From Roseibium sediminis (GTDB lineage Bacteria > Pseudomonadota > Alphaproteobacteria > Rhizobiales > Stappiaceae), in the NCBI RefSeq assembly GCF_008711325.1, contig NZ_VXDB01000005.1, forward strand, positions 124,001 to 188,000: a stretch of 64,000 nt of DNA, given 5' to 3'. Below, piece after piece: positions 1 to 64,000 of the stretch (position 1 is its first letter; each line of letters begins with the position of its first letter). Below the pieces are notes generated by a model. That model had not been told where the DNA came from and did no database searches. It saw only the letters and a program-made list of their open reading frames with translations. The position numbers and the translations under genes are program-made.

Positions 1-308
1 CCGATCTCGATGCGACCACCCAGCGTCTGCTGAATCGTGGTGCCCGCCTGACCGAACTCCTGAAGCAGCCGCAGTTCTCGCCGCTGAAGACCCAGGAGCA
101 GGTTGCTGTCATTTACGCCGGCGTGAACGGCTATCTCGACAAGCTTCCGGTCGATCGCGTGGGTGATTTCGAAGAAGCTCTGCTGCTCTTCCTGCGTGGG
201 GAACATGCTGACCTTCTGGACGCCATCTGGGAAAAGAAAGCCCTGGATGACGAGCTGACCGGCAAGCTGAAAGCTGCGCTGGATCAGTTTTCCAAGAACT
301 TCGCTTAA
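1..308 (+). CDS. atpA: ATP synthase F1 subunit alpha, C-terminal fragment
   Basis: The window opens inside this gene; about 101 codons of the C-terminus are visible in the frame ending with TAA at 306-308. The visible part carries the alpha-subunit C-terminal helical domain, with the stretches [18 protein letters not shown] and [14 protein letters not shown]. The alpha subunit is the non-catalytic nucleotide-binding partner of beta in the F1 hexamer on the inner membrane. It is followed 32 bp later by atpG, the standard F1 operon order. Identification is by family signature plus gene order; the start lies outside the window. Confidence 0.97.
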
Positions 309-340
309 GACCTCAGTCGGGATAAGGAGCAGGGGCGGCC

Positions 341-2670
<2,330 letters not shown>

Positions 2671-2767
2671 TAATTCAAGAATCCGGCGCGATGGATCGCG
2701 CCGGATTCCCGAGTTCGGGGACCGTACAAAGGTCCTTTCGTAAGTCGACTGATAGGAAAGACGCCAA

Positions 2768-3175
2768 ATGGCCGATACATTTCAGTTTGAACTGGTCTCG
2801 CCGGAGCGCCTCCTGCTTTCCGAACAGGTTCTGGAAGTTGTTGTTCCGGGAACCGAGGGCGAGTTTGGCGTTCTGAAGAACCACAGCCCGTTCATGTCCA
2901 CCATCAAGCCGGGTATCCTCAAGGTCCGCAAGGATGGCAATGCTTGGGATGAATACTTCGTGCGGGGTGGTTTTGCCGATGCCGGCCCGAATGGGCTGAC
3001 CATTCTGGCCGAGCGTGCAACGCCGGTTTCCGAAATCAGCGCCGATGATCTGGCACAGCAGATCAAGAACGCTGAAGAAGACGTTACCGATGCCAAGGAT
3101 GACGAAGCTCGTCAGAGGGCATCCATGCAGCTTTCACAGCTGAAGGATGTTGCTGCGGCCCTCAAGGCAGCCTGA
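2768..3175 (+). CDS. atpC: ATP synthase F1 subunit epsilon
   Basis: The 135-residue epsilon subunit binds the foot of gamma and can inhibit ATP hydrolysis. The N-terminal beta-sandwich shows the family motif [18 protein letters not shown] at about residues 23-40; the C-terminal part (residues 95-135) is the expected helical pair. The start is preceded by GATAGGAAAGACGCCAA, giving an AGGA ribosome site. It sits 97 bp after atpD and is followed by a clear intrinsic terminator, so it ends the ATP synthase operon. Confidence 0.97.
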
Positions 3176-3202
3176 TACGGCATTCGACTATCTGGATTAC
3201 CT

Positions 3203-3230
3203 AAAACGCGGTCATTTGGCCGCGTTTTTT
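3203..3230 (+). terminator. Intrinsic terminator of the ATP synthase operon
   Basis: A perfect 9-bp stem (3203-3211 with 3220-3228) with an 8-base loop runs straight into a T-tract. It lies 27 bp after the atpC stop codon. Confidence 0.9.
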
Positions 3231-3285
3231 GTTTGTCTCGTTTGCATTGGATTCCAAACCAAAATCGCGCAAATCCCGGGCAACA

Positions 3286-3311
3286 AAAAACCCGACCAGT
3301 GGCCGGGTTTT
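3286..3311 (-). terminator. Terminator of the minus-strand GcrA-like gene
   Basis: The arms AAAACCCG and CGGGTTTT (3287-3294 and 3304-3311) form a hairpin whose T-tract is on the minus strand. It lies about 68 bp after the stop of the minus-strand gene at 3379. Because both arms end in A or T runs it can also back up termination from atpC. Confidence 0.75.
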
Positions 3312-3378
3312 CAGGTGTGTGCGGTAACCGCACAGATCTGCTTTTGTTTTCAAGCAGCTTTGTTCTCTGTGCCTCGCC

Positions 3379-3582
3379 TCAGGCGGCGCGGCGGAATGTC
3401 ATCGGCACGCTGCCGGACCGGCTGCGGCGGCGCTCTTCCGGCGGGATGTAAACGATGGCGCTGTGTTCATCGCAATAGGAGACACCAGCCTCAACACGGT
3501 TCGAGCAAGGAAACGTGTAGTTTCCCGCGTCGCCTTCGGCCCACTTGCAGCAACCCGGACGCGGGAGGCTCATGTTATCCAT
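3379..3582 (-). CDS. Mini GcrA-like protein (C-terminal Cys/His domain only)
   Basis: A 67-residue protein. The start was placed at the ATG preceded by GAGGAAGAGGAA; a longer in-frame reading adds 28 residues with no family character. The sequence contains CKWAEGD...F.C....AGVSYCDEH.AIVY.PP..RRR, which strongly resembles the C-terminal cysteine/histidine region of GcrA, the cell-cycle regulator that works with sigma70 at CcrM-methylated promoters. The N-terminal DNA-binding helix-turn-helix of full GcrA is absent. It is monocistronic, convergent with atpC. Function is inferred: it could modulate RNA polymerase or simply be a stand-alone metal-binding module. Confidence 0.7.
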   Translation of the reverse strand: MDNMSLPRPGCCKWAEGDAGNYTFPCSNRVEAGVSYCDEHSAIVYIPPEERRRSRSGSVPMTFRRAA

Positions 3583-3873
3583 CGTATATTCCTCTTCCTC
3601 AAAGACGCATGGCGAAAACGCTCGAGCATCCTTTGGGAGGAAAGGATCCGAACAGCTTTCGTTCAATTACGGATTAGGCGATTGTCCATCAGCCCCACGA
3701 TGTGGCAGAGCTTCACTTCAAACGCAGGGTGTAGATAAATCGGTTGTCACGAAAATGCAATAGAGCGAAGCGAATAAGAGCCCTGCGTGTCGCGCATATC
3801 TAATGGTATTATTAAGATTATGTTCACCGGTTCTCCGGTTTCACACTGTGAATCCTTTGGTCGGTAGAAACTT
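3583..3873. other. Intergenic region between mocA and the mini GcrA-like gene
   Basis: These 291 bp hold the 3' flank of the MocA-like gene and the presumed minus-strand promoter of the GcrA-like gene. I see no convincing hairpin terminator, RNA gene or further coding sequence. Confidence 0.4.
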
Positions 3874-5478
3874 CTACTCTGGAAGGATTCCACCAGCATC
3901 CAAAAGAGCTTGCGGGGTGTCGAGATCAAGCCGGGCAGCCCCTCCGATCTCAACCTCCGCAACCTGCTCGGGATGATCCGATACCAGATTTCGGCCGCCG
4001 ATATCGCCTTCAAGCGCCCTCAGGTCTGCAAAAAACCGCCGGTCCCAGAGAACAGGATTACCCCGCTTGCCGTCTGCTGTAGCCATCACAATGCCCTTGC
4101 CGGTCTCGGTCATGGCATTTGTAAGCGCCTTCATATCGCCGGTGGTTATTCGCGGCATGTCGCCAAGCAGAATCAGGACGCCATCGAGCTCTGGTGACAG
4201 AGCATTCATCCCGGTCCGGATGGAACTGGCCATCCCGTCGGCATAGTCCGGATTGTAGGCTGCAATGACTGGAAGATCCGCCAGCGCGCCTTGGACCCTG
4301 TCATGCATGTGCCCGTAGACCACAGCAATCTCGGCAAGGTCCGCACCGATTGCAGCCTCAACCACATGGCGCAGGACTGGCTTCCCATCCAGATGTGCCA
4401 ACAGTTTGTTTGGCCCGCCCATCCTGCTGGATTTCCCGGCGGCAAGAACAACAGCACCGATTCGCGGTTGCAGCGAGGTCGACCTGATCTCCCGTGGCTG
4501 GGGCCTGCTCTCAATTTCCATTAAAAGCCCCCCAACGCCCATTCCGGACAGATCGTGAGCGGTCACGGGTATGTCGGCGAGAATACGGTCAAGAACCCAG
4601 TCAAAACCATTCTCCCGCGGACTGCGGGCACAGCCCGGCGCTCCTATGACCGGGGTGTCATCAAGCTCACCAAGCAGCAAGAGATTCCCCGGATCAACCG
4701 GCATGCCGAAATGACGGACACGACCTCCTGCGACCTCTATTGCTGAAGGCAGAATGTCCTTGCGGTCGACCACTGCAGATGCCCCGAAGAGTATCAGAAG
4801 CTCTGCCCCTCCCGACTTCAGTTCACGCATTGCCTCGGCTACAGCCTCGGCAGAATGGGGGACTCGTTTTTCGCAGATGATGCTGCTGTTGCTGAGATCA
4901 AGACGCTGCTGAAGAACCCGGCGGGTCTTGTCCATGGTGGCTGGCTTGAGGTGATCCAACTGCGTTGCGATCAGGCCGACCTTCAGGGAGCGAAAGGGAT
5001 AAACACGCAGACCTTTCGCTATCAGGGTTTCAGCCTCGCGGACCTTGGTGTTTGAAGCTGCAAAGGGAATGATCTTTGCGGTTGCCACCATTCGCCCTGC
5101 GCTCACGCGCGCGAAGTTGGGCAGGGTCGCCAGCGTGATCGACGGGTCAACCCGGTTGAGCGAATTGACTGCGGTCTCATCGGCAACGAAGACGCCCGGA
5201 GCGTCGGCATAGAGATTCACGCGGCCCGTGAAGGGCGCATCAAGCCACATTCCTCCGCCATCAGCGGCCTGTGCGATCTTATGCGCAGCCTCATCTTCGC
5301 CAGTGTCATCGGCTGAAAGGCGGGCTACGGTTATGCTTTCGATCCCCGCGACGGCAAGGCCACGGACATCCACCCCGGTCAGAACATGCCCCTTCTTGAG
5401 GGTCCTGCCGGAAACCTGGGTGGAATGAGCGAGGACACATCCTTCGGCTTCTCCGATCGGCACCGGTCCAAATTCCAT
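3874..5478 (-). CDS. Molybdopterin-binding / molybdenum cofactor nucleotidyltransferase fusion (MocA-like)
   Basis: A 534-residue two-domain protein. The N-terminal ~330 residues resemble the MoeA/MogA-type molybdopterin-binding fold (VPIGEAEGCVLAHS near the start, LLILFGASAVVDRKDILP around residues 230-250). From about residue 340 there is an NTP-transferase domain with the nucleotide loop VVLAAGKSSRMGGPNKLL and GVLILLGDMPRI, as in MocA/MobA enzymes that add CMP or GMP to molybdopterin. It starts inside the stop of the XdhC-like gene (TAATG), so it is translationally coupled. Such fusions are known in alphaproteobacteria beside XdhC genes; the target molybdoenzyme is not in the window. Confidence 0.88.
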   Translation of the reverse strand: MEFGPVPIGEAEGCVLAHSTQVSGRTLKKGHVLTGVDVRGLAVAGIESITVARLSADDTGEDEAAHKIAQAADGGGMWLDAPFTGRVNLYADAPGVFVADETAVNSLNRVDPSITLATLPNFARVSAGRMVATAKIIPFAASNTKVREAETLIAKGLRVYPFRSLKVGLIATQLDHLKPATMDKTRRVLQQRLDLSNSSIICEKRVPHSAEAVAEAMRELKSGGAELLILFGASAVVDRKDILPSAIEVAGGRVRHFGMPVDPGNLLLLGELDDTPVIGAPGCARSPRENGFDWVLDRILADIPVTAHDLSGMGVGGLLMEIESRPQPREIRSTSLQPRIGAVVLAAGKSSRMGGPNKLLAHLDGKPVLRHVVEAAIGADLAEIAVVYGHMHDRVQGALADLPVIAAYNPDYADGMASSIRTGMNALSPELDGVLILLGDMPRITTGDMKALTNAMTETGKGIVMATADGKRGNPVLWDRRFFADLRALEGDIGGRNLVSDHPEQVAEVEIGGAARLDLDTPQALLDAGGILPE

Positions 5479-6167
5479 TATCGGGCCTCCGGCTTCCGCA
5501 GGGCCTGTATCACGCTTCCAAGAACGGCAACGGCGATTTCGGCCGGAGAGGAAGCACCGATATCGAGGCCAATCGGCGCATCGATCCGTCGGAATTCCTC
5601 ATCGGAAAATCCGGCTTCCAGAAACCGGTCGCGGCGTTTGCCGTGGGTCTTTCGACTGCCCAAAGCTCCCACGTAAAAGCACCCCTCGCGCAGGGCCTGC
5701 TGCAAGGGATAATCGTCGATCTTGGGATCATGGGTCACGGCAGCGAGGGCTGTGTAGGCGTCCAGCGGTGTCTCTTCAAGCACCTCTTGCGGCCACTCGG
5801 CCTTGAGCAGAGTACCGGGGAACCGATCTTCGGTGGCAAAAGCCGTACGCGGGTCGATGACGGTCACGTCGAAGCCGGCAATCTGAGCCATCGGCACCAG
5901 TGCCTGGGTGATATGGACAGCCCCAATCAGGACCAGGCGTGGGGAGGGAACGGAAACGGTCAGAAAAAACGATCCCGCTTGGGTTTCGACATGTCCGGAC
6001 TTTCCGGAAAGAAAGCGCTTTTCGAGGTCTTCCTTGAGCGGATCACCGATCAGGTCCGTTACCTTTTCCACCAGCCTCTGGCTGCCGTCGCTCATGTTGG
6101 TGACCAGTATGGCGGCTTGCCTGTTGGATCGAAGCTGGTTGAGGCGGGTCAGGAGAGTAAGGTCCAT
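5478..6167 (-). CDS. XdhC-family protein, Rossmann (C-terminal) half
   Basis: A 229-residue protein equivalent to the C-terminal part of XdhC, the chaperone that binds and protects the molybdenum cofactor and hands it to xanthine dehydrogenase-type enzymes. The Rossmann fold is visible (RLVLIGAVHITQALVPMA near residues 76-93, then VIDPR), as is the conserved YVGALGSRKTH segment and the closing IDAPIGLDIGA..PAEIA motif. It overlaps the MocA-like gene by one base and follows the XdhC/CoxI half by 20 bp. XdhC is often one chain; here it is split, as in CoxI/CoxF-type arrangements. Confidence 0.88.
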   Translation of the reverse strand: MDLTLLTRLNQLRSNRQAAILVTNMSDGSQRLVEKVTDLIGDPLKEDLEKRFLSGKSGHVETQAGSFFLTVSVPSPRLVLIGAVHITQALVPMAQIAGFDVTVIDPRTAFATEDRFPGTLLKAEWPQEVLEETPLDAYTALAAVTHDPKIDDYPLQQALREGCFYVGALGSRKTHGKRRDRFLEAGFSDEEFRRIDAPIGLDIGASSPAEIAVAVLGSVIQALRKPEAR

Positions 6168-6187
6168 CTTAATGACGCTCCGAAATT

Positions 6188-6538
6188 TCAGGACTGCGGT
6201 GCAATAGTGACGGGTTCGACATAGACCCGAATGCGCCCGCCACAGGAAAGGCCAACCTGCCAGGCGGTTTCATCCGCAACGCCAAATTCGAGCGTAGTTG
6301 GTCTTCCCGTCTCAATCACGTCCACGGCTTCGGCGACAACAGCCCCCTCCACGCAGCCACCCGAAACGGAGCCTTCGAAATTCCCCTCCGAATCGATCAC
6401 CAGATGCGAACCAACCGGCCTTGGAGCTGACCCCCAGGTCTCGATCACCGTCGCAACGGCCACGGCACGCCCGGCTTGCGCCCAGCTTTCTGCAGTATGC
6501 AGGACATCCTGAGGTGAAAGGGGCGTTGTTTCGGTCAT
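6188..6538 (-). CDS. XdhC/CoxI-domain protein, N-terminal half
   Basis: A 116-residue protein matching the small XdhC_CoxI domain. Key motifs are SGGCVEGAVVAEA around residues 63-75 and GLSCGGRIRVYVEPV near the C-terminus; the cysteines in these two motifs are the usual cofactor-contacting residues. The start was placed at the ATG following GAAGGAGACACGGCC; a longer in-frame reading upstream has no family similarity. It is the first gene of a three-gene minus-strand operon with the Rossmann half and the MocA-like protein, so the operon encodes Mo-cofactor insertion without its client enzyme. Confidence 0.85.
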   Translation of the reverse strand: MTETTPLSPQDVLHTAESWAQAGRAVAVATVIETWGSAPRPVGSHLVIDSEGNFEGSVSGGCVEGAVVAEAVDVIETGRPTTLEFGVADETAWQVGLSCGGRIRVYVEPVTIAPQS

Positions 6539-6609
6539 GGCCGTGTCTCCTTCATCATCTGACAATATAGCTATCGCACTGGAAGAAAACAGCGAGCCGA
6601 AAGGCCAAC

Positions 6610-6643
6610 AAAAAAAGGCGGTGGGAAGAACCCGCCGCCTTTC
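6610..6643 (-). terminator. Intrinsic terminator of pckA
   Basis: A 12-bp stem (AAAGGCGG plus TGGG pairing with CCCG plus CCGCCTTT, with one G-T wobble) and a 5-base loop are followed on the minus strand by a run of seven Ts. It lies 23 bp beyond the pckA stop. Confidence 0.9.
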
Positions 6644-6665
6644 AATGAACTTGCGCTGCTGGCGT

Positions 6666-8276
<1,611 letters not shown>

Positions 8277-8375
8277 GATCCCGCAGTCCTTGTGATCTGG
8301 GCCAATTCAAGCGTTGAGCAGGTGAGGATTTCAGTGCGCGACCGATTGAAATCGCGCCCCTCAACTGTGTCCGGC

Positions 8376-8404
8376 AAAGTAATGGATGTAGAAAACTGCA
8401 ACAA
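8376..8404 (-). promoter_or_regulatory. Candidate sigma70 promoter of pckA
   Basis: Read on the minus strand: TTGTTG (plus-strand 8399-8404), a 17-base spacer, and TACTTT (8376-8381). This puts the transcript start near 8369, with a leader of about 90 bases. Only sequence match supports it. Confidence 0.45.
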
Positions 8405-8429
8405 GACGCAGGGTCCTGACTCAACGGGC

Positions 8430-8463
8430 TTTAATCGATTAAAAAAAAATTTGATCGATTAAA
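8430..8463. promoter_or_regulatory. Tandem LacI-type operators upstream of pckA
   Basis: TTTAATCGATTAAA (8430-8443) is a perfect 14-bp palindrome with a central CG; TTTGATCGATTAAA (8450-8463) differs by one base. The centres are exactly 20 bp apart, two helical turns, so both sites face the same side of the DNA. Central-CG palindromes are typical of LacI/GalR-family regulators. In Sinorhizobium the LacI-type regulator PckR controls pckA, so this is a candidate PckR site (inference). Lying about 60-95 bp upstream of the candidate start site, it fits activation better than repression. Confidence 0.65.
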
Positions 8464-8754
8464 TAATTAATTCGGAGTCCGAAAAAATGCGCAAGGCGTG
8501 AACGTCTTTAACTGACCGCGCCACTACTGTGGGAAAATTTGCTGAAAATTGTCGCCCTGACCGAGAAGTCCCGGATAAAAACTAACTGCGCAGCAGGAAA
8601 AGCCTATTTCTGCCTCAAAAGGCTTCTGATTGTCCGTTTGAGGGTGTAATCATCAGGTGGTGCCATATTTTATGCGCAATTGGAGCGCCAAGAAAACGCT
8701 GGGTCTTCCTCAAGACATCTTGCCAGTTGAGTTTGGAAACGGATTAGAAAACGC

Positions 8755-9453
8755 ATGCCGACAATTGCCTTGGTCGATGACGACAGAAACATTTTGACTT
8801 CGGTTTCGATTGCTCTGGAATCGGAGGGCTATCGTGTGCAGACCTATACCGATGGTTCCTCTGCACTGGAGGGCCTGCAGTCAGACTCTCCCGACCTTGC
8901 AATCTTCGACATCAAGATGCCGCGCATGGATGGCATGGAGCTGTTGCGGCGCCTGCGCCAGAACTCGGACATGCCTGTGATCTTCCTCACCTCCAAGGAT
9001 GACGAGATCGACGAACTCTTCGGCCTGAAGATGGGCGCGGATGACTTCATCCGCAAACCGTTCTCGCAGCGCCTGCTGGTGGAACGTGTTCGTGCAGTGC
9101 TTCGCCGTGCTCAGCCGCGCGATACCTCGGCTCCGCGGCAGGATGCAGACAAGCTGCTCGAGCGTGGCCTTCTGGTCATGGATCAGGAGCGCCACACCTG
9201 CACCTGGAACAACAAGCCGGTGACGCTCACGGTTACAGAATTCCTGATCCTGTCATCGCTCGCCCAGCGTCCGGGTGTCGTCAAGAGCCGCAATGCCCTG
9301 ATGGACGCAGCCTATGATGATCAGGTTTATGTTGACGACCGGACCATCGACAGCCACATCAAGCGCCTGAGAAAGAAGTTCAAGCTGGTCGACGATGATT
9401 TCGACATGATCGAAACCCTTTACGGCGTCGGTTACCGGTTCAGGGAGGTCTGA
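8755..9453 (+). CDS. chvI: Response regulator ChvI (OmpR family)
   Basis: A 232-residue response regulator. The receiver domain (1-118) has the acidic pocket DDD at 8-10, the phosphoacceptor Asp52 ([10 protein letters not shown]) and the switch region ending FIRKPFS; the C-terminal winged helix (about 135-230) ends [10 protein letters not shown]...LYGVGYRF. ChvI with the kinase ChvG controls acid, envelope and exopolysaccharide genes in Agrobacterium and Sinorhizobium. It lies 12 bp before the kinase gene and next to pckA, hprK and HPr, the order that supports this assignment over other OmpR-type regulators. The ribosome site before the start is weak. Confidence 0.93.
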
Positions 9454-9464
9454 AGACCGTTTCC

Positions 9465-11267
9465 ATGGCGGTGGAAAGCGAGAAGACGGAAGATGTGTCG
9501 CGAGCACCGGCTGGCGGAACGGATCGATCCCAGTTGCGCTGGTTTGGTAACCGTCGCCTGAGGCGGCGCGTCCTTTCCCAATTCGGCAGGGTGTTCGGCA
9601 CCTATGTGCTTTCGTCGCTGACGCGGCGGATCATCGCCATCAATCTGGTTGGCCTGATCGCGCTCGTGATTGGCATCCTGTATCTCAACCAGTTTCGCGC
9701 AGGTCTCATTGACGCGCGGGTGCAGAGCCTCCTCACGCAGGGCGAGATCATTGCCGGGGCCATTGCCGCATCCGCAACGGTCGATACCGGCGCAATCACC
9801 GTGGACCCGGAGCGCCTTTTACAGCTGCAGGCCGGTGAAAGCATTGCGCCTGGAGGCGATGATCAGGACCTTCTGGACTTTCCGGTCAATCCCGAGCGCG
9901 TTGGCCCGGTACTGCGAAGCCTTATCTCCCCGACCAAGACCCGTGCGCGAATCTACGATCCCGATGGGATCTTGATCATCGATTCGCGCCATCTTTATTC
10001 CAGCGCCCAGATCCTGAGGTTCGACCTGCCGCCGCCTGTGGTCGACGAGCCTGGGTTTGTCGAGAAAACCTGGGAATCGCTGAAGCTCTGGTTCCGCAAG
10101 GGAGAGCTGCCGCTCTATGAAGAGGTTGGCCCCGGTGACGGGCGCGCCTATCCGGAAGTGGCCGCAGCCCTGTCCGGTTCTCCTGCCAGCGTTGTACGTG
10201 TGTCGCCGCGTGGCGAGTTGATCGTCTCGGTTGCCGTTCCCATCCAGCGCTTTCGCGCGGTTCTTGGCTCTCTGCTGCTCTCCACCCAGGGCGGCGACAT
10301 CGATGCCATCGTGCGGGCCGAACGCCTTGCGATCATGCGCGTCTTCCTGGTCGCGTCCACCGTGACGATCCTCCTCTCCATTTTGCTTGCAGGAACGATT
10401 GCCGGTCCCGTGCGCCGCCTTGCCGCTGCGGCCGACCGGGTTCGAAAGGGCTCAAACACACGTCAGGAAATTCCGGAATTTGCCGATCGGCAGGATGAAC
10501 TTGGTCATCTGGCCCGGTCGCTCAGGGACATGACCAACGCGCTCTACAACCGCATCGATGCCATCGAGCGGTTTGCCGCGGATGTGGCGCATGAATTGAA
10601 AAACCCGCTGACGTCCTTGCGCAGCGCGGTTGAAACTCTGCCCCTTGCCAAATCGGATCAATCGCGCGGTCGCCTTCTTGATGTCATCCAGCACGATGTC
10701 CGCCGGCTGGATCGCTTGATCAGCGATATTTCCGATGCCTCGCGTCTTGATGCGGAGCTGGCGCGGGCTCAGGCAGAGCCAATCGATCTTGCCGTCCTGC
10801 TGCGAACGATCGGCGATGCCGTCAATCAGCGAACGGGCAAGGAAAGTGTCGGCGTTCGCCTGACCGTTGCAGATGCTCCAGGCAACCATCCCTATGAAGT
10901 GCAGGGCCACGACATTCGCCTTGGTCAGGTCATCAGCAATCTCATCGACAATGCCCAGTCCTTTTCACCTTCCGATGGCTCCGTCCGGATTGGGCTGAGC
11001 CGGGTTGGAAAGTGGGCCGAGATCACCGTTGATGATGACGGTCCCGGCATTCGGGCGGAGAATATCGACCGGATCTTCGAGCGGTTCTATACGGACCGGC
11101 CCGACAGTGAAGGTTTCGGCAACAATTCCGGTCTTGGGCTTTCAATCTCGCGGCAGATCGTGGAAGCGCATGGCGGTACCATCACCGCGAAAAACCGCAA
11201 GGGTGCAGGTGCATCTGACGCCATTTCCGGTGCCCGCTTTACAATTCGTCTTCCTGCCGGACACTGA
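9465..11267 (+). CDS. chvG: Sensor histidine kinase ChvG (ExoS)
   Basis: A 600-residue membrane histidine kinase. A cytoplasmic tail of about 48 residues is followed by TM1 (IIAINLVGLIALVIGILYL), a periplasmic domain of roughly 220 residues, TM2 (VFLVASTVTILLSILLAGTIAG), a HAMP linker, an H-box FAADVAHELKNPLTSL with His376, and an ATPase domain with NLIDNAQSF, DDDGPGI and GLGLSISR. In Rhizobiales the periplasmic inhibitor ExoR holds ChvG off until acid or host signals. It is coupled to chvI upstream and hprK two bases downstream. Nearby start codons make the exact N-terminus uncertain. Confidence 0.93.
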   Translation: MAVESEKTEDVSRAPAGGTDRSQLRWFGNRRLRRRVLSQFGRVFGTYVLSSLTRRIIAINLVGLIALVIGILYLNQFRAGLIDARVQSLLTQGEIIAGAIAASATVDTGAITVDPERLLQLQAGESIAPGGDDQDLLDFPVNPERVGPVLRSLISPTKTRARIYDPDGILIIDSRHLYSSAQILRFDLPPPVVDEPGFVEKTWESLKLWFRKGELPLYEEVGPGDGRAYPEVAAALSGSPASVVRVSPRGELIVSVAVPIQRFRAVLGSLLLSTQGGDIDAIVRAERLAIMRVFLVASTVTILLSILLAGTIAGPVRRLAAAADRVRKGSNTRQEIPEFADRQDELGHLARSLRDMTNALYNRIDAIERFAADVAHELKNPLTSLRSAVETLPLAKSDQSRGRLLDVIQHDVRRLDRLISDISDASRLDAELARAQAEPIDLAVLLRTIGDAVNQRTGKESVGVRLTVADAPGNHPYEVQGHDIRLGQVISNLIDNAQSFSPSDGSVRIGLSRVGKWAEITVDDDGPGIRAENIDRIFERFYTDRPDSEGFGNNSGLGLSISRQIVEAHGGTITAKNRKGAGASDAISGARFTIRLPAGH

Positions 11268-11269
11268 TC

Positions 11270-11737
11270 ATGGCAATCCCGACCATTCACGCCAGTTGTG
11301 TTGCCTTTGGCACCCTTGGTGTTCTTGTGCGCGGCCCGTCGGCAGCGGGCAAATCGAGTTTCTGCGACAGGTTGGTGGAAACGGCCCGCAGCAGGGGGAC
11401 CTTTGCCGCCTGGGTTGGAGATGACCGCGTTCACCTTGAAGGGGATGGTCATCATGTCGTCGCGCATCCGGCGGGAGCTCTTGCCGGCAAACTTGAGGTG
11501 CGCGGACTTGGCATTCTCGAAACCGGCTTTTTGCCGTCCGCCGCGGTGGATCTGGTGGTCGACCTGATGCCCCTGTCGGAAATTGATCGATTGCCGGAGG
11601 CGTCGACAGACCGGATACTGCTGGAAGGGCTGCTTCTTCCCCGGTGCCGACTGGCGGAAAATCGGAGCGATGAGGGATTGCGCCGCCTTCGGTGGGTCTT
11701 GCGAGAGCTTTTCCCCAATAGGCCGGACTACTTTTAA
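11270..11737 (+). CDS. hprK: HPr kinase/phosphorylase, short alphaproteobacterial form
   Basis: A 155-residue protein corresponding only to the C-terminal catalytic domain of HPr kinase. The P-loop GPSAAGKSS is at residues 22-30, and LEVRGLGIL matches the HprK signature. The N-terminal domain of the Firmicutes enzyme (total about 310 residues) is missing, which is normal in alphaproteobacteria. It phosphorylates or dephosphorylates a serine in HPr. It starts two bases after the chvG stop, so it is translationally tied to the ChvGI system, and is followed by EIIA and HPr genes. Confidence 0.93.
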   Translation: MAIPTIHASCVAFGTLGVLVRGPSAAGKSSFCDRLVETARSRGTFAAWVGDDRVHLEGDGHHVVAHPAGALAGKLEVRGLGILETGFLPSAAVDLVVDLMPLSEIDRLPEASTDRILLEGLLLPRCRLAENRSDEGLRRLRWVLRELFPNRPDYF

Positions 11738-11838
11738 GGCAGGAGCCGATTTTGCTTGCATGCGCAGAACCACTTGCCGACAGTGCCCTCGGCTGCTTTA
11801 AGAACCATATTCATCATAGATACCGGATCGCAGAACTC

Positions 11839-12243
11839 ATGATCGGACTTGTACTCGTGACCCACGGCCGCCTTGCAGAGGAATTCAAGGCTGCGCTGGA
11901 ACATGTTGTCGGCCCTCAGGAACAGGTGGAGACAATTTCGATTGGTCCGGATGATGACATGGAGCAGCGGCGGCAGGACATTCTGGCGGCCGTCAGGGCG
12001 GCCAACAGCGGGCAAGGCGTGGTGCTTCTAACTGACATGTTCGGCGGGACGCCTTCCAACCTCGCCATTTCCGTCATGGACGGCACGTCCGTTGAAGTTG
12101 TCGCTGGTGTGAACCTGCCGATGCTAATCAAGCTCGCAAGCGTGCGCGTAGATCGTCCCTTGGCTGATGCTGTCGACGAAGCGCGCCAGGCCGGCCAGAA
12201 GTATATTTCCGTGGCAAGTCAGGTGCTGTCCGGACAAAACTGA
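11839..12243 (+). CDS. PTS EIIA component, mannose-family type
   Basis: A 134-residue EIIA of the mannose/fructose family. Translation from the ATG at 11839 gives MIGLVLVTHG with the phosphorylatable His9; an in-frame extension upstream has no family character. The segment LLTDMFGGTPSN is the second signature. No EIIB/EIIC permease is near, so this belongs to the regulatory, transport-free alphaproteobacterial PTS (often called manX or EIIA-Man), which relays phosphoryl groups from HPr to control other processes. HPr follows 5 bp downstream. Confidence 0.93.
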   Translation: MIGLVLVTHGRLAEEFKAALEHVVGPQEQVETISIGPDDDMEQRRQDILAAVRAANSGQGVVLLTDMFGGTPSNLAISVMDGTSVEVVAGVNLPMLIKLASVRVDRPLADAVDEARQAGQKYISVASQVLSGQN

Positions 12244-12248
12244 TTCAG

Positions 12249-12530
12249 GTGAACCCTGCCGTGCTTGAAAAAGAACTGAACATCGTCAACCAACGGGGCC
12301 TGCATGCGCGGGCCTCTGCGAAGCTGGTGAAACTGGTGGAAACGTTCGACTCCCGGGTCGAGGTCTCCAAGGATGGTCAGACGGTCGACGGAACTTCCAT
12401 CATGGGATTGATGATGCTGGCGGCAAGTCGCGGATGCAGCATTCAGGTGCGTGTGGAAGGCAGTGACGCCGAAGAGGCAATGACGGCCATTTCCGATCTG
12501 GTTTGCGACGGGTTCGGAGAAGCGGACTGA
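12249..12530 (+). CDS. Phosphocarrier protein HPr
   Basis: A 93-residue HPr. It begins with GTG. The motif NQRGLHARASAKLV contains the EI-phosphorylated His19, and DGTSIMGLMMLAA contains Ser50, the expected target of the HPr kinase encoded 0.5 kb upstream. In the regulatory PTS it passes phosphoryl groups from EI-Ntr to EIIA proteins. It is the last gene of the chvI-chvG-hprK-EIIA-HPr unit and is followed by a strong terminator. Confidence 0.95.
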   Translation: MNPAVLEKELNIVNQRGLHARASAKLVKLVETFDSRVEVSKDGQTVDGTSIMGLMMLAASRGCSIQVRVEGSDAEEAMTAISDLVCDGFGEAD

Positions 12531-12573
12531 CAGAATTCAGTCGCAGGGCCTATCTTCGCTGAAGATTATCTGG

Positions 12574-12604
12574 AAGGTTCACTTGTTGAAAGTGAACCTT
12601 TTTT
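12574..12604 (+). terminator. Intrinsic terminator after HPr
   Basis: A perfect 9-bp stem AAGGTTCAC/GTGAACCTT with a 9-base loop, followed by a T-run. It closes the chvI-HPr operon. The arms also contain the GTTCA/TGAAC core found in the inverted repeat before satD. Confidence 0.85.
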
Positions 12605-12619
12605 ATTTCATTATTGAAA

Positions 12620-12641
12620 AATGAACCAAAAAGAGTTCATT
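12620..12641. promoter_or_regulatory. Inverted repeat upstream of the SatD gene
   Basis: AATGAAC, 8 bases, GTTCATT: a perfect 7-bp inverted repeat ending 40 bp before the chosen satD start. Because SatD-family proteins end in a helix-turn-helix-like segment, autoregulation through this site is conceivable. No data beyond the sequence. Confidence 0.4.
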
Positions 12642-12681
12642 ATCTGGTTTGTGTCTAGACCAAAACGGGGATTGGCAGGCA

Positions 12682-13341
12682 ATGGGGCAGGTACCCAGGA
12701 ACCACACTGTGCTGATGGGCGACATCGTTGAAAGCGAGCAGTTCCCCTCGCGCGAGCATCTGCATGTGGTGTTCAACAGAAGTGTGGATGCAGCAAACCA
12801 AAAGCATGGCGATGACATTGCTTCGCCGCTGACGATCACCCTCGGTGATGAATTTCAGGGTCTGTTTTCCTCGCGGGCGGCAGCCTTTCGGGTGGCTCAC
12901 GAAATGAGGCTTGAGCTCTTGCACGAGGGCGTGCGATGTCGGTTCGTCGTCGGCGATGTTCATTTGGAAACACCACTGAACAAGAGCTCCGCCTGGAATA
13001 TGCTGGGGCGAGGGTTGGCCGAGGCGCGGGGGCGGCTTGAGGAAAAGCAGGATCCGAATGCCTATCGCTTTTCCTTTCCAGAAGACGGGGATCTTCCTCC
13101 CTTGCTGGACGCAATTGGCTCATCCCTATCCTTTCTCGAGGAAGGATGGACCGAGCGTCAGCAGTTATATATCCGCGAAAGCCTGTTATCCGGTCTTGAT
13201 GTAGTCGAGATTGCAGATCGGCACGGCGTCAGCAAGAGGGCGGTATACAAGGGGCTGGAAGCTGCTAACCTGAAGCTCTACCAACGGCAGCTTGATGCCA
13301 TATCCGGTTATTTGAGGGCCCACGAATCCGCGGGCAGATGA
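12682..13341 (+). CDS. SatD-family protein
   Basis: A 219-residue SatD-family protein; biochemical function is not established for the family. The start was put at the ATG after GGCAGGCA; a TTG 33 bases upstream is also in frame. The N-terminus TVLMGDIVES and TITLGDEFQGL, then FVVGDV, are the recurring family motifs (a nucleotide-cyclase-like ferredoxin fold has been suggested for similar layouts; that is inference). The C-terminal 50 residues include VVEIADRHGVSKRAVYKGLE, which reads as a helix-turn-helix. It is followed 21 bp later by a membrane protein, the usual SatD partner arrangement. Confidence 0.8.
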   Translation: MGQVPRNHTVLMGDIVESEQFPSREHLHVVFNRSVDAANQKHGDDIASPLTITLGDEFQGLFSSRAAAFRVAHEMRLELLHEGVRCRFVVGDVHLETPLNKSSAWNMLGRGLAEARGRLEEKQDPNAYRFSFPEDGDLPPLLDAIGSSLSFLEEGWTERQQLYIRESLLSGLDVVEIADRHGVSKRAVYKGLEAANLKLYQRQLDAISGYLRAHESAGR

Positions 13342-13362
13342 TTTCGGGGACAGCGTATTTTC

Positions 13363-13806
13363 ATGACGTATTTCAACATCATACTGGTTCTGGCCGGATA
13401 TGCGCTGTTCGTGCCTGTTCTCTGGCAACTCGGCAACCTGTTTGTAAAACGCGTTGTCGACCTTGCCGTTGACGGCAAGATCCTGCCGGAGACGGAAGGC
13501 GAAGAAACCCCGCCCGCAAAGGTCGAGCGCGAGCTCAAGGCTGGCCGGGTGATTGGTCTTCTGGAGAGGGTGCTGCTGGTCGTCGGGCTCGTCTGGGGCA
13601 ACTGGCAGATCCTTGCTGCCGTGATCGCCTTGAAATCCGTGACGCGTTACAAGGATCTGGATAAGCGGCTGAATGCCGAATATTTCCTGATCGGCTCCTT
13701 GAGCAGCATCATATGGGCAATTGTCGTTGCCATCATGATCGTTGCCTATGACCGGGAGTTTGGCTTCGGTGTCTTGCCGCACGCTCTTCTGGACACGTCA
13801 AAGTAG
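13363..13806 (+). CDS. Membrane protein resembling the C-terminal half of DUF3307 proteins
   Basis: A 147-residue membrane protein with hydrophobic segments at about 5-25, 70-95 and 112-130. The stretch GRVIGLLERVLL...AAVIALKSVTRYKDL...AEYFLIGSLSS closely resembles the conserved C-terminal part of DUF3307 membrane proteins, which commonly accompany SatD. The N-terminal DUF3307 segment itself appears to be missing or replaced. Its position 21 bp after satD supports a shared operon. Function unknown; the naming rests on remembered family sequence, not on a search. Confidence 0.65.
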   Translation: MTYFNIILVLAGYALFVPVLWQLGNLFVKRVVDLAVDGKILPETEGEETPPAKVERELKAGRVIGLLERVLLVVGLVWGNWQILAAVIALKSVTRYKDLDKRLNAEYFLIGSLSSIIWAIVVAIMIVAYDREFGFGVLPHALLDTSK

Positions 13807-13858
13807 CCACATGCCCGCATCTCCCTTTGCTATGTCATGTTTCAAACAGTTCGGATTT

Positions 13859-13880
13859 GATATAAAGATTTCTTTATATC
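13859..13880. promoter_or_regulatory. Palindromic operator upstream of ahcY (SahR-like)
   Basis: GATATAAAG, ATTT, CTTTATATC is a perfect 9-bp inverted repeat with a 4-base centre, 152 bp before the ahcY start. This size and AT-rich form suit ArsR-family regulators. In Proteobacteria the ArsR-family protein SahR, which responds to S-adenosylhomocysteine, controls ahcY and methionine genes, so this is a candidate SahR site (inference). Confidence 0.55.
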
Positions 13881-13960
13881 TTTATTGAAGTGGAAACCCT
13901 TGCGCGCTATAACCCGCTCAATCGTGATGGCGGGACATGCGTCTGCCCGGATTTGAAAAG

Positions 13961-14013
13961 GTCAGGCCGAGTATCTTTTTCCGGCCTGTGACAACTGTTC
14001 GGTAGCTGCCGAC
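13961..14013 (+). other. Two stem-loops in the ahcY leader
   Basis: CAGGCCG (13963-13969) pairs with CGGCCTG (13982-13988), and a second small hairpin TCGG/CCGA lies at 13999-14012, just before the ahcY ribosome site. They could structure the leader RNA. I could not fit them to the known SAH or SAM riboswitch consensus layouts. Confidence 0.35.
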
Positions 14014-14032
14014 AACCACTCAGGAAATTTTC

Positions 14033-15421
14033 ATGACCGACTATATCGTCAAGGATATCAAGCTCGCCGATTGGGGCCGCACGGAAATCGAAATCGCCGA
14101 ACACGAAATGCCGGGCCTGATGGCCTGCCGCGCCGAATTCGGTGACTCCAAGCCGCTCAAGGGCGCGCGCATTGCAGGCTCCCTGCACATGACGATCCAG
14201 ACTGCGGTTCTGATCGAAACCCTCGTCGCGCTGGGCGCAGAAGTTCGCTGGGCATCCTGCAACATCTATTCCACGCAGGATCAGGCTGCAGCAGCAATCG
14301 CCGCTGCCGGCATTCCGGTCTTCGCCATCAAGGGCGAAACCCTCGAAGAATACTGGGACTATGCCGACAAGATCTTCGACTTCCCGGAAGGCGCAAACAT
14401 GATCCTGGATGATGGCGGCGACGCAACGCTCTACATCCTGATCGGTGCCCGAGTTGAAGCTGGCGAAACCCACCTCATCGAAAATCCGAAGTCCGACGAA
14501 GAAATTGCTCTCTTCGCGCAGATCAAGAAGCGCCTTGCTGCAAACCCGGGCTGGTTCACCAAGCAGAAGGCCCTCATCAAGGGCGTTTCGGAAGAAACCA
14601 CCACCGGCGTTCTGCGTCTTTACGAAATGCAGAAGAACGGCCAGCTGCCGTTCCCGGCCATCAACGTCAATGACAGCGTCACCAAGTCCAAGTTTGACAA
14701 CCGCTATGGCTGCCGTGAATCCCTGGTCGACGGTATCCGCCGCGGCACCGATGTCATGATGTCCGGCAAGGTTGCCGTTGTGTGTGGCTATGGCGACGTC
14801 GGCAAGGGCTCTGCCCAGTCTCTCGCCGGTGCGGGCGCGCGCGTCATCGTCACCGAAATCGACCCGATCTGTGCCCTTCAGGCGGCCATGGACGGCTTTG
14901 AAGTCAAGACGATGGAACAGGCCCTGCCGGAAGGCGATATTTATGTCACCGCGACCGGTAACAAGGACATCATCACCTTCGACCATATGCGTGGCATGAA
15001 GGACATGGCCATCGTCTGCAACATCGGTCACTTCGACAACGAGATCCAGGTTGCCGCGCTGAAGAACACCAAGCTTCGCCCGGTCAAGGATCAGGTCGAT
15101 ATGTACGAGTTCCCGGATGGCAAGCGGATGATCCTCCTGTCCCAGGGCCGTCTCGTGAACCTTGGCAATGCCACCGGTCACCCGAGCTTCGTGATGTCCG
15201 CCAGCTTCACCAACCAGGTGCTGGCGCAGATCGAACTGTGGAGCCGCGGCGACCAGTACAAGAACGAGGTTTACGTTCTGCCGAAGCATCTCGATGAAAA
15301 GGTCGCACGCCTTCATCTCGAGAAGCTGGGTGTGACCCTGACAGAACTGACAGAGGATCAGGCCCAATATCTGGGGATTAGCAAAACCGGTCCGTTCAAG
15401 TCCGAACACTACAAATACTGA
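14033..15421 (+). CDS. ahcY: Adenosylhomocysteinase
   Basis: A 462-residue S-adenosylhomocysteine hydrolase, which splits S-adenosylhomocysteine to adenosine and homocysteine and so relieves product inhibition of methyltransferases. Visible motifs: [15 protein letters not shown], the catalytic-region [18 protein letters not shown], the NAD-binding GYGDVGKG at 252-259, and the C-terminal tail KSEHYKY, which completes the NAD site of the neighbouring subunit. The start follows CAGGAAATTTTC. It lies between the regulatory PTS block and divL, conserved order in Rhizobiales. Strong codon bias suggests high expression. Confidence 0.98.
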
Positions 15422-15429
15422 TTTGGATG

Positions 15430-15460
15430 CCGGCAGACTCAATATTTAGTGGTCTGCCGG
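15430..15460 (+). other. Hairpin after ahcY
   Basis: CCGGCAGAC (15430-15438) and GTCTGCCGG (15452-15460) form a perfect 9-bp stem with a 13-base loop, starting 9 bp after the stop codon. No T-run follows, so it may protect the 3' end or terminate weakly. Confidence 0.5.
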
Positions 15461-15574
15461 AATCTGCCAGAATCACAAAGGTTAACGGGAATCATTGTTT
15501 CAGTGGGTCTCGTTAACTTTTTGGCAAGAGACTCTTCTTCGCGAATCCCAAAAAGGTTATGGTTTTAACGAATC
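15436..15574. promoter_or_regulatory. Cluster of seven GANTC sites upstream of divL
   Basis: GANTC, the CcrM adenine-methylation site, occurs at 15436, 15460, 15470, 15489, 15530, 15543 and 15570: seven times in 139 bp, where about 0.5 would be expected by chance. GTTAACG (15481-15487) and CGTTAAC (15511-15517) form an inverted pair resembling CtrA half sites (TTAAC). The cluster ends about 90 bp before the divL start, so methylation-dependent, GcrA or CtrA-linked control of divL is likely (inference). Confidence 0.7.
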
Positions 15575-15664
15575 AAGGGCGTTGAGGCACAAGCCCCTGA
15601 TTTGTTTCCAGGCTATCCGGGCAAAAGCCCGGGCCGGATAAAAGGCGGCGTAAGGGGATTTGGA

Positions 15665-18178
15665 ATGCCGATAGGCGGCTTCAGCGCTGGGCGTAATCGC
15701 TCGGCGTGGCGAGGAAGGATTCTGGCAACCGGAAAGGTATGGTGCGCAACGGCGAGCGCAACCTTGATGGTGCCCAGTCTGGCTCAGGCCGCTGATGAGG
15801 CGTCTCTGTCCTTGCCTTCTATCGATCCCAACACCGTCATGTTGCTCGGCGCCTTTGGTGGTGTCTGTGCATTTGCAATCACGGCGTCCGTTGCCTTTTT
15901 GCGGCAGCGTCGCAGCTCCGGCATTCTTTCCGAAAGCCTTCACCGCGAAAAAAGCGAACTCAAGCTGCGTGTCGACCGGCTTGAGGCCATGCTGAACTCC
16001 GACGAGCAGCGCGTGGTGGTCTGGTCGGGTGCTGGCAATGCCCCGCAGGTCTGGGGCGTTCTGCCGGAGCAGTCCGGCGTGCCGCGTGCAACAAACCAGC
16101 TGCTTGCCTTCGGGTCTTGGCTGACCGGAAAATGCGCATCCGACCTTGAGCGTCGGCTTGATGCCCTTTTCAGTCGCGGTGAGACCTTCACCTGCACCTT
16201 GACGACACGCCTTGGCACTTATGTGGAGGCGATTGGTCGCACGACTGGAGGGGCTGTTGTCCTTCGTCTGCGTGACATGACCGGTGAGCGCCAGATCCAG
16301 GCGGAGATTTCGGCTCGCAATGCTCGCATCTCTGGCGAATTGCATATGTTGCATGCGTTGCTGGATGCGCTGCCGTCTCCCGCCTGGCAACGTGACGCCC
16401 ATGGCAAGCTTATCTGGGCAAATCAGGCTTATGCGAAGGCTGTCGATGCCCCGGATGCCAAGGCTGCTGTGCAAAACGGCGCGGACTTCCTTGATTCGGC
16501 TGCACGCGAGGCTCTCGGCAAGGACCGCAATGAAGACGGATGCTTTACGTCCCGCATTCCGATGGTGGCCGCTGGCGAGCGGCGCGTCTTCGAGGTAACC
16601 GATGTCACCGCCAATGTTGGCGGGGCAGGCGTTGCAATCGATATCACCGAGCTGGACCAGCTTGGCAAGGAACTGACGCGCGCCGAGGAGTTCCACGGCC
16701 GGACCCTGGATCAGCTCGCAACCGCTGTCGCCATTTACGGCGGCGACCGGAAGCTGCAATTCTACAATGCCGCCTTCTGCCAGCTTTGGGGTCTGGATCC
16801 TGCCTTCCTTGAAAGCTCTCCGGAAGATGGCGCCGTTCTTGATGCGCTGCGCGCTGCGCGCAAGCTGCCGGAACAGGCCGATTACCGCGTCTGGCGGAAC
16901 AACATGCTGGAGAACTACCAGTCGGTTGAGTCCAAGGAAAACTGGTGGCACCTGCCGGACGGCCGCACCTTGCGCGTCATCGCCAGCCCGCACCCGCAGG
17001 GCGGCGTGATTTATATCTACGAGAATGTCACCGAGCGACTGGATCTTGAAAGCCGCTACAACGCGCTGATCCGTGTTCAGGGCGAGACGCTCGACAATCT
17101 CTCCGAAGCCGTTGCGGTGTTCGGTTCCGATGGTCGCTTGCGGCTTTGGAATCCGGCCTTCAGCAACATCTGGAGCTTCGAGGAAGATCGTCTTTCGCAG
17201 TTGCCCCACGTCAAGGAGCTGATCAGCGTTTGCGCCCTGTCCCAGCCTGAGCAGGATGCCTGGGGCCGACTGGCCGCAAATGTCACAAGCCTCGTCGACA
17301 ACCGGACGCAGGTTTCCAGCCGCATGGAGCGCCACAACGGCACGATCCTGGATTATGCCACCGTTCCGCTTCCCGACGGCGGCACGCTTGTCACCTTCGT
17401 GGACGTTACAGACAGCGTGAATGTGGAGCGTGCGCTCGTTGAAAAGAACGAGGCACTGGAACAGGCCGACGAACTGAAGAACGCCTTTGTCCAGCACGTG
17501 TCCTACGAATTGCGGTCACCGCTGACCAACATCATCGGCTTTGCCCAGCTGCTGACCGATCCGAAATTCGGTGAACTGTCTGACAAGCAAAGCGAATATG
17601 CCGACTATATCCGCTCCTCGTCTTCGGCCCTGCTCGCGATCATCAATGACATTCTCGATCTGGCGACGCTTGATGCGGGCATCATGGAGCTGGATCTTGG
17701 CGAAGTGGATGTGGCAGCCACGGTCTCCGCTGCCGTCGAGGGTTTGAAAGACCGGTTGGCAGAGGCGCGGATCAATCTTCGCACGGATGTCCCGAACGAT
17801 ATCGGCGTGATGGTCGCCGATGAAAAGCGCCTGCGGCAGGTTCTTTACAACCTGATTTCCAACGCGGTCCGCTACTCCGATGAAGATGGCATTGTTGATG
17901 TCGTCTGCAAGCGGAAAGACGAGGCAATTGAGTTCGTTGTGAAGGATCACGGGTGCGGCATACCGGCAGATATCCTCACACAGGTCTTCAACCGCTTTGT
18001 TGGCCATGACACCGGCGCACGCCGTCAAGGGGCGGGGATCGGTCTCTCACTCGTGAAGAGCTTCGTTGAACTGCACGGCGGCAAGGTGGATATCGACAGC
18101 GTTGAAGGCAAGGGAACAACGGTCACCTGCACCTTCCCCGCCAAGCCGGAACTCTCCGGCAGCATCGCGGCAGAATAA
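15665..18178 (+). CDS. divL: DivL: PAS-domain cell-cycle pseudo-histidine kinase with Tyr phosphoacceptor
   Basis: An 837-residue protein. The start was placed at the ATG following AAGGGGATTTGGA; a TTG 63 bases upstream is in frame. An N-terminal signal-like segment and a TM (NTVMLLGAFGGVCAFAI) are followed by three PAS-like domains (about 220, 345 and 470 onwards), a HisKA-type domain and a full ATPase domain (NLISNAVRYS, DHGCGIP, GAGIGLSLVKS). In the H-box FVQHVSYELRSPL the usual histidine is Tyr614. That replacement and the ahcY/tsaE neighbourhood identify DivL, which in Caulobacter binds DivK and regulates the CckA-CtrA pathway. It should sit at the inner membrane, possibly polar. Confidence 0.88.
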   Translation: MPIGGFSAGRNRSAWRGRILATGKVWCATASATLMVPSLAQAADEASLSLPSIDPNTVMLLGAFGGVCAFAITASVAFLRQRRSSGILSESLHREKSELKLRVDRLEAMLNSDEQRVVVWSGAGNAPQVWGVLPEQSGVPRATNQLLAFGSWLTGKCASDLERRLDALFSRGETFTCTLTTRLGTYVEAIGRTTGGAVVLRLRDMTGERQIQAEISARNARISGELHMLHALLDALPSPAWQRDAHGKLIWANQAYAKAVDAPDAKAAVQNGADFLDSAAREALGKDRNEDGCFTSRIPMVAAGERRVFEVTDVTANVGGAGVAIDITELDQLGKELTRAEEFHGRTLDQLATAVAIYGGDRKLQFYNAAFCQLWGLDPAFLESSPEDGAVLDALRAARKLPEQADYRVWRNNMLENYQSVESKENWWHLPDGRTLRVIASPHPQGGVIYIYENVTERLDLESRYNALIRVQGETLDNLSEAVAVFGSDGRLRLWNPAFSNIWSFEEDRLSQLPHVKELISVCALSQPEQDAWGRLAANVTSLVDNRTQVSSRMERHNGTILDYATVPLPDGGTLVTFVDVTDSVNVERALVEKNEALEQADELKNAFVQHVSYELRSPLTNIIGFAQLLTDPKFGELSDKQSEYADYIRSSSSALLAIINDILDLATLDAGIMELDLGEVDVAATVSAAVEGLKDRLAEARINLRTDVPNDIGVMVADEKRLRQVLYNLISNAVRYSDEDGIVDVVCKRKDEAIEFVVKDHGCGIPADILTQVFNRFVGHDTGARRQGAGIGLSLVKSFVELHGGKVDIDSVEGKGTTVTCTFPAKPELSGSIAAE

Positions 18179-18192
18179 GCTGCCGGTCGCCC

Positions 18193-19740
18193 ATGTCCGG
18201 TCAGCCGCTCCGCCAGCTTCCCACGCCCTTCACGTCAATCCTTCTGGACTGCGAAAGCGCAACCGTACGCCTTGCAGAGGACCTTGCTGTTATCCTGCGC
18301 AGGGAGGATTGCGTTCTTCTTTCCGGTGATTTGGGAGCCGGGAAATCCACCCTTTCGCGCGCATTGCTGCGAGCTCTGGCCGCCGATGCAGAGCTGGAAG
18401 TCCCCAGCCCGACCTTTACCCTTGTTCAGACCTATTCCCTCGACCGTCTGGAGGTTGCCCATTTTGATCTCTACCGGCTGGAAGAACCGGAGGAGGTCGA
18501 AGAACTGGGGCTTGCCGATTGCCTTGAAGCCGGCGCAGCTCTGGTGGAATGGCCTGAAATGGCTGCCGGGTTCCTGCCTGAAGATGCGCTCTGGATCCAG
18601 CTCAGGGAAACAAACACCGAAGGCGAGCGCGTCGCGGATTTCTGGTCGCAAAATCCCGAATGGCAGAAACGCATCACGCGAACCCGATTGCTGCGCCAGT
18701 TCTTGAACGCGAACGGGTTTGAAGGCGCAGCGCGGCACCACATTGCCGGTGATGCCTCCATCCGCAATTTCGAACGCATTTCGAAGAACAGTGAAATGGC
18801 AATCCTGATGGATTGGCCGGAGCCAAGTGGTGCCATGGGCACTCCAGAGGCTCTTGCCTACAATCGTCTGGTCCACCGGGCGCCCGATTGCAGGGCCTTT
18901 GTCGCGGTTGCCGGTGAGTTGCACAGCCGGGGCTTTGGGGCTGCAAAGGTGCTGGCGTCAGATGCAACGGCCGGAATGCTGCTGCTTCAGGATCTCGGGT
19001 CAACGGGAATTGTCGACGAAAATGGGCCGATTGCTGAGCGCTATCATGCAGCCATGCGGGTCCTGGCCGCCATGCACGAAAGGCCGCTTCCGCAGGACGT
19101 CCTTCTTCCAGATGGCGATATCTATCATGTCCCAGACTATTCGCTGGAAGCCCTGATCACCGAGGCAGAGCTCTATGTGGAATGGTTTGCGCCCGACCGA
19201 TTGAAACGGGAGCTGGAACAAGACGAGCGCCGTGCCTTCCGCGAGCTTTGGATGGCTGCCATCAGGGCAGCTGAGCAGGCGGAAATCGGCTGGGTTTTAA
19301 GGGATGTTCATTCGCCCAATATCCTGTGGCTTGAGGGGCGCAAAGGTGACGACCGAATCGGTTTGATTGACCTTCAGGATACGGTCATCGGGCCTCTGGC
19401 CTATGACGTTGCCTCGCTCGCACTGGATGCTCGTGTCGACATTTCACCACAGCTGGAAAGCGATCTGGTGGCGACCTACATTTCCGCAAGACAGTCAGTC
19501 AATCCGGCATTTGACCGGGTGCGGTTTGAAGCAGCCTATGCCATCATGGCCTGCCAGCGGATCACGAAGATCCTCGGGATATTCGTGCGGCTGGCAAGGC
19601 GGGATGACAAGCCGGGCTACATGAAACACGCGCCGCGCCTGATCGGATACATGGAGCGGGTCCTGCGTCATCCGGCGATGGCGGATCTGAAAGTTTGGTT
19701 CGAAAAAAGCGGCCTGTTTGATGGGCAAAACGCGGAGTAA
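18193..19740 (+). CDS. TsaE-AmgK fusion: tRNA t6A ATPase plus cell-wall amino-sugar kinase
   Basis: A 515-residue two-domain protein. Residues 1-150 are TsaE (YjeE): P-loop GDLGAGKS at 45-52, VPSPTFTLVQTY and HFDLYRLEEPEEVEELG; this ATPase drives the TsaBDE complex making t6A37 in tRNA. From about 165 to the end is an aminoglycoside-phosphotransferase fold with VLRDVHSPNILWL and IGLIDLQDT, matching AmgK, which phosphorylates N-acetylmuramate or N-acetylglucosamine at the anomeric position. murU, the next enzyme, follows 9 bp later, which supports AmgK. The fusion appears in Rhizobiales and joins two unrelated activities. Confidence 0.9.
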   Translation: MSGQPLRQLPTPFTSILLDCESATVRLAEDLAVILRREDCVLLSGDLGAGKSTLSRALLRALAADAELEVPSPTFTLVQTYSLDRLEVAHFDLYRLEEPEEVEELGLADCLEAGAALVEWPEMAAGFLPEDALWIQLRETNTEGERVADFWSQNPEWQKRITRTRLLRQFLNANGFEGAARHHIAGDASIRNFERISKNSEMAILMDWPEPSGAMGTPEALAYNRLVHRAPDCRAFVAVAGELHSRGFGAAKVLASDATAGMLLLQDLGSTGIVDENGPIAERYHAAMRVLAAMHERPLPQDVLLPDGDIYHVPDYSLEALITEAELYVEWFAPDRLKRELEQDERRAFRELWMAAIRAAEQAEIGWVLRDVHSPNILWLEGRKGDDRIGLIDLQDTVIGPLAYDVASLALDARVDISPQLESDLVATYISARQSVNPAFDRVRFEAAYAIMACQRITKILGIFVRLARRDDKPGYMKHAPRLIGYMERVLRHPAMADLKVWFEKSGLFDGQNAE

Positions 19741-19749
19741 GATTTCAAC

Positions 19750-20484
19750 ATGGCACAGGGGCAATTCCGGCCTTCACATGCAATGATTCTGGCGGCCGGA
19801 CTGGGCAAGCGCATGCGTCCGCTGACTGCAACCACCCCCAAACCGCTTATCGAAGTGAATGGCAAGGCCCTGATCGATCACGGCTTTGACCGTCTGGCCG
19901 AGGTGGGGGTCAAAACCTGTGTCGTGAACGTCCATTATCTCGCCGATCTGGTCGAGGTGCATGTCAAGCGCCGCGCCGATATGGAGGTGCTCGTTTCTGA
20001 CGAACGGGCGCAACTGCTGGAAACGGGCGGTGGCATCATGAAGGCCCTTCCGCTCCTGGGAAATGATCCCTTTTTCCAGCTGAATGCCGACACCGCCTAT
20101 TGGATTGAAGGCGTCAAACCCAATCTGGAGCACATGATCGAGGCTTGGGACAGCGAGCGCATGGATGCGCTGCTGCTTCTGGCTGAAACCGTCAATGCGG
20201 TTGGCTATTCCGGGCGGGGTGATTTTGAGATGGCGCGCGACGGAAGCCTGAGCCGCAGATTGGAGCGGCGCGTAACGCCCTTTGCCTATGCAGGAGCAGC
20301 CATTCTGCATCCCCGCCTGTTCGAGAACGCGCCTGAAGGGTCCTTTTCCATGAATGTCCTGTTCGATCGTGCCATTGAAGCGGGTCGACTTTTCGGGGTT
20401 CAGATGGAAGGCATCTGGCTGCATGTCGGGACGCCGGAAGCCATTCACGCTGCCGAACATGCCGTGCGCGAAAGCGCGGCCTGA
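19750..20484 (+). CDS. murU: N-acetylmuramate-1-phosphate uridylyltransferase
   Basis: A 244-residue sugar-phosphate nucleotidyltransferase. The N-terminal signature AMILAAGLGKRMRPLT..TPKPLIEV at about residues 12-38 binds UTP; ETGGGIMKALPLLG and FFQLNADTAYW carry the substrate and metal-binding residues. With AmgK encoded just upstream it forms the MurNAc-1-phosphate to UDP-MurNAc salvage route, which bypasses MurA/MurB and can raise fosfomycin tolerance. General family members include glucose-1-phosphate transferases, so the MurU assignment depends on the AmgK neighbour. addB starts 4 bp after it. Confidence 0.88.
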   Translation: MAQGQFRPSHAMILAAGLGKRMRPLTATTPKPLIEVNGKALIDHGFDRLAEVGVKTCVVNVHYLADLVEVHVKRRADMEVLVSDERAQLLETGGGIMKALPLLGNDPFFQLNADTAYWIEGVKPNLEHMIEAWDSERMDALLLLAETVNAVGYSGRGDFEMARDGSLSRRLERRVTPFAYAGAAILHPRLFENAPEGSFSMNVLFDRAIEAGRLFGVQMEGIWLHVGTPEAIHAAEHAVRESAA

Positions 20485-20487
20485 GGC

Positions 20488-23400
20488 ATGGGCGAGCATA
20501 GGCAACGAGCCTCGGTCCATACCATTGCGCCCTCCGTTCCGTTCCTGAAGACGCTGGCAACTGCTCTTGTAGATGGAACGCTGGTGCCGGGGTTTCGTCC
20601 GCTGGACGATCCTCTGCTGCTGCCGACCGCCACGTTGTATTTGCCGACCCGCCGTGCTGCGCGCCTGTTGCCGGAGATTTTTCAGGAGTTGTTTGGCGGG
20701 CGTCCGGTCTTGCTTCCGACAATCAGGCCAGTGGGTGACACGGAAGAAGATTTGCAGCTTCTTCTGGGCGCGGATGGGGATGGCGAGGCGCTCCCGCCCG
20801 CCATGCCGGTTCTGGAGCGTCATCTGGCCATGACACGCTTGGTCATGGCGTGGAAAGGTGCGCTTCGCCGCGAGGTTCTGAACCTCGGTTTGGATGAGCC
20901 GCTTGGTGTCCCTGCGTCTGCTGCAGACGCCGCATGGCTGGCAGCTGATCTTCTCGCCTTGATGGACGAGATCGAAACCGAGGAAGCCAACTGGTCGGAC
21001 CTTCAGGCTCTCGTGCCAGACGATCACGCGCGCTACTGGCAGATCACGCTCGATTTTCTGAAGATCGTGCAGGAGGCGTGGCCCGCTCATCTTGCAGAAC
21101 GTGGGGTGATGGATCCAAAGGCGCGTCGCTCGGCGCTCATCCGCAAGGAAGCGGAGCGTTTGTTGACGTCCCCGCCGCAGGGGCCGGTCATCGTTGCCGG
21201 AGTAACGGGGTCCGTCCCGGCAACCGCAGCGCTTTTGAAAGCCGTCTCGAGGTTGGATCAGGGCGCAATCGTGTTGCCCGGTCTGGACATTCGTCTTGAC
21301 GATGCGTCCTGGAAGACACTGGATGGGGCGAACAGCAAAAAAGGTGCCTCAGGGAGGGGAGTGGGAAAATCCGGCGGACACGCCGCGCACCCGCAATACT
21401 CGCTGAAGAAACTGTTGGCACGGCTGGAGGTGGAGCGCCGTGATGTCCTGCCACTCGGCGGCCCTGGCTCTGAAGCCGATATTGCCCGTGAACGACTGCT
21501 GTCGGAAGCTATGCGACCGGCTGAAACCTCTGACGGGTGGATGTCCTATCTCGCCGATCGGCAAGATGGCGGAACTGCTGCCGCACTTGAAAATGTCAGC
21601 CTGATAACGGCAAGAAACGAAGCCGGAGAGGCGCTCGCCATCGCCATAGCCCTGCGCGAAGCCTTGGAACAGGGCGAGACTGCCGCTCTCATCTCGCCGG
21701 ACCGGTTTCTCACGCGCCGGGTGGCAAGTGAGCTCGCCCGCTGGAAAATTCAGGTCGACGACAGTGCGGGCCGCCCGCTCGATCAGACGCCACCGGCCAT
21801 TCTGGCAATCTTGACCGCCAAACTGGCGCTTTTCGATTGTGATCCGCTGGATCTGCTTGCGCTGCTAAAGCACCCGCTCTGCCGATTAGGTTTGTCGGCA
21901 AAGGAAATTCGCTCCGCAGCACGGGCGCTGGAGCGTGGTGTGCTGCGCGGTCCCCGCGCGGCACCGGGAACGGATGGTCTGAAGGCCGCTGTCAAGGCTG
22001 CAGCAGATGAAGCGGAGCAGGCGCGGCTGGCAGAGGGCACCTACCGCGAACCGCCGCGTTGGAAGAAGATCCACGAAAAGGACTGGCCCGTTCTTCTCGA
22101 TTTGGTGGACAGACTGGCCGATGCTTTGGCACCGCTTGAAAGCATCGCCGGAGAGGCCGAGCCGAGACCGGTCGTGGAGCTTGCCGAAGCTCATGCCAGA
22201 TCCGTCGCAGCCGTTGCCGCGGATGAAACGGGCAACTCCGATGAACTTTATGCCGAAGAGGCCGGTGATGTGTTCGCTGCTTTCATGGCCGAATTGCTGG
22301 CCTCCGGAAACAGCGGGCTTTTGCTCGCGCCGACAGACTGGCCGACGGTTCTTGGAGCCCTGATGTCATCTCATGCGGTCCGCCGTCGTTTGCCCGGTGA
22401 CCCGAGGGTTCAAATTCTGGGGCCGATGGAAGCCCGCTTGCAACAGTTTGACCGGGTCATCCTTGGTGGTCTGAACGAAGGGACATGGCCGCAGAAGACC
22501 AGGAATGACCCCTGGCTCAATCGGCCCATGAAACGGGATATCGGACTGGAGCCGCCGGAGCGGCGCATCGGGTCCGCCGCCCATGATTTCTGCATGGGGT
22601 TCGGCGCGTCCCGGGTCATCCTGTCCAGAGCCAGCCGTACCGATGGAGCGCCAACCGTTGCGTCCAGATGGCTCCAGAGACTGACGACACTTGCCGGCGG
22701 TGTACTGACTTCGCAGATGGAAGAACGGGGCAACTTCTATCTGGGACTGGCTGAGGCCATTGATCGGGCAGATGGTCCTGTGCGCCCGGCAGAACGCCCG
22801 AATCCAAAGCCTCCTGTTGCGATCCGTCCGACACAGCTTTCCGTTACCGAAATCGAACGTTTGATCCGCGACCCTTACGCGATCTTCGCTCGGCATGTTT
22901 TGGATGTGCAGCCGGTCGACCCGATTGGTGGCGAGCCGGGGGCTGCGGACAAGGGCAACATCATTCACGACGCACTTGCCGAATTCTTGTCGACCTGGAC
23001 CGGTCCTTTCGATGAAACAGCTGTTTCCAGCCTGATCGACATCGGCGAGGAACTGTTTGAGCCCCTGACTGCATTTCCGGCGGTTCGTGCGCTCTGGTGG
23101 CCTCGCTTCCAGCGCATTGCGAAGGGGTTTGTTGCCTATGAAGCCTCACGGTCGCCAAATGTCGAAACCCGGTATCTGGAAGTTGGCGGCGGCGTTGACC
23201 TGAAATTGCCGGGGTTCGATTTCCGCCTGAAAGGCCGGGCGGACCGGATCGACATGATGACAAACGGCACCATCGGCATTCTGGACTACAAGACCGGTCA
23301 GGTTCCCAGCCAGAAACAGGTGGAGGCACTCCTGGCGCCCCAATTGCCGCTGGAAGCGGCCATGATCCGGCGGTCCGGCTTCAAGGATGTGCTGGGCGAC

Positions 23401-23667
23401 AGGCCGATTTCGGAATTCCTGTATTTGCAGCTGAAAGGTGGAACGGATCCGGTCAACGAGGTCTCCTGTTCGCCCAAGGAACGGGATGTTTCCGAATTGG
23501 CGGAAGATGCCTGGTCGCGGCTTGAAAGTTTGATCGCGCATTATGCAAAACCTGACAGCGGTTATCTGTCACGCGCCCGTGTGATGAAGGAGCGTGACAC
23601 CAACGGACCGTATGACCATCTTGCCCGTGTCGCGGAATGGTCAACCTCCGGGGAGGACGACGCATGA
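20488..23667 (+). CDS. addB: Double-strand break repair helicase-nuclease subunit AddB
   Basis: A 1059-residue AddB, of normal length for alphaproteobacteria. The N-terminal inactive helicase-like part starts LYLPTRRAARLLPE; the C-terminal RecB-type nuclease contains ILDYKTGQVPSQKQVEALLAPQLPLE cut by family blocks at about residues 930-960. With AddA it resects double-strand breaks for RecA loading, the counterpart of RecBCD. Its stop overlaps the addA start by four bases (ATGA), so the subunits are translationally coupled. It begins four bases after murU. Confidence 0.95.
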   Translation: MGEHRQRASVHTIAPSVPFLKTLATALVDGTLVPGFRPLDDPLLLPTATLYLPTRRAARLLPEIFQELFGGRPVLLPTIRPVGDTEEDLQLLLGADGDGEALPPAMPVLERHLAMTRLVMAWKGALRREVLNLGLDEPLGVPASAADAAWLAADLLALMDEIETEEANWSDLQALVPDDHARYWQITLDFLKIVQEAWPAHLAERGVMDPKARRSALIRKEAERLLTSPPQGPVIVAGVTGSVPATAALLKAVSRLDQGAIVLPGLDIRLDDASWKTLDGANSKKGASGRGVGKSGGHAAHPQYSLKKLLARLEVERRDVLPLGGPGSEADIARERLLSEAMRPAETSDGWMSYLADRQDGGTAAALENVSLITARNEAGEALAIAIALREALEQGETAALISPDRFLTRRVASELARWKIQVDDSAGRPLDQTPPAILAILTAKLALFDCDPLDLLALLKHPLCRLGLSAKEIRSAARALERGVLRGPRAAPGTDGLKAAVKAAADEAEQARLAEGTYREPPRWKKIHEKDWPVLLDLVDRLADALAPLESIAGEAEPRPVVELAEAHARSVAAVAADETGNSDELYAEEAGDVFAAFMAELLASGNSGLLLAPTDWPTVLGALMSSHAVRRRLPGDPRVQILGPMEARLQQFDRVILGGLNEGTWPQKTRNDPWLNRPMKRDIGLEPPERRIGSAAHDFCMGFGASRVILSRASRTDGAPTVASRWLQRLTTLAGGVLTSQMEERGNFYLGLAEAIDRADGPVRPAERPNPKPPVAIRPTQLSVTEIERLIRDPYAIFARHVLDVQPVDPIGGEPGAADKGNIIHDALAEFLSTWTGPFDETAVSSLIDIGEELFEPLTAFPAVRALWWPRFQRIAKGFVAYEASRSPNVETRYLEVGGGVDLKLPGFDFRLKGRADRIDMMTNGTIGILDYKTGQVPSQKQVEALLAPQLPLEAAMIRRSGFKDVLGDRPISEFLYLQLKGGTDPVNEVSCSPKERDVSELAEDAWSRLESLIAHYAKPDSGYLSRARVMKERDTNGPYDHLARVAEWSTSGEDDA

Positions 23668-26600
23668 GCGGGTTTCAGATCCCCGAATTGACCCGCGAGA
23701 GGCAGGACCGGGCATCCCAGCCGCGCGCCTCGGCCTGGGTGAGTGCAAATGCCGGGTCGGGCAAGACCTTCGTTCTCTCGCGCCGGGTTGTGCGTCTCTT
23801 GCTGGATGGCACTGATCCATCGCGCATTCTGGCTCTGACCTTCACCAAGGCGGCGGCTGCCGAAATGGCCACCCGTGTGTTCCGCATCCTCGGTGACTGG
23901 GTGACCATGGACGATGCCAAGTTGGCCGCTGAGCTGGAGGCAATCGAGGGAAAGAGGCCAAACGCCCAACGGGTTGCGTTTGCGCGGCGGCTCTTTGCAG
24001 AGGCGCTGGAAACCCCCGGCGGGTTGAAGATCCAGACCATCCACGGGTTCTGCGAGGCCTTGCTGCATCAGTTTCCGCTGGAGGCGAATGTTGCCGGGCA
24101 TTTTCAAGTGCTCGATGATCGAATTGGCGGTGAGTTGATGGGGGATGCACGGGCCACCGTGCTGCATCTTGCCGAAACACGACCCGACAGCGCCTTTGGC
24201 AAGTCCCTTGCCACGGTCATCGACCTGATGGCTGACGGAACGGCGCAAAAGGCGCTCGATGAACTTATTCAAAACCGGGATGCCTTGCGCCTTTGGCTGG
24301 AGGAAACCGGCGGACTGGAACCTGCGCTCTTGCAACTGGCGCAGCAGTTGGGTCTCTCCGGCAGCACCGGTGTCACCGATATCGACGCCCGGTTCCTGTC
24401 GGAATGCCCGTTTGACCGAAACACATTGCTCAGCTACGCCGAAGCCTTTCGTCTGGGCTCCGGCAACGACCTGAAACTTGCAGACGCGCTTGTTTCCTGC
24501 GCTGACACTCAGGACCCAGTCTCTTACAAGAAGGCTTGGCTATCCCTGTTCCTGACGAAAGATCTTGAGCCTCGCAAAAAGCTCGCCAACAAGAAGGTGG
24601 CGGAGGAATTCCCGAACATCATCGAAGCGTTGCTTGCCGAACAAGACAGACTGGTTAGCCTGCTTAATGAGCGGCGGACTGCTGTTACCTTCGATGGAAC
24701 CAGCGCGCTTCTGCGTCTGGCTTACGGCGTGATCGACCGATACGAGAAAGCGAAGATCGCCAAGGGGTATCTCGATTTCGAGGATCTTGTGGTCAAGACC
24801 GCAAGGCTGCTTGCCCGTTCTGATGCGGCGCTTTGGGTCCAGTACAAGCTGGATCAGGGGCTCGATCACATTCTGGTCGATGAGGCGCAAGATACCAGTC
24901 CACGCCAATGGCAGGTGGTCAGCTCGCTTGCGGCCGAATTCTTCTCCGGGAATGGGGCAAGCGAACGCGTTCGGACGCTCTTTGCGGTTGGGGATGAAAA
25001 GCAGTCGATCTACTCCTTTCAGGGAGCCGTACCGGCCTATTTTGATGCCATGCGCCGCAACTTCTCCAAACAGGCAGAAGATGCGCAACACACGTTTCAT
25101 TCGGTTGACCTGCAATTGTCCTTCCGCTCAACCCCCGATGTTCTGGGCGCGGTCGATCTGGTCTTCAAGAAAAGGGAAGCCTTTCAGGGCCTCTCCCAAA
25201 AGCTTGAGGCTCCGGTCCACGAGGCAATTCGCAAAGACCCCGGCCTGATCGAAATCTGGCCGCTGGAGCAGGAAGCGGATGTTGCCGAACCGGAAGACTG
25301 GCGCGATCCGATAGATCATGTGGGCACGGGTTCACCGCCCGCGCGGGTCGCGCGGCGTATTGGTACAGCGATCAGTGAATGGATGAAGAACGGGGAAGCC
25401 GACCCCGGTGACATCATGATCCTCGTTCGCAAACGTGGTGCGTTCGTCGAGATCCTGAACCGAGAGTTGAAACAGCGCGGCATCCCTGTTGCGGGAAGCG
25501 ATCGTCTTGTTCTGACTGAACATATTGCCGTTCAGGATCTGGCAGCGCTCGGGCGCTTCCTTTTGCTGCCCGAAGACGATCTCTCGCTTGCATCGGTGCT
25601 GAAGAGCCCGCTGTTCCAGCTGAATGATGATGATCTTCTGGACATCGCTCGGGATGAAGACGGTCGGCGGCGGGCAGGCACACTGTGGCAGAGCCTGCTT
25701 TCTCGGGCTGAGGCGAGTGGGAAATGGGATCAGGTTCGCGAACGCATCGAGAAATGGCGCGCGCGAGCCGACTTCATGCCACCTTTCGAGTTCTTTTCGC
25801 GGCTTTTGTCTGCCGATGGGGGACGGCGGTTGTTCCGCAAGCGGCTTGGCGTGGAAGTCGATGACGTTCTGGACGAGTTCCTGAACCTGACGCTTGCCTA
25901 TGAGCAGACCGGAACTCCGGGCCTGGAGGGTTTCCTCGCCTGGATGGCCGCGGCACCGACGGAGATCAAGCGTGAACTGACCAGCACCAAGGGTCTGGTG
26001 CGCGTCATGACAGTTCACGGTTCCAAGGGTCTGGAGGCAAAGGTTGTCATTCTGGTTGATCCGGGCGGGAAGCCCGTCACAAGTGCGCATGACCCGGCCT
26101 TCCTGCCTTTGGACAGAAAGATCACGGGCGCGGCTCCGGCGCTTGTATGGCTTCCGTCAAAGGCCGATCGGACAAATTGGCATGCCTCCGCCATTGCGGA
26201 ACGTCACGATGCACAGGCAGAGGAATATCGCCGACTGCTTTATGTGGCGCTGACCCGGGCTGAGGATCGGTTGGTGGTCTGCGGTTGGGAACCAAAGCGC
26301 GGCGCAGCGGAAGATGCCTGGTACAGTCTCGTGGCCCGAGCCTTGAAGCCCGGCGCGCGCGAAATCAAGGCTGCAGATGGGCAGGTTGTTTCCTGGCATT
26401 GGCAAAAGGCGGCAAACGATCCTGCACCGACAGCAATTAAGGCTGGTCACGGCGCAGGCGAGGGAACGGCGTCCCCAATGTTCGACCTGCCACCTCCGCC
26501 GCCCGAATGGCTGTCGGTTCCCGTGAAGGCGCCCAAGCGCAAGCGGCGGCTTCAGCCGTCCCGGGTTTTTGAAGTGATGGAGGAAAAGGAACGCATCGAG

Positions 26601-27185
26601 CCTGTGCCGGCAGCCGAACGGCTGAAGAGCCGGCTTGCTGATCCGTCGTGGCCTCTGGAGCGCGGCAGGATCGTCCACCGGCTTTTGGAGCTGCTCCCCA
26701 ACATGCCGCAGGACCAACGGGACGCGGCAATCGAGCGCTACCTTGGAACCTCCTTGCCGCAAGCCTTCCGCTCCAGACAGGAGAGCCTTGCCAGCGAAGT
26801 GAGGGAAATTCTTGCCCGTGAGGAGTTCGCGCCGCTGCTGGCATCCTCATCGCGAGCAGAAGTGCCGGTCGTCGGCACGCTGACAACATCCGGCGGCGAA
26901 GAGATTTCCGTGTCCGGTCAGATCGACCGTCTGGTCGATATGGGCGATCACATTCTGATCGTGGATTATAAAACCAATGTGAGCGTTCCTTCGTCGCCCG
27001 AAAACGTCCCTGCAGAGTATCTGGCCCAGCTGGCTGTCTACAGGGAGTTGTTGAAGCCGGTCTTTCCCGGCAAAACCGTGAGCGCGGCGCTTCTTTGGAC
27101 AAGTGCTCCAAAGCTTATGGTTCTGCCCGAGGAACTTCTGGATGAAACGTTCCGTCACCTAAAGCCGGACGGCTCGCCCGCTTGA
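23664..27185 (+). CDS. addA: Double-strand break repair helicase-nuclease subunit AddA
   Basis: A 1173-residue UvrD-type helicase with a C-terminal nuclease. The start is the ATG in the ATGA overlap with addB; an in-frame start 27 bases upstream lies inside addB. The Walker [10 protein letters not shown] is at about 27-35, motif Ia [10 protein letters not shown], motif [28 protein letters not shown], motif [16 protein letters not shown], motif [13 protein letters not shown]. The nuclease core [10 protein letters not shown] is near residue 1097. It supplies the 3'-5' motor and one nuclease of AddAB. trxA follows 88 bp later. Confidence 0.97.
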
Positions 27186-27222
27186 CGCGCGGCCTTCGGC
27201 TCCCTACGTTCCCAGCAACCGT

Positions 27223-27245
27223 GATACGCCTTCAAGGGGTGTATC
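27223..27245 (+). other. Hairpin in the trxA leader
   Basis: GATACGCC (27223-27230) pairs with GGTGTATC (27238-27245), one G-T wobble, 28 bp before trxA. No T-run follows, so it is not a clear terminator; it may be a leader structure or a weak operator. Confidence 0.3.
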
Positions 27246-27273
27246 TGACAAACCCTCACAAAGAGATCGAACC

Positions 27274-27594
27274 ATGGCAACCAGCACGATTACAGACGCG
27301 TCTTTCGAACAGGATGTCCTGAAGTCCTCCGAACCGGTAGTGGTGGATTTCTGGGCCGAATGGTGTGGTCCGTGCAAGATGATCGCCCCGGCTCTGGAAG
27401 AGATTTCCGAAGAACTGGCCGGTCAGGTGAAAATCGCCAAGCTCAACATCGACGAGAACCAGGATGCCGCAATGAAATACGGCGTTCGCTCGATCCCGAT
27501 GCTGATCATGTTCAAGGACGGCGAGCCGATGGCTCAGCAGGTCGGCGCAGCCCCAAAAAACAAGCTCGCCGACTGGATCAAGAGCTCCCTGTGA
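27274..27594 (+). CDS. trxA: Thioredoxin
   Basis: A 106-residue thioredoxin, the general cytoplasmic disulfide reductant. The active site WCGPCKM is at residues 31-37, the cis-proline is in [13 protein letters not shown], and no signal peptide is present, so it acts in the cytoplasm. Length is normal. The start follows CAAAGAGATCGAACC. Its place after addBA is common in Rhizobiales. Confidence 0.97.
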
Positions 27595-27718
27595 GCCTTT
27601 GGCTCTGAAAAACAGCAAATCGGAACGGCTTTGGGCGGGTATGCGGTTGGCGTATCCGCTCATCTGCGTGTAAAGAGGCCGTGCAATCCCATTTTCGAGA
27701 AATTTGAACGGAAAATCC

Positions 27719-28345
27719 ATGAGCGACGACAACAACAAAATGGAAGAGCAAGTGGACGCCACTGCAGCTGCAGACACCGCATCTGAAGCGGAAATTGGCG
27801 CTGGCACCGATCCGGTTGAAGCTCTGATGGCTGAGAACGCAGACCTGAAAGACAGGGTCCTGCGCACCATGGCCGAAATGGAGAACCTTCGCCGTCGGAC
27901 GGAAAAGCAGATCAGCGATGCCAAGCAATATGCCGTATCAAGCTTTGCGCGTGACATTCTGACGGTGAGCGACAATCTGCGCCGTGCGCTGGACTCCCTT
28001 CCCGAGGAAGACCGCACGAATGCAGCCGCCGGGATCGCTTCCCTGATCGAGGGTGTCGAAATGACCGAGCGCGAGTTGCTCAACCAGCTCGACAAGAACG
28101 GTGTGCGCAAGCTGGATCCGGAAGGCCAGAAGTTCGACCCGAACTTCCATCAGGCCATGTTCGAAGTGCCGAACCCGAATGTTCCCAACAACACGGTCGT
28201 TCAGGTGGTCCAGGCGGGCTACGTGATCGGTGACCGTGTGCTGCGCCCTGCCATGGTTGGCGTTGCCAAAGGCGGTCCAAAGGACATGCCGACAGCGAAT
28301 GCCGCTGATGCGGAACCCGGCCAGACAGTCGACAAGAGCGCCTGA
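27719..28345 (+). CDS. grpE: Co-chaperone GrpE
   Basis: A 208-residue nucleotide-exchange factor for DnaK. The start is the ATG giving MSDDNN; an in-frame TTG 15 bases earlier lacks a good ribosome site. An acidic disordered N-terminus is followed by a long coiled coil (about 40-95, with [16 protein letters not shown]) and the beta-wing domain ending [19 protein letters not shown], the GrpE signature. I see no clear heat-shock promoter in the 124 bp upstream. A strong terminator follows 12 bp downstream. Confidence 0.97.
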
Positions 28346-28356
28346 CAGCTGATCAG

Positions 28357-28387
28357 ACCCGCCGGAACCTCCGGCGGGTTTCCTTTG
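28357..28387 (+). terminator. Intrinsic terminator of grpE
   Basis: ACCCGCCGG/CCGGCGGGT, a perfect 9-bp stem with a 5-base loop, followed by a mixed T-rich stretch TTCCTTT. Confidence 0.8.
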
Positions 28388-28403
28388 TGGCGGGGAGTCG
28401 GCG

Positions 28404-29015
28404 ATGCTTCTTCAAGTGCTCGACTATCTGGGTGTCGCGGTCTTTGCCGTTTCAGGAGCCATCCTTGCCTCCCGCAAGGGCTTGGACTTCATTGCTTTCC
28501 TGTTTTTCGCAAGCCTCACAGGGATCGGCGGGGGCACTCTTCGTGACCTGCTGCTCGGTGTGCCCGTTTTCTGGACGCAGGCCGAGGGCTATCTCATCGT
28601 CTGTCTGGGCGTGAGCATCTACATGTGGTTCGGTGCCGCCCGGATTGAAACCCTCGGCAAACCGCTCCGCTGGGCGGATGCTGTCGGGTTGGCGGCCTAT
28701 TCCGTCATGGGAGCCGCCAAGGCCCTCACTGTAGGCGACACGGTCTTCGTAGCCATCCTGATGGGCGTTTCAACAGCCACATTTGGCGGCATCATTCGCG
28801 ATACGATCGCCGGTGAACCATCTGCCATCGCCAAGCCGGAAATCTATGTGGGCGCCGCATTTGCCGGAGCAGGCATCTATGTGGTGCTGGAACAGATCGG
28901 TTTCGGCGGCTGGCCTGCCGCCGTTATGGGCATGGCAGGCGCTCTCATTCTTCGCGGCGGCGCGATAGAGCGGGGCTGGACGCTGCCGGTCTACAATGCC
29001 AGGGACGTGGATTGA
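28404..29015 (+). CDS. TRIC-type cation channel family protein (YadS-like)
   Basis: A 203-residue inner-membrane protein with about seven hydrophobic segments. Two internally repeated halves each contain the glycine-rich signature: GIGGGTLRDLLLG around residues 40-52 and ATFGGIIRDTIAG around 125-137. These are the pore-lining repeats of the TRIC family (former UPF0126), trimeric K+-permeable channels with one pore per subunit. The start follows GGGGAGTCGGCG. It is not obviously cotranscribed with grpE because of the terminator between them. Confidence 0.92.
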   Translation: MLLQVLDYLGVAVFAVSGAILASRKGLDFIAFLFFASLTGIGGGTLRDLLLGVPVFWTQAEGYLIVCLGVSIYMWFGAARIETLGKPLRWADAVGLAAYSVMGAAKALTVGDTVFVAILMGVSTATFGGIIRDTIAGEPSAIAKPEIYVGAAFAGAGIYVVLEQIGFGGWPAAVMGMAGALILRGGAIERGWTLPVYNARDVD

Positions 29016-29054
29016 GGGGGGGCGCCTCGCGTGGTCCTTTACGCCGGATCTCGA

Positions 29055-29165
29055 TCAGGCAAGACCGCAGGCCGCTGCAAAGGTCGCGATAACAAGGGCA
29101 ACGGCGGGAAGGCTGACCGAATAGGCCAAGGTCGTCATCATGGGAGGCTCCATCACATACATCAT
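29055..29165 (-). CDS. Possible 36-residue membrane peptide
   Basis: A small open frame, MMYVMEPPMM then a hydrophobic run ending ATFAAACGLA, with a purine-rich GGGGGGAATTTG directly before its first ATG. The last 25 residues could span a membrane. It fills an otherwise empty gap between the convergent TRIC and LapA genes. There is no family I recognise, and start choice among several ATGs is uncertain. It may be spurious. Confidence 0.35.
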   Translation of the reverse strand: MMYVMEPPMMTTLAYSVSLPAVALVIATFAAACGLA

Positions 29166-29298
29166 CAAATTCCCCCCAACGATCCTTCAGATAGGATCCG
29201 TGGGCAGAATTTGAAGTAGGGGAGCCTGGAAAAGTTCGATCCCTGACAGATTTGTGACCGCCGGAAGATGTCCGGCAGTCGACGCGGCGGACTTCGTG

Positions 29299-29655
29299 TC
29301 AGGCTGCGCGGGGGCTGTTGCCCGGCAGGCGGGGCTGGTTCGGGTCACCAGCTTCGGTGAGTTCGCGAAGGTGATCTGCCTCGCGGTGCCACTTGGCAGC
29401 TTCGCGGCGCTTCATCCGGGCTTCCTTGCGCCACTTGCCCTGCTTGGCCCAGGCGCCGATGCCTCCGAGCACAACACCAACCCCAAGAGCTGCAAAGATC
29501 ACCCAGAACAGCGGCACATCCGGAATGGTGAGCCGTGGGTCTTGCGGATCGAACGGATTGAGCGCGATCGACACCGTGTGCCGATTGGCAACGGACAACG
29601 GGATCATCACGATAGCGACGGCGAAAAGAATGATGTTCTTGACCAAACGGGTCAC
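29299..29655 (-). CDS. LapA-domain membrane protein (DUF1049)
   Basis: A 118-residue protein with two transmembrane helices (IILFAVAIVMIPLSVAN at 7-23; PLFWVIFAALGVGVVLGGIGAW at about 48-69) and a basic cytoplasmic tail with KQGKWRKEARMKRREAAKWHRE cut into a coiled-coil-like helix. The layout matches LapA/YciS proteins, which partner LapB in controlling lipopolysaccharide synthesis in enterics; in alphaproteobacteria the role is less clear. It lies 74 bp after ihfB on the same strand and may be cotranscribed. Confidence 0.85.
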   Translation of the reverse strand: MTRLVKNIILFAVAIVMIPLSVANRHTVSIALNPFDPQDPRLTIPDVPLFWVIFAALGVGVVLGGIGAWAKQGKWRKEARMKRREAAKWHREADHLRELTEAGDPNQPRLPGNSPRAA

Positions 29656-29729
29656 GGCGGTCTCCCGGTTTCCATCCCTGGTTCGGGTGGATTATAGAAG
29701 ATTTGCGGCGTTTGTCGTGTCAGGCGACG

Positions 29730-30029
29730 TCAGTCGTCGCCATGATCCACACCGTCATTCAGTCGCAGGCGCATTTCCTTGCCTGTCTTGAAGAACGGCA
29801 CATGCTTTTCTTCGACCTCGACCTTTTGGCCGGTCCGCGGATTGCGTCCGACACGAGCGGGACGGTTCTTGACGGAAAAAGCGCCAAACCCACGAAGCTC
29901 GACGCGGTCTCCACGCATGAGAGCTTCGGTAATCTCGTCCAGTATCGCGTTGACGATATTTTCGACATCCCGTTGATAGAGATGCGGGTTCTGCTCTGCG
30001 ATATGCTGCACAAGCTCGGATTTTATCAT
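29730..30029 (-). CDS. ihfB: Integration host factor subunit beta
   Basis: A 99-residue DNA-bending protein of the HU/IHF family. [33 protein letters not shown] and the DNA-intercalating arm [18 protein letters not shown] followed by [11 protein letters not shown] are typical of IhfB rather than HU. It pairs with IhfA to bend DNA at promoters and recombination sites. It sits 22 bp after sppA, a conserved pair with rpsA/cmk/aroA further upstream on the same strand. Confidence 0.95.
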
Positions 30030-30051
30030 TGGTGCCCCCTGGAACCGCTAC

Positions 30052-31032
30052 TTATTCTGCCGCCGAGTCCGAAGCCTGCCAAACGGACACGAGGCCGTCA
30101 AGCGTAAGCCCCCGAGGAATCAGCCCCTTAGCGCTTTTTGCTTCTTTTACGAGGCCCTCGGCAATTCCCAAACCAAAGCTGCGAGACAATGCACCAACAA
30201 ACGGGATACCGCCATCCTCCTTTTCGGGGGCCCAGATGACCACCGGAAGGTCTGCAGCAACCTCGCGTTCGCTCTCAAGCCATGTAATGGCTTCTTCTTC
30301 GCCGCCTATGGCGTCGATCAGGCCCAGCTTCTGGGCCGTGTAACCTGTATAGATGCTTCCGTCGGCCAGTCTCTCAGCTGTGGCCCGATCCAGTCCGCGG
30401 CGCTCTGCAACAAGATCGACGAACCAGTCGTAGGAATCCTTGACCAGCGAAGCCAGCATCTGCTTGGCCTCCGGCGAGGCCTCCGAGTAGAAATCAGGTT
30501 CCGCCTTCAATTCCGAGCTTTTCACCGCATCCATGTTGACGCCGACCGTATCAAGCAATCCCTTGAAATTGCCGAACTGGAAGAGAACGCCGATTGAGCC
30601 GGTGATGGAGTTGTAGCGGGCAACGGTATGGTCTCCCGCAAGCGCAATCATATAGCCAGCAGATGCGCCGACGGTGCGAATTTCGGAAACGACCGGCTTG
30701 TCGTCTGCCAACTTGCGCAAGGCACCATAGATCGCTTCACCGCCCGTGGTGCTGCCTCCGGGTGAATTGATCGCGACGATCACACCGCGTACGTTTTCAT
30801 TTTCCCGAATGGCTTCAATGCGTTGAAGAAGTTCATAGTCATCGACAATGACACCCTCGATTTCAAGACGAGCGATGTGGTCGGACTGTTTGCCGGTGAT
30901 GCCCCCTTCCGCAAAATAGGCGAGGGTGGAGATCAGGGCGATGGCAATCACCAAAAATGTGGCGATCCGCCAAAAGCTGACCTTCCGGCGCAACTGACGG
31001 CGGTCCAGAAGAGCGTCGACATCGACAGACAT
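30052..31032 (-). CDS. sppA: Signal peptide peptidase SppA
   Basis: A 326-residue short-form SppA. The start was set at the ATG after GGAGAAGTTGTCTTA; a longer in-frame reading lacks family similarity. One N-terminal TM (IATFLVIAIALISTLAYF, about 24-41) anchors it in the inner membrane with the serine protease domain in the periplasm. The nucleophile is Ser124 in VGASAGYM and the general base is likely Lys176 in SSELKAEPDF, spaced 52 residues as in Bacillus SppA. It degrades cleaved signal peptides and membrane fragments. Confidence 0.93.
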   Translation of the reverse strand: MSVDVDALLDRRQLRRKVSFWRIATFLVIAIALISTLAYFAEGGITGKQSDHIARLEIEGVIVDDYELLQRIEAIRENENVRGVIVAINSPGGSTTGGEAIYGALRKLADDKPVVSEIRTVGASAGYMIALAGDHTVARYNSITGSIGVLFQFGNFKGLLDTVGVNMDAVKSSELKAEPDFYSEASPEAKQMLASLVKDSYDWFVDLVAERRGLDRATAERLADGSIYTGYTAQKLGLIDAIGGEEEAITWLESEREVAADLPVVIWAPEKEDGGIPFVGALSRSFGLGIAEGLVKEAKSAKGLIPRGLTLDGLVSVWQASDSAAE

Positions 31033-31110
31033 TAAGACAACTTCTCCGTAGTTTCGGAAACAAGGTGCCTCTAGATAGGAGCAATTACGTCGGAAATGCA
31101 AATGCTTAGA

Positions 31111-31147
31111 GAAAAAATAAATAGGCCCGGCATCTGAAATGCCGGGC
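31111..31147 (-). terminator. Intrinsic terminator of the FKBP gene
   Basis: GCCCGGCAT/ATGCCGGGC, a perfect 9-bp stem with a 5-base loop. On the minus strand a T-rich run follows (plus-strand A-tract 31112-31122). It lies 70 bp beyond the FKBP stop. Confidence 0.88.
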
Positions 31148-31216
31148 GATGCATGCAATGTGATGCCGAAACAGCATCGTGTTCACCGCTGCAATGAGCG
31201 GTGACAGATCAACGGA

Positions 31217-31645
31217 TCACTTGATTGCAACAAGTTCGATGTCGAAGGTCAGATCCTTGCCAGCCAGCGGATGATTGGCATCAAGTACCACTTCACTCTC
31301 GTCGACGGACAGAACGGTGACGGAAACAATCTGGTTTCCTTCCGCTTGCGCCTGAAGCTGGGTGCCCGGTGCGAGCGGGATGTGATCCGGGATCGCCTCG
31401 CGAGGCACTGTCTGGCGTGCGCCGGGGTCATAGACACCATATGCCTCTGCACAGGGGATGGTGATCGTCTTGCGGTCCCCGACTGCCATGCCCGGAATTT
31501 CTTTGTCGAGGCCGGGAATAACCTGTCCGGAGCCAACGACAAACTCGAGCGGGTCCTGACCTGATGAGCTGTCGAAAACCGATCCGTCATTCAGGGTTCC
31601 CGTGTAGTGAAGATGAATTCTGTCGCCGTTTTTTGCAGTCGTCAT
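31217..31645 (-). CDS. FKBP-type peptidyl-prolyl isomerase, SlyD-like
   Basis: A 142-residue cytoplasmic prolyl isomerase. The start is the ATG giving MTTAKNGD after GCGAAGGTTTTA. The FKBP core reads VHYTGTL-like HLHYTGTLNDGSVFDSS, then VIPGLDKEIPGM. An inserted flap from about residue 70 to 120 (AYGVYDPGARQTVPREAIP and following) marks the SlyD subgroup, a folding helper with chaperone activity. The histidine-rich metal-binding tail of E. coli SlyD is absent. It is monocistronic with its own terminator. Confidence 0.92.
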   Translation of the reverse strand: MTTAKNGDRIHLHYTGTLNDGSVFDSSSGQDPLEFVVGSGQVIPGLDKEIPGMAVGDRKTITIPCAEAYGVYDPGARQTVPREAIPDHIPLAPGTQLQAQAEGNQIVSVTVLSVDESEVVLDANHPLAGKDLTFDIELVAIK

Positions 31646-31754
31646 TAAAACCTTCGCTCTCAAAATGCTTGGGTGTTGCGGTTTATCTGATTGCACTCGC
31701 TGAAAGCGGCAGGGCTGGCAGCAAATATAATGAGAGACAACAGGATACGGCTCA

Positions 31755-31785
31755 AAATGAAAAGGCCCGGTAAATACCGGGCCTT
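31755..31785 (-). terminator. Intrinsic terminator of rpsA
   Basis: A near-perfect palindrome AAGGCCCGGTA/TACCGGGCCTT (31762-31772 and 31775-31785), with a T-run on the minus strand. It lies 34 bp beyond the rpsA stop. Confidence 0.88.
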
Positions 31786-31818
31786 CTACGTAGTGTGTCA
31801 GCGGATCCGTGTCGGATC

Positions 31819-33516
31819 TTAGTCTTCGTCGCGAGCCTTGAGGGCTGCACCCAGAATGTCGCCGAGGGACGCGCCGGAGTCGGAAGAGCCGTACTGTGCA
31901 ACAGCTTCCTTCTCTTCTGCGATTTCCAGTGCCTTGATGGACGCGGAAACGCGGCGGGTCTTCTTGTCGAACTGGGTGATGCGAGCATCGAACTTGTCGC
32001 CAACGGAGAACTTCTCCGGACGCTGGTCTTCCCGGTCACGGGAAAGGTCAGCGCGACGAACGAAGGCAGTCAGGTCGCTGTCTGCGATCTTGACGTCGAG
32101 GCCGCCGTCCTTGATTTCGATGACTTCGCAAGTGACGATCGAGCCCTTGCGCAGCTCACCAGCTGCACCGGATTCCATCGGGTCACCACCGAGCTGCTTG
32201 ATACCGAGGGAGATGCGCTCCTTCTCGACATCAACGTCAAGCACAACGGCGCGAACCATGTCGCCCTTCTTGAACTCGTCGATGACCTGCTCGCCCGGAC
32301 GGTTCCAGTCGAGGTCGGACAGGTGAACCATGCCGTCCACATCGCCGTCGAGACCAATGAACAGGCCGAATTCGGTCTTGTTCTTGACTTCGCCTTCGAC
32401 TTCGGTGCCGACCGGGAACTGCTCAGCAAAGGCATCCCACGGGTTCTGCAGGGTCTGCTTGAGGCCCAGGGAGATACGGCGCTTGACCGGGTCGACTTCC
32501 AGGATCATCACGTCGACTTCCTGAGAAGTGGAGACGATCTTGCCCGGATGGACGTTCTTCTTGGTCCAGGACATTTCGGAGACGTGGATGAGGCCTTCGA
32601 TGCCTGCTTCCAGTTCTACGAATGCACCGTAGTCGGTGATGTTGGTCACGCGACCGGTGAACTTGGCTTCAAGCGGGTACTTCGCTTCGATGCCATCCCA
32701 CGGATCGGTTTCCAGCTGCTTCATGCCGAGGCTGATGCGATGGGTGTCCTGGTTGACACGGATGATCTGAACCTTGACGGTCTGACCGATCGTGAGAACT
32801 TCCGACGGATGGTTGATCCGGCGCCACGCGATGTCGGTGACGTGCAGCAGGCCATCGATGCCACCGAGGTCGACGAACGCACCGTAGTCGGTGATGTTCT
32901 TGACGACGCCCTCGACGGTCTGACCTTCTTCCAGGCTCTGGACGAGTTCCGAACGCTGTTCTGCGCGGGTTTCTTCCAGAACGACACGGCGAGACACAAC
33001 GATGTTGCCGCGACGCTTGTCCATCTTCAGGATCTGGAACGGCTGCGGCGTGTGCATCAGCGGGGATACATCGCGCACCGGACGGATATCGACCTGAGAG
33101 CGCGGCAGGAACGCAACAGCGCCATCGAGATCGACGGTGAAACCACCCTTGACCTGGTTGAAGATCTGGCCGGTAACCTTTTCGTTTGCTTCGAAAGCAA
33201 CTTCCAGGCGGACCCAGCTTTCCTCGCGGCGAGCCTTCTCGCGCGACAGGACAGCTTCGCCAAGAGCGTTTTCAACGCGCTCCAGGTAAACTTCAACTTC
33301 ATCGCCAACGGCCATTTCGCCGTCGCGGCCCTTAGCGCCGAATTCCTTCAGCGGCACGCGGCCTTCTACCTTCAGACCAACGTCGATGACGGCGAGGTCT
33401 TTTTCGATGGCGACAACGGTACCCTTGACCACTGCACCTTCGTAAAGGTCGGTCTGGGTGAAGGACTCTTCGAGAAGAGCTGCAAAATCCTCGGTGGAGG
33501 GGTTCAGTTCAGACAT
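31819..33516 (-). CDS. rpsA: 30S ribosomal protein S1
   Basis: A 565-residue protein with six S1 RNA-binding repeats. The start is the ATG giving MSELNPS, preceded by CCAGGAGATTTA; a 57-residue in-frame extension is not family-like. Repeats are recognisable by recurring cores such as ITDYGAFVDLGG, ITDYGAFVELEAG, NKTEFGLFIGLDGD and the linkers ISLGMKQL, ISLGLKQT, ISLGIKQL. S1 helps the 30S subunit bind and unfold mRNA leaders. It follows cmk and aroA on the same strand, the conserved aroA-cmk-rpsA-ihfB set. Confidence 0.98.
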   Translation of the reverse strand: MSELNPSTEDFAALLEESFTQTDLYEGAVVKGTVVAIEKDLAVIDVGLKVEGRVPLKEFGAKGRDGEMAVGDEVEVYLERVENALGEAVLSREKARREESWVRLEVAFEANEKVTGQIFNQVKGGFTVDLDGAVAFLPRSQVDIRPVRDVSPLMHTPQPFQILKMDKRRGNIVVSRRVVLEETRAEQRSELVQSLEEGQTVEGVVKNITDYGAFVDLGGIDGLLHVTDIAWRRINHPSEVLTIGQTVKVQIIRVNQDTHRISLGMKQLETDPWDGIEAKYPLEAKFTGRVTNITDYGAFVELEAGIEGLIHVSEMSWTKKNVHPGKIVSTSQEVDVMILEVDPVKRRISLGLKQTLQNPWDAFAEQFPVGTEVEGEVKNKTEFGLFIGLDGDVDGMVHLSDLDWNRPGEQVIDEFKKGDMVRAVVLDVDVEKERISLGIKQLGGDPMESGAAGELRKGSIVTCEVIEIKDGGLDVKIADSDLTAFVRRADLSRDREDQRPEKFSVGDKFDARITQFDKKTRRVSASIKALEIAEEKEAVAQYGSSDSGASLGDILGAALKARDED

Positions 33517-33787
33517 TAAATCTCCTGGTGCCAAATCTGGCAGACCGCCGGCGGGTTTGTGTTGCACATTGGATCCGGTTGGCTTCCGGGAGCTGCTCAA
33601 TCGCATCTCCTTCCGACACCAAGGGTGAACCTCGTGGTCGGCCGGCGGTCGGAAGTCAAAAGGATCCGGTCTCAATTCGTGGCGCAATGCGCCTGAACCT
33701 CAATGAATTCAATGCGGTCGGAATGTCGTTTGGGCACTGGTTCCAAACGCGAAACGGGGCTCGCCATGTGTGACGGACCCCAGAACC
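33517..33787. other. Spacer between cmk and rpsA
   Basis: These 271 bp should hold the rpsA promoter on the minus strand. I see no strong hairpin terminator after cmk and no small gene. Confidence 0.5.
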
Positions 33788-36363
<2,576 letters not shown>

Positions 36364-36438
36364 GCTTATGGAAAATCGGGAAGTTTCGCCTTCCGACCGT
36401 TTTCCACAAGGTCGCGCGAAAAAGACTCGATTTTCTTC

Positions 36439-36467
36439 TTGATCAATGGGGGCGGCATGGATATGTT
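36439..36467 (+). promoter_or_regulatory. Candidate promoter of tRNA-Ala
   Basis: TTGATC at 36439-36444, a 17-base spacer and TATGTT at 36462-36467, ending 46 bp before the tRNA. Sequence match only. Confidence 0.45.
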
Positions 36468-36513
36468 CCGCCTCCAACGACGCCGGAGACCCAAGCCGGC
36501 CGACAAGTGGTTA

Positions 36514-36589
<76 letters not shown>

Positions 36590-36779
36590 TTTTTCCTCCT
36601 CGACAGTGCAATTGTTGAATATGCCTTGTGATGATTTCAGCACAGGGCCGACGCGTATGCGTTTGAGGCAAAGGCACCTTTCTGCCTGCTGTTCGCCGGA
36701 TCCGCGGCAATGCATTTCTTGTAACTTCCGCCCCACTCGGGCAAAGGGGACGTCAGTTTGTTTCTGATGATCGGGCCCC

Positions 36780-37211
36780 ATGCTTCCAGAACTGTCCGCG
36801 CTTTTTCTCTCCGCATTCCTTGCGGCCACAATCTTTCCGGCCCAGTCGGAGTTGGGGTTGGCCTTTCTGATCCGCGAAGCGCCGGACAAGATTGTGATCC
36901 TGATTGCCGTCGCCAGCGTCGGGAATACCCTTGGTTCGGTGGTGAACTGGGTTCTCGGGCGTGAATTTCGGGGGTGGGCTGCGGCGTCGCGGCTGAAACC
37001 GGCTGAAAAACACCTGGCGCGGGCCGAGGGTTGGTATCAGCGGTTCGGTTACTGGAGCTTGCTGATGAGCTGGGCGCCGGTGATCGGGGACCCGATCACT
37101 CTCGTTGCGGGGATCTTGCGCGAACCGTTCTGGCGTTTCCTCGCTCTCGTCGCCTTTGCAAAGACGGCTCGTTATTGTGTCGTTGCGCTTTTGGTGATGG
37201 GATTGATCTGA
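36780..37211 (+). CDS. YqaA-family membrane protein
   Basis: A 143-residue inner-membrane protein of the YqaA branch of the SNARE-associated (DedA-like) superfamily. Hydrophobic segments lie at about 5-25, 38-57, 90-112 and 120-142. The conserved core reads ASVGNTLGSVVNW.LGRE in the N-terminal half and WAPVIGDPITLVAGI..EPFWRF in the C-terminal half, the YqaA signature. DedA relatives are proposed lipid or proton transporters; the YqaA substrate is not known. No neighbour suggests a specific role. Confidence 0.88.
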   Translation: MLPELSALFLSAFLAATIFPAQSELGLAFLIREAPDKIVILIAVASVGNTLGSVVNWVLGREFRGWAAASRLKPAEKHLARAEGWYQRFGYWSLLMSWAPVIGDPITLVAGILREPFWRFLALVAFAKTARYCVVALLVMGLI

Positions 37212-37245
37212 CGTCATGGTGCCGTGCTGACACGTTGCCGCAGCA

Positions 37246-37261
37246 ATGTTCATTTGAACGT
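37246..37261. promoter_or_regulatory. Upstream operator copy ATGTTCATTTGAACGT
   Basis: An inverted repeat GTTCA/TGAAC with a 2-base centre. It shares the ATGTTCAT half with the repeat 250 bp downstream, so the same regulator could bind both and loop the DNA. Inference from sequence only. Confidence 0.45.
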
Positions 37262-37498
37262 CATAAAACGCATTTGTGGCCTTGTGGTTTGGCCTGATCC
37301 CTGTCGAGATGACGAGATGTCGACTTTACCGATCCGCCAGCTGGAACAGGCTTGGCGAAGAACGGGTAATTTTGAAAAAAATAATTAAAATCAAAGTTTT
37401 GGCGTGAAGATGCGCCGCGTGTCATCGTCGACATTGAAATCTTAGATGGCTAAAATAAGTGTTGGACATCGGCTCCCAGTCAGGGCAGAGTGTCGTTA

Positions 37499-37538
37499 AA
37501 TGTTCATATGAGCGACATTTTTCATTCATATGAACATT
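37499..37538. promoter_or_regulatory. Large inverted repeat operator upstream of ugpB
   Basis: Two 13-bp arms, AATGTTCATATGA (37499-37511) and its exact complement TCATATGAACATT (37526-37538), separated by 14 bp. Each arm itself contains the near-palindrome TTCATATGA. GTTC/GAAC cores are typical of DeoR-family repressors such as GlpR, which would fit a glycerol-3-phosphate operon. The regulator gene is not in the window. Confidence 0.6.
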
Positions 37539-37637
37539 CTATGGGAGGTGGGCATTGTGTTTCGGATGCCCGTTCAATCAGGGGTTAACCGACACCTATT
37601 CAGTTCGGGAATAACCCCGAAAATTTGGGAGACTGAC

Positions 37638-38948
37638 ATGGCTTCAGTGAAAACAGTTGCTGGCCTCGTTGCTGCCGCAGCGATGCTTGGCACATCCACG
37701 CTTTCCTATGCTGCTACGGACATTTCCTGGTGGCATGCAATGGGCGGTCGCCTCGGCGAAGTCGTCGTGGACATTTCCAACGGCTTCAATGCTTCGCAGC
37801 AGGCCTGCTCCATCACTCCGGTTTTCAAGGGCACCTATGAAGAGACCCTGACAGCCGGTATCGCCGCTTTCCGCGCAGGCGAGCAGCCCAACATCCTGCA
37901 GGTGTTCGACGCTGGCGCTGCGACCATCATCGGCGCTCCGGGCGCAGTTGTTCCCGCTCAAGACATCCTTGAAGGTGCAGGCGTTGCCTTCAACAAGGAC
38001 GACTACATCGAAGGCGTCCGGAACTTCTATGCTGACAGCGCAGGCAAGATGATCGGCATGCCGTTCAACTCGTCCACGCCGATTCTCTACTACAACGTCG
38101 ATGCGCTTAAGAAGGCCGGCGTTGAAGCTCCCAAGACCTGGGAAGAGTTTGAGGCAATTGCACCGAAGCTGAAGGAAGCTGGCTACGTGCCGCTGGCACA
38201 GTCTCACCTGCCGTGGATCTTCACCGAGAACTTCATGTCTCGCCATAACCAGCAGTTCGCGACCAATAACAACGGTTACGACGGCGCTGAAGGCACGAAG
38301 CTGGTATTCGGCGAGCCGATCAAGAACCACTTCAAGGCCGTCAAGGGTTGGCTGGATCAGGGCTATTTCGGCTTCTACGGCACCGGTTGGGATGACAACC
38401 AGACCCCGTTCAACAAGGGCGAAGTTGCGATGTGGCTCGGGTCTTCCGGCTCCTTCGGCGGCATCTCCAAGACGGTCGAGTTCCCGTTCTCCGCAACCTA
38501 CCTGCCTTACTGGGGATCTGTTGAGGGCGCTGGTACCGGCACCTTCATCGGTGGTGCGGCCCTGTTCTCCATGGCCGGCAAGCCGGACGGCGAAAACAAG
38601 TGCGTTGCCTCCTTCTTCGAGTACCTGACCTCTCCGGAAGTCCAGTACATGTGGCACAAGGAAACCGGCTATGTGCCGATCACTAATGCTGCCTACGAAC
38701 TGGCCAAGAAGGACGGTTACTACGAGACCGCACCGGCAGCCGAAATCGGCATCAAGCAGCTGACCCTGCCGGGCGGCGAGTGGACCAAGGGCTATCGGAT
38801 GGGCTTCTATGTTCAGATCCGTGACGTCATGAACCGCGAATACGGCAAGATCCTCTCTGGCGAAACCTCCGTGGATGAGGGCTTTGCCACGATCGAAGCC
38901 GACGGCAACAAGCTGCTCGAGCGGTTCGCGAAGACGACTGCCAACTAA
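37638..38948 (+). CDS. ugpB: Extracellular solute-binding protein, sn-glycerol-3-phosphate type
   Basis: A 436-residue family-1 solute-binding protein. The start is the ATG after GGGAGACTGAC; a longer in-frame reading ignores this site. A signal peptide (VAGLVAAAAMLGTSTLSYA, cleavage before ATDISWWHAM) exports it to the periplasm. ISWWHAMGG, LTAGIAAFRAGEQPNILQVFDAG cut by family blocks, and FNSSTPILYYN are features of UgpB. It captures substrate for the membrane components encoded downstream. Glycerol-3-phosphate or a glycerophosphodiester is the best-supported substrate. Confidence 0.9.
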   Translation: MASVKTVAGLVAAAAMLGTSTLSYAATDISWWHAMGGRLGEVVVDISNGFNASQQACSITPVFKGTYEETLTAGIAAFRAGEQPNILQVFDAGAATIIGAPGAVVPAQDILEGAGVAFNKDDYIEGVRNFYADSAGKMIGMPFNSSTPILYYNVDALKKAGVEAPKTWEEFEAIAPKLKEAGYVPLAQSHLPWIFTENFMSRHNQQFATNNNGYDGAEGTKLVFGEPIKNHFKAVKGWLDQGYFGFYGTGWDDNQTPFNKGEVAMWLGSSGSFGGISKTVEFPFSATYLPYWGSVEGAGTGTFIGGAALFSMAGKPDGENKCVASFFEYLTSPEVQYMWHKETGYVPITNAAYELAKKDGYYETAPAAEIGIKQLTLPGGEWTKGYRMGFYVQIRDVMNREYGKILSGETSVDEGFATIEADGNKLLERFAKTTAN

Positions 38949-38967
38949 GAACCCTAAAATGTCGATA

Positions 38968-39038
38968 TGCGGAGGCGGCAACGCCTCCGCAGCACAAAAA
39001 CCACGGCGAGCCTCAATCGGTTTTACATGAGGTTCGCC
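38968..39038 (+). other. Paired intra-operon hairpins between ugpB and ugpA
   Basis: TGCGGAGGCG/CGCCTCCGCA, a perfect 10-bp stem with a GCAA tetraloop (38968-38991), then GGCGAGCCTCA/TGAGGTTCGCC, 11 bp with one wobble (39005-39038). No T-runs. Such stems after binding-protein genes commonly stabilise the upstream mRNA and give excess binding protein over permease. Confidence 0.7.
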
Positions 39039-39057
39039 TTGGTCATTTGGTGGAGCG

Positions 39058-39939
39058 ATGAAAAAAGTTCTGTTCCAGTCGAGACTGGTTCCCTATTTGC
39101 TGCTGTTTCCGCAGCTCTCGATTGTCATTGTGTTCTTCCTGTGGCCTGCCGCTGAAGCGGTCAGGGCCTCGTTCTATCTGGAAGACCCCTTTGGCTTTGG
39201 CTCGACATTTGTCGGTTTCGACAATTTCGTCGATACGGTCACGTCCACCGACTATGGCCGCGTGGCGCGCTTTACTGCGGTGTTCACATCGCTGGTGACG
39301 TTCCTGTCGCTCGGCCTGGCGCTGCTTCTGGCGGTCAAGGCGGACAAGGTTCTGCGCGGATCGTCCACCTACAAAACGCTGCTCATGTGGGTCTACGCCG
39401 TCGCTCCTCCCGTTGCTGGCCTTATCGGCGTCCTGCTGTTTGACCAGCATGTGGGCCCGATTGTCGATTTCGTTGCGATATTCGGCTGGAACCTGAACAT
39501 CGGCGTCGACTACTACGACACGGCCTTCGCCATGACCGTGACTGCGGTCTGGAAACAGGTGCCGGTCAATTTCATCTTCTTCCTGTCAGGCCTGCAGGGC
39601 ATTTCGAAATCAGTTCAGGAAGCTGCCAGCATCGATTGCCGGTCCGGCTTCCGCCGCTTCTGGACGGTGACGTTCCCGCTGCTCGCCCCGACCGGCTTCT
39701 TCCTGCTGATCATCAACATCACCTACGCCTTTTTCGACACGTTCGGGATCGTCGATATCCTTGTGAAGAACGAGCCGGGCAATAACCCTGTGACGCTTGT
39801 CTACAAGGTCTATCTCGACGGCTTCCGCGGCAATGACCTTGGCGGGTCATCTGCCCAGTCGGTCATCCTGATGGCGCTGGTGTTTATCCTGACAGTCATC
39901 CAGTTCCGCCTTATCGAGCGGCGCGTCCATTATAATTGA
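39058..39939 (+). CDS. ugpA: ABC transporter permease UgpA
   Basis: A 293-residue permease with six predicted helices. The first is LVPYLLLFPQLSIVIVFFLWP. The cytoplasmic EAA loop, which docks to the ATPase, reads EAASIDCRSGFRRFWTVTFPLL at about residue 185-206 (family pattern EAA...G......I..P; here the expected glycine is in SGF). UgpA-like features include the SFYLEDPFGFGSTFVGFDNF segment. It lies 109 bp after ugpB beyond two hairpins and its stop is followed by ugpE after 11 bp. Confidence 0.92.
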   Translation: MKKVLFQSRLVPYLLLFPQLSIVIVFFLWPAAEAVRASFYLEDPFGFGSTFVGFDNFVDTVTSTDYGRVARFTAVFTSLVTFLSLGLALLLAVKADKVLRGSSTYKTLLMWVYAVAPPVAGLIGVLLFDQHVGPIVDFVAIFGWNLNIGVDYYDTAFAMTVTAVWKQVPVNFIFFLSGLQGISKSVQEAASIDCRSGFRRFWTVTFPLLAPTGFFLLIINITYAFFDTFGIVDILVKNEPGNNPVTLVYKVYLDGFRGNDLGGSSAQSVILMALVFILTVIQFRLIERRVHYN

Positions 39940-39950
39940 GGAGAGAAACA

Positions 39951-40793
39951 GTGAAACGACTACAGCTCTCCGACCATCTGGTGCTCATTGGCGGCGTCAT
40001 CTTCATGGTGGCTCCGGTGATGATTGCCATCATGACCAGTACCCACGATGCCATCACCATCTACAAGTCGGGCCTGCAGTTTCTGCCCGGCGGCCAGATG
40101 CTGGAAAACTACGAGACCGTGCTGTTCCGTGCCGGCGGCTTCACCAAGGAAGTCAATGGTCTGGTGATGATGAAGAATTCGCTGATCCTAGGCCTCGGCT
40201 TCGCGATCGGCAAGATTGTCATCTCCATGCTTGCGGCCTACGCGATCGTGTATTTCCGCTTTCCCATGGCCACGCTGTGCTTCTGGGTGATCTTCTGCAC
40301 GCTGCTGCTGCCGCTGGAAGTTCGTATCCTGCCGTCCTACGAGATCGTTCAGTCGCTGGGAATGACCAATACCTATTCCGGCCTGATCGTACCGCTGATC
40401 GCCTCGGCGACCGGGACCTTCTTCTTCCGCCAGTTTTTCATGTCCGTGCCTGACGAGCTTCTGGAAGCTGCGCGTATCGATGGTGCCGGGCCGTGGAAGT
40501 TCTTCTTCGACATTCTCGTGCCGCTGTCCAAGACCATGATCGCGGCCATCTTCATCATCATGTTCGTCTACGGATGGAACCAGTATCTCTGGCCGACGCT
40601 GATCACCACCGATGAAGCGCTCTTTACCCTTGTGCGCGGCATCAAGCAGATCATGCAGGTCTGGGTGGGGGCGCAGATCCCGGCCCTCAACGAGGCCATG
40701 GCCCTGGCGATCCTCGCCATGCTGCCGCCGGTGATCGTTGTGGTCATCTTCCAGAGCTGGTTCATCAAGGGGCTCGTCGAGAGCGACAAGTAA
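39951..40793 (+). CDS. ugpE: ABC transporter permease UgpE
   Basis: A 280-residue permease. GTG at 39951 was chosen because GAGGAGAG lies just upstream; an in-frame TTG at 39936 overlaps ugpA and has no ribosome site. Six hydrophobic helices are visible. The EAA loop is [21 protein letters not shown] at about 192-212 and the helix [16 protein letters not shown] precedes it. It forms the permease heterodimer with UgpA. ugpC starts 16 bp after. Confidence 0.92.
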
Positions 40794-40809
40794 GGATTAC
40801 GGTTTCAAA

Positions 40810-41883
40810 ATGGCTACGATTACTCTCGATCAGGTCCGCAAGGTTTATGGCGGTGTCGTGGAAGCGGTCAAAGGCGTATCCGTTGATATCGCTGACGGCG
40901 AGTTCATTGTTCTCGTCGGTCCGTCCGGTTGCGGCAAGTCCACGCTCTTGCGCATGATTGCTGGTCTGGAAGACATCACCACCGGCGAAATCAAGATCGG
41001 TGACCGGGTCGTCAACAATGTCGACCCGGCAGACCGGGACATCGCCATGGTGTTCCAGAACTACGCGCTTTATCCGCATATGTCGGTCTACAACAACCTC
41101 GCTTATGGCCTGAAGAACCGGGGCATGGCGAAGGATGAAATCGACCGGCGGGTGAAGGAGGCCGCGCGTATTCTCGAAATCGGCGACTATCTGGATCGCA
41201 AGCCGCGCGCCCTGTCGGGTGGCCAGCGTCAGCGTGTCGCCATGGGCCGCGCCATCGTGCGTGAACCTGCCGCGTTCCTGTTCGACGAGCCGCTGTCCAA
41301 TCTGGATGCAAAACTGCGCGTCCAGATGCGCGTGGAAATCAAGCGGCTCCAGCGCTCTCTGGGTACGACCAGTGTATACGTTACCCACGATCAGCTCGAA
41401 GCAATGACCCTGGCGGACCGGCTCATTGTGCTTAACGGCGGCAATATCGAGCAGATCGGGGCCCCGATCGATGTCTATGACAAGCCGGCATCTACCTTCG
41501 TCGCCGGGTTCATTGGCTCGCCTGCCATGAATTTGCTTCCGGTGAAGGCTGTTGATGGCGGTTTGGGGCTTGAAACAGGCTCAGGCTTGAGCGTTCCAAA
41601 CCTGCATGGTCAGGACAAGTGCCTGCTTGGCGTTCGTCCCGAACATCTGGAAGTCGTGGATCAGCTGCCCAATGGGCCCCATGCACAAGTCACGGTCAAC
41701 GTTCTGGAACCGGTCGGGGCCGAAAGTTATCTTTACGCCTCTTTCGAAAATGGCGGGCCGGAGATCGTTATCCGCGTATCCAGTCATGCGGTTCACAAGC
41801 CGGGCGAAAAGCTGTTCCTTGGTATCAAGCCGGAGAACCTGCATTTCTTTGAGTCCCAATCAGGAAAACGGATTGGCGATTGA
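40810..41883 (+). CDS. ugpC: ABC transporter ATP-binding protein UgpC
   Basis: A 357-residue ATPase of the sugar (CUT1) type. The start is the ATG giving MATITLDQV. Walker [10 protein letters not shown] is at about 37-45, the Q-loop [11 protein letters not shown], signature [16 protein letters not shown], Walker [14 protein letters not shown] and the switch [11 protein letters not shown] are all intact. A C-terminal TOBE/OB domain from about 240 on ([19 protein letters not shown]) is the regulatory part. It ends the ugpBAEC operon and is followed by a terminator. Confidence 0.94.
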
Positions 41884-41907
41884 TCCGCTTGCCCTGATTC
41901 AAAACAC

Positions 41908-41940
41908 AAAAGCCGCTTCGGATCTCCGGGCGGCTTTTTT
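41908..41940 (+). terminator. Intrinsic terminator of the ugp-type operon
   Basis: AAAAGCCGC (41908-41916) pairs with GCGGCTTTT (41930-41938), loop 13 bases, followed by further Ts. It lies 24 bp after the ugpC stop. Confidence 0.85.
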
Positions 41941-42057
41941 GCTGGGCTCATGACATCCTCCTGACAAAGGGTGTCAGTTGGAGAGGCTCGCCTGCATTGC
42001 CAGTGCGGGTGCCTTGATGCTCTATGAAAGCAAGAATTTTCAAGGAGCAAATGGGCA

Positions 42058-43212
42058 ATGGAACCCTTCAAGAACAAGATTTCAGCCGATCTCGTGCGCT
42101 GTTTTTCTGCGCTGCTGGAGCGCGAGTTGACCGGGTTTGATGCACGCGCCTATGAGGCGTCCATCGTCAATCGGCTGGATGCGCTGGAACTGAAGCAGCG
42201 CGCCCGTTTGATCGCCGACGAGACAAACCGTGTTTTGCCTCCAGAACTCGGCGAGAAGTTCTGGATCATCAAGAAGATCCTGCACCCGAATGACAACGGC
42301 TCTATCGACCGCACGAGCGATCACAGGGGAATTTGCGGTTGGGGCATGATGCCACTCGGCATGATTGTCTCCGATCACGGCCTTGCGGACTATGACCTTT
42401 CCTTCGCGCTGATGAAGGAGATGACCAAACGGGCGACGGCCGAATTCGACGTGCGCCCGTTTCTGGATGCAGATCAGCAGCGGGCCATCGACATCCTGTC
42501 GCTCTGGGTGGCTGACCCGAGCGTGCATGTGCGCCGCCTTGTGGCGGAGGGAACGCGCCCCCGGCTTCCCTGGGGCATGCGGCTGCCGAAACTCGTCGCT
42601 GACCCAACCCCGACATTGCCGCTTCTGGACGCGCTGAAAGACGATCCGGAAGAGTATGTCCGCCGGTCCGTCGCCAATCATCTCAACGATATTGCCAAGG
42701 ATCATCCGGATCTCGTCGCCGATATCGCGCACATGTGGCTGAAAGGCGCCAACCGGAACCGGGAGAAACTGGTCCGCCACGCATGCCGGTCGCTGATCAA
42801 GGCCGGGCATCCGGAAGCCCTTGCAGCGTTTCGCCTCTTGCCGCCAGAACTGCGTCTGGAGGGATTATCCCTGACGTCTGACGAGGTGACCTACGGCGAT
42901 GGCCTGAATTTCGAGATTGAGCTTTGTTCCACGTCCGGGCGGGCGCAGGATCTGGTGATCGATTATGTGATCCATTTCCGCAAGGCCAATGGCAGTCTGG
43001 CTCCCAAAGTCTTCAAGTGGACGAAAGCGACCCTGGGAGCCGGGGAAACTCTCAGACTTTCTCGCAAACACCCGATCCGTCCGATCACGACACGGGCTTA
43101 TTATCCCGGCGAACAAGCCATCTGCCTGCGCATCAACGGGCAGGATATGGGGTGGGCGGAGTTCGATCTGAATATGGAGCTGCCGGAGGCACGATCCCAG
43201 GCTGCTGCATAG
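42058..43212 (+). CDS. AlkC-type DNA alkylation repair glycosylase with C-terminal Ig-like domain
   Basis: A 384-residue HEAT-repeat DNA glycosylase, likely removing 3-methyladenine or 3-methylcytosine. The start follows CAAGGAG by ten bases. Two helical-repeat blocks are visible: SVHVRRLVAEGTRPRLPW (about 157-174), the hallmark of AlkC, and EEYVRRSVANHLNDIAKDHP. From about residue 265 to 375 the sequence changes to beta-rich (LSLTSDEVTYGDGLNFEIEL, then LVIDYVIHFRKANG), consistent with the Ig-like domain known in AlkC. It is monocistronic. Start region: a second ATG seven bases upstream is out of frame. Confidence 0.87.
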   Translation: MEPFKNKISADLVRCFSALLERELTGFDARAYEASIVNRLDALELKQRARLIADETNRVLPPELGEKFWIIKKILHPNDNGSIDRTSDHRGICGWGMMPLGMIVSDHGLADYDLSFALMKEMTKRATAEFDVRPFLDADQQRAIDILSLWVADPSVHVRRLVAEGTRPRLPWGMRLPKLVADPTPTLPLLDALKDDPEEYVRRSVANHLNDIAKDHPDLVADIAHMWLKGANRNREKLVRHACRSLIKAGHPEALAAFRLLPPELRLEGLSLTSDEVTYGDGLNFEIELCSTSGRAQDLVIDYVIHFRKANGSLAPKVFKWTKATLGAGETLRLSRKHPIRPITTRAYYPGEQAICLRINGQDMGWAEFDLNMELPEARSQAAA

Positions 43213-43382
43213 CGTTCGTGAGAGGCCGGGACAAAGACATCACGGGCTGCCGTTGACACTTGGCGGTTACAGGATGTCCCCCAAAAGAAGACTGATCTGC
43301 CAGAAACTATCGAAAACCGACCAAGCTTGGCTTCAAGCGGGGCTGGCACCGCTTTGCCGTTTCGATCCCAAGGAGGAACACC

Positions 43383-43877
43383 ATGAAAAGACCCTTGTTT
43401 CTTTTGCCGCTGATCAAAGTGGCGTTTGTTTTTTCACTCATCACCCCAACAATATCCAATTCTGCAGGCAATGAAGTAATGACCAGCGACGAGCAGACCA
43501 TACTGAGCACGGTCCTTTCCATGACCCAGGCATTTCACTCAGGCAATATTGACGATGTCATGGACACATATGAGACCTCGCAAAGCATCGCATTTGAACC
43601 GGGGCAAGCGGTTTCGGATGCGAAGCTCGCTCGGCAGATGTTTCAGGACTTCAGCTCGATGCAGCCCCAGTTCACCTATTCGGGCCATGAGGTGATTGTT
43701 GAGGGGGATCTTGCTATTCACATTGCACCGTGGACCATGAGCGGAAGGGATCCGGACAACAACGAGATCGAGATGAGCGGTCTGTCTGTGGCAGTCTTGC
43801 GCCGTCAGCAGGACGGGAGTTGGAAAATAGTAATCGACAATCCCTATGGATCGCATCTTCTTCCTGGCAGGAATTAG
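43383..43877 (+). CDS. Secreted NTF2/SnoaL-like protein
   Basis: A 164-residue protein with AAGGAGGAACACC directly before the start, one of the strongest ribosome sites here. A signal peptide (LFLLPLIKVAFVFSLITPTIS) suggests periplasmic export. The mature part resembles the DUF4440/SnoaL cone fold: a long first helix STVLSMTQAFHSGNIDDVMDTYE, then strands DLAIHIAPWTMSGRD and GSWKIVIDNP. These folds bind small ligands or serve as isomerases; no catalytic residues can be assigned. Similar proteins are often annotated as ketosteroid-isomerase-like. Confidence 0.75.
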   Translation: MKRPLFLLPLIKVAFVFSLITPTISNSAGNEVMTSDEQTILSTVLSMTQAFHSGNIDDVMDTYETSQSIAFEPGQAVSDAKLARQMFQDFSSMQPQFTYSGHEVIVEGDLAIHIAPWTMSGRDPDNNEIEMSGLSVAVLRRQQDGSWKIVIDNPYGSHLLPGRN

Positions 43878-43935
43878 TAGAAACAGGGGCAATGTTGGAT
43901 TCCGGCCTAAGGGGCAGTCGGATCGTGCATTGCCC

Positions 43936-45153
43936 TTATTCAGTTGGCGCAGTCAAGATCTTCAAGCGCAGCATAGCGACTACGCCGAGGGCGGGGCCGA
44001 TGGCCATGAGGGCAAATGTCATTGGCCAGCTGATGGCTTCGGCCGCCAGCGGGGTCAGTTGAACCGTTGCAAATGTCAGGGCAAAGCCGAGGGCCGTCTG
44101 AAATGTCATCAGGCTGCCCGCCTTGTCCGGCGCGGAATGGTCGGCCACCAGTGCCGAGAACTGCGCCGAATCCGGCAAGATTGCCGCGCCCCAGATGATG
44201 GCGCAGGTGAGTGTCAGCCAAGCGGGACCGCCAAAGGCGAGCGCTGTCGCCAGCGCTGCCGTCCCACTGACAACCATTGCAAGGATCGCGATTGTTTCCT
44301 TGCCTATGCGGTCGGCAAATACACCGCCAACAATACAGGCGACGCCGCCGGCTGCTATGGCAAGAAAAGCGCCCAGACGTCCAAGCGTGGCCGCGTCTCC
44401 CGCAGGCATCGAAAGGGCAAAGGACGCGGTTAGCGCTACGCCGATCCATGCCCACATGGCATAGAGCTCCCACATGTGTCCAAGATATCCGGCATAGGCA
44501 AGCCGCACCTTTCGATTGGTCCAGGCTTCGGTAATCGTGCGCGGGTCAAAGCGTCCTGCGCGCGCGTGATAGGGGCCAAGCGTGGTGAACAGGCAGGTGA
44601 GCCCGCCAAGGCCTGCGGCAATAGAGGCAACACCGACGCTCCATCGCCACTCGGCACCGCCCAGCAGCGCAAAGAGATGCGGAGCTGCCGAGCCGAAAGT
44701 CAGGGCCCCCACAAGCGCGCCAACCAGGAACCCTCGATCCTTTTTGCCCCAACCAACGGCAATCTTCATGCCGACAGGATAGACGCCAGCCAGCATTGCA
44801 CCTGTCAGAAAACGGGCAAAAATGGAAAGCGCATTGCCGGGTGTCAGAACCAGAAGGGAGAGGTTGGCTGCGGCTGCAATCAGCGCACAAATGGCAAAGA
44901 GGCGCCGGGGGTCAAATCGATCCGGCAGTCCAAGAAAAGCGGACAGCAGTGCGCCCACGACGAAGCCCGCTTGAACTGCACTGGAGAGCGCAGCTTGCCG
45001 GGCCTCCGATATCGGGAACTCGGCGATCATTTCCGGAAGGATTGCCGCTGACATGAACCACAGGCTCATCGCCGCAATCTCGGCGACCATGAGTATGGAC
45101 AGCGAGGAAAGCTTGCCGGGTAACCGGGCAGGAGCGTTTCTGTCAGCTTGCAA
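43936..45153 (-). CDS. Major facilitator superfamily transporter
   Basis: A 405-residue transporter with twelve predicted helices. MFS features: SSAVQAGFVVGALLSAFLGLPDRFDPRR with the loop 2-3 signature in helix 2/3 (G...D...R), a large central loop near residue 185-215 (FTTLGPYHARAGRFD), then GVFADRIGKETI in the matching loop of the second half. Its start overlaps the YjbR-type gene by 11 bp, so the two are cotranscribed. Substrate unknown; the layout is like CynX/NimT-type or drug exporters. Confidence 0.88.
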   Translation of the reverse strand: MQADRNAPARLPGKLSSLSILMVAEIAAMSLWFMSAAILPEMIAEFPISEARQAALSSAVQAGFVVGALLSAFLGLPDRFDPRRLFAICALIAAAANLSLLVLTPGNALSIFARFLTGAMLAGVYPVGMKIAVGWGKKDRGFLVGALVGALTFGSAAPHLFALLGGAEWRWSVGVASIAAGLGGLTCLFTTLGPYHARAGRFDPRTITEAWTNRKVRLAYAGYLGHMWELYAMWAWIGVALTASFALSMPAGDAATLGRLGAFLAIAAGGVACIVGGVFADRIGKETIAILAMVVSGTAALATALAFGGPAWLTLTCAIIWGAAILPDSAQFSALVADHSAPDKAGSLMTFQTALGFALTFATVQLTPLAAEAISWPMTFALMAIGPALGVVAMLRLKILTAPTE

Positions 45154-45502
45154 GGCCCAGATCCGCCCGTTGCTTTCGGGTCAGTTTGCCCGAAATGATC
45201 CTGTGTGCCGCTGTCAGATAATCCTTGAGTTCTTCCTTGCTCAACGCATCGGTTCGGGTCATCTGGATCCACTTTGCCCGCGCCAGATAGGGAGCAGGTC
45301 TGAACCCGTCCTGTTCCGACAAGAGGGAGTAGGAAAGGTCCGAGCACTTGAAGGCGATCTTTTCCTCATTGTCCTCTCCCCAGATAGAGCAGATGGCAAA
45401 AATCTTTCCGCCGACTTTCCAGACAGAGGAGTTGCCCCACTGAATGACATGGCTGGTGGCGGGGAGCGTTGCGCAAAAGGTGTCGAAGTCGGAACGGGTC
45501 AC
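45143..45502 (-). CDS. MmcQ/YjbR-family protein
   Basis: A 119-residue protein of the MmcQ/YjbR family, a CyaY-like fold sometimes described as DNA-binding. GTG at 45502 was chosen because it gives the family-length protein beginning TRSDFDTFCATLP and forms a four-base GTGA overlap with the small gene upstream. An ATG at 45574 with AAGGG before it would add 24 residues unlike the family. Signatures are VWKVGGKIFAI, IAFKCSD and the C-terminal YLTAAHRIISGKLTRKQR. Its end overlaps the MFS gene. Confidence 0.82.
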   Translation of the reverse strand: MTRSDFDTFCATLPATSHVIQWGNSSVWKVGGKIFAICSIWGEDNEEKIAFKCSDLSYSLLSEQDGFRPAPYLARAKWIQMTRTDALSKEELKDYLTAAHRIISGKLTRKQRADLGLAS

Positions 45503-45780
45503 GGAGCTGTCTTTGAGAATCGAAGAACGGCAACCATGCATCTGGTCGCCGTCTCTCGCAAGCGTTTCACCCATGACAATCCCTTGAGCAGAGCGTGTCG
45601 ACAGGTTCGGTCTCTGCGGGCCTGAAGGGCTATCTGCCGAAAATGATCTCGCTCGCTAAGCCGAGGTGAGCCCCACAGGACTTCATCATGCGGATAGATA
45701 ACGCGCCGTGGGTCATTGTAGGCCAATGGGGCGGTGGCCCCTTCGGTCTTTAGGGCCGAGGGGAAAAGCGGAGTTGTCAT
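45499..45780 (-). CDS. Hypothetical 93-residue basic protein
   Basis: An unrecognised small protein starting MTTPLFPSALKTEG. The middle reads DPRRVIYPHDEVLWGSPRLSERDHFRQIALQARRDR and the C-terminus is strongly basic and helical. Its stop codon overlaps the GTG start of the YjbR gene by four bases, and that overlap is the main reason for accepting it; it would be the first gene of a three-gene operon. Ribosome site weak. It could still be a chance frame. Confidence 0.4.
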   Translation of the reverse strand: MTTPLFPSALKTEGATAPLAYNDPRRVIYPHDEVLWGSPRLSERDHFRQIALQARRDRTCRHALLKGLSWVKRLRETATRCMVAVLRFSKTAP

Positions 45781-45895
45781 GTTGTTTGTGCCTGTGCATC
45801 CTGTCAATAATGGAAAAAGAAGAGGAAAGCGGTGTAAAAATTCTCAGAAAAACGCGGAACTAACTAGAATTTAAAAGGAAAGTTGATTTTCAAAA

Positions 45896-46750
45896 ATGAA
45901 AAGCGTGATGGACTGGCAGGACTTGCGGCTGTTTCTCGCAGTCGCGCGCCACGAAGGGCTGACCGGGGCTGCAAAGGAAACCGGAGCCAGTCCGGCGACC
46001 CTCGGCCGACGAATGACGTCTCTGGAGACCGCGCTGAACACGCGGTTGTTTCACCGTGGCGCCAGCGGCTATGCGCTCACACAGGAAGGCGGGGAACTTT
46101 TGGCGGCTGCGCAGGAAATGGAGACATCTGCCGCAGCCATTGAGGCATGGAAGTCTGACCGGACAGTCAGTCGAAGCATCCGAATATCAGGCGGGTATTG
46201 GACAATCAGGCTCATGACCGACAATCTGGAGACCTATTGGGCACCGTCTTGTCCGTGGCGACTGGAATTTCTGGCTGATCTGAAAAAGCGGGACATTGCC
46301 AGACGGCAGGTGGATATCGGCGTGCGCAATGCCCGGCCCGAAGAGCCCTGGCTTGCCGGACAGAAGGTGGGCACAGTCCGGTTTGCCATTTACCAGAAAA
46401 CTGGCTTGGGTGCGGATATAGAGAGACGGTGGATTGGTCTTGTCGAGGACGCCGCCAATTCTCCGAGCGGCAGATGGCTGCAGCGTCATGTCCGTGGCGA
46501 CGTTTTGATCACCACCAACGAAGCCTCCCACGCACTCTCTCTTGCGCGGCAGGGCGCGGGGCGGGTGTTGCTGCCGACATTTGTCGGCGGGGCTTTTGCC
46601 GATCTTGAAAGAGTGGGTGAAGAGGTCAGCGAGCTGGAGACGGAGCGTTGGCTGGTGATGCATCATGAAGAACGTCATAGACCGGAAACCCGGCAGGCCC
46701 TGACGGCGATCAGGAGCTTCCTTTCAAGTGATCCTCAGATCAGGCCTTGA
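45896..46750 (+). CDS. LysR-family transcriptional regulator
   Basis: A 284-residue LysR-type regulator. The N-terminal winged helix reads WQDLRLFLAVARHEGLTGAAKETGASPATLGRRMTSLE cut in family blocks, residues 7-44, with the recognition helix SPATLGRRMTSLE. The effector domain from about 90 on is recognisable but short and divergent. It is transcribed divergently from the small ORF/YjbR/MFS operon with 115 bp between, the typical position for a LysR regulator controlling its divergent neighbour. The effector is unknown. Confidence 0.88.
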   Translation: MKSVMDWQDLRLFLAVARHEGLTGAAKETGASPATLGRRMTSLETALNTRLFHRGASGYALTQEGGELLAAAQEMETSAAAIEAWKSDRTVSRSIRISGGYWTIRLMTDNLETYWAPSCPWRLEFLADLKKRDIARRQVDIGVRNARPEEPWLAGQKVGTVRFAIYQKTGLGADIERRWIGLVEDAANSPSGRWLQRHVRGDVLITTNEASHALSLARQGAGRVLLPTFVGGAFADLERVGEEVSELETERWLVMHHEERHRPETRQALTAIRSFLSSDPQIRP

Positions 46751-46814
46751 GGGAGTTTTCTGCTGTGCGCCCACGCTCCCTTTCACGTCACTTGCGGAGT
46801 TTGCAAACGGCTGA

Positions 46815-46844
46815 CTTGAAACGTGTTTGGCAAGTCGCCATATT
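46815..46844 (+). promoter_or_regulatory. Candidate RpoH (sigma32) promoter of the Hsp20 gene
   Basis: CTTGAAA at 46815-46821, a 16-base spacer and CCATATT at 46838-46844. The -35 is an exact match to the heat-shock consensus and the -10 is close to CCCATNT. It lies 84 bp before the Hsp20 start. Confidence 0.6.
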
Positions 46845-46928
46845 CTCAAGTGAACTGGGGCCATGGGCCCCATGTCCGGATGCCTCTTTCGGGTCCGGGC
46901 GCAAGGTCGCTTTGATAGGACTTTGAGG

Positions 46929-47357
46929 ATGACGCGAATGTCAGCTTTTTCCAGCCCGTTCATGCTCGGGTTTGACGACATAGAGCGAGTTTTGGACCGG
47001 GTGTCCAAGGCCGCAAATGACGGGTATCCCCCCTACAACATCGAACGCCTGCCGCGTTCCGAAGGGCAGGGAGATATCATCCGCATCACTCTTGCTGTTG
47101 CCGGTTTCACCCGCGAGCAGCTGGATGTGTCGGTTGAGGAAAGCCAGCTCGTCATTCGGGGTCGACAGGTCGATGACAAGACCCGTCAATATCTCCACCG
47201 GGGCATCGCAGCTCGACAGTTTCAGCGCGCGTTTGTTCTGGCCGAAGGGATAGAGATTCTGGGCGCTGACCTCAAGGATGGTCTGCTTTCAATTGACCTT
47301 GCACGGCCGGAGCCGGAACGGGTGATCCGGAAGATCGAAATAACCAGCGGCGAGTGA
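46929..47357 (+). CDS. Hsp20-family small heat-shock protein
   Basis: A 142-residue small heat-shock protein, an ATP-independent holdase. ATG at 46929 (MTRMSAFSSPF) aligns in length with rhizobial relatives; 46938 is an alternative. The alpha-crystallin domain runs from DGYPPYNIERL (about 32) to IEITSGE, with IRITLAVAGFTREQLDVSVEE and LVIRGRQ and the later GADLKDGLLSIDL. The C-terminal I-x-I-like motif is weak. A sigma32-like promoter lies upstream. The next gene starts in or just after its stop codon. Confidence 0.93.
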   Translation: MTRMSAFSSPFMLGFDDIERVLDRVSKAANDGYPPYNIERLPRSEGQGDIIRITLAVAGFTREQLDVSVEESQLVIRGRQVDDKTRQYLHRGIAARQFQRAFVLAEGIEILGADLKDGLLSIDLARPEPERVIRKIEITSGE

Positions 47358-47386
47358 TCGCCGGGGCCATCGACGGAGTAGTATCC

Positions 47387-47671
47387 ATGTATGATCCGAA
47401 CTTGCCTGCGCCTGCTGCGCAGACCCTTTCGCGTGCCCTCATGTCTGATGATGACTTTATCCGGCTGGGCGCTGGACAGGTCGCCTATATTCGCCGGGTG
47501 GGACCGCACGAGCTGGGAACGCTTTTCCCGCGAGTGCCTGCCATCACCGGTCAGTCCATGCTTTTCGCGCTGTACGGCGCCGACGGAGCACCGTTGATGC
47601 TGGCCGACACACGCGATGCACTGATGGCAAATGCCATGGCCAATGATCTGGAAACGGTCGCGACTCACTGA
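47387..47671 (+). CDS. DUF1150-family protein
   Basis: A 94-residue protein typical of Rhizobiales. ATG at 47387 with CGACGGAGTAGTATCC upstream was chosen; an in-frame GTG at 47354 overlaps the Hsp20 stop (GTGA). The core LGAGQVAYIRRVG and GQSMLFALYGADGAPLMLADTRDAL is the family signature. It routinely follows an Hsp20 gene, so it probably shares heat induction. No biochemical function is known. Confidence 0.88.
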   Translation: MYDPNLPAPAAQTLSRALMSDDDFIRLGAGQVAYIRRVGPHELGTLFPRVPAITGQSMLFALYGADGAPLMLADTRDALMANAMANDLETVATH

Positions 47672-47701
47672 GCGGTGAGCACCACGTGATCACACCAAGG
47701 G

Positions 47702-47730
47702 AACCCCGGGGAACACCCGGGGTTTTTCTT
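47702..47730 (+). terminator. Terminator of the Hsp20-DUF1150 operon
   Basis: AACCCCGGG/CCCGGGGTT, a perfect 9-bp stem with a 5-base loop, followed by TTTCTTTT. It lies just before the end of the convergent opgC gene. Confidence 0.88.
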
Positions 47731-48996
47731 TTAGGCCGGTTCGGCAGTGGTCTGTTTGTCAGACCCATGATGCGCTGTCGGTTGAGACGGTGCGGACGTG
47801 GCAGACGAACCTTCCCCAAAGTGTTTGCCCTGGGGAGGTTTGCGCCATGGTTGGCTCTTGTACCAGGAAATCGTGTAGGCAACGGCAATGAGGGCCGCAA
47901 AGCCTGCAAGATTGGTCAGGACTTGTGCAAACCATTCGCCGCGGGCCCAGAACATGTCCCGAATGATGGCAAAGGCCTGCGCAAAGACGAGGCTTGCCAT
48001 GAAGACGCCGAGAGACTGTTGCCCCACCTTCTGGACGACATTGACAAAGGCTTGCCATCCCGGTGCGTCCAACAGCAGATATTTTCCATTCGGGCCAGCT
48101 GCAATCCAGGCCAGATAGGCGAGAGCCAGAAAATGGATGTAGCGGAACAGGCCGAATTCGGTCTTGATCCAGAACGGCTCCATCATCATCCGGATGTCCT
48201 GCGCCCAGGCCACATTCTGATGAATGCGGAAATAGGCAAACGGCAGGGACGCGACCAGAACTGCAACTGCGAGCAGGATGAGCGGGCGATTGACCGGCGG
48301 GGCCGGGATCCAGCCACGCATGAAGGCAAAGCCGGTGAAGAACACAAGCTGCCAGGCAAACGGGTTGAAGAACCACTTGCGGTCAGACCACGGCTCTGCC
48401 GGGAGGTCGAGATAACCGAACTGCGCGGCAATCCAAAGTGTGATCGAGAGGGCAAAGGCGAGGGGAACCGATATCCTTGCTGCGACCATGATGACCGGGA
48501 TCAGCGCCAGAATGACGAGATACATCGGCAGAATGTCGAAGTAGTTCGGCACCCAGGTCAGGCTCATCAGACCGGGCAGGCTGATTTCTGTCTTGTCGAC
48601 AAGGTGCCAGAGGTTCAGCGATACGACGTAGTCCTGCGTCAGGTCGCAGCAACGTGTCAGATAGCCGCTCTGGTGAAGGGCGATCAGACCAACCGCGATC
48701 ACGAGAAACTGGCCGATATGCGCCCAATAGACCTGCCACATCCGGTGAAGGATACGTGCGGCCCCCATGGCCGGGCCATGCGTGTCGAAGATCTTTCCGA
48801 AGGCAAGAGCAGATGCCATGCCGGAACAGAAGACGAAGATTTCGGTCGCATCGGAAAAGCCGAAGCGGGCCGGAATCCACAAGGTCCACCAGTTCCAGGG
48901 AACATGGGCGATGAAAATGATGAACATGCCCAGTCCGCGAAAAAAGTCGAGCCGAGGATCGCGGGCGCGTTTTTGTACTGTCTGTTGAATTGTCAC
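47731..48996 (-). CDS. OpgC-family membrane protein
   Basis: A 421-residue protein with about ten transmembrane helices, of the OpgC family. The N-terminus RDPRLDFFRGLGMFIIFIAHVPWN contains the acyltransferase-like R.D..RG....F..H pattern. OpgC succinylates osmoregulated periplasmic glucans in enterics; in Rhizobiales family members modify cyclic glucans or other surface sugars. Further blocks are VFCSGMASALAFGK and WVPNYFDILPMYLVIL. The C-terminus after about 395 is low-complexity cytoplasmic tail. No glucan synthase gene is nearby, so the substrate is unassigned. Confidence 0.88.
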   Translation of the reverse strand: MTIQQTVQKRARDPRLDFFRGLGMFIIFIAHVPWNWWTLWIPARFGFSDATEIFVFCSGMASALAFGKIFDTHGPAMGAARILHRMWQVYWAHIGQFLVIAVGLIALHQSGYLTRCCDLTQDYVVSLNLWHLVDKTEISLPGLMSLTWVPNYFDILPMYLVILALIPVIMVAARISVPLAFALSITLWIAAQFGYLDLPAEPWSDRKWFFNPFAWQLVFFTGFAFMRGWIPAPPVNRPLILLAVAVLVASLPFAYFRIHQNVAWAQDIRMMMEPFWIKTEFGLFRYIHFLALAYLAWIAAGPNGKYLLLDAPGWQAFVNVVQKVGQQSLGVFMASLVFAQAFAIIRDMFWARGEWFAQVLTNLAGFAALIAVAYTISWYKSQPWRKPPQGKHFGEGSSATSAPSQPTAHHGSDKQTTAEPA

Positions 48997-49043
48997 GGTC
49001 AGAAGTCTGTATTGTTGTTTGGTGCGGGTCGGGCCGATACGCT

Positions 49044-50426
49044 CTAGCCCGACGTTGCCCGAAGTCGCTGATCACCCATGATCTCTTCAGCCCGAAGCAT
49101 TTTCCCGCACAGTTCAAACCGCTGTTCGGCGTAATGGTCAAGCCCGCCACGCAGTTTCAACCGTTCTTCAAGCAAGCTCCTTGCATCGCCGGCAAGGCCT
49201 GCCCGGATACCGGCATCGATTGTCAGGCGTTCAAAGACATCCCGTTGGGCATGCGAACCACCAATCGTGTTCAGGTTTTTGCGCGCCTTGCGCAGGTTTA
49301 CGAAGGCAGAGCCATAATTGCCAAGCCGGAACTGTTCTAGACCAAGTGCCGCGGTTTCGCCGGAGGTGTTGGAGATGCGGGCAAGATCGCCTTCTCCGCT
49401 CGCAGTCCGGTGCAGCGACTTCATCAGCCGCTCTGCCCCAAGCTTGCGTCCGCCATTGAGCAGCGCCATCATGTAGTGAAGATCGGCGAAGACGTTGCAT
49501 CCGTCCTCGGCGCGCTTGTCCGACAACAAGGCCAGTTCTTCCCAGCGGTCACCGACATTCACGCCTTCAAGCTCAAGACGAACGAGCAGGGAAACGCCGT
49601 TGGAGATATCCCGGTAGTCGTCCGTCTTGTCCCGGCGAATTTCCTCGTCATAGAGTGAGAGGACGCGGGAGACATCGCCGCGATCAAGATACATCAATGC
49701 CAAGTGCCACCACACATGGTAGCCAAAGTTGTTGCAGTGGGACCAGCCATTCGGTTGGCTCTCCAGCCAGCCGATGCCTTCTTCCATCCGCCCTGTCATG
49801 TCATGCACATGGGCAACGGCATGCAGGCCCCAGGCATCGTCGGGCGCGTGTTCCAGCCCCTCGCGACCAATGGCTTCGGCCTCCCGATAGTCACCGGTTT
49901 CCTCAAGCGAAAAGGCTCGGCAGCCAAGGACATAACCATAGGACGGGTGGGTCGGGTCATATTCCGGAAGAACGGTCTCGATCGACGAACGCATGCCCGT
50001 CGCATCTCCAAGCACAAAGCGGATGGCATGTACCAGCTTGAGCAGGAATGCGTCCCTTGGGTGCTTGCGCAGGGCAGCGTCAAGGATTTCGGCAGATTCC
50101 GACGGCCACCCGTCCAGCCACGCCGAAAGGGCACGAACCACGGCCTGTTCGCGTTCGCTCGCGCCGCGAGCTTTCACCGATGCACGGGCAATGGGCAGGC
50201 AGTCGCTGGCGGTGGCAAGAAGCTCACGCCGTCCCAGAAGCAGGCAGAACAACCCGCGAGCCGCATGCCCCAACGCAAAATCGGGATCGGCCTGCAGAGC
50301 CTTTTCCAGATGGATGGGCGTGTCTTTTGCGTGGGCCAGAAATGCGGTGATCGTTGCATTCCACGCAGATACACATTCCATGTTCTGCGCGGTCAGCTCA
50401 TATCCGAACTGGTCTAGAAGACGCAT
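49044..50426 (-). CDS. TTC38-like tetratricopeptide protein
   Basis: A 460-residue, all-helical protein without signal peptide. Tandem TPR-like units are visible, for example HLEKALQADPDFALGHAARGLF at about 39-60, EGLEHAPDDAWGLHAVAHVHDMTGRMEEGIGWL and NNFGYHVWWHLALMYLDRGDV in the middle. The AVAHVHDM..R..EGI.WL and WHLALMYLDRGD segments are characteristic of the TTC38 family, which is shared by bacteria and animals. The function is not known. It is followed by opgC on the same strand with 47 bp between. Confidence 0.85.
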   Translation of the reverse strand: MRLLDQFGYELTAQNMECVSAWNATITAFLAHAKDTPIHLEKALQADPDFALGHAARGLFCLLLGRRELLATASDCLPIARASVKARGASEREQAVVRALSAWLDGWPSESAEILDAALRKHPRDAFLLKLVHAIRFVLGDATGMRSSIETVLPEYDPTHPSYGYVLGCRAFSLEETGDYREAEAIGREGLEHAPDDAWGLHAVAHVHDMTGRMEEGIGWLESQPNGWSHCNNFGYHVWWHLALMYLDRGDVSRVLSLYDEEIRRDKTDDYRDISNGVSLLVRLELEGVNVGDRWEELALLSDKRAEDGCNVFADLHYMMALLNGGRKLGAERLMKSLHRTASGEGDLARISNTSGETAALGLEQFRLGNYGSAFVNLRKARKNLNTIGGSHAQRDVFERLTIDAGIRAGLAGDARSLLEERLKLRGGLDHYAEQRFELCGKMLRAEEIMGDQRLRATSG

Positions 50427-50676
50427 GCCTGTTCATTCCTTCCAGGGTGCCTGGTCTTTACGATACGCAAGCTGGCTGATACCAGATCCCACATCGCCTA
50501 TTAAATCATCCGACGAAAGTCTTGAGGATGCACATGAACTGCAACACACAAATAAGTGTATCCCTCGTGTAGCTGATCCCATGATTATGGTCGTGTGAGG
50601 GCCTGATAATCGGTTTTGTGTCCAGCGAGAAAATTCAACCCTTGCCTGTATGGCAGGGGTGGCATAGGTGACTGCC

Positions 50677-51831
50677 ATGCAAATCCTTCGTCTACACTCT
50701 TCGCAAAAAGCTGTCCTAGCGGCAGCATTGGCCGGCCTGATTGCGGTTGCCTATGCGGCTTATCCGCACGGTGGCATGCAGAAGATATACGCGGTCCTGA
50801 TTGGCGGATTGGCGGGCCTTGCCCTCTATCACGCAAGTTTCGGCTTCACGGCGGCCTGGCGCCATATTGTGACGGAAAAAAAGGGGACGGGGCTGCGGGC
50901 CCAATTTGTGCTGATCCTGCTGACCAGCGCTGTCTCCTTTCCCCTGATTGCCTGGGGGAAAGATTTCGGTGTCCCAACCGGCGGGTTTGTCTTTCCCTTC
51001 GGCGTCGCGGCCGCCATTGGAGCGTTCATCTTCGGCATTGGCATGCAGCTCGGTGGGGGGTGTGCGTCCGGAACGCTGTTTACAGCGGGCGGTGGCTCCA
51101 CGCGCATGATGATCACGCTTGCGACATTCATCCTCGGATCGGTTCTTGCGACGGCGCATCTGCCTGAGTGGAACCAGCTCCCCAGTCTGGCACCTGTTTC
51201 CCTGATCAAGGAATTCGGGCCGATCGGAGCATTTGTCCTCACCGCTGCCATTCTCGGTCTGTTCGCTGCCTGGAGCATTCGTGTCGAAAAGTCCGCCCAT
51301 GGCGGGCTGTTGCCAGCGCGCAAGACGGAAAGCTTCCTGAGTGGACCCTGGTCCCCGATGCTTGGGGCGGTCATGATCGCGGTTGTCTGCATTTTGACAT
51401 TCGTTGCCATCGGACGTCCGTGGGGCATCACCTCCGGTTTTGCGCTTTGGGGCGCGAAGGCCCTCCAGGTCGTGGGGATCCCCGTGGAGACCTGGACCTA
51501 TTGGGCCTGGCAGAAAACAGCTCTGGAAAGCACGGTTTTCCGCGACACGACATCAGTCATGAATTTCGGCATCATCTTTGGCGCAATGGCCGCTGCGGCG
51601 CTGGCGGGAAAATTTGCGCCGGTCTGGCATCTGTCATGGCGTGACCTTGCAACGGCGATCATCGGTGGTCTCCTGATGGGCTATGGCGCGCGCCTTGCCT
51701 ATGGGTGCAACATCGGCGCCTATCTCGGAGGTCTGACGTCAGGTTCTCTGCATGGTTGGCTCTGGCTTGTATTTGCCTTTGCCGGAAGCCTCATTGGGAC
51801 ACGCCTGCGCCTGAAACTGGGGATGGGGTAG
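50677..51831 (+). CDS. YeeE/YedE-family transporter, likely thiosulfate uptake (TsuA-like)
   Basis: A 384-residue inner-membrane protein with about ten helices. ATG at 50677 was chosen with AGGTGA upstream; an in-frame GTG lies at 50668. Two inverted halves each show the conserved Gly-Cys motif: GGGCASGTLFTAGGG at about residue 124 and YGCNIGAYLGG at about 340. In TsuA these cysteines pass thiosulfate through the membrane. Domain spacing fits the long, fused form. No sulfur-metabolism gene is adjacent; the substrate is inferred from the family. Confidence 0.88.
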   Translation: MQILRLHSSQKAVLAAALAGLIAVAYAAYPHGGMQKIYAVLIGGLAGLALYHASFGFTAAWRHIVTEKKGTGLRAQFVLILLTSAVSFPLIAWGKDFGVPTGGFVFPFGVAAAIGAFIFGIGMQLGGGCASGTLFTAGGGSTRMMITLATFILGSVLATAHLPEWNQLPSLAPVSLIKEFGPIGAFVLTAAILGLFAAWSIRVEKSAHGGLLPARKTESFLSGPWSPMLGAVMIAVVCILTFVAIGRPWGITSGFALWGAKALQVVGIPVETWTYWAWQKTALESTVFRDTTSVMNFGIIFGAMAAAALAGKFAPVWHLSWRDLATAIIGGLLMGYGARLAYGCNIGAYLGGLTSGSLHGWLWLVFAFAGSLIGTRLRLKLGMG

Positions 51832-51842
51832 CTCGGACTATC

Positions 51843-52442
51843 TTAGAAAGCCACGTCCCCGGTGACCTTGGGTATGACGGCGGCAAGGCACTCGTGAAGG
51901 CGGGTTTCCCATTCGCGCAGGGTCCCGGTGGTGCTTGGAAACGGATTGAGCGGCAGAAACAGCGAATAAAGCGGCTCGATTCCATAGGCTGCCAGCCCGC
52001 GCGCGCCTCGTTTGCCGCCCTTGCGATGTTCTGCAAACCGCTTTTCCAGGGGTTTGGAGGTCGACCCGACATAGGCACCGTACCAGCCGTTTTCCTTCAC
52101 ATAACCCGACCGGAGAATGACATAGACAGTGCCTTTGCCCTTGCGCTCGGTTCGTTCCGGCAACAGGCGCTCTCGAACAGCCTTTAGGGCCGTTTCAAGC
52201 CAAGGGATCGGCTCAAGTCGCGCAGCCGCGAATTTCATCCGGGCGTTCAGGTCATCACCACGCAAGGTGAGTTCTGCAAGGGCAAGCGTTGCCAGTTCAA
52301 GATTGGGCGGATCAAGCTGCAGCCAGCCGCCAATCAGTGTTTCAAGATGCCGACTGGCCCAGTTGGCAAAGGGCCTTTCCGCCGAATAGTCCAGCCCGCT
52401 CAGCGGCGGGTTAAACTCGGTCGAATAGCTCCGCACCTGCAT
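51843..52442 (-). CDS. GIY-YIG-like protein
   Basis: A 199-residue protein. The middle reads TVYVILRSGYVKENGWYGAYVGSTSKPLEKRFAEHRKG, which has the GIY-YIG nuclease pattern in degenerate form: VYV...(long gap)...AYVGST...EKR...H. The 100 residues before it are unrecognised. The start overlaps the stop of the peroxiredoxin gene (TGATG), so they are coupled. It might be a nuclease or an inactive relative; the pattern is the only evidence. Confidence 0.65.
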   Translation of the reverse strand: MQVRSYSTEFNPPLSGLDYSAERPFANWASRHLETLIGGWLQLDPPNLELATLALAELTLRGDDLNARMKFAAARLEPIPWLETALKAVRERLLPERTERKGKGTVYVILRSGYVKENGWYGAYVGSTSKPLEKRFAEHRKGGKRGARGLAAYGIEPLYSLFLPLNPFPSTTGTLREWETRLHECLAAVIPKVTGDVAF

Positions 52443-53008
52443 CAGGTGTGCTGTTCCGCCAGCCAGTCAATCACATCGGCGGGGTTTTTGTCGGGTGGAA
52501 ACACGGGGTAGAAGCTCTTGCGGATCTGCCCGTCCTTGATGATCAATGTGACCCGCTTGATCAGCACCTTTCCGTCAAACTCGAAAGTTGGCAGCTCAAG
52601 AGCTGTGGCAAGACTGCGGTTCTCATCTGAGAGCAGCGCGAAGGGCAGATGAAGCCGTTCGGCTGCTTCGAGCTGATAGTCGCTCGCCTGCGTCGACAGG
52701 CCAAAAAGGTGATCCGCCCCCGCCGCTTTCAGGTCAGCAAAATGGTCGCGGAAGGAGCAGGATTGCGGAGTGCATCCACGCGCGCCAGGAATGGCTTCCC
52801 ATCCGTCCGGAAGCGGCCGGTCCGGCCTTGCGGTCATCGGATAGATATAGAGAACCGTTGTTCCCTTGAGGGCGGCCAGATCCACCATCTCTCCCGTCGT
52901 TGCCTTGAGCGGGAGGGATGGAAGCCTCAAGCCTTCCAGATGCGCGCAAGCCCCGTCATCTTCCGGCTGAGGCAAAGACGACCAATCCACACTTTGATGC
53001 TGCACCAT
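52442..53008 (-). CDS. Peroxiredoxin, AhpC/TSA (PrxQ/BCP-like)
   Basis: A 188-residue thioredoxin-fold peroxidase. The start is ATG at 53008; a longer in-frame reading adds 11 residues. The active region is GARGCTPQSCSFRDHFADLK at about 75-94, where the first cysteine is the peroxidatic one and the second, four residues on, the resolving one, as in PrxQ. The usual P...T preceding the Cys is altered (ARGCT). Later blocks LLSDENRSLATALELP fit the family. It reduces peroxides with thioredoxin; cytoplasmic. Confidence 0.82.
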   Translation of the reverse strand: MVQHQSVDWSSLPQPEDDGACAHLEGLRLPSLPLKATTGEMVDLAALKGTTVLYIYPMTARPDRPLPDGWEAIPGARGCTPQSCSFRDHFADLKAAGADHLFGLSTQASDYQLEAAERLHLPFALLSDENRSLATALELPTFEFDGKVLIKRVTLIIKDGQIRKSFYPVFPPDKNPADVIDWLAEQHT

Positions 53009-53055
53009 ACATTCCAGTCCTGTGTTTTTGGCAAAGATCAATTGTCGCTTTTCTC

Positions 53056-53083
53056 TTGTTCTTCTGCATTAGGACACTAACAT
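53056..53083 (+). promoter_or_regulatory. Candidate promoter of the small cassette
   Basis: TTGTTC at 53056-53061, 16-base spacer, TAACAT at 53078-53083. A start near 53090 would give a 30-base leader before the 25-codon frame. Confidence 0.45.
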
Positions 53084-53120
53084 TGTCGGTATCGTCAACG
53101 GCTAGGAAGGAGGTGATCTC

Positions 53121-53198
53121 ATGTCGAGTGAGTTTCGGAATGTGACCTTGGGGTCTGGGCGGAACGACGGGTCGATGGAGCAGCCTCTGTCGCTTTGA
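53121..53198 (+). CDS. 25-residue small ORF with an extreme Shine-Dalgarno
   Basis: The frame MSSEFRNVTLGSGRNDGSME then QPLSL is preceded by AAGGAGGTGATC, twelve consecutive bases complementary to the 16S rRNA 3' end, three bases before the ATG. That is far longer than any other ribosome site in the window. A strong terminator follows 47 bp after the stop. The peptide is hydrophilic with no recognised family. It may be a genuine small protein or a transcript whose purpose is to hold ribosomes; the spacing from the GGAGG core to the ATG is 9 bases, normal for initiation. Confidence 0.5.
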   Translation: MSSEFRNVTLGSGRNDGSMEQPLSL

Positions 53199-53245
53199 TT
53201 TTCGCCGGGATTTGATCCGGACCAGAGGTCCAATCGATCTCATGG

Positions 53246-53270
53246 GAGGGCCGCGATGCGGCCCTCTTTT
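53246..53270 (+). terminator. Intrinsic terminator of the small cassette
   Basis: GAGGGCCGC/GCGGCCCTC, a perfect 9-bp GC-rich stem with a 3-base loop, followed by TTTTCT. It isolates the small cassette from maiA. Confidence 0.88.
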
Positions 53271-53343
53271 CTGTTGGCGATGCAAGCAATGCTTGGCATT
53301 TGGTTGCATATGAAACTACTATGCACGGAACTGGGAGGAAACC

Positions 53344-53994
53344 GTGTCAAAACCTATACTTCATTCCTATTTTCGCAGTTCCACATCGTACCGCCTGCGC
53401 ATCGCCCTCAATCTGAAAGGCGTCGAAGCAACCTACAAGGCACATCATCTGCGCCACGGCGAACAAAGAGCCGATGCCTATCTCGCATTGAATCCGCAAG
53501 GGCTTGTCCCGTCCCTTGAGTTGGAAGACGGCACTGTCCTGACACAGTCGATGGCTATCATCGAATATCTCGACGAGACGATCCCGGAGCCTCCGCTGCT
53601 TCCACAAGGAGCGGTCAGACGCGCACAGGCACGCGCCATGGCGCAGATGATCGCCTGTGAAATACACCCGGTGAACAACCTGCGTGTCCTCACCTATCTC
53701 AAGACCGGTTTTGGTGCGGATGATGCAGCGGTCGCCAACTGGTTCCGGCATTGGGTGGCCACAACATTCGAACCGCTTGAAAGCCTTCTTGCCGCACGAC
53801 AGGAGAAGACGCGCTTTTGCTTTGGCGACACACCTGGCTTGGCAGACATCTGTCTTGTGGCACAGGTCGCCAACAATCGCCGCTTCGATGTGGACATGAC
53901 ACCCTATCCGGTCATTTCCGCCATCAATGAAGCCTGCATGGAACTGGAGGTCTTTCAAAAGGCGGCTCCGGCAGCCCAGCCAGACGCAGAGTGA
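53344..53994 (+). CDS. maiA: Maleylacetoacetate isomerase / zeta-class glutathione transferase
   Basis: A 216-residue GST-fold enzyme beginning with GTG after GGGAGGAAACC. The N-terminal thioredoxin domain has the zeta-class active-site run SSTSYRLRIALNLKG at residues 12-26, with the catalytic serine, and NPQGLVPSLELEDG; the C-terminal helical domain includes IACEIHPVNNLRVL. In tyrosine breakdown it isomerises maleylacetoacetate to fumarylacetoacetate with glutathione as cofactor. No other homogentisate-pathway gene is nearby, so another zeta-GST role is possible. Confidence 0.87.
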   Translation: MSKPILHSYFRSSTSYRLRIALNLKGVEATYKAHHLRHGEQRADAYLALNPQGLVPSLELEDGTVLTQSMAIIEYLDETIPEPPLLPQGAVRRAQARAMAQMIACEIHPVNNLRVLTYLKTGFGADDAAVANWFRHWVATTFEPLESLLAARQEKTRFCFGDTPGLADICLVAQVANNRRFDVDMTPYPVISAINEACMELEVFQKAAPAAQPDAE

Positions 53995-54054
53995 AGCTTT
54001 CCAGCAACGGGACCGGAAATGGTCAGGTCCCGTGACTGGTTCGAAGTGGGCGAG

Positions 54055-54816
54055 TTAAATCAGACCGACTGCCTTGCGCACGCCCTCGTCACGCAAAGAG
54101 CAGTCTGTGCCCTTGTAAGCATCTCCCGCTTCGGTCGAGAGCCATGCAATGGTCTCCCCGACCCATTCGGCGGGAATATGGACGGACGGGTCAAGTTGGC
54201 TCACCGGGTTGATGCCTGAAGCCTTGATCTGGACCTGCATGTCCGTCGCCACTGTGCCGGGGCTCAGACCCATCACGCGAATGCCCTTGTCACCGAATTC
54301 TGTGTTGCCGCATTTGGTGAGGGACAGGACAGCGGCCTTGGAGGCGCAATAATGGCTCCAGCCTTCCAGTGCCCCGGTGGCTGCGCCCGAGCTGATGTTG
54401 ATGATTGTCCCGCGGCCTTCTTCCAGCATGTAGGGTGTTGCTGCCCGCATGCCGTAATAGACCCCTTTGACGTTCACATCGATCACCCGGTCCCAGGCTT
54501 CCGGATCAGAGGTCTCAATCCGGCTGATCGGTTCGATCAGGCCTGCATTGTTCACAAGAATGTCGATCCCGCCAAAGCTGGAAACACAAAGACGAACCGC
54601 ATCTTCCACATCTTCAAACCGGCTGACGTCGCAAGAGATGGCTGCTGCCCGTCCTCCGCGCTCGCGAATGTCCGCAGCAATGCGTTCGATTTCCTTGGTG
54701 CTGCGCGCTGCCAGCACGACAGATACACCGTTTTTCGCCAGACTGTAGGCGGCAGCTTCGCCGATCCCCCGACTGGCGCCCGTAATCAATGCCGAATTTC
54801 CCTGAATTTGAAACAT
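54055..54816 (-). CDS. Short-chain dehydrogenase/reductase
   Basis: A 253-residue classical SDR. The cofactor loop TGASRGIG is at about 13-20, NNAG in LVNNAGLIEP, the catalytic serine in IINISSGAA and the tyrosine-lysine pair in HYCASK. An Arg in LAARS suggests NADP(H) preference. The C-terminal part is family-like (GIRVMGLSPGTVATDM). The substrate cannot be deduced. It is divergent from the potassium-channel gene. Confidence 0.9.
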   Translation of the reverse strand: MFQIQGNSALITGASRGIGEAAAYSLAKNGVSVVLAARSTKEIERIAADIRERGGRAAAISCDVSRFEDVEDAVRLCVSSFGGIDILVNNAGLIEPISRIETSDPEAWDRVIDVNVKGVYYGMRAATPYMLEEGRGTIINISSGAATGALEGWSHYCASKAAVLSLTKCGNTEFGDKGIRVMGLSPGTVATDMQVQIKASGINPVSQLDPSVHIPAEWVGETIAWLSTEAGDAYKGTDCSLRDEGVRKAVGLI

Positions 54817-55052
54817 GCGAAGGACGCCCCCTGATCGATGAGACCTGTTGGACCTGCCCGAAGGGCGGTTCTATTTTCAAGCCCCTACAAGTAGCGCCAT
54901 TGAAGTGGATTTGCATCCTTTCCTGCGCACAAAACACCTTGGCAGATGAGGTAAGTGGATAATCCTGCCACGGTATGACTTGCAGGTCGGTTCCGGTCAG
55001 CCGATAAACGGATGGAATGTCTTGATCCGCGACGTCAATTTCTAGGAGCAGC
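54817..55052. other. Spacer between the SDR and ion-channel genes
   Basis: A 236-bp divergent spacer that should contain both promoters. No structure or small gene stands out; the ion-channel start is preceded by TCTAGGAGCAGC. Confidence 0.4.
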
Positions 55053-55838
55053 ATGTCTGAAGCATTCAGCCGGTTGAGAGCCTTCCTGCGTCATCTCTAT
55101 TTCGGGAGTTCGAACGAGTCCCAGATCTGGAGATATGCCCTTCTCATCTTTGATATTTTGACGCTCGCCTATTTCATCATTGCGCCATTTGTGCATCTGG
55201 ACAATTCGCACAATGCCTTCGACTACGCGCTGGCTGTCATCCTGTTTCTGGATTACATCGCCCGCCTGCTGGCTGCAGCCCACCCCGGCCGCTATGTGCT
55301 CAGTTTTGCGTCCGCCGCGGATATCATCGTGATCGGGTCGCTGATCGTCCCGGCCTTCTTCGACAATCTTGCCTTCCTGCGCGTGGTTCGAATGCTTCGG
55401 CTCATGCGCTCCTATCACCTGTTGCGAGAGCTGCGCGAAGCGTCCAGCTGGTTCCGCCGGAACGAGGATATTCTGCAGTCCTCGATCAATCTGTTCGTAT
55501 TCATTTTCGTCGTCACCGCAATCGTGTTCGTGCTTGAAGTCGACCGCAACGATGGCATCAACAACTATCTCGACGCGCTCTATTTCACTGTTACGACGCT
55601 GACCACGACCGGTTTTGGCGACATCACCATGACGGACAGTCTGGGGCGCTGGATGACGGTGATCATCATGATCTTCGGCGTTGCCCTGTTTCTGCGGCTG
55701 GTCCAGACGATCTTCCGTCCGGCAAAGGCGTTTTATCCGTGTCCGAAATGTGGGCTGAAACGGCACGATCCGGACGCGGTCTATTGCAAACACTGTGGAA
55801 ATGTCGTGACGATCCCGACCGACGGGGACTGGTCCTGA
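55053..55838 (+). CDS. Voltage-gated-type potassium channel with C-terminal zinc ribbon
   Basis: A 261-residue inner-membrane channel with six transmembrane segments. The S4 voltage sensor reads LRVVRMLRLMRSYHLLRELR cut in blocks, with arginines every third position. The selectivity filter is TTLTTTGFGDIT near residues 185-196, the GFGD form rather than the usual GYGD. After S6 (VIIMIFGVALFLRLVQTIF) the chain ends in a zinc ribbon with Cys230, Cys233, Cys245 and Cys248 (CPKC...CKHC). It has no RCK or cyclic-nucleotide domain, so the ribbon is the only obvious cytoplasmic module. Confidence 0.9.
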   Translation: MSEAFSRLRAFLRHLYFGSSNESQIWRYALLIFDILTLAYFIIAPFVHLDNSHNAFDYALAVILFLDYIARLLAAAHPGRYVLSFASAADIIVIGSLIVPAFFDNLAFLRVVRMLRLMRSYHLLRELREASSWFRRNEDILQSSINLFVFIFVVTAIVFVLEVDRNDGINNYLDALYFTVTTLTTTGFGDITMTDSLGRWMTVIIMIFGVALFLRLVQTIFRPAKAFYPCPKCGLKRHDPDAVYCKHCGNVVTIPTDGDWS

Positions 55839-55938
55839 CGGATATCTTCCAATCTCCAAACTGTGATGGGGCGTGTCTTTTCGTTTGCGCAAAACGCGCT
55901 ATCACTGGCGGTTCGTCAAATTGGTTCGGGGCAAGGTC

Positions 55939-56766
55939 ATGTGCCGCAAATTCATACTGTTGATGTCGATGCTTGCCTCTTTCGTTTTGCCCATCCAGCC
56001 CTCCAGTGCTGCGGATTGTGGCGATGAAGTGCCGTGCCGTTTGGACAAGGGTGAATACTACGTTCTCCTGCCCAAAAGCGCAGACAGCAAGCCGCTGGAT
56101 GGCGCTATCGTATTTCTGCACGGTCACAGGGGAAGCGCTCTCAAGCAAATCAGAAACAAGGGATTTCGGAAGCTTCCGGACGAACTGAACATCGCGTTTG
56201 TCGCCGTTCAGGGCGTTGACGGAACCTGGTCCTTTCCCGCGGCACCACGGAACCTTCGCGATGAGTTTGCGTTCTTCAAGGACATCCAGTCCGACCTGGA
56301 GGCGCGGTTCGGGGTTCGCCGCGAGCGAACCATGCTCAGCGGGTTTTCCTCCGGCGGCTTCATGACCTGGTACAACGCTTGCTACGACGCAAGCATGTTT
56401 GCAGGCTATGCGCCGGTCGCCGGTGCCTTCTGGAAACCTGAGCCGGAAAGCTGTCCGTCATCCAGTATTCCCTATCTGTTTCACGTTCACGGCACCGCGG
56501 ACACGGTGGTGCCGCTGGCGGGGCGGCCCCTGGGCGGAGGGCGCTGGCATCAGGGGGACGTGTTCGAAAGCCTTGCCATGTGGCGCAGGCAGGCCGGTCT
56601 CGACGGAATTGTGCCGGACAAGAGCGAAGGGGCCGGATTGTCATGCGAACGCTGGCAAAACTCCAAAGGACTGATAGAGCTGTGCCTTCATGACGGAGGC
56701 CATAGCGTCAAGGGAACATGGCTGAAGCGAGCCTGGCAGGAGCTTGCCAAGGCGCGCGGGTGGTAG
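55939..56766 (+). CDS. Secreted PHB-depolymerase/feruloyl-esterase-like hydrolase
   Basis: A 275-residue alpha/beta hydrolase. ATG at 55939 gives a clear signal peptide (KFILLMSMLASFVLPIQPSSA, cleavage before ADCGDE); an in-frame start 66 bases earlier destroys it. The lid-free core shows AIVFLHGHRGSA, the nucleophile elbow SGFSSGGFM with catalytic Ser, HGTADTVVPL with the Asp and HDGGHSVKGT with the His, in the LpqC/PHB-depolymerase order. Substrate is uncertain among polyesters and aryl esters. It acts in the periplasm or outside. Confidence 0.85.
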   Translation: MCRKFILLMSMLASFVLPIQPSSAADCGDEVPCRLDKGEYYVLLPKSADSKPLDGAIVFLHGHRGSALKQIRNKGFRKLPDELNIAFVAVQGVDGTWSFPAAPRNLRDEFAFFKDIQSDLEARFGVRRERTMLSGFSSGGFMTWYNACYDASMFAGYAPVAGAFWKPEPESCPSSSIPYLFHVHGTADTVVPLAGRPLGGGRWHQGDVFESLAMWRRQAGLDGIVPDKSEGAGLSCERWQNSKGLIELCLHDGGHSVKGTWLKRAWQELAKARGW

Positions 56767-56854
56767 GTTTGACGTCTATGGGGCGACCATGGCGTTGGCG
56801 GCGTTGGTCGTCTGTGCAGGAAAAGCGGAAGAACGACATGCATTTGAAAGGTGA

Positions 56855-58132
56855 ATGGTGACTGGTTCAAAACCCCAGCGGGGAGCCCTAGAGGGAATAG
56901 TCGTTCTTGACCTTTCCCGCATATTGGCGGGTCCGACATGCACCCAGATCCTCGGTGATCTGGGCGCCGAGATCATCAAGATCGAGCGCCCGGGTCGTGG
57001 GGATGATACCCGAGGGTGGGGGCCTCCATTCCTGAAGGACACAAACGGGCAGGAAACACGCGAAAGCGCCTATTACCTCTCTTCCAACCGGAACAAGTCG
57101 TCGGTAGCCATCGATATTGCCTCACAAAAGGGGCAGGAGTTGATCGCCTCGCTTGCCGAGAAGGCAGATATCGTGGTCGAGAACTTCAAGGTCGGGGACC
57201 TGAAGCGGCGCGGTCTGGACTATGACAGCCTGAAGGCCCGCAATCCGAAACTGATCTACTGTTCCATATCGGGTTTTGGTCAGACGGGCCCTTATTCGCA
57301 CCGGGCGGGATACGACTTCCTTGTTCAGGGCATGGGCGGAATGATGTCTCTCACCGGCTTCCCGGACGAAGAGGGCGGGCAACCCATCAAGGCAGGCGTC
57401 GGGATCGCCGATGTCATGTGCGGCATGTATGCGACCGTCTCGATCCTTGCAGCCCTCAATCACCGCCACGAAACGGGAGAGGGCCAGCATCTGGATATTT
57501 CCCTGTTCGATACGCAGGTGTCCTGGCTGATCAATCAGGGTGTCGCGCATCTGATCAGCGGGGAGGTTCCCGGACGACTTGGCAATGGTCACCCGACCAT
57601 CGTTCCCTACGAAACCTTTCCCGGACGCGATCAGCAATTTATCCTCGCCGTGGGAAATGACAGTCAGTTTGCGAGATTTTGCGAGATTGCAGGTCAGCCG
57701 GAACTCGCCCGCGATCCGCGATTTGAAACCAACGCGAACCGGGTTCGAAACCGCAAGGTTCTCGTGCCTATCCTCCGGGAACTCACCATCACCCGGAATG
57801 CGGACGACTGGATCAAGGCACTGGAGGAGGCGGGTATTCCCTGTGGCCCGGTGAACGATCTAGGCGCTGTCTTCACTGACCCGCATGTCCTTGAGCGGGA
57901 TTTGAAGATCACCTTGCCTCATCCGGCAAGCGGAGCGGTCAACCTTATCGGTTCGCCGATAAAGATGGAAAAGACGCCGGTCTCCTATCGACATGCACCG
58001 CCCATGCTTGGCACGGGCACGACAAACATCCTCCAGAGATATCTCGGTCTTTCGAATGCCGATCTGCAGCACTTGCAGGCCTCGGGCATCATTGAAGCGA
58101 ACGACCACAGGGAAACGAAAGAACAAGAATGA
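56855..58132 (+). CDS. CaiB/BaiF family (class III) CoA-transferase
   Basis: A 425-residue CoA-transferase that moves CoA between carboxylates by a covalent aspartyl mechanism. VLDLSRILAGPTCTQILGDLGAEIIKIE in family blocks opens it, GFGQTGPYSHRAGYD is the loop motif, and the catalytic Asp is in VGIADVMCGMYA. Relatives include formyl-CoA:oxalate transferase. Its stop overlaps the next start by four bases (ATGA), so it is coupled to a ThDP-dependent enzyme, as frc is often near oxc for oxalate use. Here the ThDP enzyme is not typical Oxc, so the substrate is open. The start choice between ATG and GTG one codon apart is uncertain. Confidence 0.88.
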   Translation: MVTGSKPQRGALEGIVVLDLSRILAGPTCTQILGDLGAEIIKIERPGRGDDTRGWGPPFLKDTNGQETRESAYYLSSNRNKSSVAIDIASQKGQELIASLAEKADIVVENFKVGDLKRRGLDYDSLKARNPKLIYCSISGFGQTGPYSHRAGYDFLVQGMGGMMSLTGFPDEEGGQPIKAGVGIADVMCGMYATVSILAALNHRHETGEGQHLDISLFDTQVSWLINQGVAHLISGEVPGRLGNGHPTIVPYETFPGRDQQFILAVGNDSQFARFCEIAGQPELARDPRFETNANRVRNRKVLVPILRELTITRNADDWIKALEEAGIPCGPVNDLGAVFTDPHVLERDLKITLPHPASGAVNLIGSPIKMEKTPVSYRHAPPMLGTGTTNILQRYLGLSNADLQHLQASGIIEANDHRETKEQE

Positions 58133-59742
58133 CCACAGGTGCCGATATCATTGCCGGAAAACTCCACGCTGCCGGTTGTCGTCATGCCTTTGGCATCCCG
58201 GGCGGTGAAGTATTGTCGCTCATGGACGGGCTGGATCGTGCCGGCTTGAAGTTTGTGCTGGTCAAGCATGAGAATGCAGGCGGCTTCATGGCTGAAGGCG
58301 GCTGGCATGCTGATGGTGCTCCGGGGGTCCTGCTCGCGACACTTGGGCCCGGCGTCGCCAATGCGGTGAATGTCATCGCCAACGCCTGGCAGGATCGGGT
58401 GCCGCTGATTTTCCTGACCGGTTGCGTGGATGCCGCAGAAGCGGAAACCTACACGCATCAGGTCTTCGATCACCAGCAATTGCTGCGGCCGATTGTGAAG
58501 GCGAGCTTTTCTGCCCGTCTCGGGGCGCTGGACGCGATGATGGACAAGGCCATCTCTGTGGCCCTGGAAGGGCAGCCCGGCCCGGTGCATATCGACGTGC
58601 CGATCAATGTCGCAGAAGGAGTGACCGTGGAACGTTGGCATGCGCGCCCGCGTTGGTCTCAGGCACCGCAGATGGTTCCTGATGGGCCGGATCTGGACAC
58701 GGCCCTTGAACTCTTCAGAACTGCACAGCGACCCATTGCCATTGCCGGTGTCGATGCCGTCAATGAAGGGGCTGGCGATGCAATAAGAACCTTTTGCGAG
58801 CGTTTTGGCGTGCCGCTTGTGACGACCTACAAGGCCAAGGGGCTGGTGGACGAGCGAGCGGACCTTGCCCTTGGTGGTGCGGGCCTGTCACCGAAGGCGG
58901 ATGAAATCCTGCTGCCTTTGATCCGTCAGAGCGATTGCGTCCTCCTTCTGGGGTATGACCCGATCGAAATGAGGATCAACTGGCGCGCGCCCTGGGAGGC
59001 GGATGCGCCGGTCATCGAGATTACCCCTGTCCTCAGAACTCATGGCATGCATGCGGTTCGTGCCACGCTGCGCAGTTCGGTGAAGGCGGCACTTGGCCAG
59101 CTTTCGGACGCCCGGGACGATACCTTGCAGGGTTGGGTCAATGGCGAACCGGCAGATGCCAGAAACAGGCTGGAGACCTTGTTCCAGCCGGAAGATGCGT
59201 GGGGTCCAGCCCGTGCATTTCATGTCCTCAGGGATGTCATGCCGAGAGAAACGGTCGTCACCGCAGACAGTGGCGCGCATCGTATCCTCGTCTCGCAGAT
59301 CTGGAAGTGTCCGAGCCCACGGACAATGCTGCAATCATCTGCCTTATGCACGATGGGCTGCGCACTCCCGCTCGCGATGGGACATCGGCTTGTTGAAGGC
59401 TCTGCTCCGGTGGTGGCCTTTGTCGGCGACGCGGGGCTGGAAATGTGTCTGGGGGAACTCTCGACACTGCGGGATCTGAAAATCCCGGTCATCATCTGCG
59501 TTATGGTGGATTCCAGTCTTTCGTTGATCGAACTGAAGCAGCGCAAGAGCCAGCTTGCCAATGTCGGCGTGGACTTTGAGGAAACAGACTTTCCGTCGGT
59601 GGCAAAGGCCTATGGCGGGCACGGCGTCTGGGTAGAGGATGAGCAGACCCTGCGCAAGGAAGCGGCAGACGCACTTGACCGGAAAAGCTTCACGCTTCTT
59701 GCCTGTCGAATAGAGCGTCGGGCCTATGACGGGAAATTCTGA
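58129..59742 (+). CDS. Thiamine diphosphate-dependent enzyme, acetolactate-synthase-like
   Basis: A 537-residue ThDP enzyme with the three usual domains. The N-terminal part has the cofactor-activating Glu48 (VKHENAGGFMAEG), and PGGEVLSLMDGL; the middle domain has RPIAIAGVDAVN; the C-terminal part has GDAGLEMCLGELSTL then VDSSLSLIELKQR. Compared with the standard GDG...NN ThDP/Mg motif, the third glycine is Ala and the NN is DS. Mg binding may still occur through the aspartates. The coupled CoA-transferase suggests it acts on an acyl-CoA, by analogy to oxalyl-CoA decarboxylase, but that is inference. Confidence 0.85.
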   Translation: MTTGADIIAGKLHAAGCRHAFGIPGGEVLSLMDGLDRAGLKFVLVKHENAGGFMAEGGWHADGAPGVLLATLGPGVANAVNVIANAWQDRVPLIFLTGCVDAAEAETYTHQVFDHQQLLRPIVKASFSARLGALDAMMDKAISVALEGQPGPVHIDVPINVAEGVTVERWHARPRWSQAPQMVPDGPDLDTALELFRTAQRPIAIAGVDAVNEGAGDAIRTFCERFGVPLVTTYKAKGLVDERADLALGGAGLSPKADEILLPLIRQSDCVLLLGYDPIEMRINWRAPWEADAPVIEITPVLRTHGMHAVRATLRSSVKAALGQLSDARDDTLQGWVNGEPADARNRLETLFQPEDAWGPARAFHVLRDVMPRETVVTADSGAHRILVSQIWKCPSPRTMLQSSALCTMGCALPLAMGHRLVEGSAPVVAFVGDAGLEMCLGELSTLRDLKIPVIICVMVDSSLSLIELKQRKSQLANVGVDFEETDFPSVAKAYGGHGVWVEDEQTLRKEAADALDRKSFTLLACRIERRAYDGKF

Positions 59743-59860
59743 TCCGGGGAAGCGGTTTCAATAGAAGCATTTTCTTTTCCCGGGCCCAATTGCCGGATTT
59801 GACACACTGGACCTTTCCGCCCTCGCTGGCATATGTTGCACCCGCGAAATAGACGGCGTT

Positions 59861-59878
59861 GCCCCGCCTTGCCGGGGC
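59861..59878 (+). other. Hairpin in the panC leader
   Basis: GCCCCG and CGGGGC, 6 bp with a 6-base loop, 19 bp before the panC start. It could affect panC translation or be incidental in GC-rich DNA. Confidence 0.3.
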
Positions 59879-59897
59879 TCCAGGGGTGGAACGAGAA

Positions 59898-60746
59898 ATG
59901 CTGGTTTGTCCGACACGGGAGGAAATACGGGCGCTGACCGCCGGATATCGGCGTGCACGGCGTTCGGTAGGTCTGGTCCCGACTATGGGGTATCTGCACG
60001 AAGGCCATCTGGCCCTCGTGCGGGAAGCGCAAAAGTGGGTCGACAAGGTAATTGTTTCGATCTTTGTCAATCCGACCCAGTTTGGTCCCAATGAGGATCT
60101 CTCCACCTATCCAAGGGATGCCGAACGCGATCTGAAGCTCCTGAAGGCGGAAGGCGTGGACGGGGTGTTTCTTCCCTCTGCCGAAGAAATGTACGGCTCG
60201 CGCGGCGGGGCATTCGTCGAAGTGCCGGAATTGTCCGGCATCTTGCAGGGCGCATTGCGGCCCGGACACTTTCGCGGCGTGGCAACGGTCGTGACCAAGC
60301 TCTTCAACATCGTTCAGCCGGATGTCGCCGTCTTCGGTGAGAAGGACTATCAGCAGCTCACGCTGATCCGTCAGATGGTGCGGGATCTCGACATGCCGGT
60401 CGAGATCATCGGGCATCCCACCGTACGCGAAGCCGACGGGCTGGCCATGTCATCGAGAAACGTGCGGTTGAGCGACGATCATCGCCGTCAGGCGGTGGCG
60501 CTTTCCCGATCTCTGGATCGCGCTGAAGAGGCTGCGCGGACGGAAAGGAACGTGACGTCGCTTGATGCCCTCATCCGGCAGGAACTGGCAGCCGCCGCCG
60601 TTGGCAAGGTTGAAAGCGTCGACATTCGCGACGCTTCCACTCTTGAGCCGCTGGGCGACACGTTGTCCGGGCCTGCGGTTGTTCTTCTGGCGGTGCGCTT
60701 TGGCACTGTCCTGCTGATCGATCAGCGCGTCATCGGCAAGATTTGA
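59898..60746 (+). CDS. panC: Pantothenate synthetase
   Basis: A 282-residue enzyme that joins pantoate and beta-alanine with ATP to make pantothenate. ATG at 59898 gives [11 protein letters not shown]; an upstream in-frame start adds 13 unrelated residues. Motifs: [18 protein letters not shown] with the HIGH-like [28 protein letters not shown]-type [13 protein letters not shown] and [16 protein letters not shown]. It precedes panB by 31 bp, so the two form a vitamin B5 operon. Cytoplasmic. Confidence 0.97.
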
Positions 60747-60777
60747 ATGTTCACGGATTGATAGAGGGGACACCTTC

Positions 60778-61587
60778 ATGAGCACCCAGAAACCAGTGCG
60801 CCGGATCACGGTCCCGCAGATCCGAAACCGCAAGGGGCAGGAGCCGATCGTTTCCCTGACATCTTACCATGCGCACACGGCAGCAATCGTCGACAACTAT
60901 GCCGACTTCATTCTTGTTGGTGACAGTCTGGGCATGGTCATGCACGGTATGGAGTCAACCGTCGGTGTTCCTCTCGATCTGATGATCATGCATGGCAAGG
61001 CCGTGGTCCGGGGCACGAAACGGGCGCTTGTCGTGGTGGACATGCCCTTTGGCACCTACGAGGAAAGCCCGGGGGTTGCCTTCCGCAATGCCGCTCGCAT
61101 CATGAAGGAAACCCAGTGCGGAGCCGTCAAACTCGAGGGCGGCAAGCGCATGGCCGAAACCATCCGTTTCCTGACCGAGCGCGGTGTGCCTGTCATGGCA
61201 CATATCGGCCTGACGCCGCAGTCAAGTCACGTCATGGGTGGGTTCAAGACGCAGGGCCGCGATGAGGAAAGCTGGCCCGAGCATGAGGAAGATGCACGTG
61301 CTGTTTCACAAGCCGGCGCCTTTGCGCTCGTTCTGGAAGGCATGGTCGAACCGCTTGCGGCCCGGATCACCAAGCAGGTCGACATCCCGACGATCGGGAT
61401 TGGCGCGTCTGCCGAATGTGACGGCCAGATCCTTGTGCTGGAGGACATGCTTGGCCTCAACCCCACCCCGCCGAAGTTCGTGAAGGTCTACGGCAATCTG
61501 GGTGGCCAGATCGAGGCGGCCGTGAAGGCTTACGCAGAGGACGTCAAGACGCGAGAGTTTCCGACCGAGAAGGAAGTGTATCGCTGA
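60778..61587 (+). CDS. panB: Ketopantoate hydroxymethyltransferase
   Basis: A 269-residue enzyme that transfers a hydroxymethyl group from 5,10-methylene-THF to 2-oxoisovalerate. The start follows [40 protein letters not shown] in family blocks, then [17 protein letters not shown] and the C-terminal [23 protein letters not shown] are the KPHMT signatures. It decamerises in the cytoplasm. It ends the panCB pair; I see no terminator hairpin after it. Confidence 0.97.
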
Positions 61588-61683
61588 GAAGGTTTGCGGT
61601 GCCGGTAGCGCAAGATAAGTAAAACAACTTAAAGGATTTTGAGATAGTCAATTTGCAGTCAGTGATTGCAAATTGGAGGTCTC

Positions 61684-62181
61684 ATGTACCTGATGCGCTT
61701 GACCTACTACAGCAGCCCGTCGATTACCATGGAGCATGGTGGCCGCACGAATGCCCTGAAAGATATTCTTGCTGCAAGTCGCCGCAACAATGCTGACAGT
61801 GGTATCACCGGAACCTTGTTTTTCAACGATGAGTATTTTGCTCAGGTCATCGAAGGAGATCGTGAGCAGGTGAGCGACTCCTTCATCAGAATTTCCAGAG
61901 ACGAACGCCACAGGAACATCATTGTCCTGCGGGCGCAGTCCATCCATGAACGCTTGTTCAACGGCTGGGAAATGGGCTTCGCCAGCATCACAGAGAATAC
62001 CGAGATGCTGTATCGAAAATACAGTTCTTATTCCGAGTTCAAGCCATCCCGGATGACAGCAGACGGTCTTGAGGCCCTGCTTGTCGAGATGGTCCATCAC
62101 ACATCGGTCGCTCGGAAGCAGACAGCGGATCAGGCCGGGTCCCGCGACATTTCCAAAGTGAGAAAGGTCAAGAGCCTTTAA
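61684..62181 (+). CDS. Stand-alone BLUF-domain blue-light photoreceptor
   Basis: A 165-residue flavin photoreceptor. ATG at 61684 follows TTGGAGGTCTC; an in-frame TTG 18 bases earlier is less likely. All FAD-switch residues are present: Tyr8 (LTYYS), Asn36 (SRRNNADSGITGTL), Gln54 (FAQVIEGD), and Trp95-Met97 (GWEMGF). No output domain follows, only a ~70-residue helical tail (SEFKPSRMTADGLEALL), so it must signal by protein-protein contact, as PixD or YcgF-like short BLUFs do. No partner gene is nearby. Confidence 0.92.
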   Translation: MYLMRLTYYSSPSITMEHGGRTNALKDILAASRRNNADSGITGTLFFNDEYFAQVIEGDREQVSDSFIRISRDERHRNIIVLRAQSIHERLFNGWEMGFASITENTEMLYRKYSSYSEFKPSRMTADGLEALLVEMVHHTSVARKQTADQAGSRDISKVRKVKSL

Positions 62182-62439
62182 TACCAGCCTCAAAAGATAA
62201 GAACCTGTCTGGCCGTGTCTGGGGGCTGTTCGGAAAGGAGCAGGGTGCCGGTCAATTTGATGTCGTGTGAGGGCTGTCTTGCCGCTGCAATAGCTGTGCA
62301 CTGCGGTCCATTCCTGTTGCCTCCTGTCAGATCTGCAAATTGACCAAGGGTCCTTTTGTCGAAATAGTCGAACGCGGTCTGGTGCCCATCGCGATGGTGG
62401 CGCCCGTGCCGATGGGACAGACAAGCAGGGCGTTTGGGA
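62182..62439. other. Spacer before the solute-binding protein gene
   Basis: A 258-bp spacer, which should contain the promoter of the downstream transporter operon. I see no convincing terminator for the BLUF gene and no small gene. Confidence 0.4.
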
Positions 62440-63879
62440 ATGCTGGAGCGGGAAACCGACACGATTTCGGCCTTCTTGGCAGGACGAATGGACCGACGGG
62501 AACTTCTCTCGCGTCTCGGGGCATTCGGTTTGACGGCAACCTCGGCCGGGGTGTTGTTCAACCGGCTGGCCTCACAGGCCCAGGCTGCCGATTTTGACTG
62601 GAAACGCCATCAGGGTAAAAGCATCAAGCTGCTCTTGAACAAGCACCCGTATACAGACGCGATGATCGCGAATCTGGAGAATTTCCGGAACCTCACCGGC
62701 ATCCACGTATCCTATGACATCTTCTCCGAGAACGTCTATTTCGAGGAGCTGACCGCGGCGCTGTCTCTCCATTCCAACGAGTATGACGCGTTCATGACCG
62801 GGGCCTACATGACATGGACCTACGGCCCGGCAGGTTGGGTGAAGGACCACAATGAATGGCTTGAGGACCCGACAAAGACGAACCCGCACTTCAATTGGGA
62901 AGACATGCTTCCGGGTGTGCGAAGGTCCTGTGCCTGGAACGGAGTGCCGGGGGCTCCGCTCGGGTCCGAGGATGCAAAACAATGGTGCATTCCCTGGGGC
63001 TATGAGCAAAACAACCTGACATACAACGCGGAGATGTTCGAACGTGTCGGCGTCCAGCCACCGACAAATCTAGATGAAATGATCGACGCAGCAGCAGCCG
63101 TTCAGGCCGGCAACGAAGGGGTCTACGGTATCGGCGTGCGCGGCACCCGCTCTTGGGCAACGATCCACCCCGGCTTTCTGTCTGCCTATGCAAATTTCGG
63201 CGAGAAGGATCTTGAGCTTGTCGATGGCAAGCTGAGTGCGGCCATGAATACGGATGAATCCCGCGCCTTCCATCATAAGTGGGTGGAAATGATCCGCCAG
63301 AGCGGTGCACCGGACTGGTCGTCGCAGACCTGGTACAAGGTGGGGGCCGATCTTGGCGCCGGGCGATCTGCGATGATCTACGATGCGGACATTCTCGGCT
63401 ACTTCGCAAATGGCAGTGACAATGCCATGGCCGGTGAGTTGAGATATGCGCCATTTGCCGCGAACCCGGCAGCCTCTGCGCCGACGCCCAACATCTGGAT
63501 TTGGTCACTGGCCATGTCAGCCTTCTCGCGCGATCCCGATGCAACGTGGTATTTCATGCAATGGGCCACCGGTTTCGAACACAGTCTCTTTGGTGCCAGC
63601 AAGAAGGATTTCGTCAATCCCGTCCGCCAGTCGGTCTGGGACAGCGATCTCTTCCGCGAAAAGCTGAGGCACAATTATCCGGGCTATGCAGAAATGCATG
63701 ACGTGTCAGCACCCGGGGCCAGCATCAAGTTCACGCCGCAGCCGTTGTTCTTCGACCTGACCACGGAATGGGCTGCGACCCTGCAACGGATGGTGGCAGG
63801 CAAGGTGCCTGTCGACGAGGGGCTGGACGAACTGGCCGAGAGCATGAACACGCAATTGGCTGCAGCTGGCCTCAGGTAG
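62440..63879 (+). CDS. Extracellular solute-binding protein with a Tat-like signal
   Basis: A 479-residue family-1 binding protein. The ATG at 62440 was chosen; the residue pair RR with ELLSRLGAFGLTATSAG resembles a twin-arginine signal (MDRRELLSRLG), ending QAQA before ADFDWKRH. That would send it folded to the periplasm. The mature part shows LLLNKHPYTDAMIANLE, then WGYEQNNLTYNAEMFE and PTNLDEMIDAA, typical of sugar or polyol binding proteins. The permease and ATPase genes should lie beyond the window end. Confidence 0.88.
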   Translation: MLERETDTISAFLAGRMDRRELLSRLGAFGLTATSAGVLFNRLASQAQAADFDWKRHQGKSIKLLLNKHPYTDAMIANLENFRNLTGIHVSYDIFSENVYFEELTAALSLHSNEYDAFMTGAYMTWTYGPAGWVKDHNEWLEDPTKTNPHFNWEDMLPGVRRSCAWNGVPGAPLGSEDAKQWCIPWGYEQNNLTYNAEMFERVGVQPPTNLDEMIDAAAAVQAGNEGVYGIGVRGTRSWATIHPGFLSAYANFGEKDLELVDGKLSAAMNTDESRAFHHKWVEMIRQSGAPDWSSQTWYKVGADLGAGRSAMIYDADILGYFANGSDNAMAGELRYAPFAANPAASAPTPNIWIWSLAMSAFSRDPDATWYFMQWATGFEHSLFGASKKDFVNPVRQSVWDSDLFREKLRHNYPGYAEMHDVSAPGASIKFTPQPLFFDLTTEWAATLQRMVAGKVPVDEGLDELAESMNTQLAAAGLR

Positions 63880-64000
63880 ACACCTGCCTATTGGTGTCTC
63901 GCAAAGAGCAGTGACTGGCGCCCCTGACGATCTGTGATTTGACTTGAACGGTCAGTTTCACCACATCCTTTGGCATGAGACCTTCCGCGAGATGCGGATG
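63880..64000. other. Terminal segment of the window
   Basis: AGACACC (63878-63884) and GGTGTCT (63893-63899) form a 7-bp stem across the solute-binding stop codon, without a T-run. The last 100 bp hold nothing I can identify; a following permease gene probably starts beyond position 64000. Confidence 0.4.

Follow-up and report, generated by a model that had tools for sequence, protein, structure and literature searches.

Conserved GANTC sites before divL in Stappiaceae suggest promoter control by CcrM methylation and GcrA

Introduction

In Caulobacter, methylation of the ctrA promoter is one link between replication and CtrA. C. crescentus transcription starts with a GANTC between the -10 and -35 elements are described as activated at 40-60 min, the site lying at about -29 in ctrA P1 and at -24 in podJ P2 (PMC4287350). 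GcrA is reported to bind sigma-2 and to speed open complex formation (PMC7403470), and PMC7987155 relates GcrA-dependent activation in C. crescentus to methylated TGATTCG or, in a wider form, YGAKTCK. The product of divL is described as stimulating CckA (PMC7200025), and PMC7987155 states that the GcrA regulons of both C. crescentus and Brevundimonas subvibrioides include this gene. That report judges divL likely to be GcrA-regulated in only a few of 13 species, one per order, and finds no preference for the extended motif among the B. subvibrioides targets.

Among putative ctrA promoters of Rhizobiales, only 50% are reported to have GANTC (PMC8116508), and another study counted GANTC before cell-cycle genes and drew no conclusion on control (PMC2877005). 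In searches of an open-access library, covering main texts as opposed to supplements like the GcrA ChIP list for Brucella (PMC6813329), we saw no account of methylation acting on divL in Stappiaceae or Hyphomicrobiales. The original prediction, of a methylation-dependent feedback loop through DivL not known to be described in this lineage, agrees with this for Stappiaceae; the idea is not wholly new, since divL is a published member of the GcrA regulon in Caulobacterales (PMC7987155). GcrA control of divL is known in Caulobacterales, and what is new here is the proposed Stappiaceae case, with a notable depth of conservation.

Results

The divL locus and its GANTC sites

We analyzed a 64-kb stretch of Roseibium sediminis DNA (the window), in which seven GANTC sites had been claimed at 15436..15574 before divL. 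All seven are present between ahcY and divL, starting at 15436, 15460, 15470, 15489, 15530, 15543 and 15570 (Table 1). The divL reading frame opens with an ATG at 15665, behind AAGGGG, and its product carries PAS, HisKA and HATPase domains in Pfam. A Tyr instead of the phosphoacceptor His, which we take to be the mark of DivL, occupies that position in 74 of the 75 orthologs checked, the remaining one giving no match to the pattern, and the gene behind the sites was thus named correctly. NCBIfam gave no DivL equivalog over cut-off among the 25 matches listed. DivL is encoded, at 71-77% identity, by 17 of 30 loci from named genomes, nearly all of them Roseibium, Labrenzia or Stappia, with two under vaguer names. 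The genes 3' of divL follow closely, and spacing suggests a probable operon from divL to 27185. Given the short gaps throughout 15665-27185, genes for peptidoglycan recycling and DNA repair could come under a replication-timed divL promoter too, the last two genes being presumably AddB/AddA-like.

Table 1 Features of the ahcY-divL region (window positions)
Feature	Position	Strand	Basis or conservation
ahcY, S-adenosylhomocysteine hydrolase, upstream neighbour of divL	14033..15421	+	TIGR00936, 618.7 bits, over cut-off
First hairpin after ahcY, holding GANTC 15436 and 15460	15425..15465	+	Fold; ends read by hand from dot-bracket
GANTC in first ahcY hairpin	15436..15440	.	No site here in 18 aligned relatives
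GANTC in first ahcY hairpin	15460..15464	.	Kept in 15/19 same-genus genomes, own included
GANTC beside the hairpins	15470..15474	.	No site here in 18 aligned relatives
Second hairpin, GTTAACG/CGTTAAC stem then T run, holding GANTC 15489	15480..15519	+	Fold
GANTC in terminator-like stem	15489..15493	.	Site at about the same place in 3/18 relatives
Conserved site 1, GACTC	15530..15534	.	About -40 of predicted start; 29/29 same-genus; lost in 12/14 g16
Conserved site 2, GANTC	15543..15547	.	Predicted -35/-10 spacer, about -27 to -23; 29/29 same-genus; present in further families
Predicted -10-like element TATGGT	15558..15563	+	Conserved; TANNNT association with extended sites
Putative hairpin at predicted 5' end of divL mRNA	15569..15604	+	Pairing and some covariation
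Conserved site 3, part of CGAATCA (- strand: TGATTCG)	15570..15574	.	At predicted transcription start; 29/29 same-genus
AAGGGG, Shine-Dalgarno-like sequence of divL	15652..15657	+	Sequence; conserved in same-genus alignment
divL, 837 aa, PAS / histidine-kinase-like protein, Tyr at phosphoacceptor position	15665..18178	+	Pfam domains
Eighth GANTC, in-gene, divL nt 54-58	15718..15722	.	Conserved
tsaE-kinase fusion, murU-like gene, two PD-(D/E)XK nuclease / UvrD helicase genes	18193..27185	+	Close spacing 3' of divL

To place this cluster against the rest of the genome, GANTC was counted in 40 stretches of the same genome (678,966 bases, hand-chosen rather than random) together with the window, about 15% of the genome. 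The 742,966 bases hold 840 sites, a mean of 0.16 per 139 bp, and outside the divL cluster no 139-bp stretch of this sample contains more than four, so that no other intergenic region sampled is as dense over that length. With crude gene calls, and the divL region included, GANTC density comes to 1.0 per kb for coding and 1.80 per kb for intergenic DNA. The latter predicts 0.25 sites per 139 bp, for which the Poisson probability of at least seven is about 1e-8. The chance expectation of half a site given previously was of the right order, although this genome calls for a lower figure. When the window is shuffled with dinucleotides preserved, 0.73 sites are predicted per 139 bp, or 337 per 64 kb against 74 observed. 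For Alphaproteobacteria at large, GANTC is reported as depleted overall and enriched more than 1.5-fold on average in intergenic DNA (PMC3973325).

Over other lengths, comparable counts do occur. The region upstream of the ccrM-type gene also has seven GANTC, within 432 bp (positions 13460-13891 of locus L198), three of them packed into 25 bp. A further intergenic region has seven in 1261 bp, and one 69-bp intergenic gap with three exceeds the divL cluster in density per base. The 300 bp upstream of gcrA contain a single site. Separately, three GANTC fall within 62 bp (4841-4902 of locus L228) inside an apparent coding sequence, which we take to be lexA from its N-terminus.

Conservation of three upstream sites

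We compared the ahcY-divL region among relatives, "same genus" denoting label g1 of the genome collection and g14-g19 being further genus labels. The region was aligned in 19 same-genus genomes including our own, after which 29 same-genus and 41 other Stappiaceae genomes were examined (70 of the 71 in the family; G082 was excluded for a truncated match). Same-genus regions hold three to seven GANTC (n = 29), our own genome having the most. Sites 15530, 15543 and 15570 (sites 1-3) keep a fixed spacing of 13 and 26-27 bases in all 29. This triplet is found in 10 of the 41 other Stappiaceae and thus in 39/70 of the whole family; the full triplet is missing in 31/70, being present in 0/15 g18, 0/3 g17 and 2/14 g16 genomes. 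The middle base of site 2 can vary (T in 38, A in 1; n = 39).

Sites 1-3 lie within a conserved block, GACTCTTCTNCGNGAWTCNCAAAAAGGTTATGGTTTNANCGAATCA (a consensus, with exceptions), which is partly recognisable in other Stappiaceae genera and in some other families. In the sampled part of our own genome, the block matches at divL with 65.5 bits, compared with 8.3 bits for the next best match. Some of the sequences retrieved with the core HMM had also been among its seeds, L030 and L102 from other families being two examples, and E-values for those sequences are not independent. The four remaining upstream sites (15436, 15460, 15470 and 15489) are in or next to the hairpins that follow ahcY and are variable. 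Part of the cluster is thus conserved before divL in relatives, and the refuting outcome named with the original prediction, an absence of such conservation, does not apply: three of the seven sites are kept in 29/29 genomes and 15460 in 15/19 of those aligned, the other three in few.

A conserved site inside divL

An eighth GANTC, 15718, is found within divL in all 29 same-genus genomes, in 55/70 Stappiaceae and in 3/15 g18 genomes; L112 is scored as a miss in this count because the start rule took another codon, and the site is visible there. Codon 19 spans the middle of the site. Of the 29 genomes, 18 have AGT (Ser) there and 11 have ATT (Ile), codons that make up 7% of Ser and 28% of Ile codons here. 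The GANTC is constant although codon 19 alternates between Ser and Ile: the residue changes and the methylation word does not. Across the initial 1.5 kb of divL, with unaligned positions numbered from the gene start, every other position carries GANTC in at most 5/29 genomes. Retention of the in-gene site against free codon choice suggests selection on the methylation word itself.

An extended motif before divL across the order

Site 3 fits YGAKTCK, since CGAATCA reads TGATTCG on the other strand, and TGATTCG is present in 29/29 same-genus regions. On either strand, YGATTCG precedes divL in 29/29 same-genus and 39/41 other Stappiaceae genomes. Beyond the family, 114 genomes had a DivL match and upstream DNA was obtained from 85, many of the other 29 matches being weak, partial or at a contig edge and a few being set aside for economy; for 25 of the 85, the match served to estimate where the gene begins. 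Among 60 syntenic divL regions from 33 other families, 52 carry YGATTCG (27/33 when one region per family is taken), against an average of 7.4 of 60 in shuffles and 3/60 for the ahcY coding end. The motif is also present in 22 of 25 further other-family genomes, for which no AhcY was detected in the 1.3-1.5 kb taken and no shuffle control was made. In total, 74 of 85 genomes from other families of the order have YGATTCG before divL. As it is kept even where AhcY was not detected, the motif seems to travel with divL.

In Stappiaceae, site 3 mostly takes the form CGAATCA/G, and TGATTCG predominates in other families, the site displayed per region in this comparison having been chosen with a preference for a -10. 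Any extended site was accepted in counting TANNNT 3-9 nt upstream, which was found in 24 of the 39 other-family genera that have such a site, compared with 3/80 such sites elsewhere in our own genome and 5.6% of random positions. For other orders, 37 genomes had a DivL match and 28 were examined; with gene starts guessed, YGATTCG lies before divL in 4/28 and in the coding control in 2/28. We therefore claim the feature for the order only.

Proposed control of divL by CcrM and GcrA

GcrA (PF07750) and a CcrM-type domain (PF18755) were found over cut-off in all 31 genomes searched, our own and 30 relatives. PF18755 (RAMA) is, we assume, the C-terminal domain of CcrM and so marks this enzyme; among 14 controls it matched in Caulobacter only. 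A simple sigma-70 scan did not find a promoter at divL, and no recognisable -35 stands before the -10-like element at 15558-15563. With the scan empty, the -10 is argued from conservation instead. If TATGGT is taken as the -10, the predicted start falls near 15570; site 3 would then coincide with the start, and site 2 would span about -27 to -23.

The resemblance of these GANTC positions to those of C. crescentus, together with the presence of GcrA and CcrM-type genes in 31/31 genomes, makes GcrA activation at methylated sites the most likely reading. We propose, with a probability of about 0.7, that the divL promoter is controlled by CcrM methylation, read by GcrA with sigma-70 RNA polymerase. 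Under this proposal, the shift in methylation after DNA replication probably acts as a switch for divL. Methylated sites would allow GcrA to recruit and open RNA polymerase at divL; passage of the fork would leave the divL sites hemimethylated until CcrM acts, and hemimethylation could produce a pulse or a dip of divL expression tied to replication of the locus. DivL would in turn act on the CckA-ChpT-CtrA relay, closing the loop. From the sequence we infer methylation, GcrA binding, the start site, the timing and the feedback loop at divL, with activation the more likely direction. Counting against control by GcrA and CcrM are the triplet gaps in Stappiaceae (31/70), the near-control level of YGATTCG outside the order, the negative sigma-70 scan, the lack of an extended-motif preference among B. 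subvibrioides GcrA targets (PMC7987155), and the report that promoters of cell-cycle-regulated genes are not GANTC-enriched in Ensifer (PMC8725594).

On its predicted layout, the locus shares with ctrA P1 and podJ P2 of C. crescentus a GANTC in the -35/-10 spacer at a similar distance to the start (PMC4287350), and with GcrA-bound promoters of that species the extended TGATTCG motif (PMC7987155). Unlike ctrA P1 and podJ P2, divL here has three GANTC at fixed spacing plus a conserved one in the gene, and its start is predicted from sequence. Compared with divL of the Caulobacterales C. crescentus and B. subvibrioides (PMC7987155), the gene, the proposed regulator and the motif are the same, whereas the order is Hyphomicrobiales, with YGATTCG in 74/85 genomes of other families. 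GANTC clusters at replication and cell-cycle genes are likewise described for the gcrA and repABC promoters of Agrobacterium tumefaciens; unlike that species, where methylation represses gcrA (PMC11514494), our genome has only the one GANTC noted above upstream of its own gcrA.

A wider and more doubtful possibility is that Hyphomicrobiales inherited a replication-coupled divL promoter built on TGATTCG at the start, which in Roseibium and near genera grew into an island of four sites at fixed spacing, one of them coding, acting as a combined replication-timing sensor. Perhaps DivL, instead of ctrA itself, would then couple CtrA activity to passage of the fork. With its conserved methylation sites, the divL promoter is another possible seat of the replication-CtrA link in the order, and the analysis names the specific bases to change.

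Alternative explanations

The main rival concerns the sign of the effect. Methylation could repress the divL promoter directly, by hindering sigma-70 RNA polymerase and with no GcrA activator, so that divL would peak when hemimethylated. The precedent is the gcrA promoter region of Agrobacterium, which has six GANTC in 250 bp and is reported to be repressed by methylation, an effect detectable even in engineered E. coli (PMC11514494), and the position of site 3 on the predicted start fits such hindrance. Against this, site 3 has the extended form that is associated with activation by GcrA (PMC7987155), and repression of a purely steric kind would not require YGATTCG to recur across families. 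We consider direct repression unlikely, if still deserving of attention.

An improbable explanation is that the sites arose incidentally from constraints on RNA structure, namely the hairpins that follow ahcY and the one in the divL leader. The segment 15422-15530 folds at -48.2 kcal/mol (z -7.44 vs shuffles) into two hairpins after ahcY, and 15436, 15460 and 15489 do lie inside these strong structures; sites 1, 2 and 15718 lie outside the hairpins. Site 3 falls in the 5' arm of the leader hairpin (15569-15604), which has some covariation. In that hairpin 83% of cells are paired, compared with at most 51% for slid versions, and three pairs are changed on both sides, a number that 127 of 500 shuffles reach, as do slid versions (2-4); the structure is only moderately supported. 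Its 5' arm, CGAATCA, is invariant in 23 rows, picked by the triplet that all genomes of these three genera have, and its 3' arm is variable. With CGAATCA invariant and the pairing arm variable, the conservation of site 3 needs more than the hairpin to account for it. The extended site is moreover retained in families with different gene order and flanks. As a side observation on the hairpins at 15425-15519, some letters of the first region are conserved within the genus, and a 3'-UTR RNA could be present; at gathering thresholds, the sole Rfam match in the 64-kb window is tRNA.

The GTTAACG/CGTTAAC pair had been compared with CtrA half sites, and CtrA could bind it to control divL, possibly beside GcrA. 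The inverted pair is real, but it forms the stem of a strong hairpin followed by a T run (AACTTTTT). A simple terminator scan did not list 15480-15519, which is best read as a terminator-like hairpin of ahcY and not a CtrA box. The spaced form TTAA-N7-TTAA occurs before divL in 0/29 same-genus genomes and in 3/130 regions overall, and we rejected a CtrA box there. The right arm of the hairpin, GTTAACTTTT, is kept in all 29 same-genus genomes, compared with 9/29 for the left-hand TTAAC. Promoter-adjacent GTTAAC is present in 29/29 same-genus, 1/1 g14, 5/5 g15 and 10/15 g18 genomes, and its retention on the right makes a lone CtrA half site possible; against this, GTTTACTTTT is found in 13/14 g16 and 3/3 g19 genomes. 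Control by CtrA through this pair thus appears to have little chance of being correct.

That the cluster is an artefact of chance or density with no regulatory role, as the general intergenic enrichment (PMC3973325) and the excess of sites in our genome over the other 28 same-genus genomes might suggest, is very improbable given the highest 139-bp count in 743 kb and, for the four conserved sites rather than the other four, the positions kept in 29/29 genomes and the codon restriction.

A GcrA-like small protein

The window also encodes, at 3379-3582 on the - strand, a protein of 67 aa whose resemblance to GcrA is confined to the sigma-interacting C-terminal domain; it has no DNA-binding part. 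Among the 19 same-genus genomes it is present in our own and 11 others, all 11 copies in relatives being confirmed by phmmer. The Pfam match is weak and below cut-off, and hhalign gives a probability of 95.8 to GcrA for a query with one extra residue. Judging by this resemblance, the protein might compete with GcrA for sigma-70.
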